NCBI RefSeq assembly: GCF_001536285.1
Contig: NZ_FAOZ01000001.1
Coordinates: forward strand, 62,001-126,000
DNA length: 64,000 nucleotides
Origin: Parafrankia irregularis
GTDB taxonomy: Bacteria; Actinomycetota; Actinomycetes; Frankiales; Frankiaceae
Reading direction: 5' to 3'
Shown here piece by piece: positions 1-64,000 of this stretch (the stretch's first letter is position 1; every line of letters starts with the position of its first letter). Both the position numbers and the translations under genes were made by a program. The notes under the pieces were generated by a model. The model searched no databases. It was not told where the DNA came from and saw nothing but the letters and a program-made list of their open reading frames with translations.

Positions 1-1092
1 GTGCAGGCGGTGTTCCACCCATGGTCGCGGCCGGGCGGGTCCTGCCGGCGAGGCGGCTCCTGCCAGCAGGAAGGGGCGCGCCCGCCGGACCCGCCCGCCG
101 TGCCCGACGGGCCTGACGGGGCGCGGGTGCTCGCTCTCGCCAGTGACGTGCTCGCGGCGTTCGGGGACCCGGACCTGGCACTCGTGGCGGCCGACCTCGC
201 GATCCGCGCCGGGCTCGGCACGCTCACGCCGGGCGGCACCGCTGCCCCGGCGATCATCTCCAGTCACCCTGCCCATCCCGGCCATCTCACGCATCCCGGC
301 TATCTCGCGCGCGCCTGCCGGGTGGCGGCGGTCATCAGGCAGGCCCGCGGTCCCGCCGAAGCCGACCGGGCCGAACGGCTGGCGGCCGCCGCCGCACATC
401 TCGGCGTGCCGCCGGCCGTGACCGTGGTGGAGCGTCGGCTCGCGACGCGGAACCCACCGGACCTCGCCCTCGGTCTGGCGGGCGCCCTGCGGGCCGCCCG
501 GCGCCATGGCGACCGACATGCCGCGGACCATCTGCTCGAGACGGTGATCGAGCCCTGGGCGGGCGAGGCCAATCAACCGGCCTCGCCGGCGCTGGCACCC
601 GCGCGAATACCCGCACCGACCTGGCACAGCCGGATCACGGCACTCGATCCGGCCGGGCCGGCCGGGCCGGCGCGGGACGCGAGGGCGGCGGGCCACGCCG
701 CCGTGCTGGCCCGGCTGGCGGGCGATGTCCTGCCCGCCGACCCGTCCGCCGGTATGCGGCTGGTGCTGGAGGCCCACAGCCTGCGCACCGCGGCCCCCCG
801 AGCGGGCCTGCGCGGCCTCGCCGCGGTGTCGACGGACTCGGACTGGGCAGGCCTTCTGCTCACCGCGAGCCGCCAGGCCGCCGCCGCGCAGGATCCGGAG
901 CTCGCCGCCGATCTGGCGGTCTGGGCGGCACGGCCGGCCGCTGCCCGGACAGCGCCCGAGGCCGGCGGCCGGGTCGCGATCGGCGGCCGGGTCGGGGCCG
1001 ACCGACGGCCGGAGACCCCCGGCCAGGGCACACCCAGGCACCCGACGCACGCGCCCGCCCGGGCCGAAGCCTGGTGGGCGCTGCCGTGCTGA
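1..1092 (+). CDS. Helical protein of unknown function, possibly 5'-truncated by the window edge
   Basis: The reading frame is open from base 1 with a GTG there and stops with TGA at 1092; since it begins exactly at the edge, the real start may lie upstream. Codon third positions are almost all G or C, as in coding DNA of this genome. The 363 residues are rich in Ala, Arg, Pro and Gly. Helix-like blocks (for example VLALASDVLAAFGDPDLALV and ALGLAGALRAARRHGD) suggest a helical-repeat protein, and there is no catalytic motif or membrane segment that I recognise. It lies 70 bp before a SARP regulator in the same orientation, so the two may be co-transcribed. It could be the C-terminal part of a larger regulator. 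Function unknown. Confidence 0.5.
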   Translation: MQAVFHPWSRPGGSCRRGGSCQQEGARPPDPPAVPDGPDGARVLALASDVLAAFGDPDLALVAADLAIRAGLGTLTPGGTAAPAIISSHPAHPGHLTHPGYLARACRVAAVIRQARGPAEADRAERLAAAAAHLGVPPAVTVVERRLATRNPPDLALGLAGALRAARRHGDRHAADHLLETVIEPWAGEANQPASPALAPARIPAPTWHSRITALDPAGPAGPARDARAAGHAAVLARLAGDVLPADPSAGMRLVLEAHSLRTAAPRAGLRGLAAVSTDSDWAGLLLTASRQAAAAQDPELAADLAVWAARPAAARTAPEAGGRVAIGGRVGADRRPETPGQGTPRHPTHAPARAEAWWALPC

Positions 1093-1162
1093 CGTCCCGG
1101 AACGATCGAACCCATCGAACCCGTCGGAACCGGTCAGCTCCGCCGACAGTCCTGGAGGACCG

Positions 1163-3394
1163 ATGAAGACAACCGGACGGACACCGGTGGCCGGCGGCCC
1201 CGGCTTCGCCTTACTCGGCCCGCTCGAGGTCCGCGACGAGCTCGGCCGGCTGGTTCCGGTCTCCGCTCCCAAGCAGCGCGGCGTCCTGGCGGCCCTGCTG
1301 GTCGACGCCGGCACCGTCGTTTCGGCCGACCGCCTGGCGGACCTGCTCTGGGACGGATCGCCCCCGCCGTCCGCGCGCAAGACCCTCGAGAACTACGTCA
1401 GCCGGCTGCGCCGGTTACTGGAGCCGTCGTCGGCCGGCCGGATCGTGACCCGCTCCCCGGGGTATCTGCTCGAGCCACGGGACACCGCCGACATCGACCT
1501 GGTGGCGCAGGCCGCTCTCACCGCGCGGGCGCAGGACGCCGCGGCGCGCTCGGACTGGGTCCACGCGGCCGCGGACGCGCGAGACGCCCTCGCGCTGTGG
1601 CGCGGTGACCCCTTCTGCGACGTGCCGGTGGAGCGCCTGCGGCGCGAGCAGGCGCCGCATCTGGCCGAGGCCCAGCTGCGACTGCGGGAGCTGGCGCTGA
1701 CCGCCCAGGTGATGACGGGCGACCACCACGGCGCGGTGACGGGCCTGCGACGCCTCGTCGAGGAGACCAGGATCCGGGAGCATCCCTGGGAGATGCTGAT
1801 CCTTGCCCTGTACCGCTGTGGCCGCAAGGCCGAGGCCTTCGACGCCTACCGCGCGGTCGGGCGCGTCCTGCGGGACGAGCTCGGGGTCGGCCCCGGCCGC
1901 GGCCTTCAGCGGCTGCACCGGATCATGCTGGCCGACGACCAGCCCGCCCCGCCCTCCGCCCTCGACCCAGCCGACCTCGAGGGTGCCCACCGGACCGCGG
2001 CGCCCGTCGCCGCGGTCGTGCGGCGACGGGTGCTGGACGAGCATCCGGCGAGGCCCGTCCGGGCCACGGTGGGAACGCCGCAGGAAGCCCCCTTCCGACC
2101 GCCGGCGGTGGTGCACCAGTCCCTGGCGCTGCGGTACCGGAACCTCCCGGCGCCGCGGGCAGCCACCGACCCCGATCCGTCCCGGGCGCTGCGTCTGCTC
2201 AGCGAGTGGAACGGCGCGGACCTGCCGCTTTCGGCGATCTGCGCGATGCTCCGGCGTCCGCGCGGGCTCGTCCGGCGCGACCTGGGCGCCCTCGTCGACC
2301 AACAGCTCGCCGAGTCGCCGACACCGGACCGATACCGGCTGCCCACGACGGTGCGGGTGTTCGGCCGGACGCTGGCCGGCGACGGGAACGACGACATCGC
2401 CCCGGGCCTGGCCCTGCGGCGGCTGGTGGGGTGGTACCTGCGGACCGCGGTGGGGGCCGCCAACCTGATCCACCCGCACGGCCGCCGGCCGGCGGCGTAC
2501 CCGGCCTCCGACGAGTGCCCACCGGACATCTTCGGCAGCTACCGCCAGGCCTCGGTCTGGCTCACCACCGAGCACCCGAACCTCATGACCGCTGTGCGCG
2601 CGGCCGCCTCGGCGGGCGAGCACGCCCTCGCGTGGCGCCTGGCGGCCGCGCTGACCGGTTACTTCCACGTGAGCAAACGGTGGGCCGACTGGATCACCTG
2701 CGCGCAGATCGGTCTGGCCTCCGCACGGCATCTGAACGACCGGCTCGGCGAGTCCACCCTGCTGATGAGCGCGGGGCTCGCCTACGAGGATCTCCGCATG
2801 TCGGGGCGCTCCCTGGACATGTTCGAGCAGGCGCTGGCGATGGGCCAGGTCACGGCGGACCAGTGGAGCGAGGCCGTCAACCTGCTCTGCATCGCCCACG
2901 TACACGGGGCGGACCGGACGATGGTCCACCACCAGGGCGCGCTGCGGATCTTCGGCGAGGTGGGGAACCTGTGGGGCTTCGCGCTGACCCAGCTCGAGCT
3001 CGGTCGGGCCCACCGCCGGCTGGGCGACCTGGACCAGGCGATCACCTGCCATCGGTCCGGAGCGGACATCCTGGCCGAGCTCGGCGACGACTGGGGGCTC
3101 GGCCTGGCACAGCTCGGCCTCGCCGAGGACCATCTCGCCCGCGGCGACCACGCCCAGGCCGCCGCGGTGTGCCGCCAGACGCTGGCGCTGTCCCGCGAGA
3201 TCCGCGACCGTCACACCACCGCACGGGCGCTCGCCTTTCTCGGGGAGAGCTATCTGCGGGCGGCCGACCAGACCGCGGCGCGGCGTTCCTGGGCCGAGGC
3301 GCTGCGGATCTTCGAGGATCTCGCCGACCCGCGGGCGACCCAGCTGCGGGTCAGCATCGCGACGCTGGACGCGGTCACGGCACTCGCCTCCTGA
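1163..3394 (+). CDS. SARP/AfsR-type transcriptional regulator with TPR repeats, no NB-ARC domain
   Basis: The ATG at 1163 follows GGAGGA. Of 743 residues, about 13-95 form the OmpR-type winged helix (FALLGPLEVRDELG, SAPKQRGVLAALLV, LENYVSRLRRLLEP) and about 100-250 the bacterial transcriptional activator domain (REQAPHLAEAQLRLRE, YRCGRKAEAFDAYR). A linker and a winged-helix-like block around 340-400 follow, then tetratricopeptide repeats to the end. Full-length AfsR-like proteins carry an NB-ARC ATPase between BTAD and TPR; I see no P-loop here. Known members activate antibiotic clusters by binding direct repeats near -35. Two TTA codons, rare in such genomes, occur at 1211 and 1415, which suggests bldA-type translational control. 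The target is unknown; no secondary-metabolite gene is adjacent. Confidence 0.85.
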   Translation: MKTTGRTPVAGGPGFALLGPLEVRDELGRLVPVSAPKQRGVLAALLVDAGTVVSADRLADLLWDGSPPPSARKTLENYVSRLRRLLEPSSAGRIVTRSPGYLLEPRDTADIDLVAQAALTARAQDAAARSDWVHAAADARDALALWRGDPFCDVPVERLRREQAPHLAEAQLRLRELALTAQVMTGDHHGAVTGLRRLVEETRIREHPWEMLILALYRCGRKAEAFDAYRAVGRVLRDELGVGPGRGLQRLHRIMLADDQPAPPSALDPADLEGAHRTAAPVAAVVRRRVLDEHPARPVRATVGTPQEAPFRPPAVVHQSLALRYRNLPAPRAATDPDPSRALRLLSEWNGADLPLSAICAMLRRPRGLVRRDLGALVDQQLAESPTPDRYRLPTTVRVFGRTLAGDGNDDIAPGLALRRLVGWYLRTAVGAANLIHPHGRRPAAYPASDECPPDIFGSYRQASVWLTTEHPNLMTAVRAAASAGEHALAWRLAAALTGYFHVSKRWADWITCAQIGLASARHLNDRLGESTLLMSAGLAYEDLRMSGRSLDMFEQALAMGQVTADQWSEAVNLLCIAHVHGADRTMVHHQGALRIFGEVGNLWGFALTQLELGRAHRRLGDLDQAITCHRSGADILAELGDDWGLGLAQLGLAEDHLARGDHAQAAAVCRQTLALSREIRDRHTTARALAFLGESYLRAADQTAARRSWAEALRIFEDLADPRATQLRVSIATLDAVTALAS

Positions 3395-3417
3395 CCGCGC
3401 GCCGAGGCCGCGCGCCG

Positions 3418-3423
3418 TAGGCT
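3418..3423 (+). promoter_or_regulatory. Candidate -10 element TAGGCT before the amidohydrolase gene
   Basis: TAGGCT fits the actinobacterial TANNNT -10 pattern and lies 44 bp before the GTG start in the short gap after the SARP gene. There is no convincing -35 hexamer at normal spacing, so this is a weak call. Confidence 0.25.
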
Positions 3424-3466
3424 GAGACCGCTCGTTCCCAGCCCAGGCCGCAGACGAGGTGATCGT

Positions 3467-5032
3467 GTGCTGGTCCGACGTGCCGAGGTCCTCACGGGCT
3501 CCGCGGGCGGGCGCGGGTTACGCGACGTCCGGATCGACCGCGGGTTCGTCACCGCGGTCGGGCCGCCGGGCCAGCGCCTGGAGCGCCGCGCCGGCGAGGC
3601 CGAGCTCGACGCGGCGGGTGGCGCGCTGCTGCCCGGCCTGCACGACCACCACGTCCATCTGATGTCGCTCGCCGCGTCGCTGGCATCCACCCAGCTCGGA
3701 CCGCCCGCGGTCACCGACCGGCCGGCGTTCGCCCGGACGCTGGCCACGGCCGCCGCAGCCGCCGCGGCGGCCCGGAGCCGGGGCGGTGACGGCTGGGTGC
3801 GCGGGATCGGGTACCACCCGTCCGTCGCCGGGGACCTCGACCGCTGGTCACTCGACGCGCTCACCGGCGACGTGCCCACCCGGGTCCAGCACCGCGGCGG
3901 CGCGCTGTGGGTTCTGAACTCGGCCGCGCTGCGGGCGGTCGGCCTGAGCTCCGGCTCCGGCTCGGCCTCATCCTCCGGCCCCACAAGTTCCTCCCGCTCC
4001 TCCAGCCCGGCGGGTTCCTCCGGCGCCGCGGGCGGTGAGGGTGTCGAACGCACCGCCGCCGGAGCGCCGACCGGGCGCCTGTGGCGCCTGGACAGCTGGC
4101 TCGCCAGCCGGATACCGCGGATCGCGGCGGACCTCGCGGCGGTCGGCCGGACCGCGCTCGCCGCCGGAGTCACCGGTTTCACCGACGCCACGCCCGAGCG
4201 GCGGCCCGCCGACGCCGCGGCGCTCGCACGGGCCGTCGCCACCGGCGCCCTTCCGCAGCGCCTGGCCCTGATGCTCCCCTCGACCGAGCCGGTGCCACCC
4301 GGCCCGCTCGATCCGTCCGGCGCGGGCCCGCACGACGTCCGGCTCACCGCCGGGCCGGTGAAGATCATCCTGGATGACACCGACCTGCCGAGCCCGGACG
4401 CCCTCGCGCCGCGGATCCGCGCCGCCCACCGGGCGGGGGCGGCCGTCGCCGTGCACTGCGTGACCCGGGTCCAGCTCGTGGTCGCCCTCGCGGCGATCCA
4501 GGAGGCCGGCCCCGATCCCGGCGGCCGCGCCCGGCCAGCCGACCGGATCGAGCACGGCGCGGTGATCCCCCCGGAGCTGGCCGAACTCGTCCGCGCCGCC
4601 GGCCTCACCGTCGTCACCCAGCCGAACTTCGTGGCCGAGCGCGGCGACGTCTATCTCGCGGAGGTCGACCCGGAGGACCTTCCCTGGCTCTACCCGTGCC
4701 GGTCACTGCTGGCCACCGGTGTCGCCGTGGCCGCCGGTACCGACGCGCCCTTCGGCCACCCGGATCCGTGGCGGGCCGTACGGGCGGCCACACGGCGGCG
4801 CACCGCGGCGGGCGCCCTGCTCGGCGGGGACGAACGGGTCGACGGGCGCACCGCGCTCGACCTTTTCCTGGGGCATCCCGACACCCCCGCCCAGCCCCGC
4901 CGGATCCGGCCGGGCCTTCCCGCGGACCTCTGCCTGCTGCGCGGCTCGCTCGACGAGGCCCTCGCCGACCCGGACGCGGCCCGGGTCGCCGCCACCCTCA
5001 TCGACGGAGCCCTCGCCCACACCGCCGGCTGA
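3467..5032 (+). CDS. Amidohydrolase family 3 metal-dependent hydrolase
   Basis: The 521-residue protein starts at GTG 3467, preceded by a weak GAGG. It shows the amidohydrolase signature: a metal-binding HxH in GLHDHHVHL near residue 60, further metal or catalytic positions in AVHCVT and RIEHGAVIPPE, and the late Asp in AAGTDAPFG. The layout fits the YtcJ/AepA-like family 3 group, which hydrolyses amides, formamides or cyclic ureas; the substrate cannot be read from sequence. A 30-residue Ser/Gly/Ala low-complexity insert near residues 165-195 splits the barrel and is probably a surface loop. A -10-like TAGGCT at 3418-3423 suggests its own promoter. The stop codon lies inside a 17-bp tandem repeat. 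Family call firm, specificity unknown. Confidence 0.85.
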   Translation: MLVRRAEVLTGSAGGRGLRDVRIDRGFVTAVGPPGQRLERRAGEAELDAAGGALLPGLHDHHVHLMSLAASLASTQLGPPAVTDRPAFARTLATAAAAAAAARSRGGDGWVRGIGYHPSVAGDLDRWSLDALTGDVPTRVQHRGGALWVLNSAALRAVGLSSGSGSASSSGPTSSSRSSSPAGSSGAAGGEGVERTAAGAPTGRLWRLDSWLASRIPRIAADLAAVGRTALAAGVTGFTDATPERRPADAAALARAVATGALPQRLALMLPSTEPVPPGPLDPSGAGPHDVRLTAGPVKIILDDTDLPSPDALAPRIRAAHRAGAAVAVHCVTRVQLVVALAAIQEAGPDPGGRARPADRIEHGAVIPPELAELVRAAGLTVVTQPNFVAERGDVYLAEVDPEDLPWLYPCRSLLATGVAVAAGTDAPFGHPDPWRAVRAATRRRTAAGALLGGDERVDGRTALDLFLGHPDTPAQPRRIRPGLPADLCLLRGSLDEALADPDAARVAATLIDGALAHTAG

Positions 5033-5108
5033 TCCACACCGCCGGTTGATCCACACCGCCGGCTGATCCATGCCGCCGGCTGGTCCATGCCGCCGGCTGA
5101 CCCATGCC
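5024..5108. repeat. 17-bp tandem repeat, five units
   Basis: Five consecutive 17-bp units of the form GCCGGCTGATCCACACC, with single substitutions between units, run from the last codons of the amidohydrolase through its stop into the spacer before the convergent ABC gene. Because 17 is not a multiple of 3, copy-number changes would shift the frame, but the stop lies in the first unit, so the protein end is protected. Confidence 0.9.
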
Positions 5109-5148
5109 GTGCACGGACCGACGCCGCTCACCGGCCGCCCGGCCAGGC

Positions 5149-6951
5149 TCAGACCGCGGTGGCGGGTTCCGGAGCACCCATGGACGACGGCGGCGCTCCG
5201 GACGACGACCAGGCCGACCACATCCGCGCGTACCGCCCGGACGCGGCCACGAGCTCGTCATGGGTCCCCCGCTCGGCGACGCGGCCCTGCTCGAGCACCA
5301 GGACGTCGTCGGCGGCGGCGGCCTGGGTCAGCCGGTGCGCGACGACGATCACTGTCCGGCCTTCGAGCGCGCGCCGCGCGGCCCCCTCCAGCCTCCTCGC
5401 ACCGGCGCTGCCGGCGTCGGCGGTGGCCTCGTCCAGGACGACGACCGGTGCGTCCACCAGCAGCAGGCGGGCCAGCGCGAGCTCCTGTGCCTGCGTCGGG
5501 GTGAGGCGGTGGCCGCCCCGGCCCACCACCGTCCGCTCGGCGGAGGGCAACGCGGCGACCCAGGACAGCGCGCCCGCACGCTCCAGCGCCTGCTCGACGT
5601 CCGCGTCCGAGGCGTCGGGCCGGGCGAGGCGAAGGTCGTCGATCAGCGGGCCCGCGAAGACGTGGACCTCCTGGGTCACCAGCGCCACCGTGTCACGCAG
5701 CTGCTCCGGCCCGAGCTCACCGACGGGCACGCCACCGAGGCGTACCTCGCCCGCCGCCGGTGGATGCAGCCCAGAGATGATCTTGACCAGGGTCGTCTTG
5801 CCGGCCCCGCTGGCGCCCACGACCGCCGTCCACGTGCCGGGACGGACGGCGAGGTCGACGCCATGGAGGATCTCGCGGCCCTCGTCGTAGGCGAAGTCCA
5901 CGCCGCGGACGTCCACGGACGGCTCGCCGAGGGCGGCCCGCTCCCGCGGCGGCGGCGGGGCGACCCGGGCCACGCCGACGAGGCGGGCCAGCGCCGCACC
6001 GGCCTCCTGGGTCGTGTCGATCATCATCAGGATCATGTTGACCGGTTCGAACAGGCGGCTGAAGTAGAGCGCCGCCGCGGTCGCCGCGCCGACCGTCACG
6101 GCACCGTCGCGTACCAGGTAGAAGCCCGCGACGAGGACGACGCCCACACCGATCGCCTCGGACAGGTGCATGCGCCCCCAGAAGCGGGTCCGGAAGTGGA
6201 TCGCCCGGTAGGCGACCTCCACCGCCTCCTCGGAGCGACGCGCGGACCGGCGGAGGTGGTCGGGGCCGAGCCGGAACGCCCGCACGGTGTCGACGCCACC
6301 GACCGAGTCCAGCAGCTGCTGGGCCCGCGCGCCCTCGGCGATCCGCTGGTCCGCGAAGACCGGTCCCGACCGGCGCAGGTACCACCGCAACGCGTAGATG
6401 TCGGTCGGCAGGGCGAGCAGCGCGACGACGGCGAACCTCCAGTCGATGACAGCCAGGCCGACGGCCGTCATCCAGACCAGGAAGACCGACATCGCCAGGG
6501 TCGGCACGGTGGAGCGGATCGCGGCGGTCACGACCTCGACGTCGCCGCTGATCCGGGCGACCAGGTCCCCCGAGCCCCCGCGTTCGACCTCGCCGGCGGG
6601 CAGCCGCAGGGCCCGCTCCAGAACGTCCTCCCGCAGCGACGCGAGGACGGGCTCCCCGACGAGCGCGATGAGCGTCCTGGTCAGCGCCTGGAGGATTCCG
6701 GCGGCGATCGTCACGAACACCAGCACCTGCACGGGCCAGACCACGGCGCCGCGGTCACCGTCGATCGCGGCGTCGACGACCCAGCCGAGGGCGCGTGGCG
6801 TGACGAGCTGGAGCGCGGTCCCCGCCGACAGCACCAGGACCGTGAGCACCACGAGCGCCCAGCGCGGCCGAAGCAGCCGCACCGCGTACCGCCACGTCTC
6901 GCCCGCGGTGGCGGTGGGGAGAAGGCCGTCGTCCGATAAGGGTGTCTGCAC
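5149..6951 (-). CDS. ABC exporter half-transporter with consensus Walker motifs and degenerate signature
   Basis: The 600-residue protein starts at GTG 6951 after AGGAGAG. About 320 N-terminal residues form the six-helix exporter membrane domain, and a nucleotide-binding domain follows. Walker A (VGASGAGKTT), Walker B with catalytic Glu (VVVLDEAT) and the switch His (VVAHR) are intact, but the ABC signature reads LTPTQ instead of LSGGQ. It is the second gene of a two-gene operon (44 bp after 6996-8879), whose partner has exactly the opposite defects. Together they should form one heterodimeric exporter with one active ATP site at the inner membrane. The cargo is unknown; drugs, lipids or siderophores are typical for the family. 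Confidence 0.9.
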   Translation of the reverse strand: MQTPLSDDGLLPTATAGETWRYAVRLLRPRWALVVLTVLVLSAGTALQLVTPRALGWVVDAAIDGDRGAVVWPVQVLVFVTIAAGILQALTRTLIALVGEPVLASLREDVLERALRLPAGEVERGGSGDLVARISGDVEVVTAAIRSTVPTLAMSVFLVWMTAVGLAVIDWRFAVVALLALPTDIYALRWYLRRSGPVFADQRIAEGARAQQLLDSVGGVDTVRAFRLGPDHLRRSARRSEEAVEVAYRAIHFRTRFWGRMHLSEAIGVGVVLVAGFYLVRDGAVTVGAATAAALYFSRLFEPVNMILMMIDTTQEAGAALARLVGVARVAPPPPRERAALGEPSVDVRGVDFAYDEGREILHGVDLAVRPGTWTAVVGASGAGKTTLVKIISGLHPPAAGEVRLGGVPVGELGPEQLRDTVALVTQEVHVFAGPLIDDLRLARPDASDADVEQALERAGALSWVAALPSAERTVVGRGGHRLTPTQAQELALARLLLVDAPVVVLDEATADAGSAGARRLEGAARRALEGRTVIVVAHRLTQAAAADDVLVLEQGRVAERGTHDELVAASGRYARMWSAWSSSGAPPSSMGAPEPATAV

Positions 6952-6995
6952 GTGCTCTCCTGCTCTCCTCGTCCGGGGACCATTCCTGAGGGCGG

Positions 6996-8879
6996 TCAAG
7001 CGAGGACCAGCTCGCGGTAGCGCCCGTCGGTGCGGACGAGCTCCTCGTGCGTTCCCTCGGCCGTGATCGCGCCACCGTCGAGGAGCACGACCCGGTCGCA
7101 GGACGCCAGCACGGCGGGGCTCGCCGTCACGCACACCGTGCTCAGACCGGCGCGCAGGTCCCGCAGCCCACCGGCGATCCGACGCTCCGTCAGTGAGTCG
7201 ACCGCGGTCGTGGGCTCGTGCAGCACGAGCACGGGGGCGGCGGTGGCAAGGGCACGGGCCAGGGCGACCCGCTGCCGCTGGCCGCCGGACAGGGACGCCC
7301 CGCCGGAGCGCAGCCGGGTCTCCAGCCCGTCGGCGAGAGCCTCCCGCAGATCGTCGACGCCGGCCGCCGTCACCACCCGGTCCAGGTCGGCCGCCGGCGC
7401 CACCGACCGGATGTTGTCGAGCACGGTCCCGTCGAACAGGACGGCATCGTGTGGGGCGACGACGACCGACCGGCGGCTCGCGTCGGGGTGCAGCCCCGTG
7501 ACGGGCGTCCCGTCGAGCAGCACGGATCCGGCCACCGGGTCGGTGTCCCGGGCGAGGACGGACAGCACCGCCGCGGCCTCGCCCGGGTCGGCCGCGACCA
7601 GGCCCAGGAACTCCCCGGCGCGGACCTCCAGGTCGAGCTCGCGGACGCTGCCTACGGTGATCCCGGCCAGCCGAAGACGCGCCTCGCCCCGCCCGGGGCC
7701 GTCCTGCGACCCGGCGCCCTTCGCCGGCCGCGGACGTCCCTGCTGGTCGCCGGCGCCGTCACTTTCGTCGTGGCCGTCGCTTTCGCCGTGGCCGTGGCTG
7801 TGGCCGTCAGGCGCCGCGTGCTCGGGGCCGTCGACCGCCCAGGGGGCGTTCAGGACCGTGGCGATGCGACCGGCCGAGGCAACCGCCTGTGCCCGCTGGG
7901 CACCGAAGCCGGTGATCCGGTTGAGCGGGTCGATCAGGAACTGGGCCAGGCCGAGCGCGGTGATCAGCGCTCCGATGCTGATCGAACCGTCGGCGGCGAG
8001 CCGACCGGCCACCAGCGTGACGGCCGCGAGCAGGCCGCCCGCCAGCACCACCGCCAGCGCCCGGACCGTCGACTCCACCGCCGCCGCCCGCAGGGTGGCA
8101 CCCAGCGCGCGGCGGCTTGCCGCCCGGTAGCGCCCGACCGCGGCGCGTTCGCCGCCGAAGCCCTGGAGGACGCGCAGACCGGCGATCAGGTCGGCCGCCA
8201 TGCCGGTCGCGGCCGCCATGGTCGCGCGCTCGGCGCCGCTGCGCCGTTCCAGTGGCCGCCCGAGCAGGTGGGTGATCACCATGAGGAGCACCGTGCCGGC
8301 GACGACGATGCCGGTCAGCGGCAGGGAGAACCGGGCCAGGGAGACCACGGCGACGCCGACCCCGGCCACTCCGGACACGGCCATCGCCAGCGCGTAGTTC
8401 AGCATGCCGACCTTGAGGGTGTCGCCGGTCGCCAGGGCGACGAGCTGCCCGGGAAGCTGGTCGGCCTCGGCACCGCCGCGCGGGTCGAGGACGCGGCCGG
8501 CCAGCAGCATCCGCAGGTCATGACCGGCGCCCTGGACCGCGCGCAGGTTCGCGCGGAAACCCCAGCGCATCGCGCAGGTCAGCGCCACGAACAGCCCGAG
8601 CAGCACGGCGAGCCAGCGCAGCATCGACGCGCCGTCCCCGGTGGAGATCGCCCGGTCCACCGTGAGACCGATGGTGACCGGCACGAGGGCCTCGGCGACC
8701 TGGTGGCAGGACAGGAAGAACGACGACGCGCCCACCTGGCGCAGCTGGCCCCGGCGGGCCAGGTTCAGCACCGACGCGGCGGTGTGGGTCGTGGTGGTCG
8801 CAGTGCCGTCGCTGCCACCGCTGGCGCCTCCGGCGGGGGTGGCGCCGGCAGGCGCGACGGGGTCGGTCATGACGCTCAA
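6996..8879 (-). CDS. ABC exporter half-transporter with degenerate ATP site and intact LSGGQ
   Basis: The first gene of the exporter operon. A TTG at 8879 sits 6 bp after GGGGAG and is favoured over the ATG at 8870. The membrane domain spans roughly residues 45-340. The nucleotide-binding domain keeps the signature LSGGQRQRVALARAL, but Walker A is replaced by AADPGEAAAVLS (no Lys), Walker B reads LVLHEPT (Asp to His) and the switch His is absent (CVTASP). A His/Asp/Glu/Gly-rich insert (HSHGHGESDGHDESDG) joins the two domains and could bind metal. The protein cannot hydrolyse ATP alone; it supplies the signature to the partner encoded just downstream. Confidence 0.9.
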   Translation of the reverse strand: MSVMTDPVAPAGATPAGGASGGSDGTATTTTHTAASVLNLARRGQLRQVGASSFFLSCHQVAEALVPVTIGLTVDRAISTGDGASMLRWLAVLLGLFVALTCAMRWGFRANLRAVQGAGHDLRMLLAGRVLDPRGGAEADQLPGQLVALATGDTLKVGMLNYALAMAVSGVAGVGVAVVSLARFSLPLTGIVVAGTVLLMVITHLLGRPLERRSGAERATMAAATGMAADLIAGLRVLQGFGGERAAVGRYRAASRRALGATLRAAAVESTVRALAVVLAGGLLAAVTLVAGRLAADGSISIGALITALGLAQFLIDPLNRITGFGAQRAQAVASAGRIATVLNAPWAVDGPEHAAPDGHSHGHGESDGHDESDGAGDQQGRPRPAKGAGSQDGPGRGEARLRLAGITVGSVRELDLEVRAGEFLGLVAADPGEAAAVLSVLARDTDPVAGSVLLDGTPVTGLHPDASRRSVVVAPHDAVLFDGTVLDNIRSVAPAADLDRVVTAAGVDDLREALADGLETRLRSGGASLSGGQRQRVALARALATAAPVLVLHEPTTAVDSLTERRIAGGLRDLRAGLSTVCVTASPAVLASCDRVVLLDGGAITAEGTHEELVRTDGRYRELVLA

Positions 8880-9020
8880 GGCGCGCTCCCCGTCCCGGCG
8901 CGGGGCCTCGCCCGCCGACCGACCACACGTTCAGACAGGATCACGGCTCTCCTCGGGGTCGGGTGCTCGCGAGCAGGAGGGGTCACAGGACGCGGGGGCG
9001 GGAGTGTCGCGGGGCGCGGA

Positions 9021-9043
9021 TGGTCCCCGAGAGGGATTCGAAC
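9021..9043 (-). other. tRNA 3'-end-like fragment (T-loop, acceptor half and CCA)
   Basis: Read on the minus strand the sequence has a T-loop core GTTCGAATCCC followed by TCTCGGGGACCA. No matching 5' acceptor half (it would need to start TCCCCGA) is present about 70 bp upstream and the T-stem does not pair well, so this is not a functional tRNA. It could be the remains of an integration site or chance. Confidence 0.35.
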
Positions 9044-9232
9044 AGTCGCCGACAGCGACCGCGGCTGCGTAATGTCACTTTTACGCGCCACCACTCTGGC
9101 CGTCGCGGCACATTCGGCCATAAAACACGCTTGAACGGCCAACGGTGCGGTCGGGGCCGTGACGTGCCACCGGGAGCACCCTGCGCCGCCGCCCGCCGCC
9201 CGCCGCGCCACCCGGGGCCGCCCGGGGCCGCC

Positions 9233-9317
9233 CGCCATCGCCCGCCGCCCGCCATCGCCCGCCGCGCGCCATCGCCCGCCGCGCGCCATCGCCCGCCGCG
9301 CGCCACGGCCCGCCACC
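9233..9317. repeat. 17-bp tandem repeat, five units (last degenerate)
   Basis: Units of the form CGCCATCGCCCGCCGCG are repeated head to tail; four are nearly identical and the fifth diverges. It lies about 130 bp before the PAS gene. The unit length equals that of the repeat at 5024-5108, but the sequences are unrelated. Confidence 0.9.
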
Positions 9318-9447
9318 GCGCCGCTACCGCCGCTACCCGTCTGCGGGCGGCGCGCTACCGGCCCCGGCGATCCTCACCTGGCATCAGGCCCGGCGGGCGC
9401 CGAACGCCGCGGCCCCGACGATCCGCGCCCTGGAAAGGCTGGCCGCC

Positions 9448-10323
9448 ATGCCGATCGACGCGTCGCAGTACACCGGTGTCCCCGCCACCGACTACCTGCT
9501 GGAACTCGTGGACCTCTTCGACAACTCGAACATCGGCATCGGGGTCACCGGCGCCGGCGGGGCCATCAGGCGGGCGAATCCCGCATTTCGCCGCCTCGCC
9601 GGCTGGCCGGCGGTGGGCCAGGTCGAGCCGTCCGCGCGGGCGCTGCTGGGTGAGCAGACGTGGGGGCGGGTGACCGCCGCCGCGCTCGACGGGCGCGCGC
9701 TGCACAACCTGCCGGTCACCTTCCACCGCGCGGACGGGTCGACAGCCGACGCCCTGCTCGACGTCAACGGGGAGGCGGACGGCGCGGCCCTGCGCCTCGT
9801 CGCCCGACCCGCGTTCCGGGGCTCGCTCCCGGGCCCGGACGGGACAGCCGAGACGGATGTGCGGGACTGGCTCGGCCAGTGCGACCGGACCGACGGCGCG
9901 CCGCTCGTCGAAGGGCTCGACGAGGCCGGGGTCACCGCGCTGACGAAGGAGCTCGAGGACCTCTTCGAGCTGCTGCCCGTACCCCTGCACGGTATGGCCC
10001 GCACCGCCGAGGTGAAGCGGACCAACCAGATCCATCTCGAGTTCCTCGGCTGCCCCGACGAGCCCACCAGGTTCGTCGGCCAGAACCTGCTGGCCATCTT
10101 CGCCGTCGAGGCGGACCTGGTCGCGCTCGGCGCGAGCCTGACCGGCGTCGGCGCGATCCTCAACTTCCCGACCACGATCCGCCGTCTCGACGGCTCCGAG
10201 CTGCCCATGCGGGTCTACTCGAGCACGGTGACGCGGGGCGACGACTTCGTCGGCACCCGCTGCTACCTCTTCTTCGACGACGCCGCGGACGCCCCCGGCG
10301 GACTCGCCCCGGCCTCGACCTGA
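9448..10323 (+). CDS. PAS-domain protein
   Basis: The 291-residue protein starts at ATG 9448 after GGAAAGG. The N-terminal block (residues about 15-110: LVDLFDNSNIGIGVTGAGG, RRANPAFRRLAGW, VTFHRADGS) and the C-terminal block (residues about 165-280: ELLPVPLHGM, KRTNQIHLEFLGC, IRRLDGSELPMRVYS) both read like PAS sensor folds. There is no kinase, cyclase or DNA-binding domain, so it may act by binding a partner. It is convergent with nothing and is followed 50 bp later by the ligase gene. The ligand is unknown. Confidence 0.75.
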   Translation: MPIDASQYTGVPATDYLLELVDLFDNSNIGIGVTGAGGAIRRANPAFRRLAGWPAVGQVEPSARALLGEQTWGRVTAAALDGRALHNLPVTFHRADGSTADALLDVNGEADGAALRLVARPAFRGSLPGPDGTAETDVRDWLGQCDRTDGAPLVEGLDEAGVTALTKELEDLFELLPVPLHGMARTAEVKRTNQIHLEFLGCPDEPTRFVGQNLLAIFAVEADLVALGASLTGVGAILNFPTTIRRLDGSELPMRVYSSTVTRGDDFVGTRCYLFFDDAADAPGGLAPAST

Positions 10324-10373
10324 CCGATCGGACGCACGGTGAGTGATGGGCCGGTGGCGTATCGTCGAGGTCG

Positions 10374-11369
10374 ATGCCGGCTCTGCCTTCTCCCATGCTC
10401 GCCACCGCCGGGAAGCTGCCTCGCGGGGCAGAGTGGGCCTACGAGATCAAATGGGACGGGGTCCGGATCCTCGCCTCGGTGGCGGGCGGCCGGGTCCGCG
10501 CCCGCGGCCGGTCGGAGCGGGACGTCCTGACGGCCTACCCCGAGCTGGAAGCCCTCGCGGCCGACCTCGGGCCCGCCGACGCCGTCCTCGACGGGGAGAT
10601 CGTCGCCTTCGGGCCCGACGGCGTGCCCGACTTCGGGCGGCTCGCGCACCGCATCCACATCGCCGACCCGCACCGCGCGCGCCGGGCGGCGGCAGCCGTA
10701 CCCGTCCGCTACCTGGTGTTCGACCTGCTCGCGCTGGCCGGGCGCGAGACGGTCGATCTCCCCTACGACACCCGGCGGGCGATGCTGGCGGAACTGCCCG
10801 GGATCGACGTGCCGGAGTCCTTCCCCGGTGGGCCCGCGGGCGCCGCCGCGCGCGAGTCGGTGGACGTCGGAGAGTCGGTGGACGTCGGAGAGTCGGTGCT
10901 GCGGGCAAGCGCCGCGGCGGGCCTGGAGGGGGTGGTCGCCAAGCGCCGCGCGTCCGTCTACCAGCCCGGTCGGCGCAGCGCCGACTGGATCAAGGTGAAG
11001 AACGTGCGGCGCCAGAGCGTGGTGGTCGGCGGCTGGGAGCCCGGCCTGGGCCGTCGCTCGGCGCGGATCGGCGCGCTGCTGGTCGGCGTGTCCACCCCCG
11101 CCGGGCCGCGCTACGCGGGCCAGGTCGGCACCGGCTTCTCGGAGGCAACCCTGGACCGGCTCGCGGAGCTGCTCGCACCGCTGCGCACCGACCGCCCGAC
11201 CTTCCCCGACGTCGGCCCCGAGCAGGCCCGCACCGTGGTCTGGGTCCGTCCCGAGCTCGTCGCCGAGGTCGAGTTCACCGCGTGGACGGCGGATGGCCGC
11301 CTGCGCCACCCGTCCTTCAAGGGCCTTCGCGACGACCTGAGCCCGCTCGACACCGCCCGCGACGAGTAG
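10374..11369 (+). CDS. ATP-dependent DNA ligase (LigC/LigD ligase-domain type)
   Basis: The 331-residue stand-alone ligase has the covalent nucleotidyltransferase motif YEIKWDGVR (Lys near residue 25), motif III-like VLDGEIVAF, motif IV LEGVVAKRR and motif V DWIKVKN, followed by an OB-fold (residues about 215-320). It matches the ligase module of the bacterial NHEJ enzyme LigD and the related LigC; no polymerase, nuclease or Ku gene is nearby. Such enzymes seal nicks in end-joining or excision repair. An in-frame 18-bp repeat inserts ESVDVG twice between motifs III and IV. The ATG at 10374 has no strong ribosome site. Confidence 0.88.
   Translation: MPALPSPMLATAGKLPRGAEWAYEIKWDGVRILASVAGGRVRARGRSERDVLTAYPELEALAADLGPADAVLDGEIVAFGPDGVPDFGRLAHRIHIADPHRARRAAAAVPVRYLVFDLLALAGRETVDLPYDTRRAMLAELPGIDVPESFPGGPAGAAARESVDVGESVDVGESVLRASAAAGLEGVVAKRRASVYQPGRRSADWIKVKNVRRQSVVVGGWEPGLGRRSARIGALLVGVSTPAGPRYAGQVGTGFSEATLDRLAELLAPLRTDRPTFPDVGPEQARTVVWVRPELVAEVEFTAWTADGRLRHPSFKGLRDDLSPLDTARDE
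10854..10898 (+). repeat. 18-bp in-frame tandem repeat in the ligase gene
   Basis: Two perfect copies of GAGTCGGTGGACGTCGGA plus half a third encode ESVDVG repeats. The unit is a multiple of three, so changes in copy number keep the frame. Confidence 0.85.
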
Positions 11370-11400
11370 CTGTGGCGGCGGCGGTGGCCGCCAGAACGAC

Positions 11401-11446
11401 ATCCGGCGGCAACGGACGGGGCCGAGGCCCCGCCGTGCCGCCGGAT
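11401..11446. terminator. Long composite hairpin between convergent genes
   Basis: The outer arms ATCCGGCGGC and GCCGCCGGAT pair perfectly, then ACGG/CCGT, then CGGGGC/GCCCCG around a CGAG loop, giving about 20 base pairs with two single-base bulges. It lies between the ends of the ligase (plus) and PKS (minus) operons, so it probably ends transcription from both sides. There is no long T tract, as is common in actinobacteria. Confidence 0.8.
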
Positions 11447-11487
11447 CATCCGCGTCGTGGGTCGGCGCGGTCTGCCGTCCAGTCAGA

Positions 11488-11841
11488 TCATGTGCCGTCC
11501 GGGTCGTCGAACGGGCCGTCCGGGCCGTAGGAGGCGACCTCGGTGTAGATGACCGCCCGCATCGCCGGGTCCTGCAGCGGGCGCAGCGGTGAGGTGGCCG
11601 GCTTGTGCTCCGCCCCGCTCTCCCAGGCGGCGAACTCGGCCATGCCGGTCCACTCGCTGACCACGGCGAAGCGGGACGGCTCCGCCGCCGAGCGCAGCAG
11701 CCGGTTGCCGAGCAGGCCGGGCGTGCCCACGAGCTTGGAGCTGATCTCGTGGTAGGCCCGCTCGACCGCGCCGGGATCGTCCGACGGGTCGACCGCCCAC
11801 AGCATCACCCGGACCCGGCCGCCGGCCGCGCCGGTGGTCAT
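11488..11841 (-). CDS. Antibiotic-biosynthesis monooxygenase-like (ABM) protein, last gene of PKS operon
   Basis: This 117-residue protein has a ferredoxin-like dimeric alpha/beta-barrel pattern (VMLWAVDPSDDPGAVERAYH, RFAVVSEWTGMAEFAAWE). It is of the size and type of cofactor-free quinone-forming monooxygenases such as ActVA-Orf6 and TcmH, which oxidise aromatic polyketides. Its ATG overlaps the TGA of the preceding gene by 4 bp (ATGA), so translation is coupled. It could equally be a non-catalytic ABM-fold protein. A hairpin terminator lies about 40 bp downstream. Confidence 0.75.
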   Translation of the reverse strand: MTTGAAGGRVRVMLWAVDPSDDPGAVERAYHEISSKLVGTPGLLGNRLLRSAAEPSRFAVVSEWTGMAEFAAWESGAEHKPATSPLRPLQDPAMRAVIYTEVASYGPDGPFDDPDGT

Positions 11842-12161
11842 GCGGACGCCGCGCCGACCAGGTGGGTGAGCACCGTCCCGGTCACCATCGACCCGCTGGC
11901 GCGCAGCGGGTGCAGGATCTTGCGGTGCTCCAGGTGGCCCGGGCTCTGCTCGAACGCGCGGAACTGGGCTTCGTCCACCCAGTCGCTGATGATGAAGTAG
12001 GTGCTCGCCTCGTCCTCGGAGCGGATCAGCCACTGGCCGAGGTTGGCCGGGTGGCTGGTCACGCCGTCCCCGATGCGCAGCCAGGTCTGCTCGAACTCCT
12101 GCTCACGGCCCGGGTGGATGTGCATGGTGAGCATGATGCGGAACGGCTGCGGGTGACCCAT
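11838..12161 (-). CDS. ABM-fold monooxygenase-like protein in PKS operon
   Basis: The 107-residue protein (FRIMLTMHIHPGREQEFEQT, TYFIISDWVDEAQFRAFEQS, EHRKILHPLR) is a second small ABM-fold protein next to 11488-11841. The ATG at 12161 overlaps the ketoreductase stop by one base (TGATG). Pairs of ABM proteins occur in pigment and angucycline-like clusters, where one oxidises the polyphenol; which of the two is active here cannot be read from sequence. Start and frame are well supported by the tight overlaps on both sides. Confidence 0.75.
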   Translation of the reverse strand: MGHPQPFRIMLTMHIHPGREQEFEQTWLRIGDGVTSHPANLGQWLIRSEDEASTYFIISDWVDEAQFRAFEQSPGHLEHRKILHPLRASGSMVTGTVLTHLVGAASA

Positions 12162-12898
12162 CAGATTCCTCCGTCGACCGTGAAGGTGGCGCCGTTGACG
12201 TAGCTGGACACGTCGCTGGCCAGGAACAGCACGACCGCCGCGACCTCGTGCGCCTCGCCGAGCCGGCCGAGCGGGATCCGGTTGGTGTAGGCGGTGCGGG
12301 CGGCCTCGGGCATGCCGGCGGCCTGGTCGGTCTCGATGACGCCCGGCGAGACCAGGTTGACCCGGATGCCCTTGGAGCCGAGCTCCTTGGACAGCGAGCG
12401 GGTGAGGCCGATCAGACCGGTCTTCGCCGCGGTGTAGTGGGCGCGCAGCGGCACGCCCACCACACCGGCGCCGGAGCCGATGTTGATGACGGTGCCGGAG
12501 TCGCCGAGCAGCTCCAGCGCGCCCTGGGTGACCAGGTGCGTCGCGGTGAGGTTGGTGGACAGCACCTGCGTCCACGCCTCCAGCGGCAGCTGCGCGTACG
12601 GGACGTGGCTGATCGTGCCGACGCTGTTCACGACGATGTCGAGACCGCCGAGGTGGGCACCGGTGGCCGCGATGAGCTCGGTGATCTGCGCGGGGTCGGC
12701 GACGTCGGCCTGCACCAGCAGATGCTCGTTGCCGGTGGCCTTGAGCTCGCGGCGCAGGCTCTCCGCCTCCTCGGTCTCCCGCTGGTGACCGACGACGACG
12801 GTGGCGCCGGCCTGGGCGAGCCCGAGCACGACGGACCGGCCGATCCCGCGCGTGCCGCCGGTGACCAGGGCACGCTTGCCGGCCAGGTCTGGGAACAT
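12161..12898 (-). CDS. Polyketide ketoreductase (SDR family, FabG-like)
   Basis: A 245-residue classical short-chain dehydrogenase. The NADP-binding motif TGGTRGIG lies at about 13-20, with an NSVG motif where NNAG is usual, and catalytic Ser142, Tyr155 and Lys159 (in INIGSGAG and YTAAK). In aromatic PKS clusters this enzyme reduces one keto group of the nascent poly-beta-ketone, usually at C9, and so steers the first ring closure. ATG 12898 follows AGAGGA; a TTG one codon upstream is also possible. It lies 75 bp after KS-beta, the widest internal gap of the operon. Spore-pigment clusters usually lack a KR, so the product may be a reduced aromatic. Confidence 0.85.
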   Translation of the reverse strand: MFPDLAGKRALVTGGTRGIGRSVVLGLAQAGATVVVGHQRETEEAESLRRELKATGNEHLLVQADVADPAQITELIAATGAHLGGLDIVVNSVGTISHVPYAQLPLEAWTQVLSTNLTATHLVTQGALELLGDSGTVINIGSGAGVVGVPLRAHYTAAKTGLIGLTRSLSKELGSKGIRVNLVSPGVIETDQAAGMPEAARTAYTNRIPLGRLGEAHEVAAVVLFLASDVSSYVNGATFTVDGGI

Positions 12899-12973
12899 CA
12901 ATGGTCCTCTCTACCGCCGAAGCGGATGACTCTGATGATTCGGATGAAGCGGGCCCGGCCAGGCTGAGCCCGG

Positions 12974-14281
12974 TCAGGCTGGGTCGACTGCCCGGAGCAC
13001 CAGCGAGCTGTTGAAGCCGCCGTAGCCGCGCGCGTTGACCAGCGCGACCCGGACCCGGCCCTCCCGCGGCGTCCGGACCAGGTCCAGGCCGTGGGCGGGG
13101 TTCGGTTCGTCCAGGTTGCCGACCGCGGGGATCACACCGTCCCGGATGGCCAGCAGGGCGGTCGCCGCCGCCACCGCCGACCCGCCGGCGCACAGCCGTC
13201 CGATGAGGCCCTGCGGCGCGGTGACGGGCACCGCCCCGGCGCCGAACACCGAGCGGATCGCCTCCGCCTCCAGCGCGTCGAGGTCCGCGGAGCCGGCGCC
13301 GTCGGCGAAGACGACGTCGACGTCGGCCGGTGCCAGGTTCGCGTCGGCGAGCGCCCGGCGCATCGCCGCGGCGAGCCAGCGGGCGTCGCCCGGGGCCTGC
13401 TCGTGGTGGGCGCCGTCGTGGGTGGCCGCGTAGCCGGCGATCTCGCCGTACACCCGGGCACCACGGCGGGCCGCGGTCGCCGGGTCCTCGACGAGCAGCG
13501 TCGCGCCGCCCTCGCCGGGCAGGTAGCCGTTCGCGCGGACGTCGAAGGGCTTGTACCCGTCCGCCGCCTCGGACGCGGTGCTGACCCGGCCGCTGCTGAG
13601 GTGGCAGGTGAGCGCGTACGGCGTCAGCCCGGCCTCGGCCCCGCCGGCGAGCACGGTCGGTGTGCCACGCCGGATGGTGCGCCGGGCCTGTGCGAGGCTG
13701 TCCAGCCCACCGGCGGTGTCGCTGACCAGCACACCGGACGGACCCTTGAGCCCGTGCCGGATGGAGGTCTGACCGGTGGTCGCCGCGTAGAACCAGGCGA
13801 TCGACTGGTACACGCTGACGGCGGTGCGCCCCCGCGACCACAGCCGGGACAGCTCACGCTGCCCGAAGTCGTTGCCGCCGGAACCCGCGCCGAACACGAC
13901 CGACGTCTCGTAGGGGTCGTGGTCGGCCGGGTCGTAGCCGGCGTCGGCCATCGCCAGCCGGGACGCGGCCATGCCCAGCCAGGTCCACCGGTCGGTCTGG
14001 ACGATGTACCGGTTGTCGATGAAGGCGTCGGCGGCGAAGCCGGGGACCTCGCCGGCGAGCCGGGCGTCGTAGCGGCTGGCGTCGAACCGGGTTATCGGCG
14101 CGACGCGCAGCTCGCCGCGCAGCGTCGAGGCCCAGTGCTCCTCGGTGCCCAGGCCGCTCGGCGCGATGACGCCGAGCCCGGTGATGACCGGGCGCACCAC
14201 CGGATCGGGCCGCGCCGATCCGGTGCCGGTGTCCGTGCTGGCCGACGCGCCGGTTGCCGCGCCGGTGTCGAGAATCGTCAC
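12974..14281 (-). CDS. Type II PKS chain-length factor (KS-beta)
   Basis: A 435-residue ketosynthase homologue in which the active-site Cys is absent: the nucleophile region reads [12 protein letters not shown], with Thr189 at the position where most chain-length factors carry a conserved Gln (QAGG). It pairs with KS-alpha to form the minimal PKS heterodimer that sets chain length. The GTG at 14281 overlaps the KS-alpha TGA by 4 bp. Residues 1-30 are a Ser/Thr/Gly-rich extension. Other KS features ([39 protein letters not shown]) are kept. Confidence 0.92.
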
Positions 14282-15624
14282 GGCCGGTCCCCCGCCGCCA
14301 GCACGATCGCGGACTGGAAGCCACCGAAGCCGCTGCCGACCGACAGGGCGACGTCCACCTTGTGATCACGGGCGATGTTCGGGACGTAGTCCAGGTCGCA
14401 CTCGGGGTCGCGGGTGGCCCAGTTCGCCGTCGGCGGCACGACGTTGTGCTCGATCGCCAGGGCGCAGGCGGCCAGCTCGATGGAACCGATGGCGCCCAGC
14501 GAGTGGCCGACCATCGACTTGATCGAGCTCACCGGGGTCTCGTAGGCGTGCGCGCCCAGCGAACGCTTGAAGGCGGCCGTCTCGTGCCGGTCGTTCTGTT
14601 TGGTGCCCGAGCCGTGCGCGTTGATGTAGTCGACCGCGGTCGGGTCCAGACGCGCCTGGTCGAGCGCGATCCGGACGGCCTCGGCCATCTCGACCCCGTC
14701 TGGGCGCAGGCCGGTCATGTGGAAGGCGTTCGACCGCGACGCGTAGCCGCCGACCTCGCAGTAGATGTGCGCACCGCGGGCCCGCGCGGACTCGAGCTCC
14801 TCCAGGACGAGGACGGCGCTGCCCTCACCCATGACGAAGCCGTCGCGGCTGGCGTCGAACGGCCGGGAGGCGTGCTCGGCGTCGTCGTTGCGCGCCGAGG
14901 TGGCCCGGATGGCGTCGAAGCAGGCGATGGAGATCGGTGACAGCGGTGCGTCCGACGCGCCGGCGATCACGATGTCGGCCTCGCCGTCGACGATGAGCTG
15001 GTGGCCGTAACCGACGGCGTCGATGCCGGAGGTGCAGCCGGTCGAGACGACGAACGACGGGCCGTGCGCGCCGAACCGGCAGGCGATCTCCGTCGCCAGG
15101 CAGCTCGGCACCAGGGCGTGGTAGAGGAACGAGCTCGCGTAGCGCGGGTCGACCTCCCACAGCTTGCCGCTGTCGCTGACGACGACGTACTCGTTCTCCA
15201 GCCGGGTGGTCGCCCCGACGGCGCTGCCCATGCTGACGCCGACGATCGGGCCGTCGCCCGGCTCGCCCTCGCCCCCCTCGCCGTCGAGCTCCAGGCCGCT
15301 GTCGGCGACGGCCTCGATCGCGGCGGCCAGCGCGAACTGGACGAACCGGTCGTTACGCGCGATCTCCTGGCGGCTGAGGCCGGCGGCCAGCGGGTCGAAG
15401 TCGCATTCGGCCGCGATCTGCGACCGGAACGGCGACGGGTCGAAGAAGGACAGCCGCCGGGTGGCGGTGCGGCCGTCGGTGAGCAGGGTCCAGAACTCCT
15501 TGCGGTTCGAGCCACCGGGAGCGACGACGCCGATCCCGGTCACCGCGACGCGGCGCGGGCCCCCGCCCAGGGACGCCGGCCCGCGGGCGTCGTCCGGCCG
15601 CGACCGCTGGGTCGGCTCGTTCAC
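14278..15624 (-). CDS. Type II PKS beta-ketoacyl synthase alpha subunit (KS-alpha)
   Basis: The 448-residue condensing enzyme has the full catalytic set: Cys197 in [10 protein letters not shown], His337 in NAHGSGT and His374 in [11 protein letters not shown], with [15 protein letters not shown] typical of the family. It extends malonyl units on the ACP with KS-beta as partner. GTG 15624 overlaps the cupin stop (GTGA) and its own stop overlaps KS-beta, so cupin, KS-alpha and KS-beta are translationally coupled. A cupin directly before KS-alpha is the order seen in whiE/curC-type spore-pigment clusters. No malonyl transferase, CoA ligase or phosphopantetheinyl transferase is nearby; those must come from elsewhere. 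Confidence 0.95.
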
Positions 15625-16052
15625 GGCTGCGGCTGCTCGGGGTGCGGCAGCGGCTCGGTGTCGACATGGCCGAGGTCCGGCCGCGGGGCGAGCGGGCTGA
15701 GGTGGAACACCAGGAAGGCCACCTCGTCACCGGTGTTCACGATCCGGTGGCGCATGCCGATCGGGATGAGCAGGCCGTGCTCGGCCGGCAGAGCGGTGTG
15801 CTCGCCGTCGAGGCGCGCGGTCACCGACCCGGAGACGCAGTAGAGGAACTCCTCCGAGTACGGGTGCCAGTGCTCGGTCACCACTTCCTCGGGCTGCAGG
15901 GTCAGGGTTCCCAGGAAGCCCGACTTGGCACCGACGGTCGCCGGCGAGAGCAGCGTCCGGATGTCACCGCCACGACGCCGGTTCGCGGGAACGTCGTGGA
16001 TCGAGAGGACCTTGGGGACCGTCAGGGCGGCGGTCGGGGTTGCGATGCTCAC
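15621..16052 (-). CDS. Cupin protein of type II PKS cluster (WhiE-ORFII/CurC-like)
   Basis: The 143-residue single cupin has [17 protein letters not shown] as motif 1 (metal-type His and Glu) and [19 protein letters not shown] as motif 2. GTG 16052 follows GAGGAG at 7 bp. Homologues in spore-pigment clusters are required for normal pigment, but their reaction is uncertain; a role in cyclisation or oxidation is assumed. It lies 11 bp after the aromatase gene. Confidence 0.85.
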
Positions 16053-16063
16053 CGGGATGCTCC

Positions 16064-16552
16064 TCAGACCTGCTCGGGAACCGCGCTGCCCACCGGTACG
16101 GCGGACCGGGCGGCCAGTTCGACCTTGTCGCGGATGGCTGCCATCTCGCGGGGGGTGTTGGTGTTGATCCGGGCTGCCATCTGCTCGTCGTTCGCCGGGG
16201 CGGACGGGCGCATCTGGAAATCCTGGACCCAGCGCATCCGGGTGCCGGTGCCCTCGGGGGCATAGGTCCACTCGATGTGCATGTACTCGAACGGGCCGGT
16301 CTCGACCCGATAGGCGCGGACCTTGTGGTTCACCGGGTCGAGGATTCGCTCGGAAACCCAGCTCCAGGCGGTGCCCGACTCGTCCGGATGCATCGTGAGA
16401 CGGAACTTGAACGTGTTGTCCGTACGTTCGAGAATCTCGACCGACGCGTACTCGGTGAACAACGTCGGCCAGGATTCCAGGTCGTTCGTCATCGACCAGA
16501 CCAGGTCGATGTCGGCATCGATGAAGATCGAGTTGTCAGTATGTGCGCTCAC
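16064..16552 (-). CDS. Polyketide aromatase/cyclase (SRPBCC, TcmN/WhiE-ORFVI type)
   Basis: A 162-residue START/SRPBCC-fold protein, the length of one aromatase/cyclase domain. It begins NSIFIDADIDLVWSMTNDLE and contains WPTLFTEYASVEILE, then WTYAPEGTGTRMRWVQDF and a C-terminal helix (PREMAAIRDKVE), as in TcmN N-terminal and WhiE ORFVI cyclases that close and aromatise the first rings. Start GTG 16552 after GGAGC. It sits between ACP and cupin, 42 bp after the ACP stop. Confidence 0.9.
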   Translation of the reverse strand: MSAHTDNSIFIDADIDLVWSMTNDLESWPTLFTEYASVEILERTDNTFKFRLTMHPDESGTAWSWVSERILDPVNHKVRAYRVETGPFEYMHIEWTYAPEGTGTRMRWVQDFQMRPSAPANDEQMAARINTNTPREMAAIRDKVELAARSAVPVGSAVPEQV

Positions 16553-16594
16553 GTGCTGCTCCGGTCTGCTCTCTGGCGGAAGTGGGTGTGCGGC

Positions 16595-16852
16595 TCAGGC
16601 GAGCTCGGGCTGCAGAAGCGCGTTGTTCACGGTCGCCATGATGTCGGCGAGCGTGAGGCCCTCGGGTGCCTCGTTCGGCAGCTCCACGTCGAAGCGCGCC
16701 TGGACCTCGGCCTGAAGCTGAAGGTAGGCGAGCGAGTCCAGACCAATGTCGGTGAAGGTCACGTCAAGGTCGGCCGGACGGTCCTCCGGCGGAAGGCCAG
16801 CCTGCTCCACCAGGAAGCCGAGCAGATCGTCTGCGGTCCACTGCATTGACAT
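16595..16852 (-). CDS. Acyl carrier protein of type II PKS
   Basis: An 85-residue acidic four-helix carrier protein. Ser40 in DIGLDSLAYLQL is the phosphopantetheine site. It is the first gene of the PKS operon; ATG 16852 follows GGGGAGGAAAG, one of the strongest ribosome sites in the window, consistent with the high ACP level needed. A 16-bp palindrome lies just upstream in the leader. Confidence 0.95.
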   Translation of the reverse strand: MSMQWTADDLLGFLVEQAGLPPEDRPADLDVTFTDIGLDSLAYLQLQAEVQARFDVELPNEAPEGLTLADIMATVNNALLQPELA

Positions 16853-16872
16853 TCGACTTTCCTCCCCATCGT

Positions 16873-16888
16873 TTCCGCGCACGCGGAA
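16873..16888. promoter_or_regulatory. 16-bp perfect palindrome upstream of ACP gene
   Basis: TTCCGCG-CA-CGCGGAA ends 21 bp before the ACP start, overlapping the likely mRNA leader just before the ribosome site. It could be a repressor site or a small hairpin controlling translation of the operon. Confidence 0.45.
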
Positions 16889-17258
16889 CAACCCTGTGAC
16901 GCATGTCTTAAAACCGCGACGGCTCTCACCTCGAAAGCAAGTGGTGAGGGCACGAGAACGCAAGAAAGTGTGGTGACGCGTGGCACGCACCGGCGGCTCT
17001 GCACGGCGGTGTGCGTCAGCGGTTCTGCCCGGCGGCGGGCGCTGGCGGCCCTGGCCATGGGCCCTCCGGCCGCGGTGCGCGGGCTGGGCGTCTCTGCTCA
17101 GGGCCCCGCTCCCACGGCGGCCGGCAGCCGGGCCACGACATCCGCGCCATCGCGGACCTGCGGACGAGCCGCGGTCGAAGCGGCCGTCGCGAGGTAGGTG
17201 GGTGGCCAGACGGCACTGCGGGCACGTCGGGGCAGGAAAATCCGTCAACGGCTCCTCG

Positions 17259-17289
17259 GGCCGCCAGACGATCGGACTGTCTGGCGGCC
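17259..17289 (-). terminator. Hairpin after the TcmI-type cyclase gene
   Basis: The arms GGCCGCCAGAC and GTCTGGCGGCC (11 bp, perfect) enclose a 9-base loop, 59 bp downstream of the cyclase stop on the minus strand. It separates the cyclase transcript from the PKS operon. Confidence 0.7.
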
Positions 17290-17347
17290 GAAGGACACGC
17301 GGAAATCCGCTGTCGGAGCCTTCTGGCGGGGCTTGATACGGCGCTGC

Positions 17348-17725
17348 TCAGGGACTTTTCTGATCGGCCACCCAGGTGTAGAAGCTGTGTGCCATCGCGT
17401 CCCGAGGACCGCGCCAGGTCTGTGGGTCGTACGCAGCGACGTACTTCTCGAGCTTGCTGTTCACATCCACGAACAGGGGATGTTCCCGCACCGGCGGCAA
17501 CGTGCCCTTGATGTCGGCCCGACTCTCGATGAGATGGAAGTACAGGCCGTGGAAGTGAAAAAGGTCACGCCGGCCGACGCCGACTAGGTGCGGAAGCTCA
17601 CCGGCGTCCGACTCCGCGAAGATGTCGGCGACCGCGTCGGCGTCGGCGGAGTTCATCCGGGCGACGATCAGCGTTCGTTGCGTGGGTGTGCTCTGGTTCG
17701 GAACCGAGCCGGATTCCGTCGGCAC
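17348..17725 (-). CDS. TcmI-family polyketide cyclase
   Basis: A 125-residue protein of the small ferredoxin-like TcmI/WhiE-ORFVII cyclase family, which closes later rings of aromatic polyketides. Features: QRTLIVARMNSADADAVADI, FAESDAGELPHLVGVGRRDL, HFHGLYFHLIE, and the C-terminal MAHSFYTW. GTG 17725 follows GAAAGAAGG at 6 bp and is preferred over upstream starts, which would add sequence that does not look coding. It has its own downstream hairpin and a 324-bp gap upstream, so it is probably a separate transcription unit serving the same pathway. Confidence 0.82.
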   Translation of the reverse strand: MPTESGSVPNQSTPTQRTLIVARMNSADADAVADIFAESDAGELPHLVGVGRRDLFHFHGLYFHLIESRADIKGTLPPVREHPLFVDVNSKLEKYVAAYDPQTWRGPRDAMAHSFYTWVADQKSP

Positions 17726-18049
17726 TCGATGCCTTCTTTCGGAGGTCAGGGTGAACAGACCGCGTCGAGCACTCCTGGACTGCTGACCCACTCCGCGGAG
17801 ACCGGAGTATTCCGGGCAACGGAGCCGGCCGTCCTCGACACGGACGCGCGCGCGACCGGGACCGCGTGACCGCCGATCGGCGGCGTCGCCTGACATGTTC
17901 CTGCTGTGGTGGACCGTGTCAGGTGAACGCGATTCCGGTTGCTCATCGGAATCATGCGGCGCTTCGGCACTTCTGTCCCCCAAACCGGGTGGCAGGAAGT
18001 TGCCCTGACCATCTACTGCCAACACTTGCACCAGCCGACAACAACATGT
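17726..18049. other. Intergenic region between HTH regulator and TcmI cyclase
   Basis: 324 bp without a supported gene. It has an AT-richer patch at 18030-18060 (AACATGTTTACAACC) immediately after the regulator stop. Probably holds the cyclase promoter; no clear hexamers. Confidence 0.5.
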
Positions 18050-19099
18050 TTACAACCATCCGCGCCGAGCCGCGACGGTGCCGGCCTGAAAGCGACTGCG
18101 GGCGTCGAGCCGCAGCATCAGGTCGGCGACCATGCGCCGCACGGTGCGGACGGAGACCCCGAGGTGCCGGGCCGCGGCCTCGTCCTTCACCCCCAGGCTG
18201 AGCAGCCGCAGCAACAGCCGCTCGGAGTCGCTGGGGAGGTCGTCGGATCCGCTCTCGCGCTCGCCGTCGGCTTCCACGGCAAGCGGTTCGGCGGTCTCCC
18301 AGATCTGCTCGAACAGCTGGGTGACCAGGTTCGCCAGCGCCGGTGAACGCACGATCAGCGCGAGCGACTCGGTGCCGGGTGCGGCGAACTGCACGAGGCC
18401 GATCCGGCCGTCCACCGTCGTGGCGTCGATGCGGGGATCGTCGGTGAGGCGGGCTTCCAGGCCGTGTGACGCCACCGTCCGGACGTACCCGACACCGGTC
18501 TCATCGGCGCTGACCGCTCGTGGCAGGACGCTGCGCATGGTCACGCCACGCCTTAACGCGCGCAGTTCGACCGGGAGGACTTCTGTGGTGAGCGCGGGCA
18601 CCAGGCCGTCCCGCGTGTGCAGGGTCAGCACCTCCTTCTCCGCCCGGCCGAGAAGGGCCAGCAGTTCGACCCGGGCCTGGTCGGCGCTGTCGATGTGCTC
18701 GACCTCCGCGCCGTCCCCACCAGGCCGGTTGTCCAGGTACTCCGAGACGAAGGTGCTGACCTGCGCCCTGGCCCGGACCAGCCGCTCGTGCCGGCGGATC
18801 AGTGACTCGTGCTGGGCCTGCAGGAGATGTTCGAGACCGGCTTCCGGATGCACGGCCACCAGGTGGCCCGGATGCTCGGTCGAGGGCAGCAACAGTGACA
18901 GCTCGACGAGCCGATCGCGTGATCGGCGGACCGTCCCGGTCGCCTGGCCGACGGCGGTGGCAACCCCGTCGACATCCATCTCGGGATGTCGTAGCCACTG
19001 CCGGTAGGCCGCGAGCGTGACGTCGTCAAGTCCGAGGAACTCGAGCAAGGTCCCCTTCCCGGGTCGGATCGGAGGGTCCGCGGGGCGCCGGGGTGGCAC
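18050..19099 (-). CDS. HTH transcriptional regulator with C-terminal LuxR-type helix-turn-helix
   Basis: A 349-residue regulator. The N-terminal part (LEFLGLDDVTLAAYRQWLRH, VDGVATAVGQATGTVRRSRD) resembles a TrmB/winged-helix reader; the middle resembles the phospholipase-D-like sensor of such proteins (LTLHTRDGLVP, RRGVTMRSVLP); the C-terminus (SERLLLRLLSLGVKDEAAAR, LGVSVRTVRRMVADLM) is a LuxR-type DNA-binding domain. The start is GTG 19099 with a weak site; a later TTG is possible. It lies 12 bp after cvnD on the same strand and directly upstream of the polyketide genes, so it is a good candidate to link the conservon to PKS expression (inference). Confidence 0.8.
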   Translation of the reverse strand: MPPRRPADPPIRPGKGTLLEFLGLDDVTLAAYRQWLRHPEMDVDGVATAVGQATGTVRRSRDRLVELSLLLPSTEHPGHLVAVHPEAGLEHLLQAQHESLIRRHERLVRARAQVSTFVSEYLDNRPGGDGAEVEHIDSADQARVELLALLGRAEKEVLTLHTRDGLVPALTTEVLPVELRALRRGVTMRSVLPRAVSADETGVGYVRTVASHGLEARLTDDPRIDATTVDGRIGLVQFAAPGTESLALIVRSPALANLVTQLFEQIWETAEPLAVEADGERESGSDDLPSDSERLLLRLLSLGVKDEAAARHLGVSVRTVRRMVADLMLRLDARSRFQAGTVAARRGWL

Positions 19100-19111
19100 T
19101 CGCGGCTTCTC

Positions 19112-19735
19112 TCATCGCGAGCCGGTCGGCAGCCCCGGTCGCTGGCTCTCCGCCGACACCACCTCCAGCGCATGGCGGACGAGGGCGATGAGGGACTGGC
19201 GGACGGACTCCCGCTGACGGGCATCGCAGTGGACCATCGGCCGGCGGGGGTCGAGGTCCAGCGCGGCGCGGATGTCCTCGCTGCGGTGCTGACGGGCACC
19301 GTCGAAATGGTTGAGCGCGATGAGGAACGGGATGTCGCGTTCCTCGAAGTAGTCAATCGCCGGGAACGAGTCGGCGAGCCGGCGGGTGTCCACCAGCACG
19401 ACCGCTCCGATGGCGCCGAGGACGAGCTCGTCCCACATGAACCAGAAGCGGTCCTGGCCAGGTGTACCGAACAGATAAAGGATGACGCTGTCGACCAGAG
19501 TGATGCGGCCGAAGTCCATGGCCACCGTGGTCGTCGTCTTCGAGGTCACCGCACTGGTGTCGTCGACACCAATGCTTGCGGCCGTCATCGCGGCCTCGGT
19601 CGTGAGCGGTGGAATCTCGCTCACCGCGCCGACGAAGGTCGTCTTCCCAACCCCGAAACCTCCAGCCACGATGATTTTGACCGGATGCGGCGCCGCTGTT
19701 TCCGGCGCTCGGGGCCTAGAGAGCCTGGAGTCCAC
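19112..19735 (-). CDS. cvnD: Conservon GTPase CvnD
   Basis: The 207-residue small GTPase has the P-loop GGFGVGKTT, a switch region rich in Ser/Thr (DDTSAVTSKTTTTVAMDFGR), G3 FGTPGQDRFWFMW and G4-like ALNHFDG. The sequence ALNHFD in place of NKxD is usual for this family. CvnD works with CvnA-C as a membrane-associated G-protein-like switch. The GTG start at 19735 overlaps the end of cvnC by 20 bp, the usual arrangement in conservons. Confidence 0.92.
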   Translation of the reverse strand: MDSRLSRPRAPETAAPHPVKIIVAGGFGVGKTTFVGAVSEIPPLTTEAAMTAASIGVDDTSAVTSKTTTTVAMDFGRITLVDSVILYLFGTPGQDRFWFMWDELVLGAIGAVVLVDTRRLADSFPAIDYFEERDIPFLIALNHFDGARQHRSEDIRAALDLDPRRPMVHCDARQRESVRQSLIALVRHALEVVSAESQRPGLPTGSR

Positions 19736-20087
19736 TGAGAACCTTCTCGATAATCGCCACGCTGGGGCGGTCCGCCGGTTGTTCGGGCCGGTAGACGGTC
19801 ACCAGCCCGGCATCTAGCATGTCGCCGACAAGAACACGTGCCACGCCGACCGGAAGATTCAGCCGGGCGGAGATCTCCACAATCGACTGGTGCCGACCGC
19901 AGAGCACCGCGATGGCGCGCTGTTCCGGCTCCAGCGTGTTCGTCATTGCACGGCCCTGTGGCGAGGTGGTCACCAACGCCACCAGATCAAGGGCCCGGTT
20001 ACGGGGACGGGTGCGCCCCCCCGTGACGGCGTAGGGCCGTACGACCGGCCCGGCATCGTCGTCGAACCATTCCTCATCCCCTGACAC
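19716..20087 (-). CDS. cvnC: Conservon protein CvnC (DUF742)
   Basis: A 123-residue DUF742 protein with a winged-helix-like core: VVRPYAVTGGRTRPRNRALD, then LEPEQRAIAVLCGRHQSIVE, ISARLNLPVGVARVLVGDML and DAGLVTVYRP. GTG 20087 follows AGGAGG at about 6 bp and is preferred over the ATG at 20114. CvnC is thought to regulate or couple the CvnD GTPase. Unlike most conservons, a 259-bp gap with a strong hairpin separates it from cvnB. Confidence 0.9.
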   Translation of the reverse strand: MSGDEEWFDDDAGPVVRPYAVTGGRTRPRNRALDLVALVTTSPQGRAMTNTLEPEQRAIAVLCGRHQSIVEISARLNLPVGVARVLVGDMLDAGLVTVYRPEQPADRPSVAIIEKVLSGLQAL

Positions 20088-20131
20088 CGAGGTCCTCCTG
20101 TCTTGGATCGTCATGTGCCGACGGTCGGCGC

Positions 20132-20174
20132 GGCGCGGTGCCCAGGGCGGTCCAGCCGCCCTGGGCACCGCGCC
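20132..20174. terminator. Perfect 19-bp hairpin between cvnB and cvnC
   Basis: GGCGCGGTGCCCAGGGCGG pairs perfectly with CCGCCCTGGGCACCGCGCC around a TCCAG loop. On the minus strand it lies after cvnB and 45 bp before the cvnC start. No U-tract follows. It could end transcription, attenuate it or stabilise the cvnAB message. Confidence 0.8.
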
Positions 20175-20346
20175 TTCTCCATCTCACGGCCCACGGCCAG
20201 GGAACGCCGCGGGTCCGAGTCGAACGACGGAAAAGGCTCATCGAGCCCTTTTCATCTCACTGCGCTGATCGCGATGCCGCAGATCCGGGCCGATAATGAA
20301 AAGGGGTCATTCGTGACGCGCCGCCGCGCGTGCATTCGGACAGGTC

Positions 20347-20766
20347 CTAGATCGGGAGCGCCGACTGGATCTCGGCGCGCAGCTCTGGTGTCAGGAACTC
20401 ACCCACCCTCGTCACCAGCAGTGCCATCTCGTACGCGATCAGCCCGATGTCGGCGCCCGGACTGCTGAGAATCGCGAGACAGGACCCGTCGCCCACCGCC
20501 GTGACGAACAGGAATCCCGCTTCCATCTCCACGATGGTCTGCCGCACGTTCCCGCCACCGAAGAAACGACCGGCCCCCCGTGCCAGGCTGTTGAATCCAG
20601 AGGCGACCGCGGCGAGCTGGTCCGCGGTGGCCCGATCCATACCCCGCGAGGTCGCGAGCAGCAGACCGTCCGAAGAAAGCACGATCACATAGGTGACCTC
20701 GGGGACCTTCTTGACCAGGTTGTTCAACAACCAGTTCATGTTCTCGGACGGCCCCAGCGGACGCAT
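20347..20766 (-). CDS. cvnB: Conservon roadblock/LC7 protein CvnB
   Basis: A 139-residue roadblock/LC7 protein (LLNNLVKKVPEVTYVIVLSS, DGLLLATSRGM, QLAAVASGFNSLARG, GFLFVTAVGDGSCLAILSS). Such MglB-like proteins bind small GTPases, here CvnD. The ATG at 20766 overlaps the cvnA stop by one base (TGATG), so the two are translationally coupled. Confidence 0.93.
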   Translation of the reverse strand: MRPLGPSENMNWLLNNLVKKVPEVTYVIVLSSDGLLLATSRGMDRATADQLAAVASGFNSLARGAGRFFGGGNVRQTIVEMEAGFLFVTAVGDGSCLAILSSPGADIGLIAYEMALLVTRVGEFLTPELRAEIQSALPI

Positions 20767-23700
20767 CAGGTTACCTTCCCCACATCATCTCCGTCGTTGG
20801 ACAGCGTTCCGTCCTCAAGCCCGCGGCCGAAGTTGGCCTGGAAGGACGACATCATGCTGCGGATCTCCTCGGGAGAACGCGGACCAGCGGCCATCGCCGT
20901 ACGGTTCGTGTCCGTGTTCTCCCGCCGCAGCTGAGGTGCCAGACTCGCGCGGCGCCGCCGCTTCGGCAGGCCGAGCTCGTCCAGCTCGATGGGCGGTTCC
21001 CCGGCCCCGCCCTCCATTGCGACGCCGGGCTGGCCCGGCCCGGAATCCGCACCGTAGGGCGGCCGGGCGGTGTTCCCCTCGGGCACCCGTGACGATCGAC
21101 CGCCCGTACGGTAGCCGTCGCCGGAAGCACCTCCGTCGTGGGGCGCGGATCCGGGATAACCCGGCGTCGTGTACTCGCCACTGCGGTATCCGCCGTCGCC
21201 TCGGCCGCCTTCACGGGGCGAGCGGCCGTAGCCCGCTGCGCGGTCGGCGCGTGGGTCGCGCTGGCCGGTTCCGGCGTCGGCGCCTCCGTGGTACGCGGAC
21301 GCCGAGCCGTTGCCGTTGGCGTTGGCGTCGCCGCGGGATGTCCCGCGCCGGCGCAGTGGTAGTGCGTCGTCGGGCGCGGGCGCACCGTATCCGTCGCCAC
21401 CACCCGGCCGGAACCCGGAGCTGTCGCCCGCGAAGCCCCCGCCCAGGCCGAATCCGCCGCGGCCGGTCTCCGCGGTCGGGTAGTCCGTGTTGGCGAACCC
21501 ACCGGGACCCGCCCCGTTGGCGCCACGTCCATCGTCACTGCCGGCACCGGTGCCGTTGTCGAAGCCGCCCGGCCCGAAGCCGGGGAACTGGCCGGTGTCC
21601 GGGGGCGCGTTGAACAGCGAGCCGGTCGCGGGCGGGCTGAACAGCGAGGACGGCGGCCGGTAGCGCCCATCGGAGGGCTCCTGCTCCTGGCGGCCGTACC
21701 CGCCGCGCGACCAGCCGTCAGAGGGCTCGTCCGTGGCCTGCTGGTCACCGGCGGCCTCGTCGTCGGGGTCGGTGACCTCCGACAGCGGCATCGGGCTCGT
21801 CCAGTCACCGGTGCCGTTCGGTGGCAGCGCCGAGTCCTCGTCCAGAGGCCGTCCGCCGCGGGGCCGGTCCGCCACGAACCAGCTCGACCGGGCGGTCGCG
21901 AAGACGGGAAGATCGTCGATCAGGGTCTCGTCCGCGGTCGGGCCGGCGGTCGGCGTGCCCGCGACCTTGGACTGGGCGCCGGCCCCGTCGGCGGAGTCAC
22001 CGCCGAGGTCGCCGTGCCACCGGCCGTTGCTCGTCGAGGCGGCCGGGCCCAGCTCGCCGAGCTCGGAGAGGTCCGCGGGAATCTCGGTTTCGGCGTTGAG
22101 AGACGCGGCGCTGCCGTTCAGCGCACCGGCGTTCGCCGCTCCCACCGCGGCGAACTCACGGGGGCCGCTGTCCTCCGCCTTGTCGTCCGAGGCGCGCAGC
22201 AGGGCCTCGGGCAGCAGCACGATCGCGAGCGTTCCGCCGTAGGGCGAGGAACGCAGCTGCACCTGGACGGTGTGCCGCTCGGCCAGCCGGCCGACGACGA
22301 ACAGCCCGAGCCGCTCGCTGGTGGACAGGTCGAACGGCGGCGGGTTCGCCAGCCGGTGGTTGAGCGCGTCCATCTCCTCCTGGCTCATCCCCAGCCCGCG
22401 GTCCTCGATCTCGACGACGAAGCCGTTGGAGACCGGGTGCCCGGCGACCTGCACCGGAGTGTGCGGCGGCGAGAAGGAGGTGGCGTTCTCGATGAGCTCG
22501 GCAAACATGTGGATCACGTCACCGACGGCGTGGCCGCTGACCGCCCCACCGGTGATGGGCAGGACCTTGACCCGGGTGTAGTCCTCGACCTCGGCGACGG
22601 CACCTCGCACGACGTCCTTGATCGGAACCGGGCGGCGCCAGCCACGGGCGGGCTTGGAGCCGGAGAGGACGATGAGGTCCTCGGCGTGGCGTCGCATACG
22701 GGTCGCCAGGTGGTCGAGACGGAACAGCTCCTCGAGCTCGTCCGGGTCGGTCTCCTTGCGCTCCAGCGCGTCAATGATCTTGAGCTGACGGTGGATCAGG
22801 GCCTGGCTGCGGCGCGCCAGGTTGAGGAAGGTGTCCCCGATGCTCTTGCGCATCGCGGCCTGCTCGACGGCGGTGCGAACAGCCACCTCGTGCACGGTCG
22901 CGAACGCGTCCGCGAGCTGCCCGATCTCGTCCTTGCTGGTCGCGGGGATGGGGAAGGCCTCGGCGTCGATGTCCACCGGCTCACCCCGGTGCAGCCGGTC
23001 GACGACCGCCGGCAGCCGCTCGGACGCGACCTCGAGGGCACCGCCTCGCAGCCGCCGCAGCTGGCTGATCATGGGGCTGGCGACGAGCAGCGAGATGATG
23101 ATCGACACGATCAGAATCGCCGCGACGCCGATACTTCCGAGCAGGGCGCCCCGCGAGGCGTCCTGCGAGATCTTGGCGCTGGTGGCCCCGAGGTCGGAGG
23201 CGACCCGACGCTCGACCTCCCGCATCTGCGCGATCTTCGCGTTGGCGAGCTCGACCCATTCCGCCGGGGCCATGGTGAGTTCCCCTGAGCCGGTCAGCGT
23301 GGAGATGATGCGGTCACGCGTCTGGTCGACGGTGGTCTTCGACCGACCGACCGTGGTGTTGAAGAAATCCTGCTGGCCGGCGGTCGCGGTGGTGCGGAAC
23401 TGCTCGATCCAGGCGTCCTCGGAACCCGCTGTCGCCTGCAGCGCCAGAACGGTCGGCCAGTCCGCCCCCTTCTTGAAGAGGATCTGCGCGATCGCACCAC
23501 GCTGCTGGGACGCCTGTTCCTTGGCCTGCGAGATCCCCGCGAGGGTGGTGGCGCCGTTGACCAGGTTGGCGTCGGAGCTACCCGAGGCGACCCGGGCGTT
23601 GAGCAGCATCAGGTCCTTCACGGCGGCGTCGTAGAAGGCGATGTTCGTGGTGACCTGGAGCTTGCGGTCGTCGAACTGCTTGCGATGCTCGGGCAGCTGG

Positions 23701-24080
23701 TTGAGATGCTCACTGATCGCGGACAGCGTCACAGCGAGCTGTTCACGGGCCGAGGCGGGTAGCCCCTGCTCGCCCGTCCGGTACACCGCGAGTGCCTCGT
23801 CCACGGGCCCGCGGGTCGTCTCGACCGCCTTGGCGAGCGGCGCGGCGAGGGCATTGAAGTTCGAGCCGGCGAAGGCGTTGGTCGCGTACCGTTCGTTCTG
23901 CAGCGCATCGACCAGGTCGCTCGCCTTGATCGAGAAGTTGGCGAGCGCCTCGATGCGGTCCGCTTCCCGGACGTTGTTGACGTCCCCGCGCACCTGTATC
24001 GCGCTCAACACGGCCAGCGCGGCCAGTGGGACGAGGAGAATCACCACCAGCTTCGAGCGGATGGGCCAATTTCGAAGCAT
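20766..24080 (-). CDS. cvnA: Conservon sensor histidine-kinase-like protein CvnA
   Basis: An 1104-residue membrane sensor. A first membrane helix lies at about 9-28 (LVVILLVPLAALAVLSAI), then an extracytoplasmic nitrate/nitrite-sensing (NIT) domain at roughly 40-300, a second helix at about 312-335, and HAMP. The dimer region and GHKL ATPase (about 410-640) contain the N box FAELIENATSFSPPH and G box EIEDRGLGMS. The last 460 residues are Gly/Asp/Ser/Pro-rich and presumably disordered, with an RR-rich end. ATG 24080 follows GAGAGGAC. It heads the cvnABCD set, whose Streptomyces relatives influence development and antibiotic production. Confidence 0.92.
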   Translation of the reverse strand: MLRNWPIRSKLVVILLVPLAALAVLSAIQVRGDVNNVREADRIEALANFSIKASDLVDALQNERYATNAFAGSNFNALAAPLAKAVETTRGPVDEALAVYRTGEQGLPASAREQLAVTLSAISEHLNQLPEHRKQFDDRKLQVTTNIAFYDAAVKDLMLLNARVASGSSDANLVNGATTLAGISQAKEQASQQRGAIAQILFKKGADWPTVLALQATAGSEDAWIEQFRTTATAGQQDFFNTTVGRSKTTVDQTRDRIISTLTGSGELTMAPAEWVELANAKIAQMREVERRVASDLGATSAKISQDASRGALLGSIGVAAILIVSIIISLLVASPMISQLRRLRGGALEVASERLPAVVDRLHRGEPVDIDAEAFPIPATSKDEIGQLADAFATVHEVAVRTAVEQAAMRKSIGDTFLNLARRSQALIHRQLKIIDALERKETDPDELEELFRLDHLATRMRRHAEDLIVLSGSKPARGWRRPVPIKDVVRGAVAEVEDYTRVKVLPITGGAVSGHAVGDVIHMFAELIENATSFSPPHTPVQVAGHPVSNGFVVEIEDRGLGMSQEEMDALNHRLANPPPFDLSTSERLGLFVVGRLAERHTVQVQLRSSPYGGTLAIVLLPEALLRASDDKAEDSGPREFAAVGAANAGALNGSAASLNAETEIPADLSELGELGPAASTSNGRWHGDLGGDSADGAGAQSKVAGTPTAGPTADETLIDDLPVFATARSSWFVADRPRGGRPLDEDSALPPNGTGDWTSPMPLSEVTDPDDEAAGDQQATDEPSDGWSRGGYGRQEQEPSDGRYRPPSSLFSPPATGSLFNAPPDTGQFPGFGPGGFDNGTGAGSDDGRGANGAGPGGFANTDYPTAETGRGGFGLGGGFAGDSSGFRPGGGDGYGAPAPDDALPLRRRGTSRGDANANGNGSASAYHGGADAGTGQRDPRADRAAGYGRSPREGGRGDGGYRSGEYTTPGYPGSAPHDGGASGDGYRTGGRSSRVPEGNTARPPYGADSGPGQPGVAMEGGAGEPPIELDELGLPKRRRRASLAPQLRRENTDTNRTAMAAGPRSPEEIRSMMSSFQANFGRGLEDGTLSNDGDDVGKVT

Positions 24081-25118
24081 CCAGTCCTCTCGTCCGACGC
24101 CCCGCCTGGGCGCCTCGTGTGCGGGGTGAGCGAATCGCTCATTCGATGCCTGATCCGCGACGGACGGCGCGCGACAAGAACGGCCCGCGCATGATTGCCG
24201 CCCGGTCCGCGCTCGGCTGAAAGCCTCCGACGCCGGACAACTCTAGCGACCGAGCTGACAAGCCCTTCAACATGTCCCGCTCGCACACCGATGACGCGGG
24301 CCACCGCCGCCGGCATTGTCAACCGCTACCTACGGAAGCCGTATTCCCAGCAGGAATCAATTAATCACAGGCTGTAAGCACTCACCGCATCGGCAGTCCC
24401 TATTACCTGGGGCCTGTTGATATAACGGAATGCTCGCGGTGGCGGTGAGGCATCTCACATTGAGCAGGTCCGAACACTGTCCCGGATGCCGCTGGGCAGA
24501 CCTTCTACCTGCGCAGACGCAAAGAAGCGCGGCTGCTCGTGACAAGTCCTGCGGCACCGGGCAGCCCGCCGGAGCGGCACAGGCCGCCGGCACCCGACCA
24601 CACGATGCGACCTACGCCACATCCGGCGACCCACAGTACGAATCTGCCGGCTTCACAGGTTCCGGAGCGCCGCAGGTGAGCAACTCCGGCGCCTGTTGTG
24701 TTCAGGTCGGGTGTGAGTTCGCGGTCCGGAGCGAACCGGCCCGGGCAGCCGGCGGCCGAACGTGAGGCATTCGTCTTCAGTTCGCGCCGGGGCCCGCACT
24801 CACCGAGCCCCGGCTCCTTGCGCGGACAACCGGCGTCGACCGGCCCATGGCGTGAACAAGCCAACACGTGCCGACACAGCAGCACAACCAGGTGTCGGTG
24901 CCACGACACGAACTCGCCGGGATCATCCGATAACCACGCAAGGTGTCAAAAACGGCATTTCGCGCGTGATGCGGCGACCGAGACCGATGCCGGCCACCAC
25001 CCCGGCCCGCCGCATCCCCGGCCCCCGCCGACACATCCACCGACCCCTGGGCCGCCGGGATCGATCGGGCATAGTGTGGTGACAGGTTCGATGCGGCACC
25101 GGGGGGTGCACAGACCGC
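24081..25118. other. Long intergenic region between divergent cvnA and Ser/Thr kinase genes
   Basis: 1038 bp without a supported gene; the short open frames on both strands have atypical codon use. Around 24330-24430 the sequence is markedly AT-richer (for example AATCAATTAATCAC) than the surroundings. On the minus strand TTGAAG near 24270 and TAGAGT at 24240-24245 could form a cvnA promoter, though the spacer is about 19 bp. TAGTGT at 25072-25077 is a possible -10 for the kinase gene. Confidence 0.5.
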
Positions 25119-27623
25119 ATGTCGGGAACCACACCGTCTTCCGTCCCAGGCGCCCCGTTATCGGGCGCCGCCGTAACGCCTCTCGGTCCCCACGACCCAC
25201 GCGAGATCGGCTCCTATCGAACGGTCGGGCTTCTCGGCCGCGGCGGCATGGGCGCGGTCTACCTCGCCGCGGCTCCCGGTGGCCAGTGGGTCGCCATCAA
25301 GGTGATCCGGCCGGAGCTGGCCCAACGTCCCGAGTTCCGAGCCCGGTTCCGGCGGGAGGCCGAGAACGCACGCCGCGTGCGCCGGTTCGCCACCGCGGCC
25401 GTGCTCGACGCCGGTACCGAAGGGCCCAGCCCCTACCTGGTCACCGAGTTCGTCGAGGGGCCGACCCTGGCCAGGAGAGTCTCCACCCGTGGCCCTCTCG
25501 GCCACGGTGACCTGGAACATCTCGCCCTGAGCGTCGCGACCGCGCTGGGCGCCATCCACGCCGCCGGCATCGTCCACCGCGACCTCACGCCGGCCAACGT
25601 GCTGCTCTCACCGGTGGGCCCCAAGGTCATCGACTTCGGGCTGGCCCGCGCGCAGCTCAACACAACCACGGTGAGCCAGCAGATCGGCCGGGTCGTGGGA
25701 ACCCCCGGCTACATGGCACCGGAACAGATCCTGGACGAGCCGATCACCCCGGCGGCGGACGTCTTCGCCTGGGGCGGCGTCGTCATCTACGCCGGCACGG
25801 GCCGGCCTCCCTTCGGCTCCGGCCCGACCGACGCGGTCCTGTACCGGATCGTCCACGAGCCCCCACGCCTGGACGGACTGCCCGACGAGCTGCGCGGCCT
25901 GGTCGAGCTCGCGTTGTCCCGAGACCCCGGCGCCCGGCCGAGCGCGGAGGAGCTGCGCGAACAGCTGGCGGGGACCGGCGGGGTGACGGCGGCTCCCGTC
26001 CCCCGGTCCCGGCCCCGGGGTACCGGCGCACGCCGCTGGCAGCGCCGCGGGCGGCCCGAGCAGACCACCACCGCCGTTTCACCCGGGCCGACATCCAGGC
26101 AGCCCGAACGCGAGGAGCCGGTCACGGTGGTGACGCCCGCGCCAGCGCCAGCACCGCCACCAGCAGTACCACCACGGGTGTCGGCACCGGCACCGGCACC
26201 AGCTCAGCACCAGCGTCCCGGCCGCTCCCGGCGCACCCCACTGCTCGTCGGCACGGCCGTGGCCGGCGCCGTCCTCGTGACCGCGGTCGGTACCACGCTC
26301 ACCGTGACCGGAGGGCAGCGGCACACCGGCGTCCAGGCCACGACCGCGGATTCCGCGGCGATCTCCCGCGAGCTGGCGAGCCGCTCCGATCTGGCCCGAG
26401 CGAGCGATGCCGTGCTGGCCGGCCGGCTCGCGCTCGCCGCCTACCAGCTGTCACCGACGCCGGAGGCCGGGACCGCCGTCATCGCCTCGTTCGCGGCCCG
26501 CACCGCGCTCACCACCCGCGCCGCGGGCCCCGGGGCGGTCGACGTCGCGCTCAGCAGGTCGGGCGAGCGCCTGGTCGAGGCCGGCGCCGACAACCGCATC
26601 CGGGTCTGGGACCTGCGCTCCTGGCTTTCACCCACGGCCACGCCGGCGGAGCCGCCGGCACCTGCGTCCGCGATCGTGGCGTCGTCACCAACCGCATCAT
26701 CTCCGCCGACGGCACCGGTGCTCCCGGCACCCCTCGACCTCGGCGCGCAGGGTGCCCTGGCCGTGGCGATGAGGCCCGACGGGGCCTGGGTCGGCTGGGC
26801 GACCGCCGACGGGCTCGGGCATCTCGTGGGCACCGACCTCGGCTCGACACAGGCCGCGGCCGGCACCCTGACCGGCAACATCAGCCCGATCGAGCGGATC
26901 ACCTTCAGCTCCGACGGAACCCTGCTGGCGACGGTGACCCGGGACGGATCCGTCGGTGTCTGGGACGTCAGCCAACCTGCCCGGCCGCTGATACTCAGCC
27001 GTCTCACCGACCACAGCGCACCCGTCACCGACGCGGCGCTGCGTCCCGACGGCGCCGTGTTGGCCACCGCGGGAATCGACCAGAAGGTCCAGGTGTGGAG
27101 CCTCGCCGACCGGCGCCGGCCCGCCCTGCTGGCAGAGCTCACCGGGCACCTGGGCGCCGTCGACGCCACGGAGTTCTCCGCGGACGGCCGCACGCTGGCG
27201 TCCGTGAGCGGCGACGACGCCACGTTGCGCCGCTGGGATCTCTCCGACCCCGCGCACCCGCGCGTCCTGGACTCCCGCCGGGTCACGGCCAGCGGCTCCC
27301 TGACCGATGTCGTCGTCGGCATTCACGGCAGCACCGCCACCGCCGCGGACGACGGTTCCGCGGTCGTGTGGTCCGCACCTGGTCCGGGCGGCGCCACGGA
27401 CCTCGTCCGCCTCGCCACCGGAACGACCGGCCAGTCAAGGATTGTCACCGACGGACCAGGTACGACCTTCGCGATCGCGGGTGGCGGGCGCGGCCCCGTC
27501 GTGTTCACCGTCGACCCGCTGCGCCTCACCTGGCTCGCCTGCGCCCAGGGGCTCGGCCCGGACCGGCGGTGGTGGTCCCGCGAGATCGCGGACGTCCCGT
27601 TCGAGGACCCCTGCCGCCGCTGA
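25119..27623 (+). CDS. Ser/Thr protein kinase with transmembrane segment and WD40 repeats
   Basis: An 834-residue protein. The kinase domain (about 32-290) has the glycine loop LGRGGMGAVY, ATP-binding Lys61, DFG at 172-174 and GTPGYMAPEQ. The catalytic loop reads HRDLTPAN: Thr157 replaces the near-universal Lys of HRDLKPAN, which may lower activity. A Pro/Ala linker, a membrane helix (LLVGTAVAGAVLVTAVG, about 385-405) and at least four WD40 blades follow (for example FSSDGTLLATVTRDGSVGVW). The WD40 part should lie outside the membrane. It is followed 154 bp later by a gene of unknown function in the same direction. The ATG at 25119 comes after a G-rich site. Confidence 0.85.
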   Translation: MSGTTPSSVPGAPLSGAAVTPLGPHDPREIGSYRTVGLLGRGGMGAVYLAAAPGGQWVAIKVIRPELAQRPEFRARFRREAENARRVRRFATAAVLDAGTEGPSPYLVTEFVEGPTLARRVSTRGPLGHGDLEHLALSVATALGAIHAAGIVHRDLTPANVLLSPVGPKVIDFGLARAQLNTTTVSQQIGRVVGTPGYMAPEQILDEPITPAADVFAWGGVVIYAGTGRPPFGSGPTDAVLYRIVHEPPRLDGLPDELRGLVELALSRDPGARPSAEELREQLAGTGGVTAAPVPRSRPRGTGARRWQRRGRPEQTTTAVSPGPTSRQPEREEPVTVVTPAPAPAPPPAVPPRVSAPAPAPAQHQRPGRSRRTPLLVGTAVAGAVLVTAVGTTLTVTGGQRHTGVQATTADSAAISRELASRSDLARASDAVLAGRLALAAYQLSPTPEAGTAVIASFAARTALTTRAAGPGAVDVALSRSGERLVEAGADNRIRVWDLRSWLSPTATPAEPPAPASAIVASSPTASSPPTAPVLPAPLDLGAQGALAVAMRPDGAWVGWATADGLGHLVGTDLGSTQAAAGTLTGNISPIERITFSSDGTLLATVTRDGSVGVWDVSQPARPLILSRLTDHSAPVTDAALRPDGAVLATAGIDQKVQVWSLADRRRPALLAELTGHLGAVDATEFSADGRTLASVSGDDATLRRWDLSDPAHPRVLDSRRVTASGSLTDVVVGIHGSTATAADDGSAVVWSAPGPGGATDLVRLATGTTGQSRIVTDGPGTTFAIAGGGRGPVVFTVDPLRLTWLACAQGLGPDRRWWSREIADVPFEDPCRR

Positions 27624-27777
27624 CCTGGGCGGATCTGCGTCACAACGCTTTCGTCTCCCGGCCTGGCACGCCAACGTGGACGAGGAGGACACAAGGGCGT
27701 GCCAACGGCCGGAACGGATCCGACGCCGGACCGACGCCCGCTCCCCCGGTCGATGAGGAAGAGGAGCGTTCGCGGCG

Positions 27778-28815
27778 ATGACTTTTGGAGAGTTGCTCAT
27801 CTCGGTCGGAACCGGCCATCTGGTCACCCTGCCGGGTTCTCGGGCGGCGCGGACGCTGGCCGCGGGATCAGCCTCGCCCCGGCTGGTCCCGGCCCCGGAC
27901 GAGATCTGCGCGCGCCTCATCGCCCTGGCGGCCGCGGAGCTCGACCACGGACCGGGTGCCTGCTGGGACGGCGCGGTACTCACGCTGCTGTTTCCCACCG
28001 ACGCGCCCCGGGACCCCGCGGTGCCCGGCCCACGCGGGCCGGTGGAGGAGGTGGCGACGCCGGCGGAGTTCCTTCGCGCGGTCAGCGCCGCTAGATCCGC
28101 CGGCACCCACGAGATCCGGCTGCGCCCCACCTTCCGTCTGGACACACCCCTCCCGGACGCCGTACCACTCCCGGACACCACGTTCCCCACACCCGGCACC
28201 CACGTCACGGCCACACCGGGCGTCACCGCCGACGACACTGCGGACAACCCGATCTCCCGGCGGCTGGCCGAGATCGTCGGCACGCTGACGGCGCAGGACG
28301 AGGCACCGCTCAATCCCGCCCGTGCCGCCGCCGATCTGGCCGAGACGCTGCCTACCAGCGGATTCGTCGTGGCGGGGGCCGGCCCGGCCGGGCTCTGGAT
28401 CGAGCACGCCATGCGACCGGCCCACGGCCGGGTGCGGGTCCTGCGAGCTGGCGGCCCGGTCGCGCTGGCCGGCGCACTGCTGGCCGGCCTGCACGGCGAC
28501 ATCGGCGTGGCGGTGGTCGAGGACCCGCCCGTGGGGCCGGCGGCGACCCTGCTGCATCTCGCGTCCGCACTGGACGTCGACCTCGTTGTGGAGGTGTGGG
28601 GACAGCGAGGCGGCCTGCGCCGCGCCGCCGACCATCGGCAGCGGCTGCGAGCGGCGCTGCGGGGGCACGGTGTGCGGGTGATCGAGGTCCCGGTGGATTT
28701 CACCAGCACAAAGCTGCTCGTCGACGCACTCACCGACGGCACCGAGGACGCCCCGGACGCAAAGGATTCCGCAGGTACGGGCGATCCTCAGGCAGACTTC
28801 GAGCAGAAGCGGTGA
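27778..28815 (+). CDS. Protein of unknown function with TPP-enzyme-like C-terminal region
   Basis: The 345-residue protein starts at ATG 27778 after GAGGAG. I do not recognise the first 170 residues. Residues about 180-320 (FVVAGAGPAGLWIEHAM, GDIGVAVVEDPPVGPAATLL, DVDLVVEVWGQRGGLR, GVRVIEVPVDF) faintly recall the C-terminal thiamine-diphosphate-binding domain of acetolactate-synthase-type enzymes, including the GD and the final strand, but the metal-binding NN motif is missing. If related, it is probably not catalytic. The kinase just upstream suggests a common unit. This is a tentative description, not a functional call. Confidence 0.6.
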   Translation: MTFGELLISVGTGHLVTLPGSRAARTLAAGSASPRLVPAPDEICARLIALAAAELDHGPGACWDGAVLTLLFPTDAPRDPAVPGPRGPVEEVATPAEFLRAVSAARSAGTHEIRLRPTFRLDTPLPDAVPLPDTTFPTPGTHVTATPGVTADDTADNPISRRLAEIVGTLTAQDEAPLNPARAAADLAETLPTSGFVVAGAGPAGLWIEHAMRPAHGRVRVLRAGGPVALAGALLAGLHGDIGVAVVEDPPVGPAATLLHLASALDVDLVVEVWGQRGGLRRAADHRQRLRAALRGHGVRVIEVPVDFTSTKLLVDALTDGTEDAPDAKDSAGTGDPQADFEQKR

Positions 28816-29143
28816 CTCGCGAGATATTCTACGGCCACCCCGGAGATTCCACCACCAGCTCCCCCCGGGCGGCCCACCGACCCGTCCCGAAATCAGGGAT
28901 ACCTCCCGGAAATGGGCTTCTTCCGCCAAAGCCCGACACTCCCGCACCGAGCGTTCCACCGCTCCCCGCACTTGATATCCATACTCCGGACGAGGCTTTT
29001 ACCACACGCAATACAGGCCGCCACCACCAAACATCCGCATGGCAACTTCATGCCAGGTCGTTTTCTCCCTGTTGACAGGAGGCGCTGACGCGGAACGCGG
29101 GCCAGGTGCACCGCGGCTGCGGAGAACAATCGCCCACGCCGGC

Positions 29144-29494
29144 GTGAGGTGGTTCATCGGTGCGAACGAGGGCACACCGCAGGACGTGACCCGTCAGGTA
29201 CCCAGCCAGCGCACCGAACGCACACCGCGGCAGCAGCCGTGGTGGCGTTCGCCGGGCACCTGGGGGGACCGCCGCACCGGTGCCCCACCGGCCGCCAGCG
29301 CGCTTGGGCTCCGGCGCGCGCTGGCACTGTTCGGTGTGGTCTTCTGTGGCGTCGTGGGTGGCCTCTTTGCGGTCGCGGATCACACCGCGCCAGCGGTTGC
29401 CCTCATGGTGATCGGGGCCACGGCGCTCATCGATCTGATCGTGATCCATCGCCGGATGGTCACGCAACGACGGAGCGGGAGCCCACGCCCGTAG
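29144..29494 (+). CDS. Small membrane protein, DUF6343-like
   Basis: A two-helix membrane protein of about 116 residues. The core ASALGLRRALALFGVVFCG, VVGGLFAVADHTAPAVALMV and IDLIVIHRR resembles the DUF6343 family of actinobacteria. GTG 29144 is chosen because codons upstream (back to an ATG at 29039) lose the high third-position GC of coding DNA; no good ribosome site is visible, so the start is uncertain. Function unknown. Confidence 0.5.
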   Translation: MRWFIGANEGTPQDVTRQVPSQRTERTPRQQPWWRSPGTWGDRRTGAPPAASALGLRRALALFGVVFCGVVGGLFAVADHTAPAVALMVIGATALIDLIVIHRRMVTQRRSGSPRP

Positions 29495-29497
29495 GCT
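29492..29497 (+). promoter_or_regulatory. Candidate -10 element TAGGCT before DUF445 gene
   Basis: TAGGCT overlaps the stop codon of the small membrane protein and lies 89 bp before the DUF445 start. The same hexamer occurs upstream of the amidohydrolase and dnaE. No matching -35 is evident. Confidence 0.25.
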
Positions 29498-29586
29498 GTT
29501 CGGAGATCCCCGCCGGCGCGGCACGCTCGTTCCTGATCGCGCCGGGCACCTGCCGGCGGGACCACGGGGAGGGTGGGCCGGCGCGG

Positions 29587-30960
29587 ATGGCACGTGACGC
29601 GGCGCGCACGGAGCCGGCTGTGGGTGTGGATGTGGGTGTGCCGCCCGGCGCCGCGATGCCCGGGGGCCTGTCCGGCGAAGGCCTTCCCGGCGGAGGTCTT
29701 CCCGGCGGCGACGCCGACGCGGAGTCCCGGATGCGCGGTGGGCTGCGCCGGATGCGTGCGATCGCCACCACGCTGCTCGCCTTCATGGTCACCGTCTACG
29801 TCCTCACCTGGCGGTGGGACGTCTCCGGCGCACCCGGCTGGGTCAGCTACGTCGCCGCCGCCGCGGAGGCCGGCACCGTCGGCGCGCTCGCGGACTGGTT
29901 CGCGGTCACCGCCCTGTTCCGGCATCCGCTGGGGCTGCCGATCCCGCACACCGCGATCATCCCGCGCCGCAAGGACGCGCTGGGCCGCGGGCTGCAGAAC
30001 TTCGTCGGCACCCACTTCCTCTCCGAGGAGGTCGTCCGCGAGAAGGTCGACCAGCTCGGGGTGGCGGCCCGGGCCGGCGATTGGCTGGCGCGGCCGGCGA
30101 ACGCCGAACGGGTCACCACCGAGATCTCCACCCGGGCCGCCACGATGATCTCCGGTATCGAGGACGACCTCGTCCGCGAGCTCGTCGAGAAGTCCGTTCT
30201 GCCCCGGCTGCTGGAGCGACGCTGGGCCGGCGCCCTGGGGCTCGCCCTCGACCGGGTGGTCTCCGAGGGCACACACCATCATCTGATCGACCTGCTCGTC
30301 GATCAGCTCGCCGACTGGCTGGCCGCCAACCCGGAGACGGTCCTGCGCCTGGTGCGCGAGCAGGCACCCGCCTGGACACCGAGGTGGCTCGACGAGGCGG
30401 TCGCCGCGCGGGCCTACGCCGAGGCGCTGCGCTTCGCCGCGGATCTGCGGAACGATCGCGGGCACCGGCTGCGCCGCGCCCTCGACAGCTTTCTGCTCAC
30501 CTTCGCCGAGCGGCTGCGCACCGATCCCGAGCTCGGCGACAAGGTCGAGGCACTCAAGCGCCGGATCGTCGCCCATCCCGAGGCCGACCGGGCGGTGACA
30601 GCGATCTGGGTGACCGCCCGGGGCGTGCTGCTGGACCTCACCACCGACCCCGCCGGCGCCGCCCGCACCCGGGCCACCGAGGCCCTGGCCGCCTTCGGGG
30701 CCCGGCTGGTGAGCGAACCCGATCTGGCGGCCACCGTGAACCGGGCCGCCGCCGACGTCGCCACCCGTGCCGTCCGGCGGTACCGGGCGGAGATCGCCGC
30801 CGTGATCGGCGACACCGTGGCCCGCTGGGAGCCGGACGAGACCTCCCGGCGGATCGAGCTGCACGTCGGGCGCGACCTGCAGTTCATCCGCATCAACGGC
30901 ACGGTCGTGGGTGCGCTCGCCGGTCTGGTCATCCACCTCGTCACCGAGGTCCTGCTTTGA
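29587..30960 (+). CDS. DUF445 family membrane protein
   Basis: A 457-residue DUF445 (YheB/YjiN-like) protein. The N-terminal 50 residues are Gly/Pro-rich and variable. A membrane helix (TTLLAFMVTVYVLTW) follows, then the family hallmark GALADWFAVTALFRHPLG LPIPHT with IIPRRKDALGRGLQNFV, a long helical region, and a C-terminal hydrophobic anchor (GTVVGALAGLVIHLV). The function of the family is not established; an envelope role is likely. ATG 29587 follows GGGAGGG at 12 bp. Upstream in-frame starts exist but give non-conserved sequence. Confidence 0.88.
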   Translation: MARDAARTEPAVGVDVGVPPGAAMPGGLSGEGLPGGGLPGGDADAESRMRGGLRRMRAIATTLLAFMVTVYVLTWRWDVSGAPGWVSYVAAAAEAGTVGALADWFAVTALFRHPLGLPIPHTAIIPRRKDALGRGLQNFVGTHFLSEEVVREKVDQLGVAARAGDWLARPANAERVTTEISTRAATMISGIEDDLVRELVEKSVLPRLLERRWAGALGLALDRVVSEGTHHHLIDLLVDQLADWLAANPETVLRLVREQAPAWTPRWLDEAVAARAYAEALRFAADLRNDRGHRLRRALDSFLLTFAERLRTDPELGDKVEALKRRIVAHPEADRAVTAIWVTARGVLLDLTTDPAGAARTRATEALAAFGARLVSEPDLAATVNRAAADVATRAVRRYRAEIAAVIGDTVARWEPDETSRRIELHVGRDLQFIRINGTVVGALAGLVIHLVTEVLL

Positions 30961-30981
30961 TCCGAGGTCCTGCTCTGATCC
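30946..30981 (+). repeat. 18-bp direct repeat across the DUF445 stop codon
   Basis: GAGGTCCTGCTTTGATCC is followed at once by GAGGTCCTGCTCTGATCC (17 of 18 identical), so the end of the gene with its TGA is duplicated. Confidence 0.85.
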
Positions 30982-31173
30982 GGGGCGGCTCACCACCCGA
31001 TCCGGGCCCCGTGCCACCGTCACCGCACCCGCCCGGTCCACCTGGTGTGACGTAGGCGGCCGGCTGCGTCACCGAGCGCACCAGTGAGGTGGGAACATGG
31101 CCGTAGCAGGCGCCGAACGGCCGCGGGCCGAGGAACCGGGAGACTGGGTGGAGCGCAGACCGAAGCGGGCGTC

Positions 31174-32745
31174 ATGACAACGGCCCCGGGCCGACCGGCA
31201 GGGAGCACCCGCCCGGCCACGCGACGCCAGCCGGCCGGGCCGGCCGGCCTCGTCGGCGCGAGCGTCACGAACGCGGCGGGCCCACTCGTCCTCGCGGGCA
31301 TCATCGCCCTGGTCTGGGTCGGCTTCGTGGCCCCGATCGCCCACTTCGACGTGGACGTCTTCCTGCGGGCCGGCGCGGCTGTCGCCGACGGGCGGGATCC
31401 GTATCCGGTTCCGGGCACCCCCGAGGTCTACTCCGGGTTCTCCTTCGTCTACCCGTACCTGATGTCCCTGCCGTTCGTCCCGCTCTCCGGCCTGCCGCGA
31501 GCCGACGACCTGTTCATCGCGCTGTCGGTTGTGGCCCTGTTCGTGGCCTGCCGGCTCGCCCGGGCCGGCTGGTGGACGTCCGCCCTGGTGCTCGGTGCCT
31601 CCTGCACCATCACCGGCCTGCAGATGGGCACCCTCAACGCGCTGCTGTTCTGTGGGCTGGTCGCCCTGTGGCGCCTGCGGGACACCCCCGTGGCGGCCGG
31701 GGTGCTGGCCGCGCTCCTGGTGTACAGCAAGCTCTTCCTCTTTCCGGTCGTGCTGTGGCTGGTGCTGACCCGCCGGTGGCGCGCGACGGTGCACGCGCTG
31801 GTCTCGCTGGCCGCGCTGGCCGCCGTCGGGGAGGTGTACAGCCCGGTCGAGGCCCGCACCTACGCGGACATGCTGGGGGTGCTGGCCCGCGAGGAGGCCC
31901 CGGACGGCCTGAGCCTGACCGGCCTGCTGATGAACATCGGGCTGGGCACGGGCACCGCCACCTGGGCGGCACGGATCACCGCCGCGGCCCTGCTCGCCGG
32001 ATGCCTGTGGTACGCGCGGCGGTCCGGCCGCGCGGAGGCCGACGGCCTGCTGTTCGCCGGTGTGATCGCGGCGGCGCTGGTGGCATCGCCCATCGTGTGG
32101 AGCCACTATCTCCTGCTCCTCGTCGCCCCGCTGCTCGCGATCACCCGTGGCGTCCCCGGGCCGCGGGCGGGCGCCGGCGCGGGTGATCCCAACCGCCCGC
32201 TGGCCCTGTTCACCGCCGGTAGCTGGCTGCTGGTGACCCCCCACCTGAGCACCCCGATGGACCTGCTCGTCGCGTCGGTCGTCCTCGTTCCCCTGGTCGC
32301 CGTCCCGTTCCTGCGTCCGCTGCGCGCACCGCACCCACCGGGCGAGGGACGGCCGAGGGGCCCGGGGCATCCGGCGGGTCTGGCCGGGCTCCCCCGCACG
32401 GCGGCCCGGGCCGCCCTCGCCGCAGGGCTCGTCGCTGCCCTGGGAGCGGCGCTGTGGGCTGTGGCACGCGTGCACGGCGATGACCACCGGGTGATCGGCG
32501 CCTACGGCACGCTTGTCGGAACGATCGTGCTGGTGGCCTGGGCCGTCCGCGCCTGCCTCCCCACCGGGGACGGCCCGCTCTCCGACCTGGCTCCCGCTCC
32601 GGTTCCGGGCCCGGCCGCGCACGCAGCCACAGGCCAGGCCGCGGCCGCGGCCTCGGATCCGGTGGCGGATCCGGATCCGGTGGCGGATCCCGCGCCGACC
32701 GCGGGTGCGTCGCGCACCCGAACGGGCCGGATGCACCCCCAGTAA
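31174..32745 (+). CDS. GT87-type polyprenol-phosphate-mannose-dependent mannosyltransferase
   Basis: A 523-residue polytopic membrane protein (about ten helices) of the GT87/DUF2029 type. The catalytic Asp region HFDVDVFLRAG follows the first helix, and DPYPVPGTPEVYSGFSFVYP is typical of the family. Relatives such as PimE add alpha-1,2-mannose to lipoglycans from polyprenyl-phosphate mannose on the outer face of the membrane. The tail after residue 470 is Ala/Pro/Asp-rich with a DPVADP repeat. ATG 31174 is preferred because the preceding 30 codons look non-coding; no strong ribosome site. Confidence 0.85.
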   Translation: MTTAPGRPAGSTRPATRRQPAGPAGLVGASVTNAAGPLVLAGIIALVWVGFVAPIAHFDVDVFLRAGAAVADGRDPYPVPGTPEVYSGFSFVYPYLMSLPFVPLSGLPRADDLFIALSVVALFVACRLARAGWWTSALVLGASCTITGLQMGTLNALLFCGLVALWRLRDTPVAAGVLAALLVYSKLFLFPVVLWLVLTRRWRATVHALVSLAALAAVGEVYSPVEARTYADMLGVLAREEAPDGLSLTGLLMNIGLGTGTATWAARITAAALLAGCLWYARRSGRAEADGLLFAGVIAAALVASPIVWSHYLLLLVAPLLAITRGVPGPRAGAGAGDPNRPLALFTAGSWLLVTPHLSTPMDLLVASVVLVPLVAVPFLRPLRAPHPPGEGRPRGPGHPAGLAGLPRTAARAALAAGLVAALGAALWAVARVHGDDHRVIGAYGTLVGTIVLVAWAVRACLPTGDGPLSDLAPAPVPGPAAHAATGQAAAAASDPVADPDPVADPAPTAGASRTRTGRMHPQ

Positions 32746-32929
32746 CAGATGCATGCCGGGCATGGGCATTCCGGCGTGTGGCCACGTCGCCATGGTCATC
32801 CGAGAAGGAAGTGTCGTCCGGGCGACTGCGAACCGCTGTTCGGCGGTTCACCGGGGCAGATGTGACGTAGAACGTCCTCCCCTGATGGTTAAGCACACAC
32901 CGCACGGCCCCCGATCACGCCCGGGTAGG

Positions 32930-33150
32930 AGGTAACGTCTTCCTGTCGGCGTCACCGAGGGCAACCAGCCCACGAGGCGCCGACAAGATCTCGGGACATC
33001 CGATCAACCAGGTCGGATGTCCAAGGTCGGTGCGAGCGCCATGGCGGTCCGAAACCGCGGTTGGGTCCGGTCGCGTGAAACCGGCCGCCCCCCGGCCGCC
33101 GGATGACACTTTCCGCGTTCGTGAACCACGCCGCATGGCGCGTGGAACCG
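32930..33150 (+). other. Hairpin-rich leader upstream of the RNA helicase gene
   Basis: Several perfect inverted repeats lie in the gap before the helicase: TGTCGGCG (32944-32951) with CGCCGACA (32978-32985), and GGACATCCGA (32994-33003) with TCGGATGTCC (33013-33022). Shorter GC stems follow. Part of the gap 32746-33410 could be a structured 5' leader; DEAD-box helicase genes are sometimes autoregulated that way. No known riboswitch class is recognised. Confidence 0.45.
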
Positions 33151-33410
33151 ATGTGGCGTGTGTTCTGTCGGCCCTGACCTGATCGGCGGATCCCCTGACT
33201 CAGCCCCGCAGCACCCAGCCCAGCCCCGCCCACCGTTCGGCCCGTCCCACCCGGGGCAGCCGTCCTCGTCCCACCGGACACGGTCGCGGCGGGTCCCGTC
33301 CTGCCCCGTTCCGAGCTGGCGAGCGGCCGGCCGCCCGTCCGGCGCTGGCCACCCGCGAACCCCGTCCGCCCGCCGAGTCGTTCGAGGCTGCCGGGCTCCC
33401 TCCGAAGCTT

Positions 33411-34850
33411 GTGGCGGCCCTGGCCGACCGCAAGATCCTCGCGCCGTTCCCGGTGCAGGCCGCCACGCTGCCTGACGTGCTGGCGGGCGAGAACGTGCTC
33501 GGCCGGGCCCGCACCGGCTCGGGCAAGACCCTGGCGTTCGGCCTCCCGCTGCTCGCCCGGCTCTCCGCGACCGGCCCCGCCCGGCCGCGCCAGCCCCGTG
33601 GGCTGATCCTCGTCCCGACCCGGGAGCTCGCCCAGCAGGTCAACGACGTGCTGGCGCCGCTCACCCGGGCGCTGGGGCTGTGGATGACCCCGGTCTACGG
33701 CGGTACGTCCATCAGCCGGCAGATCTCGGCGATGCGCCGCGGTGTGCACCTGGTCGTGGCGACCCCCGGCCGGCTCACCGACCTCATCGAGCGGGACGCC
33801 TGCCTGCTGGACGAGATCGAGATCACCGTGCTGGACGAGGCCGACTTCATGTGCGACCTCGGGTTCCTTCCGGCGGTGAAGGCACTGCTGGACATGACCC
33901 CGTCGGGCAGCCAGCGGCTGCTGTTCAGCGCCACGCTCGACCGCGAGGTCGAGGTCCTGGTCCGCAGCTACCTGCCCGAGCCGGTCCTGGTCGCGATCGA
34001 CCCGGAGGTCTCGCAGGTCTCGACGCTGGCGCGGCACGCGCTGGAGTCCGTGGACCGCGCGGCCCAGCTCCGTCTGGTGACGGCGCTGGCCGGTGGCGCC
34101 GGGCGCACGCTGGTCTTCGTGCGCACCCAGCGGGACGCCGACCGCGTCGCGCAGGCGCTCACCGAGGCCGGGGTGCCGGCCGAGCCGCTGCACGGCGGGA
34201 TGCCCCAGGGTGCGCGCACCCGGGCGCTGGCCGGCTTCACCGACGGCTTCTACCGGGTGCTGGTCGCCACCGACGTCGCCGCCCGCGGCATCCACGTCGA
34301 CGGCATCAGCCTGGTGCTGCACCTCGGTCCGCCCGACGACCCGAAGACCTACCAGCACCGTGGTGGCCGCACCGCGCGGGCCGGGGCCGACGGCGCCGAC
34401 GTCCTCGTCACCGTGCCGGCCGAGCGCGGGAAGGCCCGCTCGCTGCTGCGGGCCGTCGGTGTGCCGGCCCAGCCGGTACCCACCCTGCCCGACGACCCGA
34501 TCGTCACCGAGCTCGCCGGTCCGCCGGCGCCGCCGGTCGACCCGGCCACCATCCAGGCCCGCCGTCGGCGGGACGGGGGGCGCCGGGAGGGCGGGCGTCG
34601 TGAGGGCGGTTTCCGCGAAGGTGGTTTCCGTGACGGCGCACGGCGCGACGGTGCCGGGCGTGAGGGCGGCTACCGGCGTGGTGCTCCAGGTGCCGGCCAG
34701 GCGGGCTCGGGGGCGAGCGGCTCCGGGCGTGAGGGCGGCGACCGCGACGGCGGTTCGCGCCCCCGCTTCGACGGCCACCGGCCGGCCCGGACGGGCCGTG
34801 GCCTGAACCGCGCCCCGCGGGTCGAGGCCGCGCCGGCCTCCGGCAGCTGA
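33411..34850 (+). CDS. DEAD-box ATP-dependent RNA helicase (N-terminus uncertain)
   Basis: An SF2 helicase with Walker A ARTGSGKT, motif Ia PTRELAQQ, the DEAD motif VLDEADFM, SAT (FSATLD), and motifs IV-VI (TLVFVRTQRDAD, VATDVAARGIHVDG, QHRGGRTARAGADG). The C-terminal 90 residues are an Arg/Gly-rich RNA-binding tail with REGG/FREGG repeats. GTG 33411 is the only standard start in frame, yet conserved helicase sequence (SFEAAGLPPKLV, before the Q-motif PFPVQAATLP) reads on upstream in the same frame to a stop at 33180 without any ATG, GTG or TTG. The true start is therefore a CTG (33195 or 33345) or there is a frameshift. Role: RNA remodelling in ribosome assembly, decay or cold response. Confidence 0.88.
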   Translation: MAALADRKILAPFPVQAATLPDVLAGENVLGRARTGSGKTLAFGLPLLARLSATGPARPRQPRGLILVPTRELAQQVNDVLAPLTRALGLWMTPVYGGTSISRQISAMRRGVHLVVATPGRLTDLIERDACLLDEIEITVLDEADFMCDLGFLPAVKALLDMTPSGSQRLLFSATLDREVEVLVRSYLPEPVLVAIDPEVSQVSTLARHALESVDRAAQLRLVTALAGGAGRTLVFVRTQRDADRVAQALTEAGVPAEPLHGGMPQGARTRALAGFTDGFYRVLVATDVAARGIHVDGISLVLHLGPPDDPKTYQHRGGRTARAGADGADVLVTVPAERGKARSLLRAVGVPAQPVPTLPDDPIVTELAGPPAPPVDPATIQARRRRDGGRREGGRREGGFREGGFRDGARRDGAGREGGYRRGAPGAGQAGSGASGSGREGGDRDGGSRPRFDGHRPARTGRGLNRAPRVEAAPASGS

Positions 34851-34909
34851 GCCCGGCCAGCCGGGTAGAACCGCGGTAGGCGACCGCGACGCTGCAGGCC
34901 CATACGCGA

Positions 34910-34945
34910 CAGTGCCCCGGAACGCTTCGGCGTTCCGGGGCACTG
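34910..34945. terminator. 16-bp hairpin with TTCG loop after the helicase gene
   Basis: CAGTGCCCCGGAACGC pairs perfectly with GCGTTCCGGGGCACTG around a TTCG tetraloop, the most stable hairpin class. It lies 60 bp after the helicase stop and 115 bp after the end of the small minus-strand gene, so it may serve both. Confidence 0.85.
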
Positions 34946-35060
34946 AGCCGTTTCCGTCGTCGGCTCGGACTCTATGCATCCGCTGACCGAGGGCCGTGAG
35001 ACGGAAACGGCTCACTGGTGGTTCGTCCCGATCGTCCGGCGCGAGGCCGCGACGGTCCGG

Positions 35061-35237
35061 TCACAACGAGCGCGATACGCCCAGTCGCAGCCGCTTCGGG
35101 TTCGCCAGCGACCCGAAGGACAGCCCGTCGCTGCTCTGTTCCGCGAGCTCGACGCCATCCACGGTGCCCGGGACCGCCTCCCGCTGGCCGTGCGGCGCGG
35201 ACCCCGTCTGGGGAGCGACCGACTCGTCCTGATCCAT
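35061..35237 (-). CDS. Candidate 58-residue small protein
   Basis: ATG 35237 follows GAAAGGTG at about 7 bp. The peptide begins MDQDESVAPQTGSAPHGQR and ends in a basic tail, NPKRLRLGVSRSL. It is divergent from the PLP decarboxylase, with an inverted repeat between them and a strong hairpin downstream. There is no Cys and no membrane segment. An acidic front and a short basic end would fit a regulatory peptide or a RiPP precursor, but no modifying enzyme is adjacent and I recognise no family. Could be a chance frame. Confidence 0.4.
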   Translation of the reverse strand: MDQDESVAPQTGSAPHGQREAVPGTVDGVELAEQSSDGLSFGSLANPKRLRLGVSRSL

Positions 35238-35269
35238 GCGCAACACCTTTCGAAGAGTTACCGAATCGG

Positions 35270-35296
35270 CACTGAATACCAAAACGGTATCCAGTG
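35270..35296. promoter_or_regulatory. Imperfect 11-bp inverted repeat in a divergent promoter region
   Basis: CACTGAATACC and GGTATCCAGTG (one mismatch when paired) flank AAAAC. The site is AT-rich for this genome and lies 33 bp before the small minus-strand gene and 132 bp before the decarboxylase. It has the form of an operator. Confidence 0.5.
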
Positions 35297-35428
35297 GGCG
35301 CGTCGGCCAGTGCGGGAGGTGTCGGCGGTCACAGTGAGGTACGTCCACACATCGAACTGCACCCGAACGGCAGCCGAACCACGCCCGAACGGCGTACAGA
35401 CGACGGGGAACGACGGAGAAGGAGCACG

Positions 35429-36847
35429 ATGGCGCCACGTCCGCGGTGGGAGGCCGGCACCGCTGCGGAGCGGGCCTTCGCCCACATCACGGACTACCTG
35501 GCCGGTCTGCCGGAGCGGCCGGTCGCCGCGGCCGAAGGCTACGCGAAGATCCATGCCCGGCTGAGCATCCCGCTGCCCGCCGGCAGCACCGATCCTCTCG
35601 AGATCGTCGACGAGCTCGCCGCGGCCGCCGAACCCGGGCTCGCCGCCACCGGATCACCGCGCTTCTTCGGCTACGTCATCGGCGGAACCGTCCCGGCGGC
35701 CCTGGCCGCCGATCTGATGGCGGTCGCCTGGGACCAGAACGCCGGCCTCGCCAGTCTCTCCCCCGCCGCCGCGGCCGCCGAGGCGGTCGCCGGCGAGTGG
35801 ATCAAGGAGCTGCTGGGCCTGCCCGCCACCGCCTCGGTGGGCATCACCACCGGCACCCAGATGGCCCATGTCACCGCGCTGGGCGCCGCCCGGCACCGTG
35901 CCCTGGCCCGGTACGGGTGGGACGTCGAGGCCGACGGCCTGCACGGCGCGCCGCCGGTACGGGTGTTCGTCGGCGCCGCCCGCCACACGACCGTGGATGC
36001 CGCGCTGCGCCTGCTGGGGTTCGGCTCCCGCCGCCTGACCGTGGTCGACACGGACGACGCCGGCCGGATGCGACCGGAGGCGCTGCGGGTCGCGCTCGCG
36101 GCCGGCACCGGCCCGGCGATCGTCGTCGCGCAGGCCGGCGAGATCAACACCGGTGCGTTCGACGCGATGGGGCAGATCTGCGCGATCAGCCACGAGCACG
36201 GCGCCTGGGTCCATGTCGACGGCGCGTTCGGGCTGTGGGCGGCCGTGTCCGCCTCCGCCCGGCGCCGCGCGCTGGTCACCGGGATCGACCAGGCCGACTC
36301 CTGGGCCACGGACGGGCACAAGTGGCTGAACCTGGCCTACGACTGCGGCATCGCGATCGTCGCCGACGAGCGGGCGCACCGGGCCGCGATGTCGACCCGC
36401 GCCCCCTACATCCCGCCCCCGGCCGTCGACGAGCACGACCCGTTGGAGTGGACACCCGAGTTCAGCCGGCGGGCCCGCGGCTTCGCGCTCTACGCCGCGC
36501 TGCGATCGCTGGGCCGGGCGGGCCTGACCGACCTGGTGGACCGCTGCTGCGCGCACGCCCGGCGCCTCGCCGACGCGCTGGGCGCGCTCGACGGGGTCGC
36601 GGTGCTCAACGACGTCGAGCTCAACCAGGTCCTGGTCCGGATCGACGACGACGACGCGACCACGGCAGCGGTCATCGAGCTCGTCGTCACCGGCGGCGAG
36701 GCGCTCGTCTCCGGCACCGTGTGGCATCGCGCCGTGGCGATGCGGCTGTCGGTCTGCAACTGGATGACGACCGAGGCGGACGTCGACCGGGCCGTCGCGG
36801 CGATCGCGGCCGCCATAGCCGACGCACGTGGCCGTTGTCACGGGTGA
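35429..36847 (+). CDS. PLP-dependent group II decarboxylase family protein
   Basis: A 472-residue fold-type I PLP enzyme of the aromatic/glutamate decarboxylase family. Residues 80-100 carry GSPRFFGYVIGGTVPAALAA, the His/Asp region reads HEHGAWVHVDGAFGLWA, and the Schiff-base Lys is in SWATDGHKWLNLAYDCG. Relatives decarboxylate aromatic amino acids or act as aldehyde synthases; the substrate cannot be read. ATG 35429 follows AAGGAG. It stands alone, with the small divergent gene upstream and dnaE 343 bp downstream. Confidence 0.88.
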   Translation: MAPRPRWEAGTAAERAFAHITDYLAGLPERPVAAAEGYAKIHARLSIPLPAGSTDPLEIVDELAAAAEPGLAATGSPRFFGYVIGGTVPAALAADLMAVAWDQNAGLASLSPAAAAAEAVAGEWIKELLGLPATASVGITTGTQMAHVTALGAARHRALARYGWDVEADGLHGAPPVRVFVGAARHTTVDAALRLLGFGSRRLTVVDTDDAGRMRPEALRVALAAGTGPAIVVAQAGEINTGAFDAMGQICAISHEHGAWVHVDGAFGLWAAVSASARRRALVTGIDQADSWATDGHKWLNLAYDCGIAIVADERAHRAAMSTRAPYIPPPAVDEHDPLEWTPEFSRRARGFALYAALRSLGRAGLTDLVDRCCAHARRLADALGALDGVAVLNDVELNQVLVRIDDDDATTAAVIELVVTGGEALVSGTVWHRAVAMRLSVCNWMTTEADVDRAVAAIAAAIADARGRCHG

Positions 36848-37190
36848 GTGGCCCGGTGGTGCGCGGCCGGCATGTTCTCTTCAGGCCTGTCGGCGGGCAG
36901 CGCTAGGCTGCGTCAATGCCGCCGGATCCCCGTGCGACAGCCGTCGACCGCCTTCACCGCCACCGAGAGACCACAATCCTTCACCGAGAGACACATTGAA
37001 GCCACACTAACGACCTGAAGTAGCCGGGAACAATAGGCGAGTAGGTCGGCGGACTTTTCGGCCGGCTTTCTTTCCGCCCGCCCTGCCCGCACTCGTATCG
37101 TCGCACCGATATCGCCCCACCCCTGCCCCCGCCCCGTCCCCGCCCCGCATCGACCGGCGTGCCCTCCGCGCGCGGGAAGGTCCCGACGAC
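36848..37190 (+). other. Intergenic region upstream of dnaE
   Basis: 343 bp without a supported gene. TAGGCT at 36904-36909 is a possible -10 for dnaE, which would give a leader of about 275 bases. A direct repeat, CCTTCACCG ... CGAGAGAC, occurs twice between 36950 and 37000. A short frame starting at 36916 (27 codons) overlaps it and may be a chance reading. Confidence 0.4.
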
Positions 37191-40100
37191 ATGCCGAACT
37201 CCTTCGTCCACCTTCACGTCCACACCGAGTACTCGATGCTCGACGGGGCGGCCCGGCTCAAGGACATGTTCTCGGAGGTCTCCCGGCAGGGGATGCCCGC
37301 CGTCGCGATCACCGACCACGGCTACATGTACGGCGCCTACGACTTCTACAAGCAGGCCACGGCGGCCGGGGTGAAGCCGATCATCGGGTGCGAGGCCTAC
37401 GTCGCGCCGGAGTCGCGCCTGCTCAAGCAGCGGGTGCGGTGGGGTGACCCGAACCAGAAGAGCGACGACGTCTCCGGTGGTGGCTCCTACACCCACATGA
37501 CGATGTGGGCACGGAACGAGACCGGGCTGCACAACCTGTTCCGACTCAATTCCCGTGCGTCCATCGAAGGCCACTACATCAAATGGCCACGCATGGACTC
37601 CGAAATCATCGCCGAGCACGCCGAAGGGCTGATGGCGACAACCGGGTGCCCGTCCGGTGAGGTGCAGACGCGGCTTCGTCTGGGGCATTACGACGAAGCA
37701 CTCAAGGCCGCCGCGAAATACCAGGAGATCTTCGGCCGCGAGAACTTCTTCTGCGAGATCATGGATCATGGCATCGAGATCGAGCGCCGGGTGCGGGACG
37801 GGCTGATCGACATCGCCCGCGCGCTGGACATGCGCTTCGTGGTCACGAACGACTCGCACTACACCTACGAGTCGGAGCGGGCCACCCACTCCGCTCTGCT
37901 GTGCGTCCAGACGGCGTCGACGGTCGCGAACCCCACCTTCCAGTTCGAGGGCTCGGGCTACTACCTCAAGAGCGCCGAGCAGATGTACGCGATCGACACC
38001 TCCGACGCCTGGCAGCAGGGGTGCGAGACCACGCTGATGATCGCCGAGCGGGTCGAGCCGGCCGGCATGTTCACCAAGCGCAACCTGATGCCCCGCTTCC
38101 CCGTCCCCGACGGCGAGACCGAGGAGTCCTGGTTCCGCAAGGAGACCTGGGCGGGCATGGACCGGCGGTTCCCGAACGGGTTCGACGAGGAGCATCGCAC
38201 CCGGGTCGAGTACGAGCTCGGCGTCATCCTCTCGATGGGCTTCCCGTCGTACTTCCTGGTCGTCGCCGACTTCATCATGTGGGCGAAGAACCAGGGCATC
38301 CCGGTCGGCCCGGGCCGTGGCAGCGCCGCGGGCTCGATGGTCGCCTTCGCGATGGGCATCACCGACCTCGACCCCATCCCACACAGTCTGCTGTTCGAGC
38401 GGTTCCTCAACCCCGACCGCGTCTCCATGCCGGACATCGACATCGACTTCGACGAACGTCGGCGCGGTGACGTGATCCGCTACGTGACGGACAAGTGGGG
38501 TGAGGACCGCATCGCCCAGATCGTCACCTACGGCACGATCAAGGCGAAAGCCGCCATCAAGGACTCCTCCAGGGTCCTCGGCTACCCGTACGCGGTCGGC
38601 GACCGCATCACCAAGGCGATGCCCCCGGCCGTCATGGGCAAGGACATCCCGCTGTCCGGGATCTTCGACCCCAAGCACGCCCGTTACAGCGAGGCCGGTG
38701 AGATCCGCGGCCTCTACGAGTCCGACGCGGACGTCCGCAAGGTCATCGACACGGCCAAGGGCCTGGAGGGGCTGATCCGCCAGGCCGGCGTGCACGCCGC
38801 CGGCGTGATCATGTCCGCCGAGCCGATCATCGACCACATCCCGGTGTGGCGCCGCGACGCCGACGGCGCGATCATCACGCAGTTCGACTACCCGACCTGC
38901 GAGAACCTCGGCCTGCTGAAGATGGACTTCCTGGGCCTGCGCAACCTCACCGTCATGGACGACGCGGTGCGCAACGTCGAGTCCAACCGCGGCCACAAGG
39001 TCGACCTGATGGGCCTGGAGCTCAACGACCCGCCCTCCTACGAGCTGCTCGCCCGCGGCGACACCCTGGGCGTGTTCCAGCTCGACGGCGGGCCGATGCG
39101 CTCCCTGCTGCGCATGATGCGGCCCGACAACTTCGAGGACATCTCCGCCGTGCTCGCGCTCTACCGGCCCGGGCCGATGGGCGCGAACTCGCACATCAAC
39201 TACGCGCTGCGCAAGAACGGCCAGCAGGAGATCACCCCGATCCACCCGCAGCTCGCCGAGCCGCTGGCCGACATCCTGGACACGACCTACGGCCTGATCG
39301 TGTACCAGGAGCAGGTCATGGCGATCGCGCAGCGGGTCGCCGGCTACACCCTCGGTCAGGCCGACCTGCTGCGCCGGGCGATGGGCAAGAAGAAGAAGGA
39401 GATCCTCGACAAGGAGTTCGTGCCGTTCTCCGACGGCATGAAGACCAACGGCTTCTCCGCCGAGGCGATCAAGATGCTGTGGGACATCCTGGTCCCCTTC
39501 TCCGACTACGCCTTCAACAAGGCGCACACCGCCGGCTACGGGCTGGTCTCCTACTGGACGGCCTACCTCAAGGCCAACTTCCCCGCCGAGTACATGGCCG
39601 CGCTGCTCACCTCCGTCCGCGACGACAAGGACAAGAGCGCGATCTACCTGAACGAGTGCCGGCGGATGGGCATCCGGGTGCTGCCCCCGGACGTGAACAC
39701 CTCCGACGCCGACTACACCGCGCACGGCGACAACGAGATCAGGGTGGGCCTCGCCGCCATCCGCAACGTCGGCGTCAACGTCGTCGAGTCGATCGTCCGC
39801 AACCGGAAGACGAAGACCCGCTTCGCCTCCTTCCCCGACTTCCTGGACAAGGTCGACGCCGTCGTCTGCAACAAGCGGACCGTGGAATCGCTCATCAAGG
39901 CCGGCGCGTTCGACTCGCTCGGGCACACCCGCCGCGGCCTCGCCGAGAAGCACGAGCAGGCCGTCGACGCGGTCATGGGCGTGAAGAAGAAGAACGCCGA
40001 GGGCCAGTTCGACCTGTTCGCCTTCGACGGCGAGGACGGCGAGCCGGACGCCGCCCCGATCTTCGGCGTCCAGGAGTTCTCCGACCAGGAGTGGGACAAG

Positions 40101-40727
40101 TCCCTGCTGCTCTCCCTCGAGCGGGAGATGCTCGGCCTCTACGTCTCGGACCACCCGCTGCTCGGCGTCGAGCACATCCTCGCGGCCAAGGCCGACTGCA
40201 GCATCGCCGCGCTCAACGGCGGCGAGTACCCGGACGGCTCCGTCGTCACGATCGGCGGCATCATCTCCGGCCTGCAGCGGAAGGTGACCAAGCAGGGCAA
40301 GCTGTGGGCCCTGGCCACCGTGGAGGACATGGGCGGCGGCCTGGAGGTGATGTTCTTCCCGGCGACCTACGAGACATGCTCGACCCAGCTCGCCGAGGAC
40401 GCCGTCGTCATCGTCAAGGGGCGCATCGACAAGCGGGAGGACACCCCCCGCCTCGTCGCCTCCGACCTGACCGTCCCGGACCTGAGCGATCACGCGCTCA
40501 GCCCGCCCGTGGTGATCACCCTGCCGGCCTCAAGGGTCAACCCCCCGACCGTCGACCGGCTGCGTGAGGTGCTCGGCGACCACCCCGGCACCACCGAGGT
40601 CCACCTGCGCCTGCAGTCGTCCAGCCGGGTCACTCTCCTGCGACTCGACGACGCCTACAAGGTCCAGCGGACACCCGCGCTGATGGGCGACCTCAAGGCC
40701 CTGCTCGGTGCCTCCGCCGTGGCCTGA
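37191..40727 (+). CDS. dnaE: DNA polymerase III alpha subunit (DnaE1)
   Basis: The 1178-residue replicative polymerase. The PHP domain ([28 protein letters not shown]) is at the N-terminus, then the polymerase core with [10 protein letters not shown] and catalytic acidic motif [13 protein letters not shown]. The HhH and OB-fold regions follow ([19 protein letters not shown]). Length and motif order fit actinobacterial DnaE1 rather than the shorter error-prone DnaE2. ATG 37191 follows GGAAGG. It is the best taxonomic marker in the window. Confidence 0.97.
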
Positions 40728-40787
40728 TCGAGGATGAAGGGCCGGATCACGGCCGGTCGTGCGGAGGCGGCCGCCGCCATGAACGGC

Positions 40788-40793
40788 TACAAA
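40788..40793 (+). promoter_or_regulatory. -10 element TACAAA placed for a leaderless transcript
   Basis: TACAAA(T) ends 7 bp before the ATG of the methyltransferase gene at 40801, and no ribosome site is present. That spacing puts the transcription start at or beside the A of ATG, so the message is probably leaderless. Confidence 0.5.
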
Positions 40794-40800
40794 TCAGAAC

Positions 40801-41586
40801 ATGGATGCGAGTGACCACACGCGGACGGTACGTCAGTCCTTCAGCCGTCAGACCCGCCTGTTCACCGACCGCGACGCGGTCTTCGCCGCCCGCGAGCCCG
40901 CCGTCCCCTGGCTCGAGCCGCTACACCCCGACATGATCATCCTCGACGTGGCCTGCGGAGCGGGCCACGTCGCCGAGCTCGTCGCACCGCGCGTCCGCCA
41001 GGTCGTCGGCCTCGACGTCACGACCGAGCTGTTACGGATCGCCGCCACCCGCCTGCGGGACGCCGGTGTGGCCAACGTGCTGTTCCAGGAGGGCGACGCC
41101 GCCCGGCTGCCCTTCCTCGACGCGTCCTTCGACGTGGTCTACTGCCAGGCCGCCCTGCACCACTTCCCGGACCCGCGACCGTACGTCGCCGAGATGGCCC
41201 GGGTGTGCCGGCCCGGCGGACGGGTGGTGATCTCCGACATGGTCGCCCCGAGCCCCCGCCTGCGCGGCCCGTTCGACGACCTGCACCGCAGGATCGACCC
41301 GTCCCATGCGGCCACCCTCCTCGACACCGAGATCACCACGCTGCTGCGCGCCACGGTGGGCCCGCTCGCCGCGGACCCGGCCCGCCGGCGCGCCACCCTG
41401 CCCATCGACCGGCTCCTGACCCCGGTCGCCGACCGCGAGGCGGTGTTCGCCGCCCTGCGGGCCGAACTCGCAGGCGGCCCGACCACCGGCTTCGCCCCGA
41501 CCGAGCAGGACGGCCAACTCCTCATCAGCGTCACCACCGTCGCCGTCACCGCAACCCCGGCCGGCCCCTCACCGACCCACCGCTGA
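40801..41586 (+). CDS. Class I SAM-dependent methyltransferase
   Basis: A 261-residue UbiE/COQ5-like methyltransferase: motif I ILDVACGAGHVAELVAP, acidic end of strand 2 (VVGLDVT), motif II-like FDVVYCQAALHHFPDP and VCRPGGRVVISDMV. The substrate is unknown. It is the first gene of a probable operon with 41603 (16 bp gap) and 42087. A TTA codon at 41032 is rare for this genome. The transcript is probably leaderless. Confidence 0.85.
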   Translation: MDASDHTRTVRQSFSRQTRLFTDRDAVFAAREPAVPWLEPLHPDMIILDVACGAGHVAELVAPRVRQVVGLDVTTELLRIAATRLRDAGVANVLFQEGDAARLPFLDASFDVVYCQAALHHFPDPRPYVAEMARVCRPGGRVVISDMVAPSPRLRGPFDDLHRRIDPSHAATLLDTEITTLLRATVGPLAADPARRRATLPIDRLLTPVADREAVFAALRAELAGGPTTGFAPTEQDGQLLISVTTVAVTATPAGPSPTHR

Positions 41587-41602
41587 CCAGGAGGACGAAC
41601 AC

Positions 41603-42037
41603 ATGACCACCACCACGCCGTTCGACCCGCACACGCTGCTCGCGGAAAGCCGACTCGGGGTGCTCGCCACCATCAAGGCAGACGGGCTTCCGCAGCTCTC
41701 CCCCGTCCTGCCCTTCTATCACCAGCCGGCCGGTGTCCTCTATGTGTCCATGACCGAGGGCCGAGCCAAGACGGTGAACCTGCGCCGGGACCCGCGCGCG
41801 GCCCTGGAGGTCACCAGCCCCGACGGCTGGGCCTGGGCCACCGCCGAGGGCACGGTGACCCTCGTCGGCCCGGGCACCGACCCGCACGGTCCCGAGGTCG
41901 GGGCACTGGTGGACTACTACCGCCTCGCCGCGGGCGACCATCCCGACTGGGACGAGTACCGCTCGACGATGGTGTCGGACCGCCGCGTCCTCATGACCAT
42001 GACGGTCGACCATGTGTACGGCGCCAGGCTCCGCTGA
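41603..42037 (+). CDS. PPOX-class (F420- or FMN-dependent) oxidoreductase
   Basis: A 144-residue split-barrel flavin/F420-binding protein, close to the Rv1155-like group: LLAESRLGVLATIKADGLPQ, VLYVSMTEGRAKTVNLRRDP, GWAWATAEGTVTLV. In actinobacteria many of this size use F420. ATG 41603 follows AGGAGGAC. It lies 16 bp after the methyltransferase, so they are co-transcribed. Substrate unknown. Confidence 0.85.
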   Translation: MTTTTPFDPHTLLAESRLGVLATIKADGLPQLSPVLPFYHQPAGVLYVSMTEGRAKTVNLRRDPRAALEVTSPDGWAWATAEGTVTLVGPGTDPHGPEVGALVDYYRLAAGDHPDWDEYRSTMVSDRRVLMTMTVDHVYGARLR

Positions 42038-42086
42038 CTGCATCCCCGCTGACAGACAGCCTCGAATCGATCGGGAGGGAACCCTG

Positions 42087-43022
42087 TTGTCGCAGCACCG
42101 CCAGCCGCTGGTCGTGACCGTGCCCACCGAGGAGCTCCGCGAGGCGCTCGCCTCCACACCCGGAGCCGAGGTGATCGTCTGGGACCTGTCGGGCGCGCCG
42201 CCACGGCGGGACCCTGACATCGTCGTGGTGCCCTACATGTCCGATCCGGCCGTGCTTGGCGCACTCGACGGGCTGCGACCCCGGCTCGTGCAGAGCCAGT
42301 CCATCGGCTACGAGCGGGTCGCCGACGCACTCCCCCCAGGCCTCACCTTCAGCAACGCCGCTGGCGTGCACGAGACGTCCACCGCCGAGCTGGCGATCGG
42401 CCTGATGATCGCCAGCCAGCGCCGGCTGCCAGCGCTGGTCGCCGCCCAGCTGGATCATCGCTGGGCGCACACCGCGTCCCGGTCGCTGGCGGACTGCAGG
42501 GTCGTCGTGGTCGGGCAGGGCGGCGTCGGACGGGCGATCATCAGCCGCCTGCGGCCGTTCGAGGTCGACATCACCCGGGTGGCCGCAACGCATCGCCAGG
42601 ACGCCGACGGCGTCATCCGGTCGGTCGACGAGTTGCCCAAGCTGCTGCCCGACGCGGACATCGTCACGCTCGCCGTCCCGCTGAACGCCTCCACGGAGGG
42701 CATGGTCGACCGGGATCTGCTGGCCCTGATGAAGCCGGGTGCCCTGCTCGTGAACGTCGCACGGGGCAAGGTCGTCGTCACCGCCGACCTCGTCGAGGCG
42801 GTCCGGGCCGGCCATGTCCGCGCCGCGCTCGACGTCGTCGACCCCGAGCCACTACCGCCGGAGCACCCCCTGTGGCGCCTCGACGACGTCCTGCTCACCC
42901 CTCATGTCGGCGGGCACAGCGCCGCGATGCTGCCCCGGGTCGTTGCCCTGGTGCGCCGCCAGATCGCCGCGCTGTCCACGGGCCATCCCCCGCACAACGT
43001 CGTCATCCCGGCCCGGGCCTGA
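42087..43022 (+). CDS. D-isomer-specific 2-hydroxyacid dehydrogenase
   Basis: A 311-residue NAD-dependent dehydrogenase. It has the Rossmann motif VVVVGQGGVGRAI, catalytic Arg in LVNVARGKVV, Glu in DVVDPEPLPPEHPLW and His in LTPHVGGHS. Substrates of the family include D-lactate, glyoxylate or phosphoglycerate; this one is not assignable. TTG 42087 is chosen because GGGAGGGA lies 6 bp upstream; an earlier GTG lies inside the preceding gene. The 49-bp gap suggests co-transcription with the PPOX gene. Confidence 0.88.
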   Translation: MSQHRQPLVVTVPTEELREALASTPGAEVIVWDLSGAPPRRDPDIVVVPYMSDPAVLGALDGLRPRLVQSQSIGYERVADALPPGLTFSNAAGVHETSTAELAIGLMIASQRRLPALVAAQLDHRWAHTASRSLADCRVVVVGQGGVGRAIISRLRPFEVDITRVAATHRQDADGVIRSVDELPKLLPDADIVTLAVPLNASTEGMVDRDLLALMKPGALLVNVARGKVVVTADLVEAVRAGHVRAALDVVDPEPLPPEHPLWRLDDVLLTPHVGGHSAAMLPRVVALVRRQIAALSTGHPPHNVVIPARA

Positions 43023-43100
43023 GGCCGCGCGGGACACGGGCGCGGGTCGTCTGCGGCTACCCTGAGCCCGGGGACACCGGGCGTTCGGGAGGCATCCTCA

Positions 43101-43514
43101 ATGACCAGCGTCGACATGAACAACGTCGTCAGCGCGCCCTACACCGGCGTTCTCGGGCTTCATCATCTTCAGCTGGCGATCCCGGCCGGGGCGGAGGATG
43201 CCTGTCGGGCCTTCTGGTGCGACCTGCTCGGCCTCACCGAGGTGCCGAAGCCGCCACCGATGGCCGCTCGGGGCGGCGCCTGGTTCCGCGGAGCCGGCTT
43301 CGAGCTGCATGTCGGTGTCGATCCGGCGTTCACTCCGGCGGCCAAGGCGCATCCGGCCATCCTCGTCGACGACATCGACGCGCTGTCCGAACGCCTGGCG
43401 GCCGCGGGCATCGCGGTGACCTGGTCGCACGACTTTCCAGGCCACCGCCACTTCTACAGCCCCGACCCGGTCGGTAACCGAATCGAGTTCATCTCGCCCG
43501 ACCCGGTGTCCTAA
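43101..43514 (+). CDS. VOC (glyoxalase/bleomycin-resistance) family protein
   Basis: A 137-residue VOC protein with two beta-alpha-beta units: LGLHHLQLAIPAGAEDACRA and FWCDLLGLTEVP, then HPAILVDDIDALSERLAAAG and HFYSPDPVGNRIEFI. Metal-ligand candidates are His in LHHLQ and Glu in RIEFI. ATG 43101 follows GGGAGG at about 8 bp. Substrate unknown. Confidence 0.85.
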   Translation: MTSVDMNNVVSAPYTGVLGLHHLQLAIPAGAEDACRAFWCDLLGLTEVPKPPPMAARGGAWFRGAGFELHVGVDPAFTPAAKAHPAILVDDIDALSERLAAAGIAVTWSHDFPGHRHFYSPDPVGNRIEFISPDPVS

Positions 43515-43544
43515 CGCCACTGGTGGTGGGAAGACCGCGAGCCG

Positions 43545-44150
43545 TCAGGGCGTCAGGTACGCCTCGACCTCGGCGATCGCCTGCGCCGTGTCGCGGAAGA
43601 GGACGCCATGCCAGCCGGCCGCCCGAGCACCCTCGACGGCCGCCGGTGTGTCGTCCAGGAACACCACCTCATCGGGAGCGACGCCCAGCCGTTCGCAGGT
43701 CAACGTGTAGATCCGCGGATCCGGCTTGGCCAGCCCGACCTCATGGGAATAGACGATCACTTCGGTGACGTCCGCGAACCCGTATCGCTCCTGCTCACGT
43801 TCACGCGCACCGACGAAACTGTTACTGAGAAATCCCGTACGAAACCGCGGCGGGAGTGCCCGGAACCACGCGAACAGCTCGACGTTCAGCGTGCCCAGAT
43901 ACTCGTCCCACATCAGGCTCCAGAAGTCCTCCAGCTGTTCCTCGGAGACATCCAGGCACGCGCGGGCCATGGCAATCACCTCGCTCTCCGACATCGTCCC
44001 CAACGAGCCCGCGAGGAAGACGTCGGCCAGACGCCCCAGCACGGTGCCCGCCGCCAGACCGGCCCGCTGTTCCCAACGCGGCATCCACCCGGTCTGCGGC
44101 GTCACCTCGAGCACGCCCCCGATATCAAGGACCACACAGCGCGCACCCAT
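43545..44150 (-). CDS. HAD-superfamily hydrolase
   Basis: A 201-residue HAD type I hydrolase. Motif I is VVLDIGGVLE, in which the second Asp of the usual DxD is Gly, as in the epoxide-hydrolase N-terminal-like and related subgroup; motif II Ser in FLSNS; motif III Lys in LAKPDPRIY; motif IV VVFLDDTPAAVEGA. The nucleophile Asp is present, so catalysis is possible, but the missing acid-base Asp argues for weak phosphatase or another role. Convergent with the VOC gene (30 bp). Confidence 0.85.
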   Translation of the reverse strand: MGARCVVLDIGGVLEVTPQTGWMPRWEQRAGLAAGTVLGRLADVFLAGSLGTMSESEVIAMARACLDVSEEQLEDFWSLMWDEYLGTLNVELFAWFRALPPRFRTGFLSNSFVGAREREQERYGFADVTEVIVYSHEVGLAKPDPRIYTLTCERLGVAPDEVVFLDDTPAAVEGARAAGWHGVLFRDTAQAIAEVEAYLTP

Positions 44151-44246
44151 TCATCCGCCTCTCCGAGACAGGTCTCGCCGCGGTGTCGCTTGGCTCTGAC
44201 CGGCATCTGTTGGAGGGAACAAGGCGGGCGCGCCGCCCCTTGCACG

Positions 44247-45746
44247 TCAGTTGCCGGTATAGAGATCCGACGGGCCGACCAGCAGGACGTCCGGTGACTG
44301 CGCGGCGGCCGTCACCAGCGATTCCCCGAAACCCGCGGCGCTGAAACAGACGAGTCGGGCGGTATCCGCACCCGGGCGCCCCTGTGCGCTCAGCAGCTCC
44401 CGGATCCGACGGAGCCGATCGACGTGGGCGAGCCCCATGGTTTCACCCCATTTGGCCTCGCCGATCGCCAGAAGTCGTTCGTGCCCCTGGTCGTCCTCGT
44501 CGAACCCGAAGGCGACGACGTCGAGCTGGTGACTCGCGCGGGCGGACGGATCGCTGACGACGCCCGAGGTAACCCGGCTCACCAGAGCTGCGCCGATCCG
44601 TTCCGGCGCGGCCAGGTGCGCGGTCCAGTACCGGCATACCTGCTCGAAGTGCGGCCCGAGCACGTTACCGACGAACCTGCGCTGGCCGATCCGCCAGAGC
44701 TGGGCAAGCCTGCGGCTGTCGCGCGCATGCTCCAGGTCCGCCCACATGGGACGCATCACCGCGTGGTAGAAGGTCACCAACGGCTCGGCGATGCGGAACT
44801 GGGTCCGATTGTCGCGAAACGCGTCGGGCTCCCGCGTGATCAGCCCGCAGTCGGCCAGAACGGTGAGCGGGTGCGCAAGGTCGCCCGACTTCCGCCCCAG
44901 GTAGGACGCGATGCCGCCACGCGTCGCGTTACCCTCCGCGATCGCGGCTAGGACCGAATGATAAAGCGCGGTGTCACGCAGGTCCGGCTCGTCGGAGAGC
45001 AGATAGCGCCCCTCACGGAAAAGCGCACTGGTCGGCGAGAGCACAGTACGGGTCACCCAGGCGTCGAAGTCGCCGGGGCCGGCCGGGACGTCGTCGCGCG
45101 CGAACTCGCGCCGGTAGGCGGGGGTGCCACCGACGATCGCGTTGACCTTCAACGCGGTGACCGGGTCGTCGATGCCCCAGAACCGGGCCGCGAGCTGGTG
45201 GTCGAGCGTCGGGACGACGAGCTCGAGACCGGCCCGGCCGCGCAGCGGAGCGCTTCCCGCGAGCAGACCGCCCATGAACGACATCGCGGACCCGCACAGC
45301 AGCAGCCGGGCCCGGCTGGCGTCCCGCTGCGCCCGGCGCGGCGCCAGCACGTTCTGGACGATTGACGGCAGCCGTGGGTTGGCCCGCACGAGGTAGGGAA
45401 ACTCGTCGATCACCACGGGCACCGGGCGATCGCGGCCCAGGTCGAGCAGTGCGTCGAACACGGGATACCAGTCGTCGACCGCCAGCGGCGCCGGCGCGCC
45501 CAGCCGCTCGGCCAGCGCGGCACCGACACGGCGCAGGGACTCGCCGTCCGTGGCCTCGTCCGAGCCGAAGTAGAACCCGCCGGTGGCCTCGCACAGCGCA
45601 CGGAGCAGGAACGTCTTGCCCTGCCGACGCCGCCCGGACACCACTCCCAGCGCCGCGCCCGTCCCGGCGTCGAGCGCGAACCGCGCAAGCGCCTCCCACT
45701 CGAACTCCCGGTCGAACATGCCCACCGGCCGCGCCAGCGTAGCCAA
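44247..45746 (-). CDS. Archaeal-type AAA ATPase with C-terminal DUF234 nuclease-like domain
   Basis: A 499-residue protein. The ATPase part (1-240) has Walker A SGRRRQGKTFLL and Walker B VPVVIDEFPYLV; a winged helix follows (RGGIASYLGRKSGDLAHPLT). The C-terminal DUF234 domain has QLDVVAFGFDE and LLAIGEAKW, a D...ExK pattern of restriction-endonuclease folds. TTG 45746 has GGGAGG at 7 bp; ATG 45719 is the alternative. This family is common in archaea and scattered in bacteria, so transfer is likely. The natural role is not established; a nucleic-acid-directed or conflict role is inferred. The upstream region is unusually AT-rich. Confidence 0.85.
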   Translation of the reverse strand: MATLARPVGMFDREFEWEALARFALDAGTGAALGVVSGRRRQGKTFLLRALCEATGGFYFGSDEATDGESLRRVGAALAERLGAPAPLAVDDWYPVFDALLDLGRDRPVPVVIDEFPYLVRANPRLPSIVQNVLAPRRAQRDASRARLLLCGSAMSFMGGLLAGSAPLRGRAGLELVVPTLDHQLAARFWGIDDPVTALKVNAIVGGTPAYRREFARDDVPAGPGDFDAWVTRTVLSPTSALFREGRYLLSDEPDLRDTALYHSVLAAIAEGNATRGGIASYLGRKSGDLAHPLTVLADCGLITREPDAFRDNRTQFRIAEPLVTFYHAVMRPMWADLEHARDSRRLAQLWRIGQRRFVGNVLGPHFEQVCRYWTAHLAAPERIGAALVSRVTSGVVSDPSARASHQLDVVAFGFDEDDQGHERLLAIGEAKWGETMGLAHVDRLRRIRELLSAQGRPGADTARLVCFSAAGFGESLVTAAAQSPDVLLVGPSDLYTGN

Positions 45747-45764
45747 CCAACTACCTCCCGCAGA

Positions 45765-45803
45765 TTTTCATAAGCACAGTTATCATAACCGCACTTATGA
45801 AAA
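45765..45803. promoter_or_regulatory. AT-rich inverted and direct repeats upstream of the DUF234 ATPase
   Basis: TTTTCATAAG (45765-45774) and CTTATGAAAA (45794-45803) form a perfect 10-bp inverted repeat. On the minus strand, TAAGTGCGGTTATG and TAACTGTGCTTATG are overlapping direct repeats (11 of 14 identical). The block is strikingly AT-rich against the surroundings and ends 19 bp before the TTG start, so it is a likely operator-promoter. Confidence 0.6.
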
Positions 45804-45818
45804 GCTGGGCGGCTGGCG

Positions 45819-45911
45819 ATGCCGACCTGCGCCGACATCGCGTTCAGCCCGGACGGCCGTCTGCTCGCGACGGCCGGGGTCAGCGGCGACAGCTACCTGA
45901 ACAGTGTCGAA
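45819..45911 (+). pseudogene. Remnant of a WD40-repeat gene (single blade)
   Basis: An ATG at 45819 opens a frame reading ADIAFSPDGRLLATAGVSGD, a textbook WD40 blade, and then loses similarity. No domain precedes or follows it, so it looks like the debris of a larger WD40 protein, similar to the repeats of the kinase at 25119-27623. Confidence 0.6.
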
Positions 45912-45950
45912 AGTCCACGACACCACGGCCCGCGGCCCCGACGGCGCTCA

Positions 45951-48749
45951 TCAGAGGATGGCGCGGCGTGTCATCGGGAGCCGTGACCGCGTGAACAGCC
46001 AGCCGGCGGCGACCGCGAGCAGCGGCACGGCGACGGTGACGATCAGCAGCGTCTCCCAGGGGATGACCAGCCGCCAGGGCGGGCCGACCACACCTTCGCC
46101 CTGCCGCATCATCAGGACCGTGGCCGCGCCGGGAAGGAAGCCGGCGATGCCGCCGAGGACGGTGCCCAGGCCGGCCACCACGCCGGCCTGGCTCGCCGCG
46201 AGCCGCCGGCGCAGGCCGGGGCTGGCGCCGATCGAGGCCAGGGTGGCGAGGTCCGCACGGCCGTCCGCGGCCGCCAGCCCGACCGTGATCACGGTCGCGC
46301 TCAGGGTGATCAGGCCAGCGCCGGCGGCCAGTGCCAGCAGGCCGATACCGAACTCGCTGGCATAACCGCGTTCCACCACCGGGGAGCTGAGCCCCAGGTC
46401 CTCCGCCGCCGCGTTGAGGCGCTCCACCTCGGTCTCGGTGGGCATGCGGTCCGTGGCGGCGACGATCTGGGCCGGGCCGCTGCGCAGGCCCAGGTCGCGT
46501 GCGGCCGCGGGGGAAAGGAGCAGGCCGCCGAAGGTGAGGTCGGAGGAGGGCGCCGACGTCGGGACCCGCGTGGCGGGCACCACGATCTCCCGCAGGGTGC
46601 CGCCGTCCGCGTTGTCGCCGTCGACGGTGACGGCGATGTGCACTGTTCCGTCCGGCCAGCGCAGCCGGTCGTCGAACACCGCCGCACCGCCTCCCGCCAG
46701 CACCCGGCGCAGGGCGGGTTCGGCGCGGCCAAGTGCCACCTCCACACCCGTCCCGTCGTCGACCACCACCTCGCTGCCGCCGAGGGTGACCGGGTAGGGG
46801 CCGGTGCCGTCCCAGCCACCGAAGACCTCCCGACACCGCGGCTCGTCGACGGGCGGCCCCCCGGCCGGCGAGGAACAGCCTGCTGGCAGGGGTGGTGACA
46901 GCGTCATCGACAGGCTCTTGCCGGAGGCGTCGACGGGCGTCTCGACCACGTGCACCGCCCGGATGGGCAGATGCTCGCGCAGCACCCGCTCCGCGCCGGC
47001 CAGCTCCCGCGCCACGTCGGCCTGGTCCCGCGAGTCGTCGACGAGGCTGATCAGTGCCACGCCGTCGCCCAGCATGGGCTGGTAGGCACGGCGATCGTGA
47101 TCATCCATGGCGGCGACGAACAGGGAGACGGCGACCGAGGCCGACACCGCCGCCATCACCGCGCCGATCGCCGGGGTGGTGCGGCCACGCTGGCGGGCGG
47201 CGTCGCGCAGGGCCAGCCGCCCGGCGACGGGCAGGGTCCCGGCGAGACGGGCGACCAGGCCCACCAGGACGCCACCGACGGCGATCAGGCCGAGCATCGT
47301 CAGCGTCGTCCCGGCGAGGATCAGCAGCCCACTGCGGTTGCCGGCACCGAGGAGCGCCACGGCCGTTCCGGTGCCGGCCAGGACGGTCCCGGCGACCGGG
47401 ACGCGGCGCCGCATCCGGGCCGGACTGCCGTGCCCGTTCAACGCGGCGAGCACGTCCAGCCGGCTCGCGGAGATCGCAGGGGCGGCCGCGGCTGCGATCG
47501 CGGTGAGCGTGCCGACCGCCACTATCGCCAGCAGATCCAGGATTCGGACGTCGGTGCGCACGATGTCGGCCCAGCCGTGGTCCACCAGGGTCGGGATGAG
47601 CGCCACGCCGAGCCCGGTACCGACGGCCGCCCCGAGCAGCGACGCGGCCAGGCCGATGACCACACCGCCGGCCAGCACGATGTCGCGCAGGTGCGCGGGT
47701 GCCCCGCCGCCGGCCGCGATCAGCGCGAGCTGGCGGCGGCTGCGCCGGGAACCGATCGCGAACGCGGGGCCGGCGAGCAGCGCCACCACCAGCAGTGCCA
47801 GGCCCGCGGCGAGCACCGTCGCGGCGACCATATCGGCCGCGGGGCCGGTCGAGAGGGCCGCCGGCAGCTGGGCCTCGGGGGGCGGGTCCGCGAGCACCGC
47901 CCGGCTCACCACCACCGCGCCCACGGCGTTGGCGGCACGTACCCGCGACCAGTCGATGGGATGCGGACCGACCACGTACAGCATCTGGGTGACCTCCGAG
48001 GCCACCGGAGCCAGCGTGCCGGGTGGGACCAGCACCGTCCTCTCCTGAGGTCCGAAGGTCTCCTCGACGACCCCGACGATCGTCAGCACGGGCCCGGAAC
48101 CCGGGGCCTCGCCCGCGGCGAGCGCCGCCGCCGTGAGCGTGTCGCCGACCCCGAGGCCGGCGTGGCGTGCGAGTGCCCGGCTGACCGCGGCCTCACCCAC
48201 GGCGGCGGGCAGCCGGCCGGACCGGACCGTTGCCAACGCCGCGAGCTCAGGACGGGTCCAGTCGGTCTCCCGCACGTTCGTGCCGACGGACCGGTCGCGG
48301 TGCGACCCGTCGCTGATCCGGAACCTCAGGTAGCCACGCAGCTCGGTAACGGCCGTGTTCCCGGCGGGCAGGGCCGACAGCGCCTGCCGCTGCGAGTCGG
48401 CGGGATCTGGCGCGGCGTCGCCCGCGCCGACGGCGTCGACGGCGCCCGGCGGAGGCATGGGGAGGTCCTCGGTCCGTATGTCGTTGCCATCGGGACTCTG
48501 GGTCAACGGACTTTCCAGCCCGAAGAACGAGACCTCGGCCTGCACGGACGGATCCTTACCCAGATGGCGGTAGGCGATCTGGGCCGGGCCGTCCTGGCTG
48601 GACCGAGCGATCACGTCGACCGTCGACACGAGCGTCACCGGCACCGCGATCATCGCGAGGACGAGTGCGGTGCGCCCGCGGGCACGCAGGGCGTCGCGCC
48701 GAGCGAGGCGCAGCGCCGCCCGCCAGGCCCGCAGCCGGCCAGCCGTCAC
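45951..48749 (-). CDS. FtsX/MacB-type ABC transporter permease
   Basis: A 932-residue permease with two FtsX-type units: an N-terminal helix (ALVLAMIAVPVTLVSTVDVI), a large extracytoplasmic domain, three helices around 310-420, more helices around 450-560, a second periplasmic-type domain, and three C-terminal helices (ITLSATVITVGLAAADG, LIVTVAVPLLAVAAGWL). The GTG at 48749 overlaps the ATPase stop (GTGA). It forms a PadR-ATPase-permease operon. Such systems export peptides or lipids or sense envelope stress. Confidence 0.88.
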   Translation of the reverse strand: MTAGRLRAWRAALRLARRDALRARGRTALVLAMIAVPVTLVSTVDVIARSSQDGPAQIAYRHLGKDPSVQAEVSFFGLESPLTQSPDGNDIRTEDLPMPPPGAVDAVGAGDAAPDPADSQRQALSALPAGNTAVTELRGYLRFRISDGSHRDRSVGTNVRETDWTRPELAALATVRSGRLPAAVGEAAVSRALARHAGLGVGDTLTAAALAAGEAPGSGPVLTIVGVVEETFGPQERTVLVPPGTLAPVASEVTQMLYVVGPHPIDWSRVRAANAVGAVVVSRAVLADPPPEAQLPAALSTGPAADMVAATVLAAGLALLVVALLAGPAFAIGSRRSRRQLALIAAGGGAPAHLRDIVLAGGVVIGLAASLLGAAVGTGLGVALIPTLVDHGWADIVRTDVRILDLLAIVAVGTLTAIAAAAAPAISASRLDVLAALNGHGSPARMRRRVPVAGTVLAGTGTAVALLGAGNRSGLLILAGTTLTMLGLIAVGGVLVGLVARLAGTLPVAGRLALRDAARQRGRTTPAIGAVMAAVSASVAVSLFVAAMDDHDRRAYQPMLGDGVALISLVDDSRDQADVARELAGAERVLREHLPIRAVHVVETPVDASGKSLSMTLSPPLPAGCSSPAGGPPVDEPRCREVFGGWDGTGPYPVTLGGSEVVVDDGTGVEVALGRAEPALRRVLAGGGAAVFDDRLRWPDGTVHIAVTVDGDNADGGTLREIVVPATRVPTSAPSSDLTFGGLLLSPAAARDLGLRSGPAQIVAATDRMPTETEVERLNAAAEDLGLSSPVVERGYASEFGIGLLALAAGAGLITLSATVITVGLAAADGRADLATLASIGASPGLRRRLAASQAGVVAGLGTVLGGIAGFLPGAATVLMMRQGEGVVGPPWRLVIPWETLLIVTVAVPLLAVAAGWLFTRSRLPMTRRAIL

Positions 48750-49687
48750 CGCCGACCCCCGTCGAACCCGCCGGACTCGCCGGACTCGCCGGACTCATGA
48801 AACTCATCGAACTCGTCAAAGCCGTCGGAACCGTCGGCACCGCCGGCACCGTCCCGCGCCGCGTTCGGCCCGTCCGACGCCGGGTTCGCCGCCGTACCGC
48901 CCCTCGAACCGTCCGCAGGGACGGGGACCGGGGCGCCCAGCAGGGACTCCGGCGTCGCGGGCGTGCCGGTCGAGTCCACGACCAGGCCGTCCCGCAGGAA
49001 GATCACACGGTCGGCCCAGGCCGCGTGCCGGGCCTCGTGCGTGACGAGCAGCCCCGCGGAGCCGGCGTCGCACCGGGCCCGCAGCACCCGCAGAACCGCC
49101 TCGCCGGTGTTCGAGTCCAGCGCCCCGGTCGGTTCGTCCGCCAGGACCAGGCCGCGCGGGCCGACCAGCGCGCGGGCGATAGCCACCCGCTGCTGCTGGC
49201 CACCGGACATGTCGTCGGGAAACCTGTCGGCGAGGTCGGCGACACCGACCTCGCCCAGGGCCGCCTGCGCCTCCCGCCGGGCCGCCCGGGCGGAGATCCC
49301 GTCCAGCTCGCGGGGAAGCATGACGTTCTCGACCGCGGTCAGCGCGGGAATCAGATTGAGGTTCTGGAAGACATAGCCGAGCGACCGCCGCCGCAGCGCG
49401 GCCAGGGCCTTCGGCGACTGGCCGCTCAGCGTCGCACCCGCGATGAGGACCTCACCCGAGGTCGGGGTGTCCAGACCACCGGCGAGGGCGAGCAGGGTCG
49501 ACTTGCCCGATCCGGACGGGCCCATCACCGCCACCAGCTCGCCGGCGCACACGGTGAGATCCACCCCGCGCAGCGCCTGCACCCTGTTCGCGCCCCGGCC
49601 GTGCTCCCGGTGCACGCCGCGGAGTTCCAGGGCGGGTGCCCGTCCGACCTCCACCTGGGCGTCCGGGCTGGTCAGTGCCGTTGTCAT
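48746..49687 (-). CDS. ABC transporter ATP-binding protein (MacB/LolD type)
   Basis: A 313-residue ATPase with Walker A MGPSGSGKSTLL, signature MSGGQQQRVAIARAL, Walker B LVLADEPTGALD and switch His VTHEARH. The C-terminal 60 residues are a Gly/Ser/Asp-rich tail (DEFDEFHESGESGESGG) encoded by short tandem repeats. ATG 49687 overlaps the PadR stop by 4 bp (ATGA). It energises the permease encoded next. Confidence 0.92.
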   Translation of the reverse strand: MTTALTSPDAQVEVGRAPALELRGVHREHGRGANRVQALRGVDLTVCAGELVAVMGPSGSGKSTLLALAGGLDTPTSGEVLIAGATLSGQSPKALAALRRRSLGYVFQNLNLIPALTAVENVMLPRELDGISARAARREAQAALGEVGVADLADRFPDDMSGGQQQRVAIARALVGPRGLVLADEPTGALDSNTGEAVLRVLRARCDAGSAGLLVTHEARHAAWADRVIFLRDGLVVDSTGTPATPESLLGAPVPVPADGSRGGTAANPASDGPNAARDGAGGADGSDGFDEFDEFHESGESGESGGFDGGRR

Positions 49688-50427
49688 CGGATGTCCTCAC
49701 GATCGGGTCCGGTAGGAGCGCCGGTGCGGTGGCGGATCAGGCGCAGCTCCACATGATCGAGCCAGCGGATCTCCGCCTCCGCGGTGAAGATCAGGTTTTC
49801 CAGGACGAGGAGCCAGGCGAGGTCGGCGCTGTCGTCGGCCGGCTGACGCAGCCGGGTGTACTCCTGCATCGCCCGGAGCGTCTCCACCCGCTGCCGCTGG
49901 AGCAGCGATCGGACGTCCACCTCGGGGAGCGTGACGGCGAGCGCGAGCTTGATGGCGAGCTCGTCGCGGCCCGCCATCCGCCGGCTCACCGGGGTCGACC
50001 ACCAGCGCAGCGCTTCCGCCGCGCCGGCAGCGGTGAGCCGGTAGACGATCCCCCGGCCGTCACCGCTGTCGCCGTCGCCGTGCTCCGGGTTAATGACCGC
50101 AGTCCTCGCCACGGGTGCGGCGGTGACCGGCGCGTCCGCGGCGACGGCGCTCGGGGCCGGCGTCCGCGTGCCAGGCCTTTCCGCAGCCGAGGCGTCCGCC
50201 GCCGTGCCGTCTGTAGCCGCGGCGTTCGGGTCGGTCGGGTCCGCTCGGCTGGGAGCGCGCTCGCCCACCACGAGGCCGTCCCGCTCGAGGCGACGCAGGG
50301 TCGTGTAGACCTGCCCGATGTTCAGCGGCCAGGTCGATCCCGTCCTGGCCTCGAACTCCGCCCGCAGCTGGTAGCCGTACATCGGGCGCTCCGCCAGCAG
50401 CGCGAGCAGCCCGTTCCGGACCGACAT
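49684..50427 (-). CDS. PadR-family transcriptional repressor
   Basis: A 247-residue PadR regulator. The winged helix (NGLLALLAERPMYGYQLRAE, NIGQVYTTLRRLERDGLV) is interrupted by a 65-residue Ala/Pro/Thr insert before the wing strand (GIVYRLTAAGAAEALRWW). A Vir-type dimer domain follows (LLQRQRVETLRAMQEYTRLR, WLDHVELRLIRHR). ATG 50427 follows AGGAGGGAGA. It heads the ABC operon and probably binds the inverted repeat 18 bp upstream, repressing itself and the transporter until an inducer binds. Confidence 0.9.
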   Translation of the reverse strand: MSVRNGLLALLAERPMYGYQLRAEFEARTGSTWPLNIGQVYTTLRRLERDGLVVGERAPSRADPTDPNAAATDGTAADASAAERPGTRTPAPSAVAADAPVTAAPVARTAVINPEHGDGDSGDGRGIVYRLTAAGAAEALRWWSTPVSRRMAGRDELAIKLALAVTLPEVDVRSLLQRQRVETLRAMQEYTRLRQPADDSADLAWLLVLENLIFTAEAEIRWLDHVELRLIRHRTGAPTGPDREDIR

Positions 50428-50444
50428 CCCGGATCTCCCTCCTC

Positions 50445-50484
50445 TGCATACCGAGTATGCACGGCGGACAATACTCGGTATGCA
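50445..50484. promoter_or_regulatory. Perfect 14-bp inverted repeat, likely PadR operator
   Basis: TGCATACCGAGTAT (50445-50458) and ATACTCGGTATGCA (50471-50484) are exact reverse complements, 12 bp apart. Each arm carries the ATAC/GTAT core of known PadR sites. It ends 18 bp before the padR start, in the right place for autoregulation. Confidence 0.75.
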
Positions 50485-50649
50485 ATCAAGGGATGCTTCC
50501 GTGGGCTCGCGAGCGGGGGCCGTGCCCTGGAGCGTGCTCGCGGTTCCGCACGGTGACCGGGAGGCTCGAAGCCTGGCGCCACCCCCCACCGGAGACCCAC
50601 GACCTGCGACGCGAGCGAGGCGCACCGCGGCCGCCGAGCGGCTTCGGCT

Positions 50650-51160
50650 GACCACGACCGCCCCGACCGGCCGGGGAAATCTCGCGCCGACTGACGTGAT
50701 CCCGACACTCTCCCGGCATGCGCCCACCGACGGACACGACATCGCCTGAGACCTTCAGACCGGCTCGGCAGCGGATCGTCTGCGCCCACTCCGGCACCCG
50801 CCGCCTCGACCTGGACGGCTGCCTCGCCTTCGCCTTCGCCTTCGCACCGCACAGCGTCGGACCTCGGCGCCGCTGGACGACCCCGTCCTCCTCACCGGAC
50901 TCGCCGCGCCGCGGTCAAAAAGTCGGCGAACCCGGGCATCGCCAACGTCGCCAACTCCGGGGTACGGCGAGGCCTCGACACGCGCCTGCGTCACCAACTC
51001 CGGCCCTGGGCCACGTTGCCGCGGCGCGCTCGACATCAGGCATCACTTCCGCCTCATTGAACTCGGCGAAATCTATGACCGAAGCAAAGAATGGCACTCT
51101 TCGTGCACGGGCAATGCCCCAGACGAGTGGACCGGACAAGGCCGGAGCAGCCAGAACAGG
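50650..51160 (+). pseudogene. Decayed L-lysine 6-aminotransferase gene (lat-like)
   Basis: Read over several frames this stretch matches the N-terminal third of the intact aminotransferase at 54507-56048. First TGRGNLAPTDVIPTLSRHAP against TGTRGQLGPTDVIPVLSRHV, then a stop at 50748. Next RIVCAHSGTRRLDLDG against STIVDARTGTRYLDLY, then LDDPVLLTGLAA against VRDPAFLAELA, then VKKSANPGIANVANSG against VNKPANPDMASVAYAE. The match fades near 51160. At least two frameshifts and one stop are needed, so it is a broken, truncated paralogue on the opposite strand to the intact gene. Confidence 0.7.
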
Positions 51161-51426
51161 ACGCCAGGATGGTGTGAGGCAGGAAACACCCGCGGCACGG
51201 CACTCGGGTTGTTTGCACCACCCATTTGTTGGGGGACCATGCGATCAGGAAGGGCCTGCGTCGCCCTGCTCCAGCTGACGCCGCCCTGGCACAGACTGAG
51301 CAGGCAGGGCCGGTGCTCCCCCGCGGCCGCTCGCCGCATTACCCGTGTCGTGTGGTCGCCGCGCGGGCGATCTGGCGGTTCCGCGGTGACCACAGGCCCC
51401 GGCGCCCGCAGGGACCGGAGGAAAAC

Positions 51427-52881
51427 GTGACGGTCGATCACCCCGTCAGGTCGGAAGCAACCATGTCAACGCCGCGAGAAACGCGCCCGGCCGACACCGC
51501 GCCGAGCAGGCCGGAAGGTGCGCGTGAATGGGCGCCGGGCGACCCGCGCCCGCCCGGTTTGGACTGGCCGCCGGAGGTCGAAAAGGCATCCCGTGATCTT
51601 CTTGTCGAGCTTTTCGGGACGGATCCCGCGGTCCGGGTCGAGATGTGGGACGGCTTCGCGTTGGGGCCGCGGACGTCGACGCGGGTACTGATCCGCAACC
51701 CGCATGCGCTGCGCCGGGCGCTCTCCCACCCGGGTGAGCTGGGATTCGCCCGCGCCTTCGTCGCCGGTGACATCGAGATCGACGGCGAAGACGGAGCCAG
51801 GGGCGACATCTTCGAGGCGCTGGCCCTGCGCAAGCAGATGGCGACGATGCGCCCGTCGGCGGCGGTTGCACGGGCGGCGGTCGTACTGGCCAAACAGTTC
51901 GGGGTGCGTCCGCCGGAGCCGCCGCCGGAGGAGGCCCGCCTGCGGGGACGTCTACACAGCCGCGCCCGGGACGCGGCGGCGATCTCGCATCACTACGACG
52001 TCTCGAACGAGTTCTATCGGCTCGTTCTGGGTGAGTCGATGACCTACTCCTGCGCGGTGTGGGAGCCGCAGGCCGCAGAGGGTCCGCTGCCGGCGGGGCT
52101 CGCCGGGGCGCAGGCGGCGAAGCATGAGCTGGTCTGCCGCAAGCTCGGGCTGCGGCCCGGTGAGCGGCTGCTGGACGTCGGCTGTGGCTGGGGCAGCATG
52201 GTGCTGCACGCGGCCCGCCATCACGGGGTCCACGCCGTGGGCATCACGATCTCCGAGGAGCAGGCCGCGCTGGCCCGCCGCCGGGTGGCGGAGGCCGGGC
52301 TGGGCGACCGGATCGAGATCCGCCTGCAGGACTACCGGGAGATCACGGACGGCCCGTTCGACGCGATCAGCTCGGTGGGGATGGTCGAGCATGTCGGCCG
52401 GGCCAAGCTGCCAACGTACTTCGAGAACCTGTTCCGCCTGCTGCGCCCGGGAGGGCGGCTGCTCAACCACGGGATCTCGTTCCCCGGTGACCCGGCCGGC
52501 GCCGCCCGCCGGCGCCCCCGGATCGGGCCGGTCCCGCTGCCCGAGAACGCCGACTTCCTGCACCGCTACGTCTTCCCGGACGGTGAGCTGCACGAGATCG
52601 GCACGCTGGTCACGCTGATGCAGGGCGGCGGGTTCGAGGTGCGCCACGTCGAGAACCTGCGTGAGCACTACGCACTGACCCTGCGGGCGTGGGTCACCAA
52701 CCTGGAGCAGCGGTGGGACGAGGCCGTCGCCATGGTCGGCGCCGGCCGGGCCCGGGTATGGCGGCTGTACATGGCCGGGTCGGCGCTCAGCTTCGAAGGT
52801 GGCTTCTCGCAGATCCACCAGGTGCTGGGTGTGCGCCCCGACGGCGGCGACGCACACCAGCCACTGCGTCCGTCCTACTGA
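51427..52881 (+). CDS. Cyclopropane-fatty-acyl-phospholipid synthase family methyltransferase
   Basis: A 484-residue CFA synthase-type enzyme. The N-terminal domain (about 25-130) includes TRVLIRNPHALRRALSHPGE and FARAFVAGDIEIDGEDGA; the methyltransferase domain has ISHHYDVSNEFYRLVLGESM, YSCAVW, motif I LLDVGCGWGSMVLHAA, and the family Glu/His region SSVGMVEHVG. It adds a methylene or methyl group to lipid acyl double bonds using SAM. GTG 51427 follows GGAGGA; ATG 51463 is the alternative. It is convergent with the aldehyde dehydrogenase, 27 bp apart. Confidence 0.9.
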   Translation: MTVDHPVRSEATMSTPRETRPADTAPSRPEGAREWAPGDPRPPGLDWPPEVEKASRDLLVELFGTDPAVRVEMWDGFALGPRTSTRVLIRNPHALRRALSHPGELGFARAFVAGDIEIDGEDGARGDIFEALALRKQMATMRPSAAVARAAVVLAKQFGVRPPEPPPEEARLRGRLHSRARDAAAISHHYDVSNEFYRLVLGESMTYSCAVWEPQAAEGPLPAGLAGAQAAKHELVCRKLGLRPGERLLDVGCGWGSMVLHAARHHGVHAVGITISEEQAALARRRVAEAGLGDRIEIRLQDYREITDGPFDAISSVGMVEHVGRAKLPTYFENLFRLLRPGGRLLNHGISFPGDPAGAARRRPRIGPVPLPENADFLHRYVFPDGELHEIGTLVTLMQGGGFEVRHVENLREHYALTLRAWVTNLEQRWDEAVAMVGAGRARVWRLYMAGSALSFEGGFSQIHQVLGVRPDGGDAHQPLRPSY

Positions 52882-52908
52882 GTGGGCCCGGCCTGCGCAG
52901 GCCCGCGC

Positions 52909-54510
52909 TCAGCCGCGCAGGCGGAAGCTGAGGTCTGCGGCGGGGACGGTGACGTCCATCTGGGCTTTCTGCAGGCGGCCGGAGAGCTCCCAGGTCAGTG
53001 ACTGCCAGCGGGTCATCTGGTCGAGGACCCACTGGCCGGACTGGCGGGCGCCGTTGCCGGACCGCCCGTTGCCGCCGAACGGCAGGTGCGCCTCCGCGCC
53101 GGAGGTCGACGTGTTCACGCTGACCATGCCGGCGCGGATGCCGCGGCGGAAGCGCCGTACTGTCACCGGGTCACCGGTGAAGATCGACGAGGACAGGCCG
53201 TAGCCGGGCAGGTTGGCGAGCTCGATGGCCTCCTCCAGGTTGCGGTAGCTGGTCAGGCCGACGAGGGGCCCGAAGGTCTCCTCGGTGAACAGGTCGTCGT
53301 CGGGGCGCACGCCGTCGACCATCACCGGGTGGTAGTACAGGCCGGTCTCGGGGTTGCCGAGGAAGCCCTGGCGCGGGCTGGACGGGCCGATCCGGCCGAG
53401 TGCGGTGGAGCCGAACGGCTGGTGGTGGTCGCGGATGTGCGCCAGGTGGTCCTCGAACCCGGCGGCGAACCGCGCGTCGAGCAGCGGTCCGTAGAGCACG
53501 TCGCGGGTCGGGTCGCCGATCGCCGCGGCGGCCAGCGCGGCGGTCATCCGGCGGCGGAACGCGCCGTGCACCGACTCGTGGGCGATCACCGTGCCGAGCG
53601 AGGTGCAGCGCTGGCCGGCGGTGCCGAAGCCGGCGAACAGCGCGGCGGCGACGGCGGCGTCGAGGTCGGCGTCCGGGGCGAGCACCATCGGGTTCTTGCC
53701 ACCGAGCTCCAGGCACGGGGCCTGCAGGTGCCGCCCGCACAGCGCGCCGATGAACCGGCCGACGGACGTCGAACCGGTGAATCCGACCTTGTCGACGAGG
53801 CCGGCGTCCAGGGCGCGTTCGAGGCCGACGGAGGTGGTGGGGCCGTCGGCGAGGACGAGGTTGGCGACTCCGGCGGGCACGCCGGCGGCGGTCATCAGGT
53901 CCATCAGCGCCGCGGCGCAGGCGGCGGCGTACTCGGCGGGCTTCCAGACGACGGAGTTGCCGGTGAGCAGCGCCGGGACCAGGTACCAGGACGGGACCGC
54001 CACCGGGAAATTCCCGGCGGTGATCACCATGGCGACGCCGAGCGGCTCCCGGTAGGTGAACAGTTCCCGGTCGGGCATCTCGGAGTCCACCGTCTGACCG
54101 TGGGGGCGGCGGCCCTCGGCGCGGAACAGGGTGCAGGTGTCGACGATCTCGCGGACCTCGCCGCGTGCCTCGGCGAGCGGCTTGCCGACCTCCCGGGTGA
54201 CCAGGCGTGCCAGCGCTTCGGCGTTCTCCTCGACGAGCCGTCCGAAGGCGCCGATGACCTCCCCGCGTACGGGTGCCGGGACCTGCGCCCATTCTCGCTG
54301 GGCGGCCCGGGCGGCCGCGGCGGCGGCGACGATGGACTCCGCGCCGTCGAGGACGACCTCGGCGACGACCTCGTCGAGGCGTGCCGGGTTCGTCGAGGTG
54401 ATCACCCGGGTGCCTTCCGGCGCGATACCGGACGGGCCGGCCGTCGCGTACAGGTCGTGCTGACGTCCACCGATCACCGCGGCCACCCGGCGGGGATGAA
54501 CGAGAGTCAT
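52909..54510 (-). CDS. Aldehyde dehydrogenase, probable piperideine-6-carboxylate dehydrogenase
   Basis: A 533-residue NAD(P)-dependent aldehyde dehydrogenase: VVWKPAEYAAACAAALM, FTGSTSVGRFIG, catalytic Glu in CLELGGKNPMVLAPDAD, nucleophile Cys in GTAGQRCTSLGT, and EETFGPLVGL. Its ATG overlaps the stop of the lysine 6-aminotransferase (ATGA). That pairing implies it oxidises piperideine-6-carboxylate (2-aminoadipate semialdehyde) to 2-aminoadipate. The substrate is inferred from context. Confidence 0.85.
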   Translation of the reverse strand: MTLVHPRRVAAVIGGRQHDLYATAGPSGIAPEGTRVITSTNPARLDEVVAEVVLDGAESIVAAAAAARAAQREWAQVPAPVRGEVIGAFGRLVEENAEALARLVTREVGKPLAEARGEVREIVDTCTLFRAEGRRPHGQTVDSEMPDRELFTYREPLGVAMVITAGNFPVAVPSWYLVPALLTGNSVVWKPAEYAAACAAALMDLMTAAGVPAGVANLVLADGPTTSVGLERALDAGLVDKVGFTGSTSVGRFIGALCGRHLQAPCLELGGKNPMVLAPDADLDAAVAAALFAGFGTAGQRCTSLGTVIAHESVHGAFRRRMTAALAAAAIGDPTRDVLYGPLLDARFAAGFEDHLAHIRDHHQPFGSTALGRIGPSSPRQGFLGNPETGLYYHPVMVDGVRPDDDLFTEETFGPLVGLTSYRNLEEAIELANLPGYGLSSSIFTGDPVTVRRFRRGIRAGMVSVNTSTSGAEAHLPFGGNGRSGNGARQSGQWVLDQMTRWQSLTWELSGRLQKAQMDVTVPAADLSFRLRG

Positions 54511-56048
54511 CGCTGTCCCTTCTGCTGCGTTGACGACGAGGGTGCTGGCGAGTCCTGCGCGGACGGCGCCGGCGCCGGCGACGGCGAAGGGGCCGGCGAC
54601 GGCGAAGGGGCCGGCGACGGCGTCGACGAGTCGGGCCCCGGGCTCGGCGCGCCGGTCTCGACACGTCTGATCCGGGTGCGCCCGAGCGAGGTGGCGACCC
54701 GGTCGAGGGCCGCCACGCCGCGCTCGAGCTCGTCGGCGCCGATGGTGAGGGCGGGCCGGAACCGCAGGGCCTGCTCGCCGGCGGGCAGCAGCAGCACCAG
54801 CTCGTCCTCGCGCAGCCGGCGGACGGCCTCGTCCCGCAGCGCGCTGTCCGCGACGTCGACGGCGCACAGCAGCCCGCGGCCGCGTGCGTTGCGCAGCAGC
54901 CGGGGGTGGCGTTCGACGACGTCCGTGAGCGCGGCGAGCAGGTCGGCGCCGAGTGTGGCCGCGCGGTCGAACAGCCGCTCGGACTCCATGATCTCCAGCA
55001 TCCGCCGGGACCGGACCATGTCGACGAGCCCGCCGCCCCAGGTGGAGCTGATCCGTCCCGGTACCCGGAAGACGTTGTCGGGGACCTCGTCGACCCGCCG
55101 CCCGGCCATCAGCCCGCCGAGCTGCACCTTCTTGCCGAAGACGACGATGTCGGGGCGCAGCCCGAGCTGGGTGTGCGCCCACGCGGAGCCGGTGGCGCCG
55201 ACGCCGGTCTGCACCTCGTCGACGATGAACAGCGCGTCGTGGCGTTCGCACAGCGCCGCCATCGCGCGCAGGAACTCGCCGCGCAGATGGTTGTCGCCGC
55301 CCTCCCCCTGGATGGGTTCGGCGAGGAAGCAGGCGATGTCGTGCGGGTGGCGGGCGAACGCGTCCTCGGCCTGGGCGAGGGCACGCCGCTCGGCGGCGAC
55401 GACCGCGTCGAGCGCCGCTCCGACGCAGGGGAAGGTCATCGCGGGGCAGTCGATACGCGGCCAGTCGAAGATCGGGAAGCGTGCGGTCTTGACCGGGTCG
55501 GTGTTGGTCACCGACAGCGTGTAGCCGCCGCGGCCGTGGAACGCCGAGCGCAGGTGCAGCACCCGCCGCCCGAGCTCGGCGGGACGTCCATGTGCCTCGT
55601 TGTGGCGGCTCTTCCAGTCGAAGGCGCATTTCAGCGCGTTCTCGACCGCGGCCGAGCCGCCTTCGACGAAGAACAGGTGGGGCAGCTGCGGGTCGCCGAG
55701 CACCCGGGTGAAGGTCTCGACGAACTCCGCGTACGCGACGGAGGCCATGTCCGGGTTCGCCGGCTTGTTGACCGCGACGCGGGCGAGCTCGGCGAGGAAG
55801 GCCGGATCGCGCACGAGCACCGGTGGGCTGACCCCGAGCGGCGCGGACGCGAAGAAGCTGTAGAGGTCCAGGTATCTGGTCCCGGTACGGGCGTCGACGA
55901 TCGTGCTGCCGGAGCTGGCCTCCAGATCGCAGACGACGTCGTATCCGTCGACGAGGACATGCCGGGACAGAACCGGGATCACGTCGGTGGGCCCGAGTTG
56001 GCCCCGGGTGCCTGTCGAGGTACCGAACTGGATGTGCCCAACCGCCAC
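54507..56048 (-). CDS. lat: L-lysine 6-aminotransferase (LAT)
   Basis: A 513-residue class III aminotransferase. Diagnostic LAT features: PTDVIPVLSRHVLVDGYDVV, ASSGSTIVDARTGTRYLDLY, LFFVEGGSAAVENALKCAFD, WKSRHNE, and the PLP Lys in VVFGKKVQLGGLMAG, matching the GKK of actinobacterial LATs. It converts L-lysine and 2-oxoglutarate to 2-aminoadipate semialdehyde and glutamate. The last 55 residues are a Pro/Ser/Ala repeat tail not normal for LAT, coded by an 18-bp tandem repeat. GTG 56048 follows AGGAGG. Coupled to the dehydrogenase downstream, it forms a lysine catabolic unit. No beta-lactam genes are nearby, so degradation or aminoadipate supply is likelier than antibiotic synthesis. Confidence 0.88.
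   Translation of the reverse strand: MAVGHIQFGTSTGTRGQLGPTDVIPVLSRHVLVDGYDVVCDLEASSGSTIVDARTGTRYLDLYSFFASAPLGVSPPVLVRDPAFLAELARVAVNKPANPDMASVAYAEFVETFTRVLGDPQLPHLFFVEGGSAAVENALKCAFDWKSRHNEAHGRPAELGRRVLHLRSAFHGRGGYTLSVTNTDPVKTARFPIFDWPRIDCPAMTFPCVGAALDAVVAAERRALAQAEDAFARHPHDIACFLAEPIQGEGGDNHLRGEFLRAMAALCERHDALFIVDEVQTGVGATGSAWAHTQLGLRPDIVVFGKKVQLGGLMAGRRVDEVPDNVFRVPGRISSTWGGGLVDMVRSRRMLEIMESERLFDRAATLGADLLAALTDVVERHPRLLRNARGRGLLCAVDVADSALRDEAVRRLREDELVLLLPAGEQALRFRPALTIGADELERGVAALDRVATSLGRTRIRRVETGAPSPGPDSSTPSPAPSPSPAPSPSPAPAPSAQDSPAPSSSTQQKGQR
54574..54622 (-). repeat. 18-bp tandem repeat coding the LAT tail
   Basis: About 2.7 copies of GCCGGCGACGGCGAAGGG (plus-strand reading) encode PSPAPS repeats in frame at the C-terminus of the aminotransferase. 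Confidence 0.8.
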
Positions 56049-56290
56049 GGTCCGCCTCCTCGCATGCCGATCGACCACTGCACTCCTGCCCCGCTCGCGT
56101 GCGCTCACGTGCCGCGCCCGCTGGCAGCTTCCTGCAGCGTCCCGGTTACCGGGCGGAACCGCGATCCGATCAACCTCCGGCACCTCGCGGAGGGCCTGCC
56201 ACGGCCCGCGCTGCCCGTCGGCCACCGCGGGTGAGAACATCGACATCTGGGACCAAACGGCACGAGACAGGAGACGAGGCCCAGGACGCG

Positions 56291-58006
56291 GTGCTGACCC
56301 CCCTGACCACGGACGATCCGCAACAGATCGGGCCCTACCAGCTCACCAACCGCATCGGCGCGGGCGGAATGGGCGTCGTCTATCTCGGCTTCACCGACGA
56401 CGGCCGGGCCGCCGCGGTCAAGGTACCGGCCACGGCCCTCGTGGGCGACCCGAATTTCCGCTCCCGCTTCCGCCAGGAGGTCGCGGCCGCGAGCCGGGTC
56501 CGCGGCCGGACGGTCGCCGCCGTCCTCGACTCCGACGCGACCGGGCCACGCCCATGGCTGGCGACCGAGTACGTGGAGGGGCGCAGCCTCTCCGAGGCGG
56601 TGCTGGCGCGCGGCCCGTTCGACGAGCGTCTCGTGACCGCGGTCGCCGTCGGGCTGGCCGACGCGCTGGTGTCCATCCACGCGGCCGGGGTCGTCCACCG
56701 TGACCTGAAACCGGCGAACATCCTGCTCGCCTGGGACGGTCCGCGCGTCATCGACTTCGGCGTCGCCCGGGACGACGCCACCACCTCGCTCACCCGGACC
56801 GGCAGCCTCGTCGGCACGATGGCCTGGATGGCACCCGAGCAGTTGCGCGGCGAACGCGCCGGCCCGGCGGCGGACATCTTCGCCTGGGGCGCCTGCGTGG
56901 CGTTCGCGGCGGCGGGGCGGCCCGCCTTCCGCGGCGAGCAGCCGCAGGCCGTCGCGCTCGCGATTCTCAACGGCGCACCGGACCTGGAGAACCTGCCGCC
57001 TCTGGTGGCACCGCAGGTTCACGCCGCGTTACGCAAGAACCCGCAGGCCCGTCCGGGCGCCGCCGAGATCCTGGCGAACCTGCTGGGCCGGCCGGCGGAC
57101 GCCCCGACCGACCCGGCCGAGACCGGCCGGCTGATGCGGAGCTGGTGGAGTCCGCCGCCCGGGACCGAGCAGGCCCCGCATCCGCCCCCACCCCGACCTC
57201 GGCCCACGCACACGCCCATGCCGGGGCCCGCACGGGCACCGCGTCCACAGGCACCCCCGCCGATGCGTGCACCCGCGCATCCGCGGGAGGGACAGCACCC
57301 ATACCCGCGCGACGGGCAGCCGGCACTTCCGGCGAACAGACAGCCTCCTCGTCCTCGTGGCGGGCAGCCGGCACGCCCGCGGGACGGGCAGCCCGCGCCA
57401 CGGGCGCGGCGACGGGCGCTGCCCGTCGCCGCGCTCCTCGCGCTGGGGCTGCTGCTGGCCGCCGGCGGCGCGGTCAGCGGCGCGCTGCTGATGTCGCACC
57501 GGAATCAGGGCGCCACCGGCACGGCCGCCACCCTGACGCCGACCCCCGGCTCCCCGGGCAGCCCGTCCGCGACGGCCAGCCCGGCCGGCTCCGCGACCGG
57601 GCCGTCGGCCTCCGCGACGACCACCCAGCCCGCGCGGATCATGTCCGCCGACGAGGCTGCCCGCGAGGTCCGGAAGCAGGGCTACACCCCCGACATGGGC
57701 TCCTACGACCCGCAACGGATGCTGAACCTCGTGCGCGGTACCCGGGAGAACGGCGGCCGGCAGCAGGAGATCGCGTTCGTCTTCGCCGACGGCGAGTACC
57801 AGGGCACCGACACACGGGATCCGAGCACGAGCATCAGCGTGGAGCCGCTGTCATCCGTCGAGGCCGCGGTGACGTACCGGACCTACCCCGCGGGCGGTTC
57901 GACGCCTACCGGTTCGGCGGTCGTCCGGTTCAGCTGGAACGGAACCAAGCTGCTCACCGACGGCCAATTCCCGACCGCGGACCCGGCGCTACCGGATCAT
58001 CGTTGA
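56291..58006 (+). CDS. Membrane Ser/Thr protein kinase with LppP/LprE-like extracellular domain
   Basis: The 571-residue kinase has IGAGGMGVVYLGF, VHRDLKPANILLAW, VIDFGVARDD and GTMAWMAPEQLRGERAG in residues 12-280. A Pro/Arg/Gln-rich linker, one membrane helix (VAALLALGLLLAAGGAVSGA, about 380-400), a Ser/Thr/Pro stretch and an extracellular domain (GYTPDMGSYDPQRMLNLVRG, IAFVFADGEYQGTD) resembling the LppP/LprE lipoprotein family follow. GTG 56291 is chosen because VLTPL plus PYQL matches the start of the paralogue at 58311. Divergent from LAT. Ligand unknown. Confidence 0.88.
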   Translation: MLTPLTTDDPQQIGPYQLTNRIGAGGMGVVYLGFTDDGRAAAVKVPATALVGDPNFRSRFRQEVAAASRVRGRTVAAVLDSDATGPRPWLATEYVEGRSLSEAVLARGPFDERLVTAVAVGLADALVSIHAAGVVHRDLKPANILLAWDGPRVIDFGVARDDATTSLTRTGSLVGTMAWMAPEQLRGERAGPAADIFAWGACVAFAAAGRPAFRGEQPQAVALAILNGAPDLENLPPLVAPQVHAALRKNPQARPGAAEILANLLGRPADAPTDPAETGRLMRSWWSPPPGTEQAPHPPPPRPRPTHTPMPGPARAPRPQAPPPMRAPAHPREGQHPYPRDGQPALPANRQPPRPRGGQPARPRDGQPAPRARRRALPVAALLALGLLLAAGGAVSGALLMSHRNQGATGTAATLTPTPGSPGSPSATASPAGSATGPSASATTTQPARIMSADEAAREVRKQGYTPDMGSYDPQRMLNLVRGTRENGGRQQEIAFVFADGEYQGTDTRDPSTSISVEPLSSVEAAVTYRTYPAGGSTPTGSAVVRFSWNGTKLLTDGQFPTADPALPDHR

Positions 58007-58310
58007 CCCATCCCGCGCCCCAGACGAACGCAACACAGGAAAAAGTCACCTTTAGGCCAAAAAAATGTGACCAGCACAACGAAGTCACCCGGACGGGCCT
58101 ACCGCTATTCGGGTACCGATGTTGGGATGGTGATACATCGGGCCGAGCCGCACGGAATAGCAACGGTCTCGACAACGCGGGTACTCGTTCGAGGGTGCCC
58201 AGGGCAGTAGCCGGTAGTCAGTAGTGAGTAGCCAGTTCAGCAGTGAGTAGCCAGTAGCGAGTGCCAGGACAGACATTCCAGCCCACCCGGGCCGGTCACG
58301 AGGGGGAACG
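58007..58310 (+). other. Spacer between paralogous kinase genes, with short repeats
   Basis: 304 bp without a gene. At 58020-58080 it is AT-richer and holds GTCAC...GTGAC around a run of A. At 58203-58262 the words GTAGTCAGTAGTGAG and AGTGAGTAGCCAGT recur; the 14-mer AGTGAGTAGCCAGT occurs exactly twice (58223 and 58242). A promoter for the second kinase is likely here. Confidence 0.5.
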
Positions 58311-60410
58311 GTGCTGACACCGCTGGTGGCGGGGGACCCTCGGCGCATCGGCCCGTTCGAGATCCACAACAGGATCGGCGCCGGCGGCATGGGCTCGGTC
58401 TACCTGGGCTTCACCGCCGAGGGGCGGGCCGCCGCGGTGAAGGTGCCCGCCGAGGGCCTGGCCGGCGATCCGGAGTTCCGCGCCCGGTTCCGCCGCGAGG
58501 TGGAGGCCGCCCGCCGGGTACGCGGCCGTGCCGTCGCCGCCGTCGTCGACGCCGACCCGGACGCGAGCTCGCCCTGGATGGCCGTCGAATACGTCGAAGG
58601 CACCAGCCTCGCCGACGCGGTCATCCGGCACGGCCCACTGGAGCGGCGGCTCCTGCACGGCTTCGGGGTGGGCCTCGCCGACGCGCTCGTCGCCATCCAC
58701 GCGGTCGGGGTCGTCCACCGGGATCTCAAGCCGACCAACATCCTGCTCGCCTGGGACGGACCGAAGGTGATCGACTTCGGGATCGCCCGGGCCAGCGGCA
58801 CACCGACCCACACGCACACCGGAATCCTCGTCGGCACACCGTCGTGGATGGCCCCCGAGCAGCTGCGCGGCGAACGCGCCACCCCGGCGGCCGACGTGTT
58901 CGCCTGGGGAGCCTGCGTCACCTACGCGGCGACCGGCCATCCCCCGTTCGGCACCGGTGACCCGGCGGACGTGCTGACCGTGCTGCACCGCGACGAACAG
59001 CCCGACCTCGCCGGGGTCCCGGCGAACCTGATGGGCGCGGTGCGGGCGACCCTGTCCCGCCGGCCGGAGGACCGGCCGACCGCGGTGGAGCTGGTCCGCA
59101 GCCTCGTCTCCGACGTCGCGGGCGACGGCGTCCCGGATCCGTCCCGGGTCGCCGCGAACGCGCAGACCTCCTGGCAGTGGGATCCGCACGCGCCGGCCGC
59201 GCCGGCTCCGCGGCCGCCGGACGCACCAGGCGCGCTCGGCGGCGGCCAGGCCGGAGGCGCTGGCGGGGCTGGCGGCGCCAGCGGCGTTGCCGGGGCCGGG
59301 GCCGCTGCCGGGGGCGCCCACGCCGGCGGACCCGGTCGTTCCGGCGCCGCACGGACACCCGCGGTCGGGGCGGCCGCGGCGGCCGGCCGAGCGGGGTCGC
59401 GCGCCATCGACCGGCCCACCCAGCCGCTGACCGCCCGGCCCGACCTCCCGTTCTGGGAGGAGCCGCCCGGCGGGGACTCCTCGCTCGGCACCATCCCGGT
59501 GCCGAGGCTGACCGGCCTGATCGACCCGCGAAACGAGGTCACCGACCCGTCGATCCGGCCACGCGCCGGCGCCACCGCACCGGCCCACGCCGCCACCGGA
59601 ACCGGAACCGGCACGACAGCCGGAACCGGAACCGGAACCGGCGCGAAGCCGGCCACAGCGGGAACCAGATCTGCCGGCAAACCAGCCGCTGCAAGCTCGG
59701 CGGCCACGGCAGCCAAGCCTGCCAAGACGGCGGGCGGGGCCCGGCCCACGGTGCCGACGGGCGGAGTTCCCACCGCCGGCACCGCCAAGTCCGCCACCGC
59801 CGACCCGCATGACCCGGGAACCCCGTCACGGGCCTCCCAGCCGGTTGTCGCCGGTGCGGGTGGAGACGGGCAGCCACTGTGGGCCGGCTGGCCGCCGGCG
59901 GCACGGCTGTTCCTGGCGAAACTGACCACCACCCGGCGACGGGACCGGGCTGCCATGGTCGCCGCCGTCGTCGCGCTCGGAATCGTCGTCGGAGCCGTCG
60001 TCGCGCTGACCGCCATGGACAGCCAGCGCGCCGAGGGCAGTCCGGGTCCAACCGCCCCGGAGCCGTCCTCGTCGCTGGGCGTCACGACAAGCCCCGTGTT
60101 CACGCCGGCGTCCCAGCCTGCCGCGGTCGTCACGCTCGCCGCCGCGCACACGAGCCGTCCCAACGGCTGGCCGGACGAGCTTGCCATGGTCGACGAGGCG
60201 GGCGCGGGCCCCGGCCACGCTGCCGGTCAGCCCGACGACCCGCGCACCCAGCCGGCGCCGCAGGCCTCCCCGACCGGCAGTGTCTCCCCCACCCCCGACG
60301 CCCCGGCGCCGACGAGCACGAGCGGCTCACCGAAGCCGACCTCGACCCCGTGCCCCTCGAACGGACGGGTGGACGAGCTCACCACCAACGCCACCATCAG
60401 CCCCTGCTGA
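58311..60410 (+). CDS. Membrane Ser/Thr protein kinase
   Basis: A 699-residue kinase paralogous to the one upstream: IGAGGMGSVYLGF, VHRDLKPTNILLAW, VIDFGIARASG, GTPSWMAPEQLRGERA in the first 275 residues. A long Ala/Gly/Thr-rich linker (with GTGTG repeats from an ACCGGA tandem repeat near 59600) leads to a membrane helix (AAVVALGIVVGAVVALTAM) and a short Ser/Pro-rich outer part without a recognised sensor. GTG 58311 follows GAGGGGGAA. Its end overlaps the convergent small membrane-protein gene by 14 bp. The pair probably arose by tandem duplication. Confidence 0.88.
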   Translation: MLTPLVAGDPRRIGPFEIHNRIGAGGMGSVYLGFTAEGRAAAVKVPAEGLAGDPEFRARFRREVEAARRVRGRAVAAVVDADPDASSPWMAVEYVEGTSLADAVIRHGPLERRLLHGFGVGLADALVAIHAVGVVHRDLKPTNILLAWDGPKVIDFGIARASGTPTHTHTGILVGTPSWMAPEQLRGERATPAADVFAWGACVTYAATGHPPFGTGDPADVLTVLHRDEQPDLAGVPANLMGAVRATLSRRPEDRPTAVELVRSLVSDVAGDGVPDPSRVAANAQTSWQWDPHAPAAPAPRPPDAPGALGGGQAGGAGGAGGASGVAGAGAAAGGAHAGGPGRSGAARTPAVGAAAAAGRAGSRAIDRPTQPLTARPDLPFWEEPPGGDSSLGTIPVPRLTGLIDPRNEVTDPSIRPRAGATAPAHAATGTGTGTTAGTGTGTGAKPATAGTRSAGKPAAASSAATAAKPAKTAGGARPTVPTGGVPTAGTAKSATADPHDPGTPSRASQPVVAGAGGDGQPLWAGWPPAARLFLAKLTTTRRRDRAAMVAAVVALGIVVGAVVALTAMDSQRAEGSPGPTAPEPSSSLGVTTSPVFTPASQPAAVVTLAAAHTSRPNGWPDELAMVDEAGAGPGHAAGQPDDPRTQPAPQASPTGSVSPTPDAPAPTSTSGSPKPTSTPCPSNGRVDELTTNATISPC

Positions 60411-60900
60411 CCGCCGGGGGCGAGGTCGGCGTCGGTGTCGTGGCCGGCGCGGCGGAGGCGCCGAAGCCCGCCACGCCGGACGCTGACGCGCGAGGGTACG
60501 CCGACGGGCTCGCGGTGTTCTCGGCCCCCGGCGCGGCGGAGCCGGAACCCGCGGCGGACGGGGTGAGGCTCGGATCCGGCGACAGGGTCGGCGTCGGATC
60601 GGCGCTGGGCTGGTCGCCGGGCAGGCCGGACGCCTGGGATGCCGTGGGCGCCGCCGACGTGCGCGGCCGCGATGTCGGTGTCGGCGTCGGTGTCGGGCTC
60701 GATGAGGCGAGCTGTTGCTGCTCTCGCCGGAGCTCGGTCCTGGCCTGCTCGACCGCCGCGTCGTAGGAGCGCGACACCGGCAACGACTGCGGCCGCACGA
60801 ACACGTAGAGGACGAACACGCCGACCAGCGCGGTGGTCAGCAGCGCCGTCGAGCGGCGCATCGGCAGACCCATCGGGAGTCGCATGGCCGGGCGTCTCAT
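60397..60900 (-). CDS. Small single-pass membrane protein with Pro/Ser/Thr-rich tail
   Basis: A 167-residue protein: a basic N-terminus, one membrane helix (STALLTTALVGVFVLYVFV), a charged segment (YDAAVEQARTELRREQQQ) that may form a coiled coil, then a Pro/Ser/Thr/Ala-rich extracellular tail. ATG 60900 overlaps the mscS stop (ATGA), so it is translated with the channel and may be its partner. I do not recognise a family. Confidence 0.65.
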   Translation of the reverse strand: MRRPAMRLPMGLPMRRSTALLTTALVGVFVLYVFVRPQSLPVSRSYDAAVEQARTELRREQQQLASSSPTPTPTPTSRPRTSAAPTASQASGLPGDQPSADPTPTLSPDPSLTPSAAGSGSAAPGAENTASPSAYPRASASGVAGFGASAAPATTPTPTSPPAVSRG

Positions 60901-61805
60901 GAGGCGGTCGGCGGGGCCGTGTCGAGGACGGCGGGGATGTGGATGCCGGCCCGCAGCAGCGCGCCACTGATCCTGGCCCGCAGCGCCCGGCCGACCTCGA
61001 ACTGCTTGCCCGGCAGGGTGCGCGCGACGATCTGGACCTTGAACTGGTCGAGGTCGAGGCTTTCGACGCCCATCACGGTCGGCTCGTCCAGCAGCAGGCC
61101 GTGCAGCGTCTCGTCGGCGTACGCGTCGACACCGACCTCGGTCAGCACGTCGGTGACCGTCGCGACGTCCACGTTGGACGGGATCGGGACGTTGATGACC
61201 GCCCTGGCCCAGTCCCGGGAGAGGTTGACGACCTGGACGATCTGCCCGTTCGGCGTGATCACGACCTCCCCGTTCGGTGTCCGGACCCGGGTGATCCGCA
61301 GCGTGACCTCCTCCACCGTCCCGGTGATCGCGGTCGGTGAGCCCTGCACGACCAGACGGACGAGGTCACCGAAGCCGTACTGTCGTTCGGCGACCATGAA
61401 GAAGCCGGCGAGGACGTCCTGCACGATCCGCTGGGCACCGAAGCCGAGCGCCACACCGAGCACCGTCGCCGGCGCGACGATCCCGGTCAGCGGCACGCCG
61501 AGCCGCCGCAGCACCAGCATGACCGCGACGCAGTAGACGAGCACCAGCGTCACCCACGTCAGGACCTGCACGACGGCGTGCCGGTGCTTGGTCGTCTCGG
61601 AGCGGACCGCCCCGTCGGTCACCAGGGCCCGCGCGTCGATGCGACGTTCGACCCGGGCACCCGCCCAGTTCGCGAACCGGGTCAGCAGGACCGCCCCGAT
61701 CACGATCATGACGATCTCGAGGCCCTGACCGCGAGCCCACTCCGAGATGTCCGTCAGAGGTGCGGCGGCCAGGCGTTCCGTCTGATCCGTCTGAATTGTC
61801 CGCAC
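60897..61805 (-). CDS. MscS-type small-conductance mechanosensitive channel
   Basis: A 302-residue channel. It has membrane helices at about 28-45 and 75-105, the pore helix GIVAPATVLGVALGFGAQRI and VQDVLAGFFMV, then the beta domain (YGFGDLVRL, TVEEVTLRITRVRTPNGEVV, ITPNGQIVQVVNLSRDW) typical of MscS/YnaI. It releases solutes when membrane tension rises. GTG 61805 is the start. The length is short, as in simple three-helix channels. Followed by the small membrane-protein gene with overlapping stop and start. Confidence 0.92.
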   Translation of the reverse strand: MRTIQTDQTERLAAAPLTDISEWARGQGLEIVMIVIGAVLLTRFANWAGARVERRIDARALVTDGAVRSETTKHRHAVVQVLTWVTLVLVYCVAVMLVLRRLGVPLTGIVAPATVLGVALGFGAQRIVQDVLAGFFMVAERQYGFGDLVRLVVQGSPTAITGTVEEVTLRITRVRTPNGEVVITPNGQIVQVVNLSRDWARAVINVPIPSNVDVATVTDVLTEVGVDAYADETLHGLLLDEPTVMGVESLDLDQFKVQIVARTLPGKQFEVGRALRARISGALLRAGIHIPAVLDTAPPTAS

Positions 61806-61917
61806 ACGTCCGAACCTACCCGCGTGCCGCGGTTCAGCCCCGCCATCAGTGCCAGACCGCGTGAGTCCCCGCGGTGATCAGGCGGTCGACTGCAGGACGA
61901 TGCGCCGGCGCCCGCCC

Positions 61918-61941
61918 GCATGCACGCATGCACGCATGCAC
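61918..61941. repeat. 8-bp tandem repeat GCATGCAC, three copies
   Basis: Three exact head-to-tail copies about 110 bp upstream of the mscS start. The core GCATGC is itself palindromic. Confidence 0.85.
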
Positions 61942-62145
61942 GGAGCGGACGTCTCAAGATCGAAAATGTGCGAGGCCGGTCGTCAACGTCGTTGACTATC
62001 TTGTCCAGGGGTCTTCCGCGGGATGGTACGACCGAGATCACCGCCGATGGTGGAGCCTCGGGTACTCGACCGAGGCGGTGACCTGGGATCCTGCGGTCCT
62101 GCTCGACGGCGGTAGTGGCGGTTCGTGGTCGCCGACCGAAGATCT

Positions 62146-62281
62146 GAGGATTCCGGTCGCTCCAGCAACCAGGATCCTCATGCCTTGCCAGGCAGCAATT
62201 ACAGCCCGAATCCACGGCGCGGAAGCGGCGCGGAAGGTAGGAGGATTCCGGTCGTTCCAACAACCGGAATCCTCCTACCTT
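62146..62281. repeat. Two copies of a 41-bp palindromic element
   Basis: Copies at 62146-62186 and 62241-62281 match at 35 of 41 positions. The second, extended to 62234, forms a perfect 18-bp stem (AAGGTAGGAGGATTCCGG with its complement), and the inner bases pair too but for one mismatch, giving nearly a 23-bp palindrome with a 2-base centre. The first copy has decayed. Confidence 0.8.
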
Positions 62282-62349
62282 GTCCGGCAGCAGCGGCAGT
62301 TCGAAGCTCCGGATCCTGCGACAGGCTCCTCGGAGCCGGACCGCGAGCG

Positions 62350-63999
62350 CTACGACGACCAGGCCGGGCGGGCGGCTTCGCCGGCCTCCCGCCGCGCCGC
62401 ACCGGGGCGGCGCCGCTGGATGGGCCGTTCGAGCAGGTAGTACGACGCCGAGGCCAGGCCCAGCGAAATCAGCCCGACCACCAGGATCGCCGGCCACCGG
62501 CCGACCGCGACGGTCAGATCGCGGCCCCAGTGGGCGACCACGGGGAAATGCCACAGGTAGAACCCGTAGGAGATCCGCCCGAGCCAGGCGAGGGGCCGCA
62601 CCGCGAGCATCCGGAACAGCCAGCCGGTCGTCGCCCCCACCTCCAGCGCGAGGATAACGACTCCGGCGAGCAGGGCGATCGCGGTGTACCCGCCGCGGGC
62701 GAGCGCTGTCGGCCGCGGGCCCCAACCGCTCGGCGCCGCCACCATCGCCACCGCGAGCAGCACGAACGCGACCGCCCCCACCACCGGCAGCACCGCCACC
62801 GGACGCACCGACACCGGCCAGGACGCCGGCCAGGCGAAGGCCGGACGCATCCATACCGGACGCACCCATACCGGACGCGCCGTCTCGGGCAGCGCCGTCT
62901 CGGGCAGCGCCGCTTCCGGAGTCACCGCTTCCGGAGGCACGGGCACGGCGTCCTCGGGACGTCGTTGACGGCCAGGCAGTATCGTCCCGTGATCGCCGGC
63001 CTCCCCGGCCGCTTCAGTCGCAGGGGCCTCCCCGGCATCGCGCCGGCGGGCGCGCAGCCAGGCGGCGAGGGCGCAGCCGACCAGCAGGGCGTCGGCCCGG
63101 GTGTCCAGGCCGAAGTAGGTCCGCGTCGCCGACGCACTGGAGGCGTTCAGCGCGTCGCGCCACAGCATGACCACGACCACGCCGCCCAGCAGGACCACGG
63201 GAAGCCGGCGGTCGATCCACGGCCGGCGGCACAACACGAGCAGCAACAGCGGCCAGAGCAGGTAGAACTGCTCCTCCAGCGACAGCGACCAGGTGTGCCC
63301 GAGCCAGCCGGCCCCGGTGTTCTGCTGCACCACCTGGAAGTAGTTGTTCACATACAGCATGGCGGCGGCCAGGGTGTGCAGGAACTCGTCCCGCTCGCCG
63401 GCCGTGCCGATGCCGAGCACCACAACCGCGGTGAAGCCGACGAGGACCAGCATCCAGAACGCGGGCAGCAGCCGGTAGGCGCGCCGCAGGTAGAACCTCG
63501 GCAGGGACACCCGGCCCGTCCGATCCCGCTCGGCCAGCAGCTGCCGGGTGATCAGGAAACCGCTGAGCACGAAGAACACGTCGACGCCCAGGTAGCCGCC
63601 GGGCAGCGCGTCCATGTGGAACACGAGCACGCACAGCATCGCGAGCGCCCGCACACCGTCCAGCGCCGGGTTGTACCCGCCACGCCGGGCGGAGGCCCCC
63701 GCGCGCCGCGCGCCCGCGTCCGGCGGCGCGGCCCGCTCCCGTGGCACGTCCACACCGGTCGGACCAGCAAGGCCAGGCGGGCTGGACGGACTGCGCAGAC
63801 GAGGCACACCGGGGCTGGGCGGACTGGGTAGACGGCCACCCCCGGCACGACCGGCCGGCGGGACGGCCGGTCGCGGCCGGCCCGGTGCCCTCGGTGGCGC
63901 CGGGCCGGCCAGCAGGACGCCCCCCGCGCGATCCGGCGACGCCGGACGACGGCGTGCCGTCTGGCCCGGACGACGCGATCGGTCTTCCAGGTCGTTCAC
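62350..63999 (-). CDS. Acyltransferase family 3 membrane protein (OafA/YrhL type)
   Basis: A 549-residue polytopic O-acyltransferase. After about 105 Pro/Arg/Gly-rich residues comes the family start NPALDGVRALAMLCVLVFHM, with catalytic His in VFHMD, then GYLGVDVFFVLSGFLITRQL, FYLRRAYRLLPAFW and HTWSLSLEEQFYLLWPL. The end YGFYLWHFPVV is typical. It acylates sugars, polyketides or cell-wall lipids. Between residues about 330 and 395 a cytosolic loop holds PETALPETARPVWVRPVWMR repeats. The GTG at 63999 touches the window edge, so the true start may be further upstream. Confidence 0.88.
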   Translation of the reverse strand: MNDLEDRSRRPGQTARRRPASPDRAGGVLLAGPAPPRAPGRPRPAVPPAGRAGGGRLPSPPSPGVPRLRSPSSPPGLAGPTGVDVPRERAAPPDAGARRAGASARRGGYNPALDGVRALAMLCVLVFHMDALPGGYLGVDVFFVLSGFLITRQLLAERDRTGRVSLPRFYLRRAYRLLPAFWMLVLVGFTAVVVLGIGTAGERDEFLHTLAAAMLYVNNYFQVVQQNTGAGWLGHTWSLSLEEQFYLLWPLLLLVLCRRPWIDRRLPVVLLGGVVVVMLWRDALNASSASATRTYFGLDTRADALLVGCALAAWLRARRRDAGEAPATEAAGEAGDHGTILPGRQRRPEDAVPVPPEAVTPEAALPETALPETARPVWVRPVWMRPAFAWPASWPVSVRPVAVLPVVGAVAFVLLAVAMVAAPSGWGPRPTALARGGYTAIALLAGVVILALEVGATTGWLFRMLAVRPLAWLGRISYGFYLWHFPVVAHWGRDLTVAVGRWPAILVVGLISLGLASASYYLLERPIQRRRPGAARREAGEAARPAWSS

Positions 64000-64000
64000 G

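Follow-up and report, generated by a model that had tools for sequence, protein, structure and literature searches.

A paired ABC half-transporter locus of Parafrankia irregularis with one consensus and one degenerate ATP site

The gene pair and its nucleotide-binding motifs

The window, a 64,000-nucleotide stretch of the Parafrankia irregularis genome, contains two adjacent half-transporter genes in which PF00664 and PF00005 are the only domains found (domain search, E up to 0.001). The initial annotation had begun gene B at 7134, which falls inside gene A; the start of gene B is most likely the GTG at 6951, so that the intergenic gap between A and B is about 45 bp.

Table 1. Features of the half-transporter pair, in window coordinates
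Feature	Position	Strand	State	Basis
Gene A	6999..8870	minus	TMD-NBD half-transporter, degenerate Walker side; start ATG at 8870, TTG at 8879 possible too	
Gene A TMD-NBD linker	7755..7820	minus	His/Asp/Glu-rich	sequence; low confidence in model
Gene A P-loop remnant	7572..7598	minus	VAADPGEAA	motif reading, aligned columns, predicted model
Gene A Q-loop	7434..7463	minus	APHD, His replacing Gln	motif reading, family alignment
Gene A signature	7272..7295	minus	SLSGGQRQ, intact; would complete the working site of B	motif, family alignment
Gene A Walker B and D-loop	7194..7235	minus	VLVLHEPTTAVDS, Asp lost, Glu and D-loop Asp kept	motif, family alignment
Gene A switch region	7113..7136	minus	VCVTASPA, His lost, family-specific SP	motif, family alignment
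Gene B	5152..6951	minus	TMD-NBD half-transporter, intact Walker side, LTPTQ signature; PF00664 and PF00005	
Gene B Walker A	5791..5817	minus	GASGAGKTT, intact	motif reading
Gene B Q-loop	5656..5679	minus	VTQEVHVF, intact	motif reading
Gene B signature	5485..5508	minus	RLTPTQAQ, altered (LTPTQ for LSGGQ)	motif, family alignment
Gene B Walker B and D-loop	5407..5445	minus	LDEAT intact, then ADAGS, D-loop Asp lost	motif, family alignment
Gene B switch His	5329..5352	minus	AHRL, intact	motif reading

In gene A the sequence VAADPGEAAA stands where GxxGxGK[ST] is expected, the Lys being gone, with VLVLHEPT in place of LDEAT in the Walker B region and VTASP in place of AHR at the switch. It had been claimed that one subunit keeps Walker A, Walker B with its Glu and the switch His, with LTPTQ for LSGGQ, and that the other has lost the Walker A Lys, the Walker B Asp and the switch His but keeps LSGGQ; these states are read in gene B and gene A, respectively. 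The losses of the two subunits thus converge on one composite ATP site and the other site is consensus, a complementarity seen in the motifs of both genes and in the family counts given below. The initial annotation had missed further losses in the degenerate site: A lacks the Q-loop Gln and B the D-loop Asp, and the A-loop Tyr, found in every one of the 98 aligned B rows, has no conserved aromatic counterpart in the A rows. The term "fully degenerate" is however not literally true, since the Lys, Asp and His are lost but the Walker B Glu of A (HEPT) is kept. Replacement of this catalytic Glu is a usual, although not universal, hallmark of a degenerate NBD.

In the P-loop columns of A, 82 of 101 rows have Pro at the fourth-position Gly and 70 of 101 have Ala at the Lys, whereas the same columns in B read G, G, G, K in all 98 rows (the outgroup, duplicates and the window itself are counted among the rows). 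The predicted structure of A (mean pLDDT 85.2) has its first helix beginning two residues past the strand at 424-429; that of B has a five-residue loop between strand and helix at the P-loop position.

A His/Asp/Glu-rich linker had also been noted, as a possible metal sensor. It is indeed present, located in gene A, and is on sequence comparison a private repeat expansion of this copy. The linker segment compared has 81 residues and 5 His in the window, against 35-62 residues and 0-4 His in 34 homologues (0-2 His in the four same-genus copies), and the His/Asp/Glu-rich stretch was found in none of the 34. It overlaps an 18-bp tandem repeat at 7746-7807, and pLDDT is below 50 at residues 353-372 and 374-396 of the A model. 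A metal-sensing role is thus unsupported, and this reading is rejected.

The motif state across actinobacteria

Among 87 distinct A sequences there is no GK[ST], no Gln in the Q-loop column and no His in the switch window, and all 87 have SGGQ or SGGE and the D-loop Asp. The switch SP is present in 86. The Walker B Glu column reads E in 48, D in 37 and N in 2, and the Walker B Asp is retained in 17. Of 83 distinct B sequences, all have the Walker A Lys and the Q-loop Gln; in the copies readable at each motif, DE is present in 69/69, the switch His in 69/69 and SGG in 0/77. These counts include the window and follow the collapsing of duplicates (100 to 87 for A, 97 to 83 for B), with B copies cut by locus ends excluded motif by motif and L112, a single fused gene with an intact Walker A in both halves, excluded as an outgroup. 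The window pair conforms throughout: A has no GK[ST], with SGGQ/E and the switch SP, and B has Walker A, DE and the switch His, with SGG lost. A Lys lies within the aligned P-loop window in three A rows (L078, L081, L146), none as GK[ST], and the D-loop Asp is present in the Tsukamurella B.

A profile search of 197 genomes, sampled from the class, found a high-scoring A relative in 91, with a best match of at least 462 bits in each and 373.5 bits in the next genome, although the profile was made from degenerate members and may favour such relatives. A single scan of genome contigs gave 7 weak loci. In the initial set of 34 A loci, no gene B lies in the 6.6 kb flanks of L099, and L109 stops at a contig end.

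Elsewhere in the genome of the window the Walker A Lys is kept in 29 of 29 NBDs sampled (18 stretches from the best of 135 matches plus one from L105; a few of them resemble non-exporter ATPases). The changes seen in these other ABC proteins are Glu to Asp or Ser, variants of the switch His, and LSAGE or LSTGQ. The fact that the motif pattern recurs in 87 A and 83 B distinct sequences, with the Lys kept in all of these controls, means that it is not due to chance; as read from the alignments, the lopsided motif state is a family trait and not an error. The condition that would have refuted the initial annotation was looked for and not found: in homologues from related genomes the lost motifs are not intact, and no displaced Lys or signature turned up.

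Sequence searches of the PDB returned general type IV exporters, with no close relative among the best 60 rows of each. The A model, when used for fold searches, likewise matched general type IV exporters, at tied Z and a full-chain rmsd of 17-19, so that no nearest structure is singled out. Literature searches, in which subscription papers were thinly covered so that absence counts for little, found no description of degeneracy in this bacterial family.

A probable single working nucleotide site

Two adjacent half-transporters having one consensus and one altered composite site are what is seen in heterodimeric type IV exporters with a degenerate site, such as MsRv1273c/72c, TM287/288, TmrAB and BmrCD. 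An A:A dimer would have no sound Walker side and a B:B dimer no sound signature, so that each subunit alone should be dead, and A and B would be expected to assemble as a heterodimer.

On balance we favour an obligate heterodimer of A and B, a type IV ABC exporter with one working nucleotide site. ATP would sit on B, bound through its Walker A, Walker B, Q-loop and switch His, and the LSGGQ of A would close the pocket. Across the dimer, the interface between the former P-loop of A and the LTPTQ of B would most likely be ATP-free and act as a standing protein-to-protein hinge, in which case a single ATP per cycle would drive the pump. Since the P-loop of A is replaced by a conserved motif and a helix is modelled into its place, the dead site is probably empty of ATP.

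In current models ATP instead stays bound at the degenerate site and glues the NBDs together, in exporters such as TmrAB and MsRv1273c/72c (PMC7756269; PMC12038006). If this applied here, ATP would still be bound without hydrolysis and the losses would stop turnover only, which we regard as possible but unlikely. MsRv1273c has Asp for Glu and Gln for His, with ATP bound in the Walker A groove (PMC12038006); MsRv1273c keeps this groove, whereas the Walker A of gene A is gone. A lacks the P-loop glycine pattern, the Lys, the Ser/Thr, the Q-loop Gln and the A-loop Tyr, and in the clade of the window the D-loop Asp of B is lost as well. Moreover, an empty degenerate site in MsRv1273c/72c need not break the contact between the NBDs (PMC12038006), and glue is therefore not needed for contact.

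The completeness of the loss had been thought unusual. It does exceed that in the other ABC proteins sampled in the genome, but there is precedent in yeast Pdr5, where changes at the Walker A Lys, the Walker B Glu, the switch His and the signature of the partner all fall in one site (PMC7756269) and where the site without its Walker A Lys still binds ATP (PMC8421411), in keeping with the glue model. Pdr5 and the PDR (ABCG) proteins differ from the pair in fold, in domain order, in being single polypeptides and in having ATP bound at that site; A and B have the TMD before the NBD and a PF00664 membrane domain, and do not belong with them. Pdr5 keeps its P-loop glycines. All-motif loss itself is known from Pdr5, and a bacterial type IV family with loss of this kind was not found described in the literature searched. 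Counting against the favoured reading are the retained Walker B Glu of A, the Walker B Asp in 17 of the 87 A sequences, L099 with no B nearby, and ATP binding by Pdr5.

Neighbourhood, cargo and direction of transport

Of 34 loci, 20 have siderophore-type genes (SidA, FecCD permease, binding protein, SIP or formyltransferase) at a distance of up to about 7 kb, by score limits set after the matches had been seen and with no background rate. The same holds for 3 of the 9 annotated plasmid loci inspected, a count in which the pairs of four negative loci were taken without a motif check. Locus L114 has an NRPS/PKS gene, a SidA-type monooxygenase, a formyltransferase, iron-chelate permeases and a binding protein; its layout, to judge by gene content, is like that of the coelichelin locus. 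Its homologous pair would be the counterpart of CchGI (SCO0491/SCO0493), the putative coelichelin exporter, for which export is presumed (PMC12161575).

TetA/TetB of Corynebacterium striatum pTP10, annotated as a tetracycline efflux ABC transporter, has the same gene order, A-type then B-type. TetA keeps LSGGQ and, as deposited, is missing the P-loop/Walker A region, like A; TetB, like the B-type, keeps its Walker motifs and switch His, reads IPPEV where the signature would be and shares the AEAG D-loop, and in the B tree it joins the same half, on a long branch. The relationship is however distant, at 221 bits for B and 78.5 for A, the two proteins are shorter and their genes are carried on a resistance plasmid, and gene B scores 222.7 bits against NCBIfam tet_ABC_AB_B, below the curated cut-off of 999 bits. 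As both have stretches missing as deposited and TetB has a long branch, their support is weak. StrV/StrW of streptomycin clusters are, we presume, possible relatives.

Judged from its relatives, the pair probably pumps a metal-chelating secondary metabolite out of the cell. Siderophore-type genes are absent from the stretches searched around the window pair and its four same-genus copies, and genome G296 lacks the pair beside a near-identical polyketide cluster, so that any cargo assigned to the window pair is tentative.

A doubtful alternative, which concerns only the cargo and is compatible with a single working site, is that the pair exports the aromatic product of a type II polyketide cluster (about 11.5-17 kb of the window), the start of which is some 3 kb from the pair. 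Pair and KS-alpha gene share a contig, about 10-17 kb apart, in three of the four same-genus genomes with the pair, and the probably related TetAB is annotated as pumping out an aromatic polyketide. In G296, however, the cluster is present at 94.6% DNA identity over 12.4 kb and the pair is absent, with other DNA in its place, which weakens any firm link; the distance and order of pair and cluster also differ among relatives.

Siderophore import through an exporter fold, as in mycobacterial IrtAB or YbtPQ, is improbable for the pair. Siderophore genes do adjoin many relatives; SIP genes, for instance, neighbour L105, L106 and L107 (one in the genome of the window, two in the same genus) and L116. 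IrtB tops the structural match list, tied with many exporters. Against this, many of these loci already have a FecCD/binding-protein uptake system, the TetAB annotation is one of efflux, and CchGI, whose kinship to the pair is judged from locus content, is a presumed exporter. The defining feature of IrtAB is an N-terminal SIP domain on one subunit, and none was found in A or B by domain search (E up to 0.001).

Sequence error or a decaying pseudogene is scarcely credible, as four congeners (74-82% protein identity) have the same motifs, the same state is found in many families and dN/dS is about 0.3: 0.28 and 0.33 for A against two congeners (the L080 comparison being left out for an ambiguous base), similar to 0.25-0.28 for B against three, which indicates that A, like B a subunit of the subfamily, is under purifying selection.

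With a little less assurance than for the window pair itself, the single-site reading may be extended to a large natural exporter family that uses one nucleotide per cycle, in which one NBD serves as signature donor and hinge and its P-loop has been remodelled into a conserved DP-containing helix start. If the reading is true, ATP glue at the degenerate site would be dispensable in type IV exporters, and a stable family seemingly unable to bind ATP there would make the glue assumption testable in tractable soil bacteria. Such a family would also offer a natural separation of signature donor and ATPase, in an often siderophore-associated class of exporter that may be recognised by sequence alone.

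Motifs and predicted structure of the pair

Gene A and gene B, the two half-transporters of the predicted heterodimeric ABC exporter, are adjacent. There is a longer ORF start for gene B at 7134, which falls within gene A, and the long plus-strand ORF over gene B would appear to be a high-GC shadow ORF opposite the coding strand.

Features of the transporter locus and the neighbouring polyketide genes, in window coordinates
Feature	Position	Strand	Remarks
Gene A, half-transporter (TMD-NBD)	8870 to 6999	minus	PF00664 + PF00005; first in the direction of transcription
Gene B, half-transporter (TMD-NBD)	6951 to 5152	minus	PF00664 + PF00005; second in the direction of transcription
Long ORF over gene B	5104-6939	plus	
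18-bp tandem repeat	7746-7807		codes for much of the His/Asp/Glu-rich linker of gene A
Gene absent from G296	9448-10323		
ATP-dependent DNA ligase gene	10374-11366		between transporter and polyketide genes
Type II polyketide genes	11488-16552		KS-alpha, KS-beta, cupin, cyclase, SDR reductase

In A, the P-loop position is occupied by VAADPGEAAA, the Q-loop Gln is replaced by His, DEAT has become HEPT, and the AHR position reads TASP; LSGGQ and the D-loop Asp of A are intact. B has GASGAGKTT, VTQE, LDEAT, and AHRL, with LTPTQ as its signature and ADAGS as its D-loop. Judged from these sequences, the working site is the one that joins the Walker side of B to the LSGGQ of A, and the Glu of A is the conserved catalytic residue remaining in the dead site. 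The initial annotation had described one consensus and one degenerate site with complementary losses, which the motifs of A and B bear out. Its interpretation holds in part: the reading of degeneracy in one site stands, while the idea of the His/Asp/Glu-rich linker as a metal sensor is rejected; this stretch is largely encoded by the 18-bp repeat.

Modelled with AlphaFold2, both A (mean pLDDT 85.2, pTM 0.60) and B (mean pLDDT 83.5, pTM 0.65) look like ordinary half-transporters. In the A model, the gap between strand 424-429 (FLGLVA) and helix 432-442 (PGEAAAVLSVL) is two residues; the B model has a five-residue loop, ASGAG, after strand 374-379, and then a helix starting at the Lys. Since the helix of A comes only two residues past the strand, the phosphate-binding loop of A looks closed in this comparison of secondary structure between separate monomer models.

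Conservation of the altered site in the family

Actinobacterial homologues of the pair (the family) were collected and aligned in two overlapping sets, with 34 A and 32 B in the first and 65 A and 64 B in the second. With duplicates collapsed, the window included, and the outgroup L112 left out, motifs were counted in 87 A and 83 B proteins. GK[ST] is found in no A protein (0/87), nor is there a His in the switch window (0/87), where 86 of the 87 have SP. The signature is SGGQ or SGGE in all 87, and all 87 have the D-loop Asp. The Q column holds H 49, K 11, N 8, T 6, A 5, Y 3, P 3, and S 2, the Walker B Asp column H 42, V 22, D 17, Q 3, I 2, and R 1, and the Glu column E 48, D 37, and N 2 (n=87 each). 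In B, the Walker A Lys and the Q-loop Gln are universal (83/83), as are DE and the switch His where readable (69/69 each); SGG is seen in 0 of 77 readable sequences, and the D-loop Asp is missing from 35 of 69 readable ones.

By eye and by score, a relative of A with a best match of at least 462 bits (E 3e-138 or better) was counted in 91 of the 197 genomes sampled from the class, the motif check covering part of these 91; below this score there is a gap, the next genome having a best match of 373.5 bits. At L099 (G107 contig 8) there is an A-type gene whose 6.6-kb flanks, on both sides, contain no B partner. The outgroup L112 (G279 contig 2, 5602-9402) is one fused transporter of 1267 aa, with Walker A intact in both halves and a milder asymmetry, one half having DD in place of DE and a Gln as its switch residue, and the other LSAGQ. 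It perhaps resembles an earlier stage.

A shares 74-81% identity with the four same-genus copies, and B 76-82%. For dN/dS, two comparisons of A gave 0.28 and 0.33 and three of B gave 0.25-0.28, so that on both measures A changes about as slowly as B. In its changed motifs A shows a consensus of its own, with SP at the switch and, in the column of the fourth-position Gly of the P-loop, Pro in 82 of 101 aligned rows. Together, the slow evolution of A and this separate consensus would suggest that the altered site is maintained and is not decaying.

Comparison with other transporters

As a control, the NBDs in 18 stretches around other ABC matches in the window's genome were aligned with those of L082, L105, and the window, giving 35 NBDs, of which 6 belong to the family (three pairs: window, contig 3, and contig 27). 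In this alignment the Walker A Lys is kept in 29/29 non-family NBDs, against 0/3 A copies. Changes among the non-family proteins are Glu to Asp or Ser, variants of the switch His, and signatures that read LSAGE or LSTGQ. The initial proposal that losses are small in most heterodimers agrees with these 29 NBDs, which are a sample from one genome and not a survey of all exporters.

Literature searches on degeneracy of this family found no paper describing it. Passages of a review of degenerate sites (PMC7756269) present ATP at such a site as a proposed glue, and report that Pdr5 has every motif of one site changed and that restoring four motifs to consensus abolished activity. Passages of the MsRv1273c/72c study (PMC12038006) likewise propose ATP as glue, and describe NBDs touching at the empty degenerate site. 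The present family, bacterial and with a type IV fold, is an instance separate from Pdr5. Its P-loop change goes further, Pdr5 keeping P-loop glycines.

Gene neighbourhood and possible cargo

The B tree (75 proteins, outgroup included) divides, outgroup aside, into two halves that differ in the D-loop as read by eye, 35 rows with the D-loop Asp and 39 rows with nearly always Gly, the Tsukamurella B in the Gly half being an exception that retains Asp. The four same-genus copies group with the window in a single clade (100/100) within the Gly half, where TetB of plasmid pTP10 is also found, on a long branch and with unsure placement. PMC8304765 describes TetAB as a pump of the ABC type that acts on tetracyclines and beta-lactams. 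At the pTP10 locus (L113, 4566-7691), the deposited TetA and TetB are both without stretches present in relatives, and in the plasmid table tetA has no CDS that carries a protein accession.

Siderophore-type genes are common around the Gly half. There is one within about 7 kb in 20 of the 34 first-set loci, a count with score limits chosen after the hits were seen and with no background rate for comparison. The same holds for 3 of 9 annotated plasmid loci (L114, L116, and L135, but not L113, L137, or L209-L212), the pairs of L209-L212 being counted by annotation without a motif check; four further loci carried no annotation. At L211 (5010-8620, a Streptomyces globosus plasmid) the pair, whose genes are both annotated as ABC transporter ATP-binding proteins, adjoins dpgA, dpgB, dpgC, and a P450 gene. 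Some B-like matches may lie in peptide antibiotic clusters, the L211 pair being assigned by annotation and not by motifs.

In the window clade, in place of siderophore-type genes, an amidohydrolase is near the pair in 5/5 genomes, a SARP-type regulator in at least four (window, L078, L079, and L080), and a type II polyketide cluster lies some kilobases away. KS-alpha has 92-99% identity in all five same-genus genomes searched. In this region G296 is the most similar relative, with 94.6% DNA identity to the window over a collinear 12.4 kb that ends at window position 10358 (L121 12340-17622 beyond). It has neither the ABC pair nor the gene at 9448-10323, with about 5 kb of other DNA and a long ORF instead, and the rest of its 400 contigs gave no close copy of A, the best match having 34% identity. 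Since G296 keeps the cluster region without the pair, the pair is optional next to the polyketide cluster. The nearby polyketide is a candidate cargo. Siderophores and tetracyclines are both metal chelators, and because of this it might be guessed that the cargo of the window pair is a metal-chelating secondary metabolite.
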